33,143 nt of DNA, taken from the NCBI GenBank assembly GCA_031278715.1, contig JAITJW010000105.1, forward strand, positions 1-33,143, in the 5' to 3' direction. Of this stretch, positions 1 through 33,143 are shown in pieces. This DNA is from Treponema sp. (lineage in GTDB: Bacteria; Spirochaetota; Spirochaetia; Treponematales; Breznakiellaceae). The position numbers and the translations under genes were made by a program. How positions within the stretch are numbered: the first letter of the stretch is position 1; each line of letters begins with the position of its first letter. The notes below the pieces were generated by a model, which did no database searches, was not told the DNA's origin, and worked only from the letters and a program-made list of their open reading frames with translations.

Positions 1-761
1 AGTCCCGTAACGCCTGAAATTTCAGGCGCATCATAGCGGGCGATGGTTTCAAGGACGTGATAATTCGGCAAATACTGCCGCGTGTTGTACGGCGGGTCGA
101 TGTAAAGTATATCGCCCGAGATTTTTTTTATAAGTTCATTGGCGTTTTTGTTATAGCATATATTTTTTTTGCCGTTGTCGGAAACCGGAAGGCGGACCAT
201 AGAAAACCGGTTTAAGGCGCGTTTGTCCCAATGTTTGAGATACGCGCCGTAAGTGCCGGTAATATTTGAAACAAACGGGACTCCTTCAAGAAGGGAAGCA
301 AGTAAATAACGGTATTCTTTGCCCGTCAATAGTGAATCGTTTTTCCATTCTTCTATTTGCTGCCGTATCGCGTCAATACGCAGGGCGTTTTCGTTTGATA
401 AATACATACGCCCTGTACCGTACGGAGAATAATTTTCAGCAATAAAACAATTTTGTTTTGAGGTGGGGATTAAATTATCAAGATACATGACCGGGTCTTC
501 TATTTTTGTTTTGCGCAGTTTTGAAAACAGCGGCACCGCGTTATTTTCTATTCCCGCGCAGGTTACGATGTAGGGGAAGTAAAGCATATCGTTTGCGATA
601 ATCTGATAGTCATTCTTGAAAAACCGCGCGACGACACCCGTGCCGGAAAACATATCACAAAAAATTTTATTCCCCGTGTCTTTATGCGCTCCGCCGCATT
701 GAGATTCGACTATTATCTTTATATTATCCAGTAATCCTGCTTTACTGCCAATATATCTCAT
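1..761 (-). CDS. DNA adenine methyltransferase, D12 class (partial)
   Basis: This is an N6-adenine DNA methyltransferase that would use S-adenosylmethionine to modify a specific DNA site, probably as part of a restriction-modification system. The product opens with MRYIGSKAGLLDNI, the usual start of FokI-type D12 methylases. FSGTG near residue 40 is the SAM-binding motif, and YIDPPYNTRQY near residue 230 carries the catalytic DPPY. The ATG is at 761-759 with only a weak ribosome binding site. About 253 codons are present, and the C-terminus lies beyond position 1. The gene is visibly more AT-rich than the rest of the window, with A/T runs near 120-170, which suggests horizontal transfer. No restriction enzyme is visible on this side. 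The family is clear, but the recognition sequence cannot be read from the sequence. Confidence 0.9.
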   Translation of the reverse strand, partial: MRYIGSKAGLLDNIKIIVESQCGGAHKDTGNKIFCDMFSGTGVVARFFKNDYQIIANDMLYFPYIVTCAGIENNAVPLFSKLRKTKIEDPVMYLDNLIPTSKQNCFIAENYSPYGTGRMYLSNENALRIDAIRQQIEEWKNDSLLTGKEYRYLLASLLEGVPFVSNITGTYGAYLKHWDKRALNRFSMVRLPVSDNGKKNICYNKNANELIKKISGDILYIDPPYNTRQYLPNYHVLETIARYDAPEISGVTG

Positions 762-814
762 ATCTGATTTCTATCATATCGCAGACCGGACAGAAGGGCA
801 AGGGAGCGGCAAAT

Positions 815-844
815 TTTGCGGTGGGGCCTGCCTCCCTCCGCAAA
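815..844 (-). terminator. possible terminator after the MATE gene
   Basis: Seven-base arms TTTGCGG (815-821) and CCGCAAA (838-844) flank a 16-nt loop just downstream of the MATE stop codon. On the minus strand the stem is followed by only ATTT, so the U-tract is poor. It may equally serve as a 3'-end stabilising hairpin. Confidence 0.35.
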
Positions 845-859
845 CCCACATGGCCGATC

Positions 860-2242
860 TCAGGCGGTTTGGCCTGGAGGCTGATCCTGCGTATGCCGGA
901 TGGCGTTGTGTTTCCATTTTCCGGTAAACAGGTATACGATAATTACCAGCAGTACTCCCGCGCTGGCCACCGGCGCTCCCAGGCCAACCCCGCGGAGCCC
1001 CCAACCCAGGCTGATGCCAAAGATGTAGCATACCGGTACCCGCAGAATAACCGAGGAAAGAAGGCTGCTCAGCATCGTAAAAAAGGTATGGCCCCCGCCG
1101 ATCAAAAATCCGTTGATACAGAATACAAAGGGGATAATAAGAAAATCCCAGGCAAAGGACCGTGCGTAGGCTACACCATCCTGGATCATTTGTGGATCAT
1201 CTCCAAAAAGCCGCAGGACGGCCTCCGGGGACAGCATGACCAGGATGAAAAAGGCCCAGGTAACGATCACGGAGAACACGGTTCCAATCCGGCAGGCGTA
1301 GACCGCCCGTTCCACCCGGCCCGCCCCAAAATTTTGGGCGCTCATGGCGGAGACTGAGGCGCTCATGGCCAGGGTGGGCATAAAGGCGAAGCTGTTGAAT
1401 TTGCCAAAGGCCCCCACCGCAGCAGAGGCGCTTACCCCTCCTACAATGTTCACAATAGTGGTGATAAACAGAAACGAAATACTGGTTACGCTGTTTTGAA
1501 TACAGGTGGGCAGCCCGATTTTGAAGATCAAAATCAGTTGATCCCGGTAAATCCGAAAAGACCGGAGCTTAAAATCAAACTGGAAATCGTTTCGTACCAT
1601 GTAGATTACGCACAACACCACACAGAGGGCCTGGGAGATCACCGTAGCCAGGGCAGCCCCCAGCGCGGCCCAATTGAACAGGACCACAAAAATCAGGTCC
1701 AGCACGATGTTGGTTACACAGGCTATCATGATAAAGTAAAAAGGCTGCCTGGAATTCCCCATGCCCCGCAGGATCCCCGCCAGGGCATTGTAGCCAAAGA
1801 TAAAAAGCACCCCAATGACCGTTACCGTCAGGTAGCGGTCACTTTCCTGGTAAGATTCCGCCGGTGTACGGATAAGCTGCAGCACCGCCCCCTTAAAGAT
1901 CAGCATCCCGCCGGTAATTATTACCGCCATGATCACCAGCAGGGTGATGATGGTCGTGGTACAGCGCCGCAGGGCTTCCTGGTTCCCCGCCCCCAGGTAC
2001 TGCCCGATAAGCACGGTAGCCCCCATGCACAGCCCAATCACCGTGTTGGTCAGGATAAAGGTTACCTGACCCCCGATATTTACCCCGGACATGCTTTCGG
2101 TTCCCGCGAAGTTACCTACGATAAGCATATCCGCTACGTTGTATAGGGATTGAATGATGTTGGACGCCAGGAAGGGAAGGGCAAACCGCACAAGCTGGGA
2201 AAGCACATTGCCCCGGGAAAGATCGGTGGAGATATGAGTCAT
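860..2242 (-). CDS. MATE family multidrug/Na+ antiporter
   Basis: This is an integral membrane exporter of the MATE family, expected to expel drugs or metabolites in exchange for Na+ or H+. The N-terminal MTHISTDLSRGNVLSQLVRF followed by ALPFLASNIIQSLYNVADML is the family's opening. About twelve hydrophobic helices run through the rest. I chose the ATG at 2242 (460 aa) because family members begin just before this T-DL-G-NVLSQL segment. An ATG at 2341 would add 33 residues with no family likeness and would place the start inside a hairpin. Neither start has a strong ribosome binding site. It diverges from the small membrane protein gene at 2374. The substrate cannot be predicted. Confidence 0.9.
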   Translation of the reverse strand: MTHISTDLSRGNVLSQLVRFALPFLASNIIQSLYNVADMLIVGNFAGTESMSGVNIGGQVTFILTNTVIGLCMGATVLIGQYLGAGNQEALRRCTTTIITLLVIMAVIITGGMLIFKGAVLQLIRTPAESYQESDRYLTVTVIGVLFIFGYNALAGILRGMGNSRQPFYFIMIACVTNIVLDLIFVVLFNWAALGAALATVISQALCVVLCVIYMVRNDFQFDFKLRSFRIYRDQLILIFKIGLPTCIQNSVTSISFLFITTIVNIVGGVSASAAVGAFGKFNSFAFMPTLAMSASVSAMSAQNFGAGRVERAVYACRIGTVFSVIVTWAFFILVMLSPEAVLRLFGDDPQMIQDGVAYARSFAWDFLIIPFVFCINGFLIGGGHTFFTMLSSLLSSVILRVPVCYIFGISLGWGLRGVGLGAPVASAGVLLVIIVYLFTGKWKHNAIRHTQDQPPGQTA

Positions 2243-2297
2243 CTGATTATCATAACCATTCCAGAAGGAGAAGTCTTCCCCCTGTCCGATTACCCCC

Positions 2298-2326
2298 ATG
2301 AAAAATGCCCGTTCTGCCATTATAGT
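2298..2326 (+). promoter_or_regulatory. candidate sigma-70 promoter for the 2374 gene
   Basis: ATGAAA (2298-2303) and TATAGT (2321-2326) are separated by 17 nt, matching TTGACA and TATAAT at four and five of six positions. The predicted leader contains a 7-bp hairpin (CAGGCAA, loop AAA, TTGCCTG, 2335-2351) ahead of the GAAGGAG ribosome binding site. Confidence 0.4.
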
Positions 2327-2373
2327 TATAGGCACAGGCAAAAATTGCCTGGAATAATTTGAAGGAGCACATT

Positions 2374-2829
2374 ATGAAAAGAAGTTTTGGCGTATATATT
2401 ACCCATGTCGCCGTGGCTCTGTACCTGCTTGCGGATGGTATTCTGGGACTTACAGAGAAAACACTGTGGCAGAAGATTAGGCTGTCAGTAGGAACCCGTA
2501 ATTCCATGGGAAACGAGATTATGGATACCCTTACCCAGGTGTTTGGTACGGGGGATCTTACCAAAACCCTGGTTGTCCTTTTTTCAGTTCTGGCGGTTGT
2601 TGGGGGTGTTTTCCTGTTGCTTGAACTTTTGGGAATCAAAATCGCTGTTGTAGATATCATTCTTCTGGTGTTTTTGGTAGTTTGGCTGGTTTTTATTGTC
2701 CTTTCCGATGTGGTGTACGCATTTAAGGATACCCGCAACTTTGAGTTCCTGCCCTGGTTACGGGTTTTGGCCGCCCATCTGGTCGTTCTGGGGGCCCTGA
2801 CAAGCGCCTCCCACAAATTCGGCGACTAA
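2374..2829 (+). CDS. small four-helix membrane protein, unknown function
   Basis: This is a 151-residue hydrophobic protein that I do not recognise. It shows four likely membrane segments at about residues 6-26, 67-87, 90-112 and 124-145. A polar loop of about 40 residues lies between the first two, and the C-terminus is short (HKFGD). The ATG at 2374 is preceded by GAAGGAG at good spacing, so the upstream in-frame TTG at 2359 is unlikely to be the start. The same AAGGAGCACA-type leader precedes the nitroreductase at 25676. No catalytic motif is visible. It could be a small channel, a membrane scaffold or a general membrane-stress protein. Confidence 0.75.
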   Translation: MKRSFGVYITHVAVALYLLADGILGLTEKTLWQKIRLSVGTRNSMGNEIMDTLTQVFGTGDLTKTLVVLFSVLAVVGGVFLLLELLGIKIAVVDIILLVFLVVWLVFIVLSDVVYAFKDTRNFEFLPWLRVLAAHLVVLGALTSASHKFGD

Positions 2830-3105
2830 AAAACGGGGATATACAGGGCCGGGATCCCCGCGGAGGGCTAACAGAAGACCAGACAGATGATGATATGAAG
2901 GCGCCAGGCTGAAGCCGGGACCGGTAAGTGGAGTTGCCGCGGCTTCCCCTGTAAAAATACAACAGGAGACAGGCGATTCTGCCTTGTAGTTGCCTGAAGA
3001 TCGGCTACAGCGAGAATTCCGGAACGAAATTCCCGTGGCGTTGACCGCGTTTTCCGGGAAAATTTGGCTTTTTTGGCGATTTTTTCCATGATCTTTGTTC
3101 ATCTG
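2830..3105. other. intergenic stretch without a recognisable gene
   Basis: No ORF here has a credible start or family resemblance. An inverted repeat CGGGGAT / ATCCCCG (2834-2840 and 2854-2860) follows the stop codon of the upstream gene but has no T-tract. The overlapping minus-strand ORFs read as low-complexity shadows rich in S, R and P. The end of the stretch leads into the RNase Y promoter. Confidence 0.5.
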
Positions 3106-3135
3106 TTGACAAATCCCGCCCCTTTGGGTTATTCT
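3106..3135 (+). promoter_or_regulatory. sigma-70 promoter of the RNase Y gene
   Basis: A perfect TTGACA (3106-3111) is followed after 18 nt by TATTCT (3130-3135). The predicted start near 3142 gives a leader of about 30 nt that contains AAGGGG (3163-3168), six nt ahead of the ATG at 3175. Confidence 0.65.
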
Positions 3136-3174
3136 TTACTGATTTTTTTTACAAAAAACGGTAAGGGGTATGTT

Positions 3175-4707
3175 ATGGTGTGGATTTTTTATATAATCCT
3201 CCCTCTTACCGGGTTGTTCTTAGGCTGGATTATAAGATGGCTGTACGCCAGATTTCAACTTACGGCATCGGAGCAGCGCGCCGAGCGTATAAAACAAGAT
3301 GCGATAAAAGAAGCTGAGGCCAAAAAGAAGGAGATCCTTCTTGAGGCGAAAGATCAGGTTATTCGCGAGAGAAACCAGCAGGAGAAGGAAACCCGGGAAC
3401 GTAGGGCAGAATTACAGCGGTATGAGCGCCGCGTTTTACAGAAAGAAGAGGCCATTGATAAGAAATCAGTTCAAATTGAGAAGACTGAGAAGATCCTGGT
3501 GGATAAGGAGCGGTCTTTTGCCGAACGGGAAGACGCTTTAAGCCAGGAAGAAGAACGCTACCGGGCTGAACTGGTCCGTATTTCCGGCCTTAGCATAGAA
3601 GAAGCCAAAACTCTAATCGTCCAAAGCCTGGAAAATGAGGCCAAACACGATGCCCAGGCCCTGATTAACAAGATTGAGCAGGAGGCAAATCAGGCGGGGG
3701 AGAAAAAGGCCCGGGATATTCTGGTTACCACTATCCAGCGCCTTGCCACAGAGGTTACGGGGGATGTAACCATTACGTCTGTCAACCTGCCCAATGACGA
3801 GATGAAGGGCCGGATTATTGGCCGGGAAGGGCGGAACATCCGTACTTTGGAGACCCTTACGGGGGTGGATATTATTATCGACGATACTCCGGAGGCGGTG
3901 GTTATCTCCTGTTTTGATCCGGTACGCCGGGAAATTGCAAAGGTAAGCCTGGAGCGGCTTATTTCTGACGGCCGTATTCACCCGGCCCGGATAGAGGAAA
4001 TTGTCGCCAAGGTAAGCCGGGATATTTCCCAGCGGATTTTTGAAGAAGGGGAGAAGGTCCTCTTTGATCTGGGTATCCACAACATCAAGCAGGAGGCTAT
4101 TCAGGCCCTGGGGCGACTTCACTACCGGACCAGTTATGGTCAGAACGTGCTTCAGCACTCCCGTGAAGTGGCGATTATTGCGGGGATTCTGGCCGCAGAG
4201 ATAGGCGGCTGTAACCGGGAACTGGCCAAACGGGCGGCCCTGCTCCACGATATTGGCAAGGGGGTGGAGTCCGATTCGGACCTGAACCATGCGGAGATCG
4301 GTATGGACATGGCTCGGAAGATGGGGGAAGACCCCCGTATTATCAATGCCATCGGGAGCCACCACAATGACATTGAACCAATCTGTCTTGAATCCGTACT
4401 GGTCCAGATAGCGGACGCTATTTCCGCTGCCCGGCCCGGCGCCCGAAAGGAAACCCTGGACAATTACATCAAGCGGCTTGAGAATTTGGAGAGTGTGGCC
4501 ACCGGTTTTACCGGAGTAGACAAGGCTTTTGCTATCCAGGCGGGCCGGGAACTGCGGGTTATTGTCAACAACGAGCTGGTAAACGACGATCAGTCCAGGG
4601 ATCTGGTTAAACAGATCGCCAAGAAGATCGAAAATGATCTGCGTTACCCTGGCCGTATCAAGGTAACCATTATCCGGGAGACCCGGATTACCGAATATGC
4701 CCGGTAG
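3175..4707 (+). CDS. rny: ribonuclease Y
   Basis: This is a membrane-anchored endoribonuclease that starts mRNA decay. The 510-residue product has the complete family layout. A membrane helix lies at about residues 2-22, and a long charged coiled coil at about 30-180 is rich in E, K and R. A KH RNA-binding domain carries GRIIGREGRNIRTLE near residue 212. The HD phosphohydrolase domain has the metal-binding HD pair at 358-359 in ALLHDIGKG, followed by a conserved SHHND. The length matches the usual 510-520 aa. The ATG at 3175 is chosen over upstream in-frame starts because it has AAGGGG at correct spacing and puts the membrane helix at the N-terminus. It is monocistronic, with its own promoter and a repeat element after the stop. 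Confidence 0.97.
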   Translation: MVWIFYIILPLTGLFLGWIIRWLYARFQLTASEQRAERIKQDAIKEAEAKKKEILLEAKDQVIRERNQQEKETRERRAELQRYERRVLQKEEAIDKKSVQIEKTEKILVDKERSFAEREDALSQEEERYRAELVRISGLSIEEAKTLIVQSLENEAKHDAQALINKIEQEANQAGEKKARDILVTTIQRLATEVTGDVTITSVNLPNDEMKGRIIGREGRNIRTLETLTGVDIIIDDTPEAVVISCFDPVRREIAKVSLERLISDGRIHPARIEEIVAKVSRDISQRIFEEGEKVLFDLGIHNIKQEAIQALGRLHYRTSYGQNVLQHSREVAIIAGILAAEIGGCNRELAKRAALLHDIGKGVESDSDLNHAEIGMDMARKMGEDPRIINAIGSHHNDIEPICLESVLVQIADAISAARPGARKETLDNYIKRLENLESVATGFTGVDKAFAIQAGRELRVIVNNELVNDDQSRDLVKQIAKKIENDLRYPGRIKVTIIRETRITEYAR

Positions 4708-4722
4708 CGCGGCGGAGGCGCC

Positions 4723-4814
4723 TAGCAGCCTGTTGCACTGGCCTTATGGCTGCGCCATAAGGCCTTGTAGGTTTTAAGCGCGAAGCGCAACAAACTGCTA
4801 GCAGTTTGTTGCGC
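4723..4814 (+). repeat. inverted-repeat element, copy R1, plus 30-nt palindrome
   Basis: The element spans 4723-4800. It starts TAGCAGCCTGTTGCAC and ends GCGCAACAAACTGCTA, which are imperfect inverted repeats of each other. An internal hairpin has perfect 11-bp arms (GGCCTTATGGC, loop TGC). The final 16 bases are followed at once by their own reverse complement, making a perfect 30-nt palindrome at 4785-4814. It lies between the convergent ends of rny and the exporter gene, so it may work as a bidirectional terminator or an mRNA 3'-end stabiliser. It is related to the copies at 20171, 22062 and 28004. Confidence 0.85.
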
Positions 4815-4830
4815 GGGAAGGTGATGAACC

Positions 4831-5322
4831 TTACCCCGCCACGTTCCTTTTGATAAACACATCAAGGGCCCGGATTCCCAGGCTTACCACGGCGGTAACG
4901 ACGATCCCGGCGCAGATAAGGCCCAGAATCACCGCCAGAAAGGTACGGCCCTTCCGCAGCCCCAGGACCCAGGCCCCCAGGGTTCCGGTCCAGGCGCCGG
5001 TAACCGGCAGGGGTATAGCAACAAAGAGGGCGATACCAAGCCAGCCCCACTTTTCCACGCCACGCTGCAGCTTGTTCCGGGCCCGTTCCACAAAGCGGTT
5101 AAAGAAATTTGCGTACCATGCAATAGGGAGGAGCCATTTATGCAGGGTAGAGAGAAAAATCCAGCAAACCGGGGCTACCAGGGCGTTCAACATAACCGCG
5201 TAGGGAAGGGCAATGTACCAGGGAATCCCGTTGGCTATGGCAAAGGGAATGGCCCCCCGCAGTTCCGATATGGGAAGAAAGGCTAGAAAGGCGGTCAGGA
5301 AAAAAACCGGGGGGCCGTTCAA
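4831..5322 (-). CDS. small multi-drug export family membrane protein (COG2426-like)
   Basis: This integral membrane protein is about 163 residues long and belongs to the family annotated as putative small multi-drug export protein; its real function is not established. Visible are an N-terminal helix with FLPISELRGAIPFAIANGIP, typical of the family, further helices, an amphipathic middle segment (ERARNKLQRGVEKWGWLG) and two C-terminal helices. I propose a TTG start at 5322-5320. It overlaps the TGA of the upstream acetyltransferase (TTGA), has GAGG seven bases upstream, and gives the normal family length. Longer ATG/GTG starts would read through the acetyltransferase end in another frame. It is the last gene of the thyX operon. 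Confidence 0.8.
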   Translation of the reverse strand: MNGPPVFFLTAFLAFLPISELRGAIPFAIANGIPWYIALPYAVMLNALVAPVCWIFLSTLHKWLLPIAWYANFFNRFVERARNKLQRGVEKWGWLGIALFVAIPLPVTGAWTGTLGAWVLGLRKGRTFLAVILGLICAGIVVTAVVSLGIRALDVFIKRNVAG

Positions 5323-6011
5323 CCTTCTGCCTCTTTGCCGCCATCCCCCAAAACCGTAGCATCGGCTACGCCGTCGGCGTAGCCGTTCAGAATCAGTTCC
5401 CAATATCCTACATCCAGCCGCTTGCCCAGCTTATAACCAGTCTCATCGAACTGACCGACTTTTTTGAAGGCAAAGCTTTCGTGAAGCCTCACGCTTGCCG
5501 GGTTGGGGAGGGTAATCGCGGCCATCACCACGTGAAGCCTTGTCTGCCGCAGTTCCCCTATCACCCGCTCCAAAAGCCGCCGGCCAATACCCTGCCGTTC
5601 CCAGCCCGGTTTAAGGTAGATCGAATCTTCTGCCGCAAAGCGGTAGGCCGCACGCTGGTGCCAGGCATGGGCATAGGCGTAACCCACAATCTCTCCCCTT
5701 TCCTCCCAGACAAACCAGGGGTACCGGACAATAACTTCCCTGATCCGTTCCGCCATCGTTTCAATACTCAGCGGTTCTTCCTCAAAGGTAACAACCGTAT
5801 GCTTGATGTAATAATTGTAAATCTCCGCAATCCCGGAGGCGTCCCCAGGACAGACCGGTCGCAGCGTTCCGGGACTGCCGCTTTGCACGCCGGCCCCCGG
5901 TTCTTCGACCCTTGGCTTTTTAAGCCTTGGCTTTTTGAGACTTGGTTCTCCGACCCTTGGTTCTCCGACCCTTGGCTTTTTGAGCCTTGGCTGTTCTGCG
6001 GCCTGGTCCAT
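5319..6011 (-). CDS. GNAT N-acetyltransferase, phosphinothricin/methionine-sulfoximine type
   Basis: This is a cytosolic acetyl-CoA-dependent N-acetyltransferase related to the Pat/Bar/MddA group, which acetylates phosphinothricin, methionine sulfoximine or similar amino acids. The domain runs from LRPVCPGDASGIAEIYNYYI (about residue 50) to YWELIL. It includes the acetyl-CoA loop WERQGIGRRLLERV and the family's ITLPNPASVRLHESF. The ATG directly follows the TGA of the upstream gene (TGAATG), which suggests translational coupling. The first 45 residues are unusual: six 15-bp tandem repeats encode alternating LKKPR-like basic and VGEPR-like mixed-charge pentapeptides. If these were not translated, a GTG just before the GNAT domain could be the start. 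The C-terminal tail is also extended, by a palindrome. Confidence 0.88.
   Translation of the reverse strand: MDQAAEQPRLKKPRVGEPRVGEPSLKKPRLKKPRVEEPGAGVQSGSPGTLRPVCPGDASGIAEIYNYYIKHTVVTFEEEPLSIETMAERIREVIVRYPWFVWEERGEIVGYAYAHAWHQRAAYRFAAEDSIYLKPGWERQGIGRRLLERVIGELRQTRLHVVMAAITLPNPASVRLHESFAFKKVGQFDETGYKLGKRLDVGYWELILNGYADGVADATVLGDGGKEAEG
5363..5385. repeat. palindrome near the 3' end of the acetyltransferase gene
   Basis: Perfect 10-bp arms CGGCTACGCC and GGCGTAGCCG flank a GTC loop. It encodes part of the non-conserved C-terminal tail (GYADGVADATVLG) of the acetyltransferase. The sequence lies after the last conserved GNAT residues, as expected for a small palindrome inserted late in a gene. 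Confidence 0.6.
5901..5990 (-). repeat. six 15-bp in-frame tandem repeats at the start of the acetyltransferase
   Basis: Six units of 15 bp begin CCAAG and end in either TCAAAAAG-like or TCGGAGAA-like sequence, for example CCAAGGGTCGGAGAA twice in succession. They encode the pentapeptides PRLKK, PRVGE, PRVGE, PSLKK, PRLKK and PRVEE. The unit length keeps the reading frame for any copy number. Confidence 0.85.
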
Positions 6012-6935
6012 TCAGAGGCCCTGCCAGAGTTTTACCGGATAAACGCCCTGGGTGGTAAGTTCGGCGATCCGCCGTACTGCGGTTGCCTTGTCATCCTGGT
6101 AGGTAACCCCGAACCATTCCGAATTTGCCGGCAGGGACCTGATGCGGATACTGCCCTGTCGTATAAAATGATCGGCCGCCCCGGGGATATAACATTCACT
6201 TTTAATATTCGTGTACGAGGCGTTAATGAAATTGTCAAAATATTTTTGAAATTCCGGCAGAATGGTTTCCGGAAATCCCCAAAAATTCATTGATACCAGG
6301 GTATCCGGGGCCAGTTCCCGCCTGGTCCCGTCGGGGTTGGTATTGTAGATGGTCTCTCCCTCTTTTTTTATACTGAGGAGTTCTTCTACCGAAAGAAGGT
6401 GTCCGTCTTTTACCTGGCAGATCCCCCGTGCCACGGACCCCTGGGGGCTCAGGGTTGGTTCCAGCTGGTAGGGGACAATAGCAGCCTCGGCCAGGGTATT
6501 GGGCAGGGTGGAAAGGTAGTTTCCCAGGACGGTATAGGCTTCGCGGCCGTAAAAATCATCGGCGTTTATGACCGCAAACGGGGCGTCGATCTGGTCCGCA
6601 GCGCACAGCAGGGCGTGGCTTGTCCCCCAGGGTTTGGTCCGCCCCAGTTTTTGTACGTCCCGGTACAGGTCCGGGGGGATAAGGCTGTCCAGCTCCTGAA
6701 AGGCCAGGCTGTAGGGAACGGCCTTACCCATGCGGGCCAGGACAATCCCCCGAAAATCCTTCTCAATATCGTGACGGATGATAAAGATGATCTTCTTAAA
6801 ACCGCTTCGCAGGGCGTCAAAAACTGAATAGTCCAACAGCGCCTCACCGTTGGAACCAAGTTTATCCATTTGTTTCAGGCCACCATAACGGCTCCCCATC
6901 CCGGCGGCCAGGACTACCAGTATTGGATCTTTCAT
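6012..6935 (-). CDS. NTP-transferase-fold nucleotidyltransferase
   Basis: This 307-residue cytosolic enzyme has the fold that joins an NTP to a sugar phosphate or similar phosphate. LAAGMGSRYGGLKQ (residues 9-22) is the nucleotide-binding signature. GTSHALLCA (about 104-112) and INADDFYG (about 123-130, with metal-binding aspartates) follow the normal order of glucose-1-phosphate uridylyl- or thymidylyltransferases. The C-terminal 150 residues match no acceptor-specific domain I know, so the sugar is not predictable. The ATG overlaps the thyX stop as ATGA, and the gene ends directly before the acetyltransferase, so it sits in a coupled operon. An alternative reading is a LicC-like choline-phosphate cytidylyltransferase, but the protein is longer than those. 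Confidence 0.82.
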   Translation of the reverse strand: MKDPILVVLAAGMGSRYGGLKQMDKLGSNGEALLDYSVFDALRSGFKKIIFIIRHDIEKDFRGIVLARMGKAVPYSLAFQELDSLIPPDLYRDVQKLGRTKPWGTSHALLCAADQIDAPFAVINADDFYGREAYTVLGNYLSTLPNTLAEAAIVPYQLEPTLSPQGSVARGICQVKDGHLLSVEELLSIKKEGETIYNTNPDGTRRELAPDTLVSMNFWGFPETILPEFQKYFDNFINASYTNIKSECYIPGAADHFIRQGSIRIRSLPANSEWFGVTYQDDKATAVRRIAELTTQGVYPVKLWQGL

Positions 6936-7846
6936 AGCTGTTTCCCCGTATTTAATTTTACTTCAAAGCGTTCCAGACTTTTCCCCGACAGGGGAGTTTT
7001 CCCTGACAGGGGGGGTTTCCCTGACAGGGCAGGGTCGGCATTATCATCGGTAGTGTTACTGTTATCAGGTTTAGCACTCCTGGCGGCCAGGCGGCGTTTA
7101 AGTTCGGCAAATTCATCCTGAGAAAAACTTACCGCCTCCAAAATATGCCGCTCAAACGATTCGCAGCAACGGGGGGCAACGTTCCGGGCTATATCAAAAA
7201 TAACCCGGGCATAAAGCCGGATTTCTTTTTGGGCGTGGCTATCCAGTCTGAGTTTTAGGAAATGAAACAAGTTGTGCAGATCGATTTGCCAGTACCATTC
7301 GGTATAGAGGGAAAGGGGCAGGTTGATCCGGGCCAGTTCCCGGGCAATACCCCGGTCCACAAGGCCAAGGTAATTTTTGTAGGACTCCCGCTGCCCCTGT
7401 TCAAAGGCACTTCGTACTTTTTCCGCTTCCCCCGCTTCCAGGGCTTCCTCCCGGCGGCCCTGCTTGTTGTCATCGCTCTGCAGGGCCACATCTCCCGCTT
7501 CCGGCAGATAAAAATCATCCTTCATGACCGAATAGCGGCCGGAAAGCTCATTAACCCGGGCGGTACGGTGCCGAATCCACTGACGGGCCACAAAAATGGG
7601 GAGTTTGACATGAAACGTCAACACCACCTGTTCAAAAGGACTGGTATGGTGATGCCGTAAAAGGTAGTCGATAAGCCCCGCGTCCTCCCGGTAATTCCTG
7701 GTTCCCGCTCCGTAGGACACCCGTGCGGCCTGAACCACCCGCTCATCTCCCCCCAGGTAGTCCACAAGCCGTACAAACCCCTTATCCAGAACGGGGAATT
7801 CCTTATCCAGAATGGCTTCCGCTTTGGAAACCACGCAATGCGCCAT
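6932..7846 (-). CDS. thyX: flavin-dependent thymidylate synthase
   Basis: ThyX makes dTMP from dUMP using methylene-tetrahydrofolate, FAD and NADPH. The ThyX signature RHRX7S is present as RHRTARVNELS at residues 92-102. It is preceded by the conserved ARVSYGAGTRNYREDAGLID and LLRHHHTSPFEQ segments, and QIDLHNLFHFLKLR lies in the substrate region. I chose the ATG at 7846 (304 aa), which has GGAGG four bases upstream. An ATG nine codons earlier has no such site. The last 60 residues are non-conserved and carry three 18-bp repeats encoding PLSGKT-like hexapeptides. It is the first gene of a four-gene coupled operon. Confidence 0.96.
   Translation of the reverse strand: MAHCVVSKAEAILDKEFPVLDKGFVRLVDYLGGDERVVQAARVSYGAGTRNYREDAGLIDYLLRHHHTSPFEQVVLTFHVKLPIFVARQWIRHRTARVNELSGRYSVMKDDFYLPEAGDVALQSDDNKQGRREEALEAGEAEKVRSAFEQGQRESYKNYLGLVDRGIARELARINLPLSLYTEWYWQIDLHNLFHFLKLRLDSHAQKEIRLYARVIFDIARNVAPRCCESFERHILEAVSFSQDEFAELKRRLAARSAKPDNSNTTDDNADPALSGKPPLSGKTPLSGKSLERFEVKLNTGKQL
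6979..7032 (-). repeat. three 18-bp in-frame tandem repeats in the thyX tail
   Basis: Three 18-bp units encode the hexapeptides ALSGKP, PLSGKT and PLSGKS. Each contains a short palindrome of the type CCCTGACAGGG. They lie after the conserved ThyX fold, in a segment where length should be tolerated. Confidence 0.8.
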
Positions 7847-8147
7847 CGTCCCTCCAAAAACCGGTCCCGTCATTGACCTTGTATCCCATCATGTATCAGA
7901 TCCAGGCATTTTTCAAGGCAATGCGGGGCCCTGCCCTGTGGTTTTACGCTATCCCGCACCAATCGTTGTTATATTAAAGATGGAACTAAGTCCGGTACAT
8001 CCAGTACCGCGCTGTCCTTCATGGCAGATTCATGGGCCAGGATGCCTGCGGCGACGATGTTACCGCCGTTTATTGGGTACTATCGTATCGACGGTAAAGG
8101 TTGGACAAAAGCCGAGTAAGAAAGAGCGGCAATAATTTTGTAAGGTG
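7847..8147. other. intergenic stretch with possible gene remnants
   Basis: No intact gene is evident in these 301 bases. On the minus strand, 8079-7969 reads GGNIVAAGILAHESAMKDSA then VLDVPDLVPSLI and a stop. This weakly resembles the C-terminal tail of Gfo/Idh/MocA oxidoreductases, but a TAG lies just upstream. On the plus strand, 8081-8119 reads YRIDGKGWTKAE and a stop. Its DNA (GTAAAGGTTGGACAAAAGCC) is nearly identical to a stretch inside the BrnA-like gene at 33015. The two readings overlap, so they cannot both be genuine. The leader of thyX must also lie here; I found no strong promoter. Confidence 0.3.
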
Positions 8148-8945
8148 TCAGTACTGATTGTCTTCCAGCCACAGGCGGCCCCACAAGCCACGCCCCGCGC
8201 GGCGGGCTTCCTGTTCCAAACCGCGGAATTCGTCCACGAACTGAAAGCTGTAGGCGGTGTAGGCGTGGGCGTAGCCTTCCCGGATAAGGACGGCGTTATG
8301 ACAGTCCCCATCGGAGCCGTATATATAGGCCAGGAGCCGGCCATAGCGATCCCGCCGGTCCCAGTCAAAGGCCAGGGAAACGGAATTTCCCAAAAGTTTT
8401 TGACGGGTAAATTCGCTGGCCTCCCTGCCAAAAAATTCCACTTCCCGCCGGGGGTGAACAGTTTCCGGGGTATCTACCCCGATCATCCTGATAGTTTCTA
8501 CCGCTGCCAGACCCGGGGGGGGATTCCTTATCCGCACCCGCACCGTATCGCCATCCACGTGGTCCACTACCTCGGCCCTGGTCATGCGGGACAGGTCTGC
8601 CTGGCTGACACTGCCCAGCCCCGCGATGTTCACCTGGTACAGCGCTGCCGCCTGGGAAGAAACCGCCGGGACTACAAGTACCGGTGGCTTGCAGACATTA
8701 CAGGGTTCGTAGCCGGACCCTGTGGCGTCTGCCATGCTTAAGGCAATTTTTGACCGGCTAAGGCTGCCACAGTCTTCCCGGTGGTACTTTTTCCCCGTGT
8801 TGGTTACATAAACCGTGCTATCGGCTAAGGTTTCAGCGGCTTTGGATGTCTGGGCGGCCACCGGGCCCGACAGGGCCAGGCACAGGATAAGAAACAGAGC
8901 CGATGGTAACGCCGGAAATTTCTGTACGGCGTCTTCTTTTTTCAT
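8148..8945 (-). CDS. secreted Staphylococcal-nuclease-like endonuclease
   Basis: This is predicted to be an exported Ca2+-dependent nuclease. An N-terminal signal peptide (hydrophobic LPSALFLILCLALSG, likely cleavage near AAQ at 30-32) is followed by a small cysteine motif with H55, C59 and the C82-C85 pair in a YEPCNVCKPP context, probably a metal site. The SNase domain then begins. The catalytic set is complete: D131 and D133 in VDGDT, R153, D158, T159 and E161 in RMIGVDTPE, and an arginine in DRYGRLL. The length of 265 aa is normal for this architecture. TATACT lies seven bases before the ATG and there is no good ribosome binding site. It diverges from the M20 peptidase gene. A role in nucleotide scavenging is an inference. 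Confidence 0.92.
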   Translation of the reverse strand: MKKEDAVQKFPALPSALFLILCLALSGPVAAQTSKAAETLADSTVYVTNTGKKYHREDCGSLSRSKIALSMADATGSGYEPCNVCKPPVLVVPAVSSQAAALYQVNIAGLGSVSQADLSRMTRAEVVDHVDGDTVRVRIRNPPPGLAAVETIRMIGVDTPETVHPRREVEFFGREASEFTRQKLLGNSVSLAFDWDRRDRYGRLLAYIYGSDGDCHNAVLIREGYAHAYTAYSFQFVDEFRGLEQEARRAGRGLWGRLWLEDNQY

Positions 8946-8952
8946 TACCGGG

Positions 8953-8995
8953 AGTATACCAAGAGCAATAGTTCAATACTATACTGGACTATACT
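8953..8995. promoter_or_regulatory. divergent -10 boxes between the nuclease and peptidase genes
   Basis: The sequence contains TATACT on the minus strand (8958-8953), seven bases before the nuclease ATG. On the plus strand TATACT occurs twice (8980-8985 and 8990-8995) within the direct repeat CTATACTGGA. The second copy is eight bases before the peptidase ATG. No good -35 boxes are visible, so the assignment rests on the -10 boxes and the divergent layout. Confidence 0.4.
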
Positions 8996-9003
8996 GGAGA
9001 AAT

Positions 9004-10425
9004 ATGGAAAGGGAAGGAGCGGTTGAAAGATTTCGCCGGGCTATACGGATCAGGACCGATTGGCCGGAGTCTCCGCGGGAAGAAGGCCCTCCCGCGGAGG
9101 TTTTAGAGGCAGCGGAGGCGCCCTTAAAGGCTTTTCAGGATTTTTTGGCTGCCGCATATCCCCGTTTCCTTCGTTCCACGGAACACTGGGTTCTTAATCC
9201 CTACGCTCTGGTGTACCGTTGGCCCGGTAGCGCCGCGTTGCCTGGTGAAACTCCGGGGCCGGAGGCGGTGCTGATCCTGGCCCACTACGATGTAGTGCCG
9301 GTAGAGGCGGACAAGTGGAGTGTCGATCCCTTTGGCGCGGAAATCAAGGGGGGGTTTATGTATGGCCGGGGTACCCAGGATATGAAGGGGAATCTTATCG
9401 CCCTTATGGAGGCGGTGGAAGAACTTGTTATCCGGGGCTTTAGCCCACGGCGGGACATCTGGTTTGCCTTTGGCGGTGACGAAGAACGTTCCGGCTTGAT
9501 GGGCGCCCAGACTACGGCCACCTGGTTTGCCGGCCGGGGACAGCGGTTTTCGTGGATCCTGGATGAGGGAAGCCCGGTAACCATCAACCAGATCCGGGGA
9601 ATCAACATTCCCCTGGCCCTGTTCAGTGTTGAGGAAAAGGGCTTTTTAAGCCTGGAACTGGCGGTAGATCAAAAACCGGGACATTCGTCCCGGCCTCCCC
9701 GGGTACAGGCGGTGGCCTTGCTGGCCCGGGCGCTGCTGCGAATATCCCGGCAACCCTTTCCCTCCCGGCTAAGTCCCACGGTGGCGGCGCTTTTTTCCCA
9801 TTTGGCGGCACTAAGGTCCCGGGAACGGGGTGGAACCCCCCACCCGTGGGCTATTGCACTCAGGACCGCGGTTCTGAGTGTCCTGGGCCCCCTGGTAGCG
9901 CCGGTCCTGGCCTTTAGCTTCCGCAAAGACCCGCAAATTCTCGCCCTGCTCCGTACCACCGTGGCAATGACCCAACTGGAGGGCAGCCTGGCGGACAATG
10001 TTATGCCTTCCCGTGTACGGGCCGTTATTAATATGCGGCTTCTGGCGCCCTGGTCCGTGGATGACGCAATCAACTACATAAGCTGGATCATAGGGGATGA
10101 CCGGGTTAAAATTCGGGGCTTGGGCTTTGCCTCTTCCCCGGTTCCGGCGCACCCCGAACACGAACATGCACGGGGACCCGGCTGGGAAGAAATGGCCAAG
10201 GCTGTAGCGGCAGTTTTTCCCGGCGCTGTTCCGATTCCCTTTATCATGACTGCCGCCACCGATTCCCGGCATTACCAGAAACTTGCCGGGGGGATCTTCC
10301 GGTTTAGCCCGATGCGGCTTTCACCGGCGGATATGAGTTCGGTACATGGCCATGATGAGCGAATTTCCCTGGAGAATTTCTTCCTGGCTATCAATTTCTA
10401 TACCACCCTTTTTGAGATGCTGTAG
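9004..10425 (+). CDS. M20 family zinc metallopeptidase (carboxypeptidase S / PM20D1-like)
   Basis: This is a 473-residue amidohydrolase with two catalytic zinc ions that removes C-terminal residues or splits N-acyl amino acids. The metal ligands and catalytic residues are all visible: H94 and D96 in ILAHYDVVP, D126 in GRGTQDMKG, and the E160-E161 pair in FGGDEERSG. The long insertion dimerisation domain and the LDEGSPV segment place it nearer the carboxypeptidase S / PM20D1 branch than ArgE or DapE. No signal peptide is seen. The ATG at 9004 has GGAG at short spacing. Longer in-frame starts run back into the divergent nuclease gene. It ends nine bases before the CDF gene and probably forms an operon with it. 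The substrate is unknown. Confidence 0.92.
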   Translation: MEREGAVERFRRAIRIRTDWPESPREEGPPAEVLEAAEAPLKAFQDFLAAAYPRFLRSTEHWVLNPYALVYRWPGSAALPGETPGPEAVLILAHYDVVPVEADKWSVDPFGAEIKGGFMYGRGTQDMKGNLIALMEAVEELVIRGFSPRRDIWFAFGGDEERSGLMGAQTTATWFAGRGQRFSWILDEGSPVTINQIRGINIPLALFSVEEKGFLSLELAVDQKPGHSSRPPRVQAVALLARALLRISRQPFPSRLSPTVAALFSHLAALRSRERGGTPHPWAIALRTAVLSVLGPLVAPVLAFSFRKDPQILALLRTTVAMTQLEGSLADNVMPSRVRAVINMRLLAPWSVDDAINYISWIIGDDRVKIRGLGFASSPVPAHPEHEHARGPGWEEMAKAVAAVFPGAVPIPFIMTAATDSRHYQKLAGGIFRFSPMRLSPADMSSVHGHDERISLENFFLAINFYTTLFEML

Positions 10426-10434
10426 GATCCGGTC

Positions 10435-11373
10435 ATGGCAAGTATTGAATACCGGGCAAAACTTATTAAGGCCGCTTCTCTTATCGCCCTTGGGGGGAAT
10501 TTGGCCCTGGGAGTCTTCAAGATTGGAAGCGGGATACTGGCCGACAGTCTTGCGGTTTTAGGGGACGGCATCGATTCCCTGGTGGATATCCTTATCGCCG
10601 TAATGGCCCTGGTGGTGTCCAGGGTTGTTTCCCGTCCGGCCGACCGGGAGCATCCCTGGGGTCATGGCAGGGCGGAGACCATAGCCACCGCCCTGCTGGC
10701 CTTTTTGCTGTTCTTTGCAGGCGCCCAGCTTATCCTTAACTCCGTAAACCAGCTTATTTTTGAACGGAGTCGTGAAATACCCGGCCGGCTGGCACTGGTG
10801 GCCACCCTGGTTTCCGTTGCGGGAAAGACCTTGCTGGCCTTTATTCAGTCCTGGTTCGGCAAAAAGGCAAATTCCGCCATGCTGCGGGCCAACGCCAGGA
10901 ACATGACGGGGGATGTGATCCTTTCCCTGGGGGTGCTGGCCGGCCTGGGGTTTTCTATCGAAACCGGGATCGCCATCCTGGATTCTGTTACCGCCATCCT
11001 GGTGGGGCTGTGGGTAATCCGTTCCGCCGTAAGTATTTTTATCGAAACAAATCTGGAACTGATGGACGGCAGTGCGGAAACCGATGCCTACCAGGCGGTT
11101 TTTGATGCAGTCCATTCGGTTCCGGGGGCCGGGAATCCCCACCGGACCCGGATGCGGCGCATTGCGGGACTTTGGGACATTGACATTGATATCGAGGTGA
11201 ACCCGGATCTTACGGTATACGCCGCCCACCGCATTGCTACCCAGGTGGAACTGGCAATCAAGAACAGGGTAGAGGGTATTTTCGACATTATGGTCCATGT
11301 GGAGCCCTCCGGAGACCACCTCCGCGGGGATACGGAAGGTTATGGCCTGAGCGAGGCGGAGATTCGCCCCTGA
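10435..11373 (+). CDS. cation diffusion facilitator (CDF) metal exporter
   Basis: This inner-membrane antiporter exports divalent metals such as Fe2+, Mn2+ or Zn2+. The 312-residue product has about six membrane helices and the C-terminal cytoplasmic dimerisation domain. Transmembrane site residues are D47 and D51 in DSLVD (helix 2) and N156 and D160 in NMTGD (helix 5). HPWGHGRAE (73-81) is the classic loop motif. The helix-5 histidine common in Zn2+ transporters is replaced by asparagine, which leans towards Mn2+ or Fe2+; this is an inference. The C-terminal domain keeps the conserved H of VHSVPG and VHVEP. It starts nine bases after the peptidase stop with a weak ribosome binding site, consistent with coupling. 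Confidence 0.93.
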   Translation: MASIEYRAKLIKAASLIALGGNLALGVFKIGSGILADSLAVLGDGIDSLVDILIAVMALVVSRVVSRPADREHPWGHGRAETIATALLAFLLFFAGAQLILNSVNQLIFERSREIPGRLALVATLVSVAGKTLLAFIQSWFGKKANSAMLRANARNMTGDVILSLGVLAGLGFSIETGIAILDSVTAILVGLWVIRSAVSIFIETNLELMDGSAETDAYQAVFDAVHSVPGAGNPHRTRMRRIAGLWDIDIDIEVNPDLTVYAAHRIATQVELAIKNRVEGIFDIMVHVEPSGDHLRGDTEGYGLSEAEIRP

Positions 11374-11390
11374 CCTAAGACGGGCTTATT

Positions 11391-11418
11391 TTGATTATGC
11401 GAAATCCGATATTATAGT
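11391..11418 (+). promoter_or_regulatory. promoter placed to give a leaderless mRNA for the 11425 gene
   Basis: TTGATT (11391-11396) and TATAGT (11413-11418) are separated by 16 nt. The -10 box ends only six nt before the ATG at 11425, and no Shine-Dalgarno sequence is visible. Transcription would start at or next to the start codon. Confidence 0.5.
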
Positions 11419-11424
11419 ATAGCT

Positions 11425-13341
11425 ATGGCTAAAGCAACGGATCTCTATGTCATTATGCGGGCATATTCGAATAAAAATAACTCTCCCTATATCGATATAG
11501 ACACTTTTATAGCCTTTCTTTCGAAATACGTTGTTCGCCTGGCTGCCGAACAGCCCGAATGGGCCGATTGGGTCAACGATACAAGCCTGAAATTCTGGAA
11601 TGCTATGGGGGAATACTCCGAAGACGGCCGCTGTGTTCTTCTTACTGATACGCCCCAGGGCCGGGTATACCTGCCGTACTACATCGTGGACAGGCTGAAG
11701 GAGGCGTACCGGGACCTGGATGAATCCGCCGACATACCCTTCCCAAACGAAGACTACTTCGCGGTTAAGCTGCCGCCGGATCAAACCCAAATGCTCAGCC
11801 TGGAAACGGATCTGGTTCCCTATTTTGACAAGCCGGTTACAGCGTTTCTTCCGGTTATTAAGCTGGTATTTCTTGAAAGCGGACTGGACGCCCTGATTCT
11901 TGCCCCTATGATCCCCCACCGTCTGCTGGAAGCGGCAATCCTTAAGATCCGCTACCATGTCAAGCAGCATAACAACCGCGAGTACTACATGCACAAACTT
12001 CTCCCCATGTTCCAGAACAAGGAAGGAACCCTGCGGGAAGCTCTGGAAATGCTGAATTCCCGGCCCCTGGACTGCCTGAACGCCATAGAAGGGGGGGGAG
12101 AAGTAACCTACCTGTTTTGGGCTTCCCTCTGTTCATTTCTTAAAAACGATCTTCGGAAAAAAACCGAGCGGCTTTCCGGGGACGTGGCTGTTTTGGAAGG
12201 GGTTCATATCGTTGAGACCTGCCTGAACCTCTATAAAACCAGGCTGCAGCGGGAACGGGAGAAGGAAACCGCCCTTCGATCCCTGGATCAGCTTATGGAC
12301 AAACCCCCCTATTACTTTACCCAGGATCAGATCATCAAATTTACCGACACCAAAGGGGCACTCCTTCTTAACCAGTACACCGAAGCGGATCTGAACGCCT
12401 ATATCAAGAAAAAGGTCAACGAAAGCGTGGAGGGCGCAATTCCCGAATGGCTGGTGGTACAGTCAAAAAACGGGGAGCAGTACTATCTAAAAAAAGATAA
12501 GTATCTGCCCCTGGTAACCCGGCTTATCTTTGATGCCCAGAACGTCATAAAACAGGAAGTTGCCGACCGCTGGACTGCTATGCTTGGTAATTTTAAGTCT
12601 GAACCGGCAATGGAAATGGATTCGGAATTTGAACGGCTTCTTGCCAATCTAAACACCACCATGAATCCGCTGCTTGCCACTTTTTTGGAGGATAAGAAAC
12701 TCCCCTGGGTCTATGATGAGCTGGAACGGACCCAAAAGGTCATTCCTCCCGCATCCCGGATATTTGAGCGGGGAAAACTAATTCCTTATAGCTTGCTCTT
12801 TGTGATGAAACGCAAAGATATGCTTTTCGACGCCAAGATGTCCCTGCCCTTTTGGTACTCAATTCCGGTTATCAGTTCAATTATCGCCTTTTTTGCCAGA
12901 CTGAGGAAGAAGAAGAAAAAAGGCTATCAAACGATCAAGAAACCCAGCGAAACCATCGAAGCAGCTGAGGGAGATATTACAACGAGCAGGGGTAATCCCA
13001 AAGATTTTATCAACAGTGTTCGGGAAATTGAGACCCAAATGGTCCCCATAGACAAGGACATTGACAGCTATCTTGAGGAATTGCAGAATCATTGGGGGCA
13101 GCTTCTGGACCCAAAGGCCCAACGGAATCTGGTGGAGGATGTAAACTCTCTGGTTCGGGACAATCTGCGGCAGTCGATACGCGTATGGAAAAAACAGCGT
13201 CTTAGTTCGATCAACCTGCAGGACCTGGCCCAGGGAATTATTAACGGAACCCCCGTACTGCGGAGCATACACAGCCGGGATGCCCTTCTTCTCTACATGC
13301 AGATTTACATGGTAAAAATTCTGAAAACCGTAAAAATTTAG
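11425..13341 (+). CDS. 638-aa orphan protein, unknown function
   Basis: I do not recognise this protein. It is long, charged and mostly alpha-helical in appearance. It has no signal peptide, and one hydrophobic stretch at about residues 474-491 (WYSIPVISSIIAFFA) is followed directly by a basic cluster RLRKKKKK. That could be a single membrane anchor or a buried helix. The N-terminal 160 residues, with several aromatic clusters (YLPYYIVDRL, DYFAVKLPPDQ), look like a folded domain. The C-terminal 130 residues look helical (SYLEELQNHWGQLLDPKAQ). Codon use matches its neighbours, so it appears native. It lies between the CDF exporter and ssb. It may be a spirochaete-specific cytoskeletal or membrane-associated protein, but nothing in the sequence proves a role. 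Confidence 0.85.
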   Translation: MAKATDLYVIMRAYSNKNNSPYIDIDTFIAFLSKYVVRLAAEQPEWADWVNDTSLKFWNAMGEYSEDGRCVLLTDTPQGRVYLPYYIVDRLKEAYRDLDESADIPFPNEDYFAVKLPPDQTQMLSLETDLVPYFDKPVTAFLPVIKLVFLESGLDALILAPMIPHRLLEAAILKIRYHVKQHNNREYYMHKLLPMFQNKEGTLREALEMLNSRPLDCLNAIEGGGEVTYLFWASLCSFLKNDLRKKTERLSGDVAVLEGVHIVETCLNLYKTRLQREREKETALRSLDQLMDKPPYYFTQDQIIKFTDTKGALLLNQYTEADLNAYIKKKVNESVEGAIPEWLVVQSKNGEQYYLKKDKYLPLVTRLIFDAQNVIKQEVADRWTAMLGNFKSEPAMEMDSEFERLLANLNTTMNPLLATFLEDKKLPWVYDELERTQKVIPPASRIFERGKLIPYSLLFVMKRKDMLFDAKMSLPFWYSIPVISSIIAFFARLRKKKKKGYQTIKKPSETIEAAEGDITTSRGNPKDFINSVREIETQMVPIDKDIDSYLEELQNHWGQLLDPKAQRNLVEDVNSLVRDNLRQSIRVWKKQRLSSINLQDLAQGIINGTPVLRSIHSRDALLLYMQIYMVKILKTVKI

Positions 13342-13456
13342 TACAAAACCGCCCCGTATCAGTCCGGGCCACAGGTTCCTGACTTGATTCTCCAAATTTT
13401 GCAAGTTTTTTTCAAAATTCCCAAGTACCATGCATGGCCGCCCCTATATATAGGCA

Positions 13457-13572
13457 TCACCCTGTTTGACTGTTCGTACCGGACATCAGGTCCCCGGAAG
13501 GGGACCTTGAGAACACCGGTACAAGGACGCCCGGCGGGGTGAACGGCGGCCCTGGGCTGTCGAATCACAGGG
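13457..13572 (+). promoter_or_regulatory. structured leader RNA upstream of ssb
   Basis: The 270-nt gap before ssb folds strongly. An 8-bp hairpin AGGTCCCC / GGGGACCT with a GGAA tetraloop (13488-13507) sits inside a perfect 7-bp stem GTACCGG (13476-13482) / CCGGTAC (13516-13522). This in turn lies inside TCACCC (13457-13462) / GGGTGA (13537-13542). A further CCCTG / CAGGG stem (13550-13554 and 13568-13572) lies nearer the gene. A TATATA (13445-13450) just upstream could be a -10 box. It may be a cis-regulatory leader of ssb or a small RNA. It lacks the conserved AGCAGCC of SRP RNA. Confidence 0.45.
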
Positions 13573-13611
13573 GCAAACCATAGGAATTTACCCCAGTTTT
13601 CGGAGGTATTT

Positions 13612-14070
13612 ATGAACAATCTCAACAGTATCCTTATCGAGGGGAACCTCGTGCGGGATCCCCTCTTGCGTTCCACCCCCAAAGGAACCCCGGTATGTAA
13701 TTTTACCCTGGCTTCTAACCGTTTCTTCAAGCAGGATTCCGGAATGGAAAAAGAGGTGGGGTTCTTTGATGTGGAAACCTGGTCAAAATTGGCCGAGCGT
13801 TGCTACAACCAGGGACACAAAGGCCGGGGTGTACGGGTGGTGGGACGTCTCAAGCAGGACCGCTGGAATGGTTCTGACGGAAAACCCCACTCCCGGGTTG
13901 CCATAGTAGCGGAACATGTGGAATTCCGCCCGGAATTCAAGCGCGAAAATCCCCCGGACAGCGATACTTCCGTAACGGACACCATCGCGGAGATTGCCGC
14001 ACAGGAAGACGAATTCACCAACCTTGAAGAGGCCGCCCTGGCTGTAGCGGAGGAGGAGATTAATTTCTAG
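13612..14070 (+). CDS. ssb: single-stranded DNA-binding protein
   Basis: This protein coats single-stranded DNA in replication, repair and recombination and recruits partner proteins. The 152-residue product opens with MNNLNSILIEGNLVRDPLL, a typical SSB OB-fold start, and keeps FTLASNR, FFDVETW and VVGRLKQDRW in order to about residue 110. An acidic linker leads to the C-terminal tip EEEINF, matching the acidic-hydrophobic partner-binding tip of SSB proteins. The ATG at 13612 has GGAGG five bases upstream. It is not flanked by rpsF and rpsR as in many bacteria, so it may be a relocated or second ssb. A long structured leader precedes it. Confidence 0.95.
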   Translation: MNNLNSILIEGNLVRDPLLRSTPKGTPVCNFTLASNRFFKQDSGMEKEVGFFDVETWSKLAERCYNQGHKGRGVRVVGRLKQDRWNGSDGKPHSRVAIVAEHVEFRPEFKRENPPDSDTSVTDTIAEIAAQEDEFTNLEEAALAVAEEEINF

Positions 14071-14087
14071 CAGCCACGATTATTGGG

Positions 14088-14118
14088 CTGCCAAGCGAAT
14101 CTCTGATTCGCTTGGCAG
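14088..14118. terminator. perfect 14-bp hairpin between convergent ssb and galK
   Basis: Arms CTGCCAAGCGAATC (14088-14101) and GATTCGCTTGGCAG (14105-14118) flank a TCT loop. It lies 17 bases after the ssb stop and 23 bases after the galK stop on the other strand. No long T-tract follows on either strand. A smaller CAGCC / GGCTG hairpin (14071-14075 and 14086-14090) overlaps its left arm and could compete with it. Confidence 0.6.
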
Positions 14119-14141
14119 TTTGCACACGTAAAAATCGCCTT

Positions 14142-15530
14142 TCAGGGCTGCGTTACTTCCACTACACCCCGTGGCCGGATAGACATGACAAATACAGGGC
14201 TGGGACCGGAACCGGTATAACCCAGGGCACTGTGCATCCAGGCGGTATAGGCTTCCGTCTCGTCCCGGGGTAAAAAGGCCTGAATAACCCCCGCAAAACC
14301 GCCGCCGTGTACCCGGCAGGCCGCCCGCCGGACACCGGTAGTAAGCCGGCGTTCCCGAAAGAAAGCCTCCGTGACGGCAAGACAAACAGGGATGTTCTGT
14401 TCACGGGAATCCCCGTGGGGCACTACGACATTCTGCAAAAACTTATACGATGAATCTCCGGACTCCTGTACCAGACTTAAAAAACGGGGGAAGTCGTTTT
14501 CTTTAAGGGCCTTTATCTCATCATCAACCCGCTGATTTTCCCCGATAAAATGAAGGGCCCGCAGCACCGCGCGGTCACCGCAACGGGAACGCAGCGCGGG
14601 AAGCTGCTGAAGGACATCCGCTATGGTAATACCCCGAAGCACTTCTTTGCCGAAAAAGGCGGCAATGTTTTTCATCTCGTTTGGAATTGCCGAATATTCA
14701 CCGCTCAGATTGGCGTGGTTGCCGCCGGTGTTTACCAGCACCAGGGCGTAAGGCCGGGAGCTAAAGTCGAAGGATATCCGTTCCAGGACCGGGGTGGAGG
14801 GATTTTCAAAGTCAATACCCGCCACACCACCTGCGCCGGAGGCCATTTGATCCAGCAGCCCCGATCCTTTGCCCCAGTATTTGTTCTCCCCGTACTGGCC
14901 CATAGCCGCCAGTTTTTCTACCGGCAGCTTCCCGCCGTTGTACAGGACGTTGAGAATTCCGCCGATGAGCATTTCAAACGCCGCAGAGGAGCTGAGTCCG
15001 GAACCGGGAAGGACCCGGCTTTCGACACAGGCGGAAAACCCGCCCGGAATGAAGGGCGTACCCCCCGTAAGGGAAGGCTCTTTGAAACCGGCGGCAATGC
15101 CCCGTACCAGGGCCGCGGAACCAGTCTCGCCGGGGACGGGGGAAAGATCCCCACCCAGGTCAATCGAATAATCCTCGCCGTAACATTGGTCATAAATGTG
15201 GATACAGTTGTCATTCGTTTTGGCGGCAACGGCGATACAGTCAAGCTGAATACTCGCGGCCAGCACCTTGCCGTGGTTGTGGTCGGTGTGGTTCCCGCCT
15301 ATCTCGCTGCGGCCCGGCGCGCTGAAAATTCTCAAGCCTTCCGCTGTTGCGCCAAAGCGTTGTGTAAACTGATCCGCCAGGGCGGTATAACGCTTCTCCT
15401 GGACGGTAAAGGTTTCATCCCCCGGCCCGTACAATTCGGCCAGAAGGGCACGGGTTTCCGGGGATTTCAGGAAGGCCGGCAGCCGGGTACGGGGAATTCC
15501 GCCTTGTCCTTCTGATATTTCTCCACTCAT
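14142..15530 (-). CDS. galK: galactokinase
   Basis: This enzyme phosphorylates galactose to galactose-1-phosphate in the Leloir pathway in the cytosol. It is a GHMP kinase of 462 aa. The galactokinase signature APGRSEIGGNHTDHN lies at residues 71-85, the phosphate-binding LPGSGLSSSAA at about 174-184, and motif 3 is RVHGGGFAGV near the C-terminus. It is longer than the roughly 390 aa of E. coli GalK, mostly through a 65-residue N-terminal extension that is common in related spirochaete and clostridial enzymes. The ATG overlaps the galE stop as ATGA, with GGAGG seven bases upstream, so the two genes are translationally coupled. No galT is visible in the window. Confidence 0.95.
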   Translation of the reverse strand: MSGEISEGQGGIPRTRLPAFLKSPETRALLAELYGPGDETFTVQEKRYTALADQFTQRFGATAEGLRIFSAPGRSEIGGNHTDHNHGKVLAASIQLDCIAVAAKTNDNCIHIYDQCYGEDYSIDLGGDLSPVPGETGSAALVRGIAAGFKEPSLTGGTPFIPGGFSACVESRVLPGSGLSSSAAFEMLIGGILNVLYNGGKLPVEKLAAMGQYGENKYWGKGSGLLDQMASGAGGVAGIDFENPSTPVLERISFDFSSRPYALVLVNTGGNHANLSGEYSAIPNEMKNIAAFFGKEVLRGITIADVLQQLPALRSRCGDRAVLRALHFIGENQRVDDEIKALKENDFPRFLSLVQESGDSSYKFLQNVVVPHGDSREQNIPVCLAVTEAFFRERRLTTGVRRAACRVHGGGFAGVIQAFLPRDETEAYTAWMHSALGYTGSGPSPVFVMSIRPRGVVEVTQP

Positions 15531-16492
15531 TGGTACACCTCCCAGCTGGTACGGATAATAGTGTCAATGTCGGAGTATTCGGCCTTCCAGTTCATGGTGG
15601 TAAAGGCCAGGTCCGATGACGCGGTAAGTTTTACAGGGTCTCCGGCCCGCCGCCCGGTTATCGTTACCGGTATGTCCCTGCCGGTGATCCGGCGGGCTGC
15701 CCCTATCATCTCCAGTACCGACACGCCCTTTCCGGTTCCCAGGTTGACGATAAGGCTTTGTCCATTTTGCCTGATATAATTCAGGGCTTTTACATGGGCG
15801 CGGGCCAGGTCGCTTACGTGAATATAATCACGGATACAGGTACCGTCCGGGGTATCATAATCGTTCCCGTAGACCTGTATCTCTTTCCGAATTCCCGCCG
15901 CCACTTCCATGATGACGGGGACAAGGTTCGCCGGGGTAAGTTCCTTCCCCCGAATCCGGCCTTTGACATCGTAACCGGCGGCATTAAAATAACGGAGGCT
16001 CGCGGAATGGATACCTCGCAGTTTACCGTACCAGCCCAGGAAACGCTCAATCTCAAGTTTGGTAAAACCGTAGTAGTTTTCCGGATTTGCCGGGTGTTTT
16101 TCGTCAATCGGGATATACTTCGGTTCCCCGTAAACTGCGGCGCTGGAAGAAAAAACAATATTCTTAATTCCTGTTTCCGATGCTGCGTTCAGGATATTAA
16201 GGGTACCGCTTATGTTGTTGAGGGAATACTTTTCCGGTGCGGTCATGGATTCCCCCGCGGCCTTAAAGGCGGCAAGGTGGATAAGGGCCTCAAAATTTCC
16301 ATCTGTCATGGCGCGGCGCAGGGCCTGATAATCCATAATGTCCCCGTAGATAAACCCTGCCTCCCGGAAAAGATTTTCCCGAAGTCCGGCGGAAAGGTTG
16401 TCAAACACAGTTACCCGGTACCCCTGGTCAAGCAGCTCTCTCGATACATGGCTCCCGATATAACCGGCGCCGCCAATAATTAACACATTCAC
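15527..16492 (-). CDS. galE: UDP-glucose 4-epimerase
   Basis: This NAD+-dependent enzyme interconverts UDP-glucose and UDP-galactose, for galactose use and for supplying sugars to surface glycans. The short-chain dehydrogenase layout is complete. NAD-binding GGAGYIGSH lies at residues 7-15, SSS at 115-117, catalytic YxxxK is Y141-K145 in YYGFTKLE, and RYFNAAGYD and TCIRDYIHVSDLA follow. The length of 321 aa is normal. It begins with GTG at 16492, preceded by AAGGGG eight bases upstream. It starts 15 bases after the pheS stop and overlaps galK by four bases. Confidence 0.96.
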   Translation of the reverse strand: MNVLIIGGAGYIGSHVSRELLDQGYRVTVFDNLSAGLRENLFREAGFIYGDIMDYQALRRAMTDGNFEALIHLAAFKAAGESMTAPEKYSLNNISGTLNILNAASETGIKNIVFSSSAAVYGEPKYIPIDEKHPANPENYYGFTKLEIERFLGWYGKLRGIHSASLRYFNAAGYDVKGRIRGKELTPANLVPVIMEVAAGIRKEIQVYGNDYDTPDGTCIRDYIHVSDLARAHVKALNYIRQNGQSLIVNLGTGKGVSVLEMIGAARRITGRDIPVTITGRRAGDPVKLTASSDLAFTTMNWKAEYSDIDTIIRTSWEVYQ

Positions 16493-16507
16493 CTGGTATT
16501 CCCCTTA

Positions 16508-18109
16508 TTACACTGCCGCTTCGCTGGTCCGCCGCAGGCGCACGTTTTCGATGTTATAACTGAAAAGTTCCCGTAGATCGTTAAGACCCAGGGCCATAAG
16601 GGCCATGCGGTCAATGCCAAGGCCCCAGGCGGCTACCGGAACACGGACCCCCAGGGATGCCGTTACCTCCGGCCGGAAGATACCGGAACCGCCAAGTTCG
16701 AACCAGCCCAACACGGGGTGGCGGATATGGACTTCTATTGAAGGCTCCGTAAAGGGGAAATAACCGGGAACGTATCTAACTTCCCTGGCGCCGGCCACTT
16801 CCAGGGCAAACATTTCCAGCATCCCCAGCAGGGTACGCAGATTCACATCTTCCCCCAGGACAATCCCCTCGGTCTGGTAGAAGTCTGTTCCGTGTGTGGC
16901 GTTTACCTGATCGTAACGGAAACAACGGACAATGCCAAAGTACTTGCCGGGTATCCTGGCCCGTGGCAGGGTCTTTGCGGAAAGCACCGTGCCCTGACTG
17001 CGCAGGATAAGACGGCGGGTAAAGTCCCGGTCAAAATTGTAATTCCACCCGCGGCTCCCGGTCTTGCCTCCGTTTTCATGGGCCGCCGCAACATTGTCAA
17101 GCCAAGGCTCCTCTATGGTCCCGGCCTGGTCAGGCTCGGCGATGTGGTACACGTCGTGTATATCCCGTGCGGAGTGGAACTGGGGCATGAACAGGGCATC
17201 GGAATTCCAGAACTCCGTTTCCACCAGGGGACCGTCAAATTCTTCAAAACCCAGGGAACAGAGCTTGTCCTTTACATCTTCTAAAAACTTGACATAGGGG
17301 TTACTGCGGCCGGGAATAAGCCGGGCCGGGGGAACCTGGACATTGTAGGATCGGAAATTTTTGCCTTTCCAGGCCCCGGATTCCAGCATTTCCGGGCTTA
17401 AGGTTCCGATCTCCTCCCCTGTAATTCCCGCGGACTTAAGGGCAGCAATTACCGCGTCTCCGTCTGCCGTAAGACCAACGATCACCGTCTCCCGGTCGGC
17501 CTCCCGAAAAGCCGCCGCGGCGGCGCCCCGCTTCCTGGCAAGACCGGTGGCCATGAGGTCCTGTTCCTCCTTGCCAAGATCGTCATGGGAAAGCACAGCC
17601 CCCTCCACAGCGCCCCGGTCCAAAAGACCGCGGACCAGGGCCAGGTACTCGGCAGCGGGGCCTGTTGCGGGCCGCCCGTTTTCCAGCATACCGGGGGGCA
17701 GGGCCGTCTGTACCCGCTTTTCCGCGTCCATAGACAGAAGTCCCAGCCTGGAAAGGGTTCCAAAGGCGCTTCCCACATCCTTATTGTCCAGTTTAAGGGT
17801 GGCCGCAATCTCCGGAAGCCGCAGGCCGCTTTTAACACGGATAAGCTCGATGATCCGCTCTTCCACGGTTCCCCGTTCTTTCCAGTCCCGGCCCAGATCG
17901 GTAATCTCAAAAAACCGCTTTAGCTCCCGGCGAATCTCTTTTACCAGTCCCTTGCCGGAAAGCCACGACAGCGCCTGGTTTCCGTTGCCGCTCTTAAACC
18001 CCAGGTCCTTCTCCACCCGCTCAATACTCAGTTCATCCTCCATCCCGTAGCGCAGGAGGATCCGTATTTCCAGAGGATGAAGGTTCTTCACCGTATTTTG
18101 AATGTCCAT
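16508..18109 (-). CDS. pheS: phenylalanyl-tRNA synthetase alpha subunit, archaeal/eukaryotic type
   Basis: This is the catalytic subunit of the enzyme that charges tRNA-Phe. At 533 aa it is much longer than the roughly 330 aa of ordinary bacterial PheS. The extra length is an N-terminal region of about 200 residues with winged-helix character (MDIQNTVKNLHPLEIRILLR, then repeated LS-G-V-like segments), as in archaeal and eukaryotic subunits. The class II core follows. Motif 2 is FRYDQVNATHGTDFYQTEG, and motif 3 is GLGIDRMALMALGLNDLREL at the C-terminus. Spirochaetes are known to carry this type of PheRS. The beta subunit gene is not next to it; galE follows after 15 bases instead, which is an unusual operon partner. 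Confidence 0.95.
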   Translation of the reverse strand: MDIQNTVKNLHPLEIRILLRYGMEDELSIERVEKDLGFKSGNGNQALSWLSGKGLVKEIRRELKRFFEITDLGRDWKERGTVEERIIELIRVKSGLRLPEIAATLKLDNKDVGSAFGTLSRLGLLSMDAEKRVQTALPPGMLENGRPATGPAAEYLALVRGLLDRGAVEGAVLSHDDLGKEEQDLMATGLARKRGAAAAAFREADRETVIVGLTADGDAVIAALKSAGITGEEIGTLSPEMLESGAWKGKNFRSYNVQVPPARLIPGRSNPYVKFLEDVKDKLCSLGFEEFDGPLVETEFWNSDALFMPQFHSARDIHDVYHIAEPDQAGTIEEPWLDNVAAAHENGGKTGSRGWNYNFDRDFTRRLILRSQGTVLSAKTLPRARIPGKYFGIVRCFRYDQVNATHGTDFYQTEGIVLGEDVNLRTLLGMLEMFALEVAGAREVRYVPGYFPFTEPSIEVHIRHPVLGWFELGGSGIFRPEVTASLGVRVPVAAWGLGIDRMALMALGLNDLRELFSYNIENVRLRRTSEAAV

Positions 18110-18115
18110 TTGTTT

Positions 18116-18349
18116 TTAGATTAGCAGATTCACAATCCTTTGAAAACTGTCCTTTGAAAACCGCTCTATCCTTTGCGTTCTATCCTTTGCCATCTCAATG
18201 TTCTCCCCGCAGGTTAATTTTGGATACAGGTAATCGTCAGAGGGGACAAAAGACATTTTTATCCGGCACAAGAGGAATTCTTTTTCATTGGTTGTTTTTA
18301 TATCGTTGTGATACACGTACAAACACACTGCCCATTGTAAACGCAACAT
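18116..18349 (-). CDS. 77-codon ORF between rlmE and pheS, doubtful
   Basis: This ORF ends six bases before the pheS ATG and reads ...KTTNEKEFLLCRIKMSFVPS then DDYLYPKLTCGENIEMAKDR. It has no family likeness and no good start site. It overlaps the upstream coupled ORF (18285-18452) in the +1 frame, so the two may be halves of one frameshifted gene of about 112 codons. Against coding, its last third is made of four 14-bp tandem repeats, a period that breaks any fixed reading frame. I list it because the gap would otherwise be unexplained in a tightly packed operon. Confidence 0.3.
   Translation of the reverse strand: MLRLQWAVCLYVYHNDIKTTNEKEFLLCRIKMSFVPSDDYLYPKLTCGENIEMAKDRTQRIERFSKDSFQRIVNLLI
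18136..18191. repeat. four 14-bp tandem repeats
   Basis: Four units of 14 bp lie end to end: TCCTTTGAAAACTG, TCCTTTGAAAACCG, CTCTATCCTTTGCG and TTCTATCCTTTGCC. They form two similar pairs sharing ATCCTTTG or TCCTTTG. Unlike the other arrays in this window the period is not a multiple of three. Confidence 0.75.
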
Positions 18350-18452
18350 TAACCGGGAGAAGCATCAATATAATTACACACATGACCAGTCCTTTGAAAG
18401 CGACAAGGTTGAACAGCAGCAAAAAAACATTATTCCTGATCGACATTTTCAT
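18285..18452 (-). CDS. 55-aa membrane protein coupled to rlmE
   Basis: This short ORF starts with an ATG that overlaps the rlmE stop as ATGA, which suggests translational coupling. The product begins MKMSIRNNVFLLLFNLVAFK and continues with a long hydrophobic segment (GLVMCVIILMLLPVNVAF). It ends RVSQRYKNNQ, consistent with one or two membrane helices and a short basic tail. It matches no family I know. It is either a genuine small membrane protein or the N-terminal half of a frameshifted gene continued by the ORF at 18116-18349. Its base composition is more AT-rich than that of rlmE and pheS. Confidence 0.45.
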   Translation of the reverse strand: MKMSIRNNVFLLLFNLVAFKGLVMCVIILMLLPVNVAFTMGSVFVRVSQRYKNNQ

Positions 18453-19090
18453 AATTGGGAATTCCGCCCCAGGCCCAGGTAGTACACTTCAAAGGATTCG
18501 CCCCGGCAGGCTGCCGGTTTGAAGGCGCGGCCGGAGTCAAAAAGGCCGCGAATTTTGGCAAGGAGCGCCGCGGTGTCCCCACCCTGGAATATTTTAACAA
18601 CAAAATTGCCCCCCTTTTCCAGGGTGCTTTCCGCGCAGTCCAGGGCCGTTTCCGCCAGTTCCAGGGAACGCAGGGTGTCCACCTGCCGGTTACCGGTGGT
18701 AAGGGGAGCGGCGTCGCACATTACAAGCCGGTAGGGGCCCTTTTCCTCCAGGGTCTTCCGAATCTCCGGCGCGGTAATGTCGCCCTGAACGAAGAAAAAG
18801 TTTTCCCCGTCAAAAAGGCCCCGGTCATAGCGGCGGGAAAGGGGGGAAAGGTCCGCCGCGGCAAGGAAACCCGTACCGGCCAGCTTACGCAGGGTGTAGA
18901 GGCTCCAGCTTCCCGGCGCGGCCCCCAGATCCAGGGCCCGGAATCCGGGCTTAGTCCCCCCGGCCCCGGCGGGGCTGGGGACTAGACGGAATTTCTCGTC
19001 CATCTCCTTAAGTTTGTAGACTGAACGGGCGGGGTAGCCCTCCCGTTGAGCCCGCAGGGACCAGGTATCCGGCTTTTCGTAGCTCCTCAT
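18449..19090 (-). CDS. rlmE: 23S rRNA 2'-O-methyltransferase RlmE (FtsJ)
   Basis: This enzyme methylates the 2'-hydroxyl of U2552 (E. coli numbering) in 23S rRNA late in large-subunit assembly, using SAM. The 213-residue product has the FtsJ layout: PARSVYKLKEMDEKF near the N-terminus, the SAM motif LDLGAAPGSWS at about 53-63, and the catalytic tetrad K26, D126 (in CDAAP), K166 (in NFVVKIFQG) and E201. These correspond closely to K38, D124, K164 and E199 of the E. coli enzyme. Its ATG lies only 18 bases from the start of the divergent polyprenyl synthase gene, so the promoters overlap the opposite genes. It heads the run leading to pheS. Confidence 0.95.
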   Translation of the reverse strand: MRSYEKPDTWSLRAQREGYPARSVYKLKEMDEKFRLVPSPAGAGGTKPGFRALDLGAAPGSWSLYTLRKLAGTGFLAAADLSPLSRRYDRGLFDGENFFFVQGDITAPEIRKTLEEKGPYRLVMCDAAPLTTGNRQVDTLRSLELAETALDCAESTLEKGGNFVVKIFQGGDTAALLAKIRGLFDSGRAFKPAACRGESFEVYYLGLGRNSQL

Positions 19091-19094
19091 TTTC

Positions 19095-19100
19095 TATAAT
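19095..19100 (+). promoter_or_regulatory. consensus -10 box eight bases before a start codon
   Basis: A perfect TATAAT lies eight nt before the ATG at 19109, in the 18-nt gap between two divergent genes. No ribosome binding site precedes the ATG, and the -35 region (GCTTTT-like) is weak. Transcription would begin at or next to the ATG, so the mRNA may be leaderless. Confidence 0.45.
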
Positions 19101-19108
19101 CTTGCCCT

Positions 19109-20173
19109 ATGAATAGGGAAATAGACCAGAGGCTTGGGAAGATTGAAGCGGTTTTGGATACATGGCTGCCCGCGGCCTTTGATTCCGGCTGGGCATCCAG
19201 GGTTTTCCCCGGTCTGGGAATTGCCCCGGAACTCCTTGGAAGCCTTGCCCTTCCCTGCCGGGACCTCCTTTCCCGTGGGGGTAAACGCTGGAGGCCTTTG
19301 CTGATGACCCTGATCTGTGAAGCCTTGGGGGGAGGGGACGCGGCCCTGCCCCTGTCGCCGCTGGTGGAATTTTGTCATAACGCCAGCCTTATCCATGACG
19401 ATATTGAAGATAACTCGGACCAGCGCCGGGGTAGTCCCGCAATACACCTGGTCTACGGAACCGATACGGCTATTAATTCGGGGAGTTTTTTCTACTTCCT
19501 TCCCCTGGCCTGCGCCGGCGCCTGGGATGCTCCGGCGGAACAAAAGGCACGGGTTTTTGGTATCTGGGGGGAGTACATGCGGCGGCTCCACCTGGGGCAG
19601 GCTATGGATATTCACTGGCACCGGGATTTTAATTCCCTGCCCGGTCTGGACGCGTACTACACCATGTGCGGCCTTAAAACCGGCTGCCTGGCCCGGCTTG
19701 CTGCGGTTTTGGGGGTCCTGGCGGCCCTGCCCATGCCGGAGGCCCGGAGCGGCGAAGCGGCGGAACGGCTGGGGAGTGCGGCGGAAAAACTGGGTGTGGG
19801 TTTTCAAATTCTGGATGATGTGAAGAATCTAAGGACCGGGCTTCCCGGAAAAAGGCGGGGGGATGATGTGGTGGAGGGGAAAAAGAGTCTCCCGGTGCTT
19901 CTTTATTTGCATGGTGAAGCCGGGGCCGGTCCAAGACGGGCCCTGGTAAGCCGCTGTTTCAGCAGGGCCCGCGCCGGGGGAGTTTCCGTGCCGGAGGTGG
20001 AGGAACTGATTGCCGCCCTGGAAGCGGAGGGGGCTTTGGAACGGGCCCTGGAACAGGGCCATGCCCTGATCCGGGCGGCGGCGGAAACTTTTGCGGCCCC
20101 TTCCGTTGCCGGCCTGTGCTTGAATGAGGAGGGCCGCCGGCTTCTGGCAGGACTTATCGGCCTTATCAGCTAG
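19109..20173 (+). CDS. polyprenyl (geranylgeranyl/farnesyl-type) diphosphate synthase
   Basis: This trans-isoprenyl diphosphate synthase extends allylic diphosphates with isopentenyl diphosphate for quinone, carotenoid or undecaprenyl-type lipids. GGKRWRP (57-63) and the first aspartate-rich motif DDIED (97-101) in IHDDIEDNSDQRRG are intact. The second motif, normally DDxxD, reads DDVKN (236-240) in FQILDDVKNLRTG, with asparagine in the last metal-binding position. KRRGDDVVEGKKSLP follows as in active family members. At 354 aa it is slightly longer than FPP/GGPP synthases because of extra residues after the second motif. Its TAG stop is the first three bases of a repeat element that also starts the next gene. 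Chain length cannot be judged safely. Confidence 0.9.
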   Translation: MNREIDQRLGKIEAVLDTWLPAAFDSGWASRVFPGLGIAPELLGSLALPCRDLLSRGGKRWRPLLMTLICEALGGGDAALPLSPLVEFCHNASLIHDDIEDNSDQRRGSPAIHLVYGTDTAINSGSFFYFLPLACAGAWDAPAEQKARVFGIWGEYMRRLHLGQAMDIHWHRDFNSLPGLDAYYTMCGLKTGCLARLAAVLGVLAALPMPEARSGEAAERLGSAAEKLGVGFQILDDVKNLRTGLPGKRRGDDVVEGKKSLPVLLYLHGEAGAGPRRALVSRCFSRARAGGVSVPEVEELIAALEAEGALERALEQGHALIRAAAETFAAPSVAGLCLNEEGRRLLAGLIGLIS

Positions 20174-20222
20174 CAGCCTGTTGCACTTGGAGGTTTTATG
20201 AGCGAAGCGCAACAAACTGCTA
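20171..20222 (+). repeat. inverted-repeat element, copy R2, forming a gene junction
   Basis: This 52-bp copy has the same ends as R1 (TAGCAGCCTGTTGCAC and GCGCAACAAACTGCTA) but lacks the internal 11-bp hairpin. Its first three bases are the stop codon of the polyprenyl synthase. Its middle reads TTGGAGGTTTTATGAGCG, where R1 has TTGTAGGTTTTAAGCGCG. The changes create GGAGG (20189-20193) and the ATG (20198) used by the next gene. Confidence 0.88.
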
Positions 20223-20947
20223 ATCTGTATGATAACGAAATGCTAAAAACTGAAATATGGAGCGTTGCCCGTGTTGATCAGGGGAACGCGGTTCTGCTGC
20301 GGCCTCTGGGCTCGGATACCGTGGTACCTATCTTTATTGGGGATGTTGAGGCTCACGCTATCATCCTTGGGCTGGGGGAGATACAAGCGGAACGGCCCCT
20401 GACCTGCGATACCCTGCTGGAACTGTCCCGGCGTCTGGGACTTAACTTGTTTCGGGTAGAGGTGTACGAAATAAGGAAAGATACCTTTTATGCCCGGCTT
20501 TTCTTTTCCGGCTGCGGGTATTCCCGGTCGCGGCCCCTGGTTATCGAAAGCCGCCCCTCCGATGCTATAGCCCTGGCGCTTCGGGAAAAGTGTGGCGTCT
20601 ATGTGACGCCCCAGGTGCTGGACCGGGCGGGGGTTCCCGCGGAGGTGTTCATCGAAGGAGTCGCTGATGCTATGGGGAATGACCTGACCGGGAGTGGCCT
20701 GGCCAAGAGTGGCCTGGCCAAGACTGGCCTGGCCGGGAACGAAATTCCCAGGGAAACGGTTTCGGAAAAGCGGTCCCGAAGTCCGGGGCGGAAAAGGGGG
20801 AACCCCCTGGTGGCAAAGCGGCGGCGGCTCCAGGCGGAGTTGGAACAGGCGCTGGCAGAGGAGGCATACGAGCGGGCGGCGGATATTCGGGACCTTCTGA
20901 TCCTGCTTGACCAGCAATTGGAGCAGGAACGCTGGAAGACCCCTTAA
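20198..20947 (+). CDS. bifunctional nuclease (BFN) domain protein with UVR tail
   Basis: This is a predicted DNase/RNase of the BFN (DUF151) family, here with a C-terminal UvrB/UvrC-type interaction motif. The BFN domain begins at about residue 15 (MLKTEIWSVARVDQGNAVLL) and includes VVPIFIGDVEAHAI and IESRPSDAIALALRE, both family hallmarks. The UVR motif is the helical pair KRRRLQAELEQALAEEAYER then AADIRDLLILLDQQLEQE at the C-terminus. Between them lies a variable linker with four 15-bp repeats. The ATG at 20198 has GGAGG at a spacing of four; both lie inside repeat element R2, so residues 1-8 (MSEAQQTA) are repeat-derived. The in-frame ATG at 20240 fits the domain start but has no ribosome binding site. 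Confidence 0.9.
   Translation: MSEAQQTANLYDNEMLKTEIWSVARVDQGNAVLLRPLGSDTVVPIFIGDVEAHAIILGLGEIQAERPLTCDTLLELSRRLGLNLFRVEVYEIRKDTFYARLFFSGCGYSRSRPLVIESRPSDAIALALREKCGVYVTPQVLDRAGVPAEVFIEGVADAMGNDLTGSGLAKSGLAKTGLAGNEIPRETVSEKRSRSPGRKRGNPLVAKRRRLQAELEQALAEEAYERAADIRDLLILLDQQLEQERWKTP
20678..20737 (+). repeat. four 15-bp in-frame tandem repeats in the BFN-UVR linker
   Basis: The units are AATGACCTGACCGGG, AGTGGCCTGGCCAAG twice, and ACTGGCCTGGCCGGG, encoding NDLTG, SGLAK, SGLAK and TGLAG. They lie between the nuclease domain and the UVR motif, where length change should be harmless. Confidence 0.85.
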
Positions 20948-21006
20948 ACATCTGGTCGGATTGTCGATATTATGATGATAGTCTGTGTTGAAAAGGGAGT
21001 AAATTT

Positions 21007-22050
21007 TTGGCGTTTATACCTCCGGAATCGTTGACCAGACTGAAATTTCCGGCGCAGATACAACGGGTGTTCTGTACCGAAACTTGGCTGTGGAGCTTTC
21101 GTCTCTTTGTCCGGCTGGTTCTGGTCGCCGCTGTTGTCCATTTTCTTCCCACACAGGGCCTGTTCACGGCCCGCTCCCAGGAGCCCCTTGTGGAGGAGGT
21201 GGGGGTCGGCGGCGGCGCCTATCCCCAGAGCGGCGATCCTGGAATTTTTGAGGAAGAGGAGCTGCCGGAGGGTGATCCGGCGCTGGACGGTATTCCGGAA
21301 CCGGAACTTTTCTCAAAACCGCGCGTCCTCCTTTCGGAATCGTACCGGGTGGAAAGGGGAGACATAATAAGTAACCTGGCCCGGAAATTCGGTCTGAATC
21401 AGGATACCCTTATCTCGTACAACGCCATAAAAAATACCCGGCTTCTGCAGATAGGTCAAATTCTTAAAATCCCCAACCAGGACGGGATTCTCCATACGGT
21501 AAGCCGGGGGGATACCCTGAATAGCCTGGCGGAAACGTACAAAACGAGCCCGGAAGATATCAAAATGGTAAACGAGCTATTTTCTGATGGTATCCGGGAA
21601 GGAACCACCCTGTTTATCCCCGGCGCGCGGCTGGATTGGGTGAATTTGCAGGAGATCAACGGGGATCTCTTTATTTGGCCTATAACAGGACGTATCACCT
21701 CGCCCTACGGTTACCGGGCTGACCCCTTTACGGGGGTGGGTAGACAGTTCCATTCGGGTATAGATATAGGCGCCATAAGCGGTACCCCCATCCGGTCTGC
21801 CATGTCGGGCCGGGTTATCGTGGCGGGGTGGAGCGATGTTTACGGGAACTACGTGGTGGTAAACCACCATTCGGGGTACCGGACCCTGTACGCCCACATG
21901 AGCATTATCCGTGTAAAAACCGGTGAGTATGTGGCTACCGGCCAGCGGCTGGGGGATGTGGGTAGTACCGGGCGCAGTACCGCCCCGCATCTGCATTTTA
22001 CGGTTTATAAAAATGGTGTAACGGTGAATCCCCGGACTTTGATGAAGTAG
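21007..22050 (+). CDS. M23 metallopeptidase with two LysM domains
   Basis: This is an exported peptidoglycan hydrolase or NlpD/EnvC-like regulator of cell-wall splitting. The N-terminal 35 residues are basic and aromatic, followed by a membrane or signal segment at about 31-48 (FRLFVRLVLVAAVVHFL). An acidic linker precedes two LysM domains at about 112-156 (YRVERGD...LKIP) and 163-205 (HTVSRGD...LFIP). The M23 domain follows with metal ligands H249 and D253 in FHSGIDIG and H330 in HLHF, plus H297 in LYAHM and H328. All catalytic residues are present, so it should be active. The start is TTG at 21007 with GGGAG seven bases upstream. A repeat element follows the gene. Confidence 0.93.
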   Translation: MAFIPPESLTRLKFPAQIQRVFCTETWLWSFRLFVRLVLVAAVVHFLPTQGLFTARSQEPLVEEVGVGGGAYPQSGDPGIFEEEELPEGDPALDGIPEPELFSKPRVLLSESYRVERGDIISNLARKFGLNQDTLISYNAIKNTRLLQIGQILKIPNQDGILHTVSRGDTLNSLAETYKTSPEDIKMVNELFSDGIREGTTLFIPGARLDWVNLQEINGDLFIWPITGRITSPYGYRADPFTGVGRQFHSGIDIGAISGTPIRSAMSGRVIVAGWSDVYGNYVVVNHHSGYRTLYAHMSIIRVKTGEYVATGQRLGDVGSTGRSTAPHLHFTVYKNGVTVNPRTLMK

Positions 22051-22061
22051 GCTGTACTGGC

Positions 22062-22137
22062 ATCAGCCTGTTGCACTGGCCTTATGGCTGGGCTATTTGG
22101 CCTTGTAGGTCTTATGCGCGAAGCGCAACAAACTGCT
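22062..22137 (+). repeat. inverted-repeat element, copy R3
   Basis: This copy runs from CATCAGCCTGTTGCAC to GCGCAACAAACTGCTA. It keeps the internal GGCCTTATGGC arm, but the partner arm has decayed (GGCTATTTGGCC). It lies between the convergent ends of the M23 gene and the 670-aa gene. In its centre it reads TTGTAGGTCTTATGCGCG, with an ATG that starts no gene. Confidence 0.85.
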
Positions 22138-22148
22138 ATGGGGGCCTT

Positions 22149-24161
22149 CTACTTGAGGGAATGTTCCCGCCCTATGATGGATTCCACAAGGTGCAGGAAT
22201 TTTGGGTCCAGGTTCCGGGTGGTTTCCAGTGTGGGGTCCAGAATATCGCTGTTTATCAGGTGAATACCATCCTGCTCCTGGACAGGTCCTTCTCCCGGTT
22301 CCGGCAGGGGTCGCAGGAGGGTGGGCTTGGCGTTTCCGCGGAACTGAAAGGGCTGGTAGATAAGCGGCAGCCCGCCATTTTCACTTATTTCTTCCAGTCC
22401 CCCGTGCGCCACGGTCTGTTTTTTTTTACCTGGTTCTCCCGGGGAAGCCGGTTTAATGCCGGTAAAATCGGGAGATTCAAAGTTGATGGAGTCGAAAGGT
22501 GAAGACATATCCATTTCCGGGGCATCTTTACTATCTCCGTCTGGGTTTTCCGCATCATCCGGTGTTGACAATACGTTAACACCTGTAGAGGAATCGGGAC
22601 CGAATTCTATCCGGCTGGCAAGGGTGGCCAGATCTTCCGGTGTTATCGGAACAGGGGGATCTTCCAGGGGTTCCAGCTCCGTTACCAGTTCATTGTCATC
22701 CCCGTTTTCAAAGGTTTCGGAGGTAACAATGGTTTCTGCGGGGGAATGTTCATGTTCTACGTAGCTATCTTCCGGGTAGCTATCTTCCAGCGTTTTCGCT
22801 TCCGCTACTTCTTTTGTATCTTCTGCCTCTACCAGTTCCTCAAGTTCTTCCGGTTCGGCAGCTGTCCCGGTCAAGGGGAGGACAGAAGCAGATCCTCCTG
22901 CGGTATCCTGCACGGATATACCCGGAACGGTTTCCCGAAGTACCTTCCTGATAAGGGTCCGTATGTTTTCTTCGTCAAATTCTACAGAGGGACCGGTAAA
23001 CGCAAGCAGCTTATCCCATGACCGGTCAATAAGGGTGTCGATATTTCTGTCTTTGTCCCGGGGCAGTCCCCGCTTAATTTCAAGCCGGACATCTTCCCGC
23101 CGCTGTTCCAGTTCCCGCCTCCAGCGTTTCCAGTCCATATCAGTTTTGGTATCGTAGTACTGACGTATTAGGGAAATTTGAAGCTGTTTAAGCCGGCTCA
23201 TGATTACCGTAAAACTGTCCTGTCTTAGGTTAAAAATCAGGAAGATAATCAGGAATGTCGTAAGAAAGAAAGAAGCCAAAAGGATAAACCGCATTACGGG
23301 CGGCAAAACCAGGACATTTTCCTGTACCAGGCGGCCTACAAAAAAACCTGTGTTGGACTTGGCCGATATTAGTGTCAGGGGTTCTACTTCCGTGTAATCC
23401 GGAAGAAAAAGGGTAAAAATGTCTTCCTGCCAGGCGGCGGCAGCCTCGCGCTTAAGGTTTCCCGTTTCCGCGGCGGGAAGGCCAAGAAGAAAACCGTTGG
23501 GGGAATCAACAAGTACAATATTCTCCCCAATTTTAATCTGTCCCTGCCGGATCAGGCGCCCGGTAAGGGCCTGCACGGAGAGGGTAAAAAGGGCGCTGCC
23601 CCGGTACACATCAAGAGAATCGGAAAAAGGGTAGGAAAAAATCAGCTGTTCTTCGGAGCTGTCAAAGACGATCCGGGGTAACTGCCCCTCCTCTGTCTCA
23701 ACATCCATATACGGCAGAACCCCGGGACAGTCCCGGTAACTCCGGTAGGACAGGGAAGAACCGGTTTGGGTCAGTACATCATCGGCCAGGGTTGAAAAGT
23801 GAATCCGGCTGCCCCCGGCGTCCACAAAGCGGATTGTCCTGAGCCCCGGCAGAGAATTCATCAAAAGGCCGTAGAGTCTTGACCGCTCAAAGATGTCTTC
23901 CACCTCTTGATTGGGAAGAAAGCTGCGCTTTACCGCCTCGTTTTCAAGGGTATCGGCAAAATGGTCCTGTAGACTATCGAGCAGGGTAGTGATGGTTTGG
24001 GCGAATTCTTCAACTTCGCGGTCCAAAGACTTAACGATCTGCGGGCTGTAAAAACGGGTTTCCACCAAATTGAACAGGCCGGTAAACGCCAGCAGGCTGA
24101 AGGCGGCAAAAAGTATTATCGATATGATTAGGCTACTGATGGTCCTTTGGGGCAGATTCAT
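22149..24161 (-). CDS. two-helix membrane protein with extracytoplasmic domain and acidic tail
   Basis: I do not recognise a named family. The 670-residue protein has a first membrane helix at about 9-31, an extracytoplasmic domain of about 250 residues and a second helix at about 290-311. The middle domain resembles the size and placement of Cache-type sensor domains (RFVDAGGSRIHFSTLADDVL, YMDVETEEG, NIVLVDSPNGFLLGLP). A basic cytoplasmic juxtamembrane part (WKRWRRELEQRREDVRLEIK) is followed by a long acidic, proline-rich, low-complexity tail. No HAMP, kinase, cyclase or chemotaxis signalling domain follows, so a sensor without a known output or a scaffold is possible. The tail contains a duplicated EDSYP/EDSYV pentapeptide. 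The ATG has no close ribosome binding site. Confidence 0.8.
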   Translation of the reverse strand: MNLPQRTISSLIISIILFAAFSLLAFTGLFNLVETRFYSPQIVKSLDREVEEFAQTITTLLDSLQDHFADTLENEAVKRSFLPNQEVEDIFERSRLYGLLMNSLPGLRTIRFVDAGGSRIHFSTLADDVLTQTGSSLSYRSYRDCPGVLPYMDVETEEGQLPRIVFDSSEEQLIFSYPFSDSLDVYRGSALFTLSVQALTGRLIRQGQIKIGENIVLVDSPNGFLLGLPAAETGNLKREAAAAWQEDIFTLFLPDYTEVEPLTLISAKSNTGFFVGRLVQENVLVLPPVMRFILLASFFLTTFLIIFLIFNLRQDSFTVIMSRLKQLQISLIRQYYDTKTDMDWKRWRRELEQRREDVRLEIKRGLPRDKDRNIDTLIDRSWDKLLAFTGPSVEFDEENIRTLIRKVLRETVPGISVQDTAGGSASVLPLTGTAAEPEELEELVEAEDTKEVAEAKTLEDSYPEDSYVEHEHSPAETIVTSETFENGDDNELVTELEPLEDPPVPITPEDLATLASRIEFGPDSSTGVNVLSTPDDAENPDGDSKDAPEMDMSSPFDSINFESPDFTGIKPASPGEPGKKKQTVAHGGLEEISENGGLPLIYQPFQFRGNAKPTLLRPLPEPGEGPVQEQDGIHLINSDILDPTLETTRNLDPKFLHLVESIIGREHSLK
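22761..22790 (-). repeat. two 15-bp in-frame repeats in the acidic tail
   Basis: GTAGCTATCTTCCGG and GTAGCTATCTTCCAG lie side by side on the plus strand and encode EDSYP-like pentapeptides on the minus strand. They are the shortest of the in-frame arrays in this window. Confidence 0.65.
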
Positions 24162-24244
24162 GCTGATAAATTCGGCAAACTCCTAGACATAGTGTATCAC
24201 ATGGTGGATCATTTTACCAGCAATGGCTTTTGGAGGACAAAACA

Positions 24245-25606
24245 GTGGCAAATGGGGCAGTCGAAACTCAAAAAAGATCGGTAAGGGCCTTTTTGGTAAG
24301 CACTTCCTCAATACCGGACAGGCAGGTTTTTAAGAACGGTATTAAAAGTGATGCCAAAAGCGGTGCTAAAAACGAGGCCGCCTCCCTTGCCCGTGAACTT
24401 GAAGGGCTGGTACATTCCCTGGGCCTGGAAATTATCGCCCACGAGGTCGTAACGGTTCGGGAATGGACCTCGGCATACGGTATGGGTACCGGAAAGGCCC
24501 GTGAACTTGCGGAAAAAGCCGCGGAACTGGAAGCGGATTGCATGGTATTTGACTGGGACCCCAGTCCTACCCAGCAGCGGAACTGGGAAACCCTGGCCGG
24601 TATCCCGGCAGTGGACCGCCAGGAACTGATCATCAAGATCTTCGCGGACCGGGCCGCAACACGGGAAGCGGAACTGCAGGTACGCCTGGCGGAACTTAGC
24701 TATTCGCTGCCCCGGCTTACGCACAAGTACATCGATCTGTCCCGTCAGCGGGGCGGCCGTTATGGGACCCGTGGGTCCGGTGAAACCCGGCTGGAACTGG
24801 ACCGGCGGCAGGTTGAATACCGGATACGCCGTCTGGAAGAGGAACTGGAGGAGGTACGGCAGCAGCGCCAGGTCCAGCGGCGGCAGCGGGAACGGCAGGG
24901 AATTCCCGTGTGCGCCCTGGTTGGGTATACCAACGCGGGTAAATCCTCCCTTATGCGTACCCTTACCGGCGCGGAACTGGCGGTAGAGGACAAGCTTTTC
25001 GTTACGCTGGACGCCACGTCCCGCCGTTTTGAGCTTTCCAGGGGCTTTCCCGTACTCCTTGTAGACACCGTGGGGTTTATCAGGAATCTGCCCCATGCCC
25101 TTATCAACGCCTTCCGTTCCACGCTGGAAGAAGCGGCCCTGGCGGACCTTCTTATTCATGTGGTGGACGCCTCGGACCCGGACATGGAACGTTACAACGA
25201 GACCACTATCAAGGTACTGGAGGAGTTAGGGGCCGCGGAGATACCCATGATTACCGTACTCAACAAAATTGACAAGCTGGATTCTCCTGTGGAATCCTCC
25301 TGCCCCGCGGACAGCGCGGAGACTGGACAGGCTGTCCCTGCCGCGCCGGTTCTTGCCACTCTCCCCGGCGCCATCCCCGTTTCGGCCCGGCAGGGCTTGG
25401 GTTTGGAGGAACTTAAAGAGCGGATGCGGGAATTCCTGAGTGGGGCCAGAATCCGTTTCCGTTTTCCCCCCGACCGGGGAGACCTGGTGGGCCTGCTCCA
25501 CCGCAGCGCGCGGGTACTTTCAGAGAATTGGGACAATGACGGCATCCTGGTGGAAGCCTGGGCGGACAGAAAGCTTACAGGACAGCTGTACCGATTTCTT
25601 GTATAA
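24245..25606 (+). CDS. hflX: ribosome-associated GTPase HflX
   Basis: HflX is a GTPase that binds the 50S subunit and splits stalled or stressed ribosomes. The product of about 453 aa has the N-terminal HflX domain, the glycine-rich YIDLSRQRGGRYGTRGSGET, a coiled-coil linker (LEEELEEVRQQRQVQRRQRE) and a G domain. In the G domain, GYTNAGKSS lies at 227-235, followed by DTVGF, NKID and a C-terminal SARQG. A stretch of about 35 residues rich in S, P and A separates NKID from SARQG and is longer than usual. The GTG at 24245 has GGAGG eight bases upstream; a TTG at 24230 lies within that site and is unlikely. Three 12-bp repeats lie near residue 35. Confidence 0.95.
   Translation: MANGAVETQKRSVRAFLVSTSSIPDRQVFKNGIKSDAKSGAKNEAASLARELEGLVHSLGLEIIAHEVVTVREWTSAYGMGTGKARELAEKAAELEADCMVFDWDPSPTQQRNWETLAGIPAVDRQELIIKIFADRAATREAELQVRLAELSYSLPRLTHKYIDLSRQRGGRYGTRGSGETRLELDRRQVEYRIRRLEEELEEVRQQRQVQRRQRERQGIPVCALVGYTNAGKSSLMRTLTGAELAVEDKLFVTLDATSRRFELSRGFPVLLVDTVGFIRNLPHALINAFRSTLEEAALADLLIHVVDASDPDMERYNETTIKVLEELGAAEIPMITVLNKIDKLDSPVESSCPADSAETGQAVPAAPVLATLPGAIPVSARQGLGLEELKERMREFLSGARIRFRFPPDRGDLVGLLHRSARVLSENWDNDGILVEAWADRKLTGQLYRFLV
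24338..24373 (+). repeat. three 12-bp in-frame tandem repeats in hflX
   Basis: Units GGTATTAAAAGT, GATGCCAAAAGC and GGTGCTAAAAAC encode GIKS, DAKS and GAKN in the variable N-terminal part of HflX. The pattern repeats the amino-acid motif more clearly than the bases. Confidence 0.6.
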
Positions 25607-25639
25607 CTTGTATAATTGTGAAAGAAACTGGATCAAGGG

Positions 25640-25660
25640 GACGGCGTAACGCCGTCTTTT
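25640..25660 (+). terminator. short rho-independent terminator after hflX
   Basis: Seven-base arms GACGGCG and CGCCGTC with a TAA loop are followed directly by four T. It lies between the hflX stop and the nitroreductase ribosome binding site. The U-tract is short, so readthrough is likely. Confidence 0.6.
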
Positions 25661-25675
25661 AATAAGGAGCACACT

Positions 25676-26194
25676 ATGAATTTCGCTGATTTGGCCGGGG
25701 CCAGGTATTCCGTGCGGAGTTTTCTTGATAAGTCCGTGGAGCGGGAAAAAATGGATCTGATTCTAAAAGCCGCCCGCGGGGCTCCCACTGCGGCGAATCG
25801 CCAGCCCCAGCGTATTCTTGTCCTTGACGAACCTGAACAGCTTGTCAGGGTGGATCACTGTACCACCTGCCGTTTTGAAGCCCCCCTGGTGTTCCTGGTC
25901 TGCTATGAAAAAAAGTCCGCCTGGGTTCGGGATTACGACCAGGAACATTCGGGCCTGGTGGATGCCAGTGTTGTCGCCACCCACATGATGTTACAGGCCG
26001 CCGATCTGGGGCTGGGAACCACCTGGGTTATGTGGTTTGATCCTGCTGTAACCCGGACCCAGTTTAATCTGCCGGAGGATGTAACTCCTGTAGCCTTCCT
26101 TCCCACCGGGTATCCCGCTCCCGACGCCCTTCCTTCCGACCAGCACCAGGATCGCCTTCCCCTGGACAAGCTGGTCTTTTGCGGTAGCTTTTAG
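25676..26194 (+). CDS. nitroreductase family protein
   Basis: This FMN-dependent oxidoreductase of the nitroreductase fold is likely to reduce nitro, quinone or flavin substrates with NAD(P)H. The N-terminus ARYSVRSFLDKSVEREKMDL carries the conserved R-S-R-F-like phosphate-binding segment, and AARGAPTAANRQPQRILVL is the FMN-binding stretch. The C-terminal half keeps DASVVATHMMLQAADLGLGT, typical of the dimer interface, and FLPTGYP near the end. At 172 aa it belongs to the short branch of the family. Two cysteines in HCTTC are unusual but match no iron-sulfur motif. The ATG follows AAGGAG at good spacing. It may be co-transcribed with nadE, 30 bases downstream. Confidence 0.9.
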   Translation: MNFADLAGARYSVRSFLDKSVEREKMDLILKAARGAPTAANRQPQRILVLDEPEQLVRVDHCTTCRFEAPLVFLVCYEKKSAWVRDYDQEHSGLVDASVVATHMMLQAADLGLGTTWVMWFDPAVTRTQFNLPEDVTPVAFLPTGYPAPDALPSDQHQDRLPLDKLVFCGSF

Positions 26195-26224
26195 TTTGAG
26201 GGAAAAGGTATTCGGGAGGGATCG

Positions 26225-27937
26225 ATGCGTATTTCCATAGCCCAGATTAATTCAACTATCGGGGATTTTTCGGGAAACCGGGAAAAAATACTGGCCTATA
26301 GCCACCGGGCGGCGGAACAGGGGGCGGACCTGGTCCTCTTTCCCGAACTGGCAGTCTGCGGGTACCCGCCTATGGACCTGTTGGATCAGGACCGCTTTGT
26401 GGAACTTAACATCCGGACCGTCCACATCCTGCAGCGGGAACTGCCCCAAAACCTGGCCGTGGGCCTTGGTTTTGTGAACCGGAGCCCCTATTCTCGTGGC
26501 AAATCCCTGGTGAATGAATACGGCGTTCTCCTGGGGGGTAAACTGGTTTTTGAACAGATCAAAACCCTGCTCCCCACCTACGATGTCTTTGACGAGGCCC
26601 GGAATTTTGAACCTGGCCGGGAATGGTCTGCCTTTGAATACCGGGGGGAACGGATTGGTTTTGCCATCTGCGAGGATGTCTGGCGGGAAACCGATATTCC
26701 CGGTACCAGTTATGTGAAAGACCCGGTACGAGAACTGCTCAACACGGGTATCTCGATCCTCTGTGTTCCCTCCGCTTCCCCCTATGTGGCGGGGAAACTC
26801 AAAGTGCGCCGGGCCCTGGCGGAACGGATTTCGCTGCGCGGGAATGTCCCCCTGGTGTACATTAACGCGGTGGGGGCCAACGATCAGATTCTCTTTGACG
26901 GCCGTTCCTTTGTCGTTGTCCCCGGCGCGCCGTCTTTGGCCCCCCAGGGTGGCCCGGCCCTGGCCTTCAACGAAGACCTTGTTACCTGGGACAGTACCGC
27001 TGCCTGTCCCGGCCTCGCTAACGATGAATGTGGCGGCAAAAACCAGGAGGAAGATCCCTTCGGTGTGGGCCTGAGCTGTTACGAGCTGGATATTCTGGAA
27101 GAGGGCCTGGTGATGGGGATTCGGGACTACATGGGCAAGTGTGGGTTTAAGCGGGCCCACCTGGGGCTTTCCGGGGGAATCGACTCCGCCCTGGTAGCCT
27201 ATTTGGGGGTTAAGGCCGCCGGCGCGGACAACATTGTGTGCTTTTCCATGCCCTCCCGTTTTTCTTCCCAGGGTTCCAAGGACGACGCCGCGGAGCTGGC
27301 GGCAACCCTGGGCTGCCGTTACGAGGTTCTTCCGATAGAGCCTGTGTTCCAATCCTTCCTGTCCACACTGGAAGGGGTTTTTGAAAAACGGCCCTTTGAT
27401 ATTGCGGAAGAAAATCTTCAGGCCCGGATCCGGGGTACCCTGCTTATGGGCTTTTCCAACAAGTTCAATTCCATGCTCCTTACTACCGGAAACAAGAGCG
27501 AACTGGCTATGGGCTACTGTACCCTCTACGGGGATATGAACGGTGCGCTGGGACCTATTGGCGACGTATTCAAAACCGAAGTCTTTGCCCTGTGCCGCCG
27601 GATTAACGAGCGGGCCCCGGGGGGCCGGACCATTATCCCCCAGGCCATTATCGACAAGCCCCCTTCGGCGGAACTGCGGCCCAACCAGAAGGATCAGGAC
27701 AGCCTTCCCCCCTACGAAATTCTTGACAAGATACTGCGGTGTTACCTCTACGATAACCTCGTAAAAGACGAAATTGCCGCACAGGGCTGGGATGCGGAAC
27801 TGGCGGGCAGGATCGTCCACACGGTTGCCCGTGCGGAGTTCAAACGCCGCCAGGCCCCCCCCGTCCTCAAGGTTTCCCCCCGGGCCTTCGGCATGGGCCG
27901 CCGTATGCCCATCGCCCGTGCCGTGTACGAGGTGTAG
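26225..27937 (+). CDS. nadE: glutamine-dependent NAD+ synthetase
   Basis: This enzyme makes NAD+ from nicotinate adenine dinucleotide, ATP and ammonia released from glutamine. The 570-aa two-domain form is complete. The N-terminal nitrilase-like glutaminase has its triad E41 (FPELAVCGYPPMD), a lysine in EQIKTLLPTYD and C149 (AICEDVW). The C-terminal synthetase has the PP-loop LGLSGGIDSALVA with SGGIDS at 316-321, TTGNKSELAMGYCTLYGD, and IDKPPSAELRPNQKDQDSLP near the end. The ATG has GGGAGGG four bases upstream. It may share a transcript with the nitroreductase, a plausible link through NAD(P)H. Confidence 0.97.
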   Translation: MRISIAQINSTIGDFSGNREKILAYSHRAAEQGADLVLFPELAVCGYPPMDLLDQDRFVELNIRTVHILQRELPQNLAVGLGFVNRSPYSRGKSLVNEYGVLLGGKLVFEQIKTLLPTYDVFDEARNFEPGREWSAFEYRGERIGFAICEDVWRETDIPGTSYVKDPVRELLNTGISILCVPSASPYVAGKLKVRRALAERISLRGNVPLVYINAVGANDQILFDGRSFVVVPGAPSLAPQGGPALAFNEDLVTWDSTAACPGLANDECGGKNQEEDPFGVGLSCYELDILEEGLVMGIRDYMGKCGFKRAHLGLSGGIDSALVAYLGVKAAGADNIVCFSMPSRFSSQGSKDDAAELAATLGCRYEVLPIEPVFQSFLSTLEGVFEKRPFDIAEENLQARIRGTLLMGFSNKFNSMLLTTGNKSELAMGYCTLYGDMNGALGPIGDVFKTEVFALCRRINERAPGGRTIIPQAIIDKPPSAELRPNQKDQDSLPPYEILDKILRCYLYDNLVKDEIAAQGWDAELAGRIVHTVARAEFKRRQAPPVLKVSPRAFGMGRRMPIARAVYEV

Positions 27938-28003
27938 CGGAATTTGTCCTGTATCGCCCCTCAATGGCTGCGCTGTGGGCGGGGGGCAGGCTGCCGGTTT
28001 TTT

Positions 28004-28017
28004 GCAACAGGCTGTTA
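28004..28017 (-). repeat. fragment of the inverted-repeat element (R4)
   Basis: On the minus strand this reads TAACAGCCTGTTGC, which matches 13 of the first 14 bases of the R1 and R2 elements. No right end is present. The neighbouring plus-strand sequence CAATGGCTGCGC (27963-27974) recalls the R1 hairpin loop, so a decayed copy may span about 27960-28017 in the gap between convergent nadE and the AhpF-like gene. Confidence 0.45.
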
Positions 28018-28039
28018 GTACACAAGGCCGGAAGACCGG

Positions 28040-29698
28040 TTACCCAAGTAAATCAAGTAGTTCCCGGATATTTTTCTTCCCAAAACTTACGGTACTGTTG
28101 TTGATAACCAGGCAGGGTACGCTCATGACCTTGTACTGTTCCCGCAGTCCGGGGAAATGGTTAAGGTCGTAGGCTTCCACGGTAATGCGGGGATTCTCCG
28201 CCGCCATGCGCTGGGCGGCCATCACCAGATCGGGGCAGAGCGTACAGGAAAGGGAAACCAGAATTTTCATCGAAACCGGGGTCTTGATAGCCCGGATCGC
28301 CTGTTCCACATCCGATTCCAGGGACTGTCCGGGGCCGGAGGCGTTATACAAACCGACAGCAAAGGAATTGAATTCATGTCCCCCCGGTACGCCGTGGAAG
28401 GCAATACCCCGGCAGGTCCCGTCTTCCAGGTAGACGCGTACCCAGGGTCTGTCTATATCGGAGGATTCAGGGGGAAGTACATCCAGACGGAGTTTGTCCG
28501 TCATGCCGGTCAGTTCCTCCATAAAACGCCGCAGTTCCTCCGATACAGGCCGCCCGTCCGGGGCAAGGCGCAGAACCAGGGGCCGGGCCATCTTTTCAAA
28601 CAGTCCCTCAAGCTGGGCCCTGATTTCCGGCGTAAAGAATTCCCCGTCCCCGTCCGCCTTCCGTTCCTGTGTCGAATCCACTTTCTGTGCCGGGGCCGCT
28701 GCCTGCGGGGGCAGACGGGTTACCGGCGGGACAGGGTGAAGACCGGTGGCCTCCTGCATGGCCCGTGCGTATTTTTCCAGTGCGGTGGCGGCCTTTGCCC
28801 CGTCTCCTACGGCGGTAACTACCTGCCGCAGGTTTTTGATACAGACATCCCCGGCGGCGTAGAGCCCCTCGACGCTGGTTTTTTGATCCCTATCGGTAAT
28901 AACGTAGCCCCGCTCATCCAGAACGCCCAGTTCCCGGACCAGTCCGGTGGCGGGTTCATAACCGGCAAATACAAAAACCCCGAAGTATTCCCCCTCCGGC
29001 GGGCGGTATTCGGTAATTTCCCCGGTCCTGGTATTACGCCAGCGGGCGGAACGCAGGGCCGTATCGCCGCTTAGCTCCACCAGCTCCGTATTGGTAAGGA
29101 TCGTGATCTTCTTATGGGAACGGGCCGCGTCCGCCGTGGCCTTGGCGCAGGTAAAATCCGGCTCCCGGATAAGGATGGTAACATGACGGGCATAGCGGGT
29201 TAGAAACACACTCTCCTCCGCCGCGGCAAAACCGCCGCCCACTACGATAACATCAAGGCCGGTAAAAAACTCACCATCGCAGGTGGCGCAATACGCCACA
29301 CCCCGGCCCTTGAATTCCGCTTCCCCCCTAAAGCCGATCATACGGGGATGGGCGCCCGATGCAAGGAGTATCCCAAAGGCCCGGATGGGACCCCGGGAAG
29401 TTTTGACGGTTTTTACCTTGCCTGCAAGGTCCAGGCTTTCCGCTTCTGCCAGGAGGAACTCCGCGCCAAAACTCTGGGCCTGACGGCGCATAGAATCGGT
29501 AAGGGCCGTACCGCTGGTCTGTTCTACACCGGGGTAGTTTACTACAGTGGCGGTGATCGTAATCTGTCCGCCGAAGTGATCCTTTTCCAATACCAGCACC
29601 CGGTAACGGGCACGGGCAAGGTACAAGCCGGCAGTAAGCCCCGCAGGACCCCCGCCTATCACAATCACGTCGTAAAGGTTTTCGTTTTCCTGTTCCAT
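28040..29698 (-). CDS. AhpF-like flavoprotein disulfide reductase with reversed domain order
   Basis: This is predicted to pass electrons from NAD(P)H through FAD and two disulfides to AhpC, which is encoded just upstream. The first 320 residues are a thioredoxin-reductase module. FAD-binding GGGPAG lies at 15-20, redox pair C137/C140 in YCATCDGEF, NAD(P)-binding VVGGGFAAAEE at about 152-162, and YAAGDV near the end. A linker of about 50 residues leads to a region homologous to the N-terminal double thioredoxin fold of E. coli AhpF, including GIAFHGVPGGHEFNSF and CxxC at C485/C488 in VSLSCTLCPD. E. coli AhpF has these modules in the opposite order. Length 552 aa. Operon partner of ahpC. Confidence 0.92.
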   Translation of the reverse strand: MEQENENLYDVIVIGGGPAGLTAGLYLARARYRVLVLEKDHFGGQITITATVVNYPGVEQTSGTALTDSMRRQAQSFGAEFLLAEAESLDLAGKVKTVKTSRGPIRAFGILLASGAHPRMIGFRGEAEFKGRGVAYCATCDGEFFTGLDVIVVGGGFAAAEESVFLTRYARHVTILIREPDFTCAKATADAARSHKKITILTNTELVELSGDTALRSARWRNTRTGEITEYRPPEGEYFGVFVFAGYEPATGLVRELGVLDERGYVITDRDQKTSVEGLYAAGDVCIKNLRQVVTAVGDGAKAATALEKYARAMQEATGLHPVPPVTRLPPQAAAPAQKVDSTQERKADGDGEFFTPEIRAQLEGLFEKMARPLVLRLAPDGRPVSEELRRFMEELTGMTDKLRLDVLPPESSDIDRPWVRVYLEDGTCRGIAFHGVPGGHEFNSFAVGLYNASGPGQSLESDVEQAIRAIKTPVSMKILVSLSCTLCPDLVMAAQRMAAENPRITVEAYDLNHFPGLREQYKVMSVPCLVINNSTVSFGKKNIRELLDLLG

Positions 29699-29744
29699 AA
29701 GGTCCTGTCCTGTTTTTGTCGCGGTAAGGGCCCGGCAGAGCGGT

Positions 29745-30308
29745 TTATAACAGACCCACCAGGTCGAGGCTGGGCTTCAGCGTTTCGGCGCCGGGCTTCC
29801 ATTTGGCGGGGCAGACCTGATCGCCGTGTTTGGCCACAAACTGAGAGGCTTGTACCCGGCGGAAGATCTCATCGGCATTGCGCCCCACGTTTCCCGCGAT
29901 AACCTCGTAGGCTACGATCTTGCCTTCCGGGTTTACGATAAAATCCCCCCGTTCGGCCATACCGCTGGATTCGATCATCACCCCGAAGTCCCGGGCCAGG
30001 GCGCCGGTGGGGTCCGCCAGCATGGGATAGCGGATCTTCTTGATGGCCTTGGAAACATCATGCCAGGCTTTATGGACAAAGTGGGTGTCGCAGGAAACCG
30101 AGTAAATCTCGCAGCCGGCAGCCTTAAAATCGTCGTACTTGGTTGCCAGGTCCTCCAGTTCAGTGGGACAGACAAAGGTAAAATCCGCCGGGTAAAAGAA
30201 AAAAACGCTCCACTTGCCAAGAATATCGGCCCTGGTTACGGTTTTGAACGTATTGTCCTGAAAAGCCTGGACGGAAAAATCGGCAATTTCCTTTTGAATT
30301 AACGACAT
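29745..30308 (-). CDS. ahpC: peroxiredoxin AhpC
   Basis: This typical two-cysteine peroxiredoxin reduces hydrogen peroxide and organic peroxides. The 187-aa product carries peroxidatic C47 in DFTFVCPTE and resolving C166 in DQVCPAKW, with the family's SCDTHFVHKAWH in between. The length equals that of E. coli AhpC. It is first in an operon with the AhpF-like reductase 46 bases downstream. A good promoter and a palindromic operator lie upstream. The pair suits an oxygen-sensitive host that meets oxygen at the gut wall; that habitat link is an inference. Confidence 0.97.
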   Translation of the reverse strand: MSLIQKEIADFSVQAFQDNTFKTVTRADILGKWSVFFFYPADFTFVCPTELEDLATKYDDFKAAGCEIYSVSCDTHFVHKAWHDVSKAIKKIRYPMLADPTGALARDFGVMIESSGMAERGDFIVNPEGKIVAYEVIAGNVGRNADEIFRRVQASQFVAKHGDQVCPAKWKPGAETLKPSLDLVGLL

Positions 30309-30376
30309 GGTAATAACCCCCGTGTAATTAAGTGTTGGGCGCCCCTAAAACCTGAAGTTTTGGGAAAGCCTCCTTA

Positions 30377-30394
30377 AGTTAGTTAGAACTAACT
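30377..30394 (-). promoter_or_regulatory. palindromic operator at the ahpC transcription start
   Basis: AGTTAGTTAGAACTAACT is a perfect inverted repeat with 8-bp arms and a 2-bp centre. It lies at the predicted ahpC start point, just after the -10 box. A further half-site AGTTAGT (30399-30405) overlaps the -10. This placement fits a repressor. The sequence is not a clear PerR, Fur or OhrR box, so the regulator is unknown. Confidence 0.6.
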
Positions 30395-30402
30395 ATAAAG
30401 TT

Positions 30403-30431
30403 AGTATAAGCGAACAGATTGATGTCGTCAA
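30403..30431 (-). promoter_or_regulatory. sigma-70 promoter of ahpC
   Basis: On the minus strand TTGACG (30431-30426) and TATACT (30408-30403) are separated by exactly 17 nt. Each matches the consensus at five of six positions. The predicted start near 30396 leaves a leader of about 88 nt that contains a small CAAAAC / GTTTTAG-type hairpin. Confidence 0.7.
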
Positions 30432-30475
30432 GACATAGTGAAGTGCCTCATTTCAAAATGTTACCGAACGGCATG

Positions 30476-30504
30476 TTGTACTCCGGGTAAAGCCATGTTA
30501 CAAT
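30476..30504 (+). promoter_or_regulatory. sigma-70 promoter of the rhamnosidase-like gene
   Basis: TTGTAC (30476-30481) and TACAAT (30499-30504) are separated by 17 nt. The predicted start near 30511 leaves a leader of about 37 nt that contains AGAGGT ahead of the ATG at 30548. It diverges from the ahpC promoter with the -35 boxes about 45 nt apart. Confidence 0.55.
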
Positions 30505-30547
30505 CCGGACAATATTTTTGGACACAGTTACGGACAGAGGTATTGTC

Positions 30548-32932
30548 ATGAAACATCATCAATTTTCCGGAACCGCCTGGGTTATCGGCGCGCCGGAACG
30601 GATCCTGGGGAAGGGGCCGGGGCTGCCGATAGAGACCGCCTATTATAAAATAGTCTTCCCGGTTACGGGAAAGGCGGAACTTAAAGCGGTAATTTCCGCC
30701 AGCTCCCGGTACAGTCTTTACGTAAACGGCAGTATTGTTACCCACGGCCCGGTCAAAGGAGACCGGACGCAGTATTACTGTGATGAACTTGATCTGGGCG
30801 GGTTTCTCCGGGAAGGCCCCAATGTCATAGCGGTTAAGGTGGTTTCGTTTCCGCCCCAGGAGGCGTTTCAGGGAGAAAACGGCACGTACACCAGTTGCGG
30901 TCCCGGTTCGGTAATAGGGACCGCCTCCGGCCCCTGTCTCCTCTTTGCCGGAACCTGCACCGGCGCTTCCGGGGAAAAAACCGATCTTTCCACAGGTTAC
31001 GCCGATTGGCGGGTTCAAAACGATACCGCCATTTCGTGGCTAAACCAGAGCGGAACCCTGGTGTTTTGTCATGAAGAGGTGGACGGACAGAAGCTCCCCC
31101 TGGGATGGGAAAGCGGCGCGGACATTGGCCCCGGTTTTGTTCCGGCCGTTAAACGCTGGGCCTATGACGATAATAATACATGGGGATCCATTCCTCCGCT
31201 GCCCCTTTTCAGGCGGCCCATTCCCCGGCTTTTTGAGGAGCCCCGGAAATTTACGCGGGAAATGCCCGCCGAAGCCGCCGGCGCCACGTTGTTTACCTTT
31301 TCCCCCGGCCAGGGGGACCACCCGGTAAGCCTGAAAAGCCGGGGACGCTACTGCCTCGATCTTGACGCGGGGGAATTAACGACAGGGTATGTGTCCATCG
31401 AAACCGAAGGGGGCGCCGGCGCCGTAATAACCCTGACCTACGCGGAATCCTACGGCGGGCCCTATGCAGGAGGAACCAAGGGCATACGGAGCGATTATAA
31501 AAATTTCGGCCTGGGCGGTTTTCAGGATCGTTTTTATCCATCGGGTGCCCATCATCACTACGAATTTTTCTGGTTCCGTACCTTTCGTTTTATCCGGCTT
31601 GAAATTGAGACAGGGGATTCCTCCCTTACCATTTGGCCCGTACAGTACCGGGAAACGGGGTATCCCCTGAAGTGTGAAACCGTTATTGCCCCTTCCGGGC
31701 CCTGGGTGTCCCGGCTCTGGGATTTAAGCGTCCGTACCCTCAGACGCTGTATGCATGAAACCTATGAGGATTGTCCCTACTATGAACAGCTTCAGTACGC
31801 CTTTGATACCCGGCTGCAGATATTGTTCACGTATTATCTGAGCGGCGATACGCGGCTGGCCCTGAAGACCATCGACGATTTTCACCGTTCCCGGCTTCCG
31901 GAAGGGATTCTCCAGTCCCGTTATCCTTCCAACTTCCCCCAGACGATCCCCACCTTTTCTATTTCCTGGATCTCCATGCTCCTGGATTACTACGATCAAA
32001 CCGGGGACATGTCAGTTTTATGGAACTACCGCTTTACCGCAGAGTCTGTTATCCACTGGTTCAGGCAGAAAAAAAATGCCGATGGTTTTATAGAATCCCT
32101 GGGGTATTGGGACTATATCGACTGGCCCTATGAGTGGAACGACAACGCCGGGGCCCCCCACGCAGTGCGGCACGGTCCGTCAACTATCCAGAATTTTATG
32201 TACGTGTATGGCCTGCAGGAACTGGCGCGGATCATGAGCATCCTTGGCTTTGGGGATCTGGCGGAATACTATTCGGCTGAGGAACGGCAGCTGCGGGCCC
32301 TGCTTCTGGAGCGGTGTTATGATGAAAAGCGGGGCTTGTTTCGGGAAGGCCCCCGGTATAATGCGGAGTATACCCAGCATGCCCAGCTGTGGGCGGTTAT
32401 TACCGGGACGGTAAGCGGGGATGAAAGCGCAGAATTGATGCGGCGAACCCTGTCGGTCCCCGATTTGATTAAATGTACGTTCCCCTCAAAATTTTACCTG
32501 TTTCGGGCTATGGAAACAGCGGGGCTGTACGAAAAAACAGAAACACTTTGGGATGACTGGAAACGTCTTCTGGACCTGGACCTTACCACCATACCGGAGA
32601 CCCCCTATGAGAATGTGCGTAGCGATTGTCATGCCTGGAGTTCCCTGCTGCTGTATGAGTACCCCTCAAAGATCCTGGGCGTATCCCCCCAGGAGCCGGG
32701 ATACGGCGCCATCAGAATAAAACCATCGGGCCTTTACATGGGAAGCGCCAAAGGAACAGTCTTTACCCCGGCGGGCCCTGTTGATATTGCGTGGGAATAC
32801 CGTAACAACATATTCACAATTAACGGTACTGTTCCCCGGAAAGGAAAAGCAACGCTTATCCTGCCCGATTCGTCAAACCATGATTTAGGGGAAGGCAGCT
32901 TTTCGTACCGAATTGAATACTCAGGTTCCTGA
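30548..32932 (+). CDS. alpha-L-rhamnosidase-like glycoside hydrolase (GH78 type)
   Basis: This is predicted to release terminal L-rhamnose from plant glycans such as pectin side chains or flavonoid glycosides. The 794-residue product has an N-terminal beta-rich region (YSLYVNGSIVTHGPVKGDRT) and a middle beta domain. The (alpha/alpha)6 catalytic domain begins near residue 390, with the hallmark EDCPYYEQLQYAFDTRLQ (D408) and the later SLGYWDYIDWPYEWND. A C-terminal beta domain opens with the conserved RSDCHAWSSLLLYEYPSKIL and IRIKPSG. No signal peptide is visible, so it should act inside the cell on imported oligosaccharides. The ATG at 30548 has GAGGT at good spacing; an upstream TTG at 30518 is less likely. 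The exact linkage is uncertain. Confidence 0.88.
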   Translation: MKHHQFSGTAWVIGAPERILGKGPGLPIETAYYKIVFPVTGKAELKAVISASSRYSLYVNGSIVTHGPVKGDRTQYYCDELDLGGFLREGPNVIAVKVVSFPPQEAFQGENGTYTSCGPGSVIGTASGPCLLFAGTCTGASGEKTDLSTGYADWRVQNDTAISWLNQSGTLVFCHEEVDGQKLPLGWESGADIGPGFVPAVKRWAYDDNNTWGSIPPLPLFRRPIPRLFEEPRKFTREMPAEAAGATLFTFSPGQGDHPVSLKSRGRYCLDLDAGELTTGYVSIETEGGAGAVITLTYAESYGGPYAGGTKGIRSDYKNFGLGGFQDRFYPSGAHHHYEFFWFRTFRFIRLEIETGDSSLTIWPVQYRETGYPLKCETVIAPSGPWVSRLWDLSVRTLRRCMHETYEDCPYYEQLQYAFDTRLQILFTYYLSGDTRLALKTIDDFHRSRLPEGILQSRYPSNFPQTIPTFSISWISMLLDYYDQTGDMSVLWNYRFTAESVIHWFRQKKNADGFIESLGYWDYIDWPYEWNDNAGAPHAVRHGPSTIQNFMYVYGLQELARIMSILGFGDLAEYYSAEERQLRALLLERCYDEKRGLFREGPRYNAEYTQHAQLWAVITGTVSGDESAELMRRTLSVPDLIKCTFPSKFYLFRAMETAGLYEKTETLWDDWKRLLDLDLTTIPETPYENVRSDCHAWSSLLLYEYPSKILGVSPQEPGYGAIRIKPSGLYMGSAKGTVFTPAGPVDIAWEYRNNIFTINGTVPRKGKATLILPDSSNHDLGEGSFSYRIEYSGS

Positions 32933-32987
32933 TTGGGGAAAGCTGTTTTATCCTCTCCCGGTAAGACGCGCGTAATTACGGTACGGT

Positions 32988-33143
32988 ATGAGACCGCGCA
33001 CAGACGACCGTAACCGTAAAGGCTGGACAAAACCCGCCGTCACTATCCGCATAACGCCGGAAGTTCTGGCAAAATACAAGGCCCTGGGGAAGGGCTACAC
33101 CGGCATAATGGCCGACGTGTTGAACTATGTAGCGGATAACCCG
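32988..33143 (+). CDS. BrnA-like antitoxin / DNA-binding protein (partial)
   Basis: The 52 codons present encode a short basic N-terminus (MRPRTDDRNRKGWTKPA) and then VTIRITPEVLAKYKALGKGY. The domain ends TGIMADVLNYVADNP and continues beyond the window. The VTIR-PEVL-K-LGKGY pattern matches BrnA / DUF4415 antitoxins, which have a ribbon-helix-helix-like fold and repress their own operon. BrnT toxins normally precede BrnA, but only 55 bases separate this gene from the rhamnosidase stop, so no toxin fits upstream. It may be an orphan antitoxin or have its partner downstream. No clear ribosome binding site precedes the ATG. Confidence 0.65.
   Translation, partial: MRPRTDDRNRKGWTKPAVTIRITPEVLAKYKALGKGYTGIMADVLNYVADNP

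Follow-up and report, generated by a model that had tools for sequence, protein, structure and literature searches.

It is proposed that repeat copy R2, a 52-bp sequence between a polyprenyl synthase gene and a BFN nuclease gene of a Treponema sp., came to its place by a MITE-like insertion, rebuilt the stop codon of the upstream gene, and now provides the GGAGG and ATG from which the BFN gene is translated; as a whole explanation of the junction, we regard this as quite probable. R2 is a small non-autonomous mobile element of MITE-like type, and its relatives in the same genome are numerous. The window analysed comprises 33,143 nt (contig JAITJW010000105.1, positions 1 to 33,143, assembly GCA_031278715.1), in which the following features are referred to below.

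4723..4800, plus strand: repeat copy R1, 78-bp form, with a further inverted end right after it (4799-4814)
19109..20173, plus strand: polyprenyl synthase gene (open reading frame; PF00348, E 4.3e-47; empty site in the related genome G001)
20171-20173, plus strand: polyprenyl synthase stop codon TAG, the TA of an old TAA plus the G of the element
20171..20222, plus strand: repeat copy R2 (empty site in G001 and genome-wide family)
20189..20193, plus strand: Shine-Dalgarno (SD) sequence GGAGG within R2 (from the sequence)
20198..20947, plus strand: BFN nuclease gene as read from the element ATG (open reading frame of 249 aa; PF02577, E 1.5e-28; UVR motif)
20229..20231, plus strand: ATG, relic of the ancestral BFN start, its frame off by one base; also in G001 (by comparison with G004 and others)
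20240..20242, plus strand: alternative in-frame BFN ATG, the conserved second Met of relatives, with no SD
22061..22138, plus strand: repeat copy R3, 78-bp form, between two converging genes; not in G003 at this place
28003..28030, minus strand: isolated end fragment of the family

R2 reads TAGCAGCCTGTTGCACTTGGAGGTTTTATGAGCGAAGCGCAACAAACTGCTA on the plus strand, an inverted-repeat element in which a duplicated TA (20171-20172 and 20221-20222) flanks GCAGCCTGTTGC...GCAACAAACTGC. A preliminary description had placed a repeat at 20171-20222, overlapping the polyprenyl synthase TAG and carrying the GGAGG and ATG of the BFN gene, and both its coordinates and its features hold. The GGAGG is 4 nt from the ATG, which is in frame with BFN; GGAGG and an SD-preceded start are found at this junction only inside R2, and the BFN frame has an in-frame TAG at codon -9 relative to the element ATG. 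This ATG lies 14 residues upstream of the conserved BFN Met, and residues 1-8 counted from it (MSEAQQTA) are repeat-derived, as had been claimed: the repeat-free relatives have no MSEAQQTA. Within BFN, a short internal peptide repeat (SGLAKSGLAKTGLAG) occurs between the nuclease domain and the UVR motif (20690-20740).

The insertion can be followed in the closest genome, G001 (80% protein identity). The G001 junction, ATCAGCTAATCTGTATGATAACGGTATGCTAGAAACTGAAATATGG, is an exact empty site with a single TA, reading ATC AGC TAA, so that the polyprenyl synthase stop is TAA there and TAG here. Between CAGCTA and ATCTG our genome has 52 extra bases, the flanks being alike save for point differences, and the TA found once in G001 occurs twice around GCAG...CTGC. 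Because the empty site is exact and holds a single TA, the alignment shows that R2 was inserted into a TAA stop and that the TA was duplicated in the process. R2 is absent from the other same-genus loci too, and is known from one genome only. The element entered at the TA of the polyprenyl synthase TAA and duplicated it, leaving the old stop and the former start region of BFN further apart by 52 bp; since intact element ends read TA+GCAG, TAG was regenerated on insertion and the upstream protein left unchanged. The idea that the repeat supplies the upstream stop is therefore only partly right: the TAG overlaps R2, but only its G comes from the element, the TA predating the insertion, as G001 indicates. 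The same data bear on whether R2 is instead a REP-type palindrome mobilised by a RAYT, or a regulatory hairpin acting at the RNA level, and not a TA-duplicating MITE. Short palindromes in high copy, one of them with a predicted RNA hairpin (z -2.56), would suit such a proposal; the TA at both ends against one TA in the empty site, the CTA(G) context of the ends, the loss of the hairpin with retention of the SD-ATG at larB in G001 (see below) and the absence of any Rfam match in the window make it hardly probable at all.

The arrangement of the junction in relatives suggests what the insertion changed. In 31/31 loci examined, BFN is directly preceded by a polyprenyl synthase gene of the same orientation. 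Most same-genus genomes without the repeat have the stop and the BFN start overlapping or no more than ~30 nt apart: they overlap in G004 (TAATGGATAAC), the junctions on two G003 contigs read TAGTCTATGACAGATGAAATG and TAATATGACAGACGGGATG, and in G005 BFN starts ~28 nt past the stop. The two genes were thus close-packed already before R2 arrived, and the suggested coupling of lipid gene and nuclease gene by the repeat is not supported, the pair being adjacent, co-oriented and close-packed without it. G002, also free of R2, has a longer spacer before BFN (L043, contig C22), which may hold an old fragment of the repeat family: it contains AAGTTTTAAGCGCGAAGCGCGGCAACTCCC, which is like the right half of the element and may be what is left of a separate insertion at this junction. 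The two G003 versions of the pair (L041 and L045, contigs C49 and C252) sit in one bin, one of them with an in-frame TGA in the match, and perhaps represent two strains.

Across the 31 loci, most BFN proteins open M-x-x-(x)-M-x-x-x-E-I-W, and in most BFN genes the start, as a rule preceded by an SD, lies three or four codons upstream of the conserved Met. The ancestral start region, ATGGATAAC in G004, has become ATGATAAC in our genome by a one-base frame shift. Because a one-base offset takes this first Met out of frame in the lineage of our genome and G001, translation of BFN in G001 probably begins at the counterpart of the 20240 Met, without an SD. As stated in the preliminary description, the in-frame ATG at 20240, which is the nearest other one, has no ribosome binding site; it is preceded by TGTATGATAACGAA. 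In relatives free of the repeat the predicted start differs, and the N-terminus is not identical. It could be argued that R2 is neutral for BFN, with translation still beginning at the 20240 Met by reinitiation past the polyprenyl synthase stop and the element ATG a coincidental in-frame codon. The 20240 Met does correspond to the second, conserved Met of relatives, G001 has no other in-frame ATG nearby, and in-frame placement, which has a one-in-three chance, is not enriched among copies of the element. Against this, 20240 lacks an SD and now lies 66 nt from the upstream stop, compared with ~14-16 nt without the element, R2 offers a GGAGG, a 4-nt spacer and an in-frame ATG, and other genes do start on such copies; we therefore consider a neutral R2 unlikely. 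BFN is most likely translated from the GGAGG and ATG of R2, with a new 14-residue N-terminal extension.

R2 belongs to a large family, and the claim that the repeat is of a mobile type is borne out by this as well as by the empty site. R2 has 41 matches and R1 51 matches in the genome, and the terminal pattern TAGCAGYYTGTTGYDC, allowing at most 2 mismatches, has 240 matches against 15 for a reversed control, which gives an estimate of about 225 recognisable family ends in the genome. The census that follows is a sample of the genome taken from fetched stretches. The terminal inverted repeat TAGCAGYYTGTTGC is present at both ends, and paired elements are mostly of ~52 bp (the basic form), of 77/78 bp (with the palindrome GGCCTTATGGCTACGCCATAAGGCC inside) or composites of 103-202 bp. 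Between the ends, the sequence varies around TTG(G/T)AGGTTTTA(T/A)GCGCGAAGCGC; an ATG is present in 27/52 sampled inner sites, AAG, ACG or AGG replaces it in many copies, and GGAGG and ATG occur together (GGAGGTTTTATG) at other loci besides R2. It had been proposed that two small differences between R1 and R2 created the GGAGG and ATG; both are recurrent variants of the family that came in with the element, and hence the differences are not an adaptation at the BFN site. Every other genome of the genus carries the start half of the element, and so do some other genera of the family. It also occurs in 67 stretches from named GTDB genomes, each of them a Treponema or Spirochaetaceae MAG; these presumably come from termite guts. 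A scan for relatives by BFN protein among the named genomes found none. At the position of R3, G001 has ~3.8 kb of sequence that is unrelated to ours (window 22050-22165 compared with L048). A 15-nt tandem-like repeat of the CTTGGCTTTTTGAGC type lies inside a minus-strand ORF at 5881-5995.

The ends of these elements fall preferentially on stop codons. Open frames running into 76 distinct ends that begin with TAG, from the fetched stretches of our genome, were measured, gene calls being open frames of at least 100 codons and not annotated genes. Frames of this length ended in the TAG frame and the other two frames in a 38/8/4 ratio (P ~8e-10 for equal frames), and in a 34/7/4 ratio at 133 ends of relatives (P ~8e-9), meaning that long ORFs take their in-frame TAG from half of the sampled ends in our genome and from a quarter of those in relatives. 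When 22 such genes were looked up in G001, 18 orthologues could be placed, 11 of which stop at exactly the same codon and most of the rest no more than a few codons away. A C precedes the TA at 114/133 ends in relatives, and CTA|TAG is the commonest flank pair. CTAG is very rare in the relatives' contigs (25 seen against ~636 expected), and CTAG and TTAG are the TA tetramers most often found at stops. The siting is best explained by CTAG-type targeting: with a CTA(G) target and ends reading TA+GCAG, stop codons would often be hit and TAG always rebuilt there, and the loss of insertions within genes would add to the share on stop codons. It might instead be held that the family is a selected gene-junction module, kept at stop-start junctions for ending and initiating genes. 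Half of our sampled ends lie on stop codons, compared with roughly 13% per strand of element-free CTAG sites, and the SD-ATG half occurs widely both inside and outside the genus and is conserved at larB, which would fit; however, target choice together with loss from genes can give the same siting, most compared element sites are element-free in the sister species, the frame of the ATG is at chance, and many copies have another triplet in place of the ATG. Such a module is, in our judgement, quite improbable.

Use of the element as a start is clearest at other genes. The names truB, rnc, larB, tilS, ychJ and permease were read off the protein sequences without a family library and are what we take these genes to be. 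In truB of our genome (L008; contig C185, ~12895-12943) an element sits within the 5' portion of the coding sequence. The native start, which is that of G001, persists, and the frame it opens meets a TAG within the element; coding restarts in the same frame at the element ATG, two codons past that TAG, and the next 60 codons, the conserved GFLLLDK motif included, contain no other ATG, GTG or TTG, making the element SD-ATG the only credible candidate start. The same applies to an RNase III-like rnc in G006 (L081, contig C129), which would begin MRGAQQSAG... on an element: there is an in-frame stop just before the element ATG, the 60 codons that follow are free of further ATG, GTG or TTG, and the element SD-ATG is again the only credible predicted start. 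larB starts on an element in both our genome and G001, whose copies are identical at 14/14 positions of TTGGAGGTTTTATG and differ at 14/38 of the remaining positions (P 0.005). In G001 the hairpin of the element is lost and the SD-ATG kept, and a conserved hairpin as the selected feature was accordingly rejected at larB. G004 and G005 have ordinary tight junctions before larB. In our genome (L002; contig C71, 15477-16392) family elements bound larB at both ends, two in tandem giving the stop of the upstream gene and the larB start, and a third, of 122 bp, giving the larB stop. A layout like that of R2 is found at L228 (G001, contig C47), where a 448-codon frame ends on an element TAG and a 440-aa permease-like ORF starts at the element ATG, with an alternative ATG at codon 10.

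Two further candidates were rejected as element starts. ychJ has a conserved in-frame ATG downstream; in tilS (L146, contig C93) an ATG lies further upstream, as it does in G003, and since this native ATG is in the same frame, the partial element near the tilS N-terminus is an internal insertion. We regard a start as domesticated where the element offers the only usable start or where two or more species have conserved its SD-ATG. One or the other was found at truB, rnc and larB, at which putative domestication of an element start is well supported; at BFN itself, for which domestication had first been suggested, an alternative ATG is present and R2 occurs in a single genome. Long ORFs downstream of element ATGs lie in frames 0/1/2 at 16/12/12, with no enrichment, and selection for the ATG frame across all copies is not supported by these numbers, which match chance. 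Start use is accordingly seen as opportunistic exaptation and not as a dedicated system.

At BFN, the element interior TTGGAGGTTTTATG happened to fall in frame with the gene, in-frame starts being hit at a chance rate across copies and kept where useful. In the predicted R2 RNA hairpin the stop lies at the foot and GGAGG...AUG in the loop; a terminating ribosome could free the SD because the TAG is at the hairpin foot and the 5' arm would be covered, so ribosomes ending the polyprenyl synthase may open R2 and restart at the SD-ATG in the loop. The hairpin is a plausible coupling device on this folding model, although, judged from larB, it is not the conserved part. Use of the element start would predict the N-terminal peptide (M)SEAQQTANLYDNEM for BFN, with SEAQQTANLYDNE as the BFN peptide of the element start, (M)REAQQTARESSGF for TruB and (M)GEVQQTASVEHD for LarB; a BFN start at 20240 would give the N-terminus MLKTEIW.

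The family has the features of bacterial MITEs, being short (52-202 bp), multicopy (tens of copies in the sample, ~225 ends in all) and devoid of a transposase gene, with terminal inverted repeats and a target-site duplication evident from the empty site; its TA target, preferably within CTAG, is that of IS630/Tc1-mariner elements. No autonomous IS with matching ends was found in our genome or in relatives, all incomplete drafts: our genome has an 80-aa DDE_3 fragment, and the DDE_3 loci of relatives have no ends matching the family. The ends may also derive from IS5-family subgroups with similar targets. IS630 prefers the TA in 5'-CTAG-3', as cited in work on ISY100, and IS630/Tc1-mariner elements such as ISY100 resemble R2 in TA duplication and CTA(G) context (PMC2170065); unlike them, R2 encodes no transposase, and no transposase with R2 ends was found. 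Among the closest known systems is RUP of pneumococcus, likewise a short high-copy element with terminal inverted repeats inserted at TA; it has 107 bp and about 108 copies, is attributed to IS630-Spn1, and is reported to contain stops in all six frames with no other functional signature (PMC2229807). R2 differs in its 52 bp, in having an SD-ATG followed by an open frame, and in sitting on stop codons. In-frame repeat-derived peptides also join host proteins through the Rickettsia palindromic elements (RPE), reviewed as ~150-bp inserts within reading frames (PMC10969869), whereas R2 lies between genes, where it ends one and offers a new start to the next. The Coxiella QMITEs, like the R2 family, alter host protein ends, extending or ending proteins (for example the enhC C-terminus); unlike R2, they are described in the passages found with neither an element-supplied start nor genome-wide siting on stop codons (PMC5896051). 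In the literature searched, outside which most subscription papers lay, no family was described that both rebuilds stops and supplies SD-ATG starts.

MITEs add promoters, terminators and in-frame peptides to their hosts, and the pattern reported here is a variation on MITE behaviour and not a new category. Its interest lies in the wider pattern of a mobile element that sits on stop codons and is able to donate starts. We tentatively suggest, at somewhat less than even confidence, that the family acts as a portable stop-SD-start junction, which lands on stops, rebuilds them and repeatedly starts the next gene (with the tag M[RS]EAQQTA, and at truB, rnc and larB), selection keeping the SD-ATG as the rest decays. 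By virtue of its end sequence and target choice, this one family lands on stops without damage, and its interior can take over translation initiation of the next gene. The family is a clear natural case of how gene starts move and why predicted N-termini differ between sister species, and of how selfish DNA is tolerated in dense operons.
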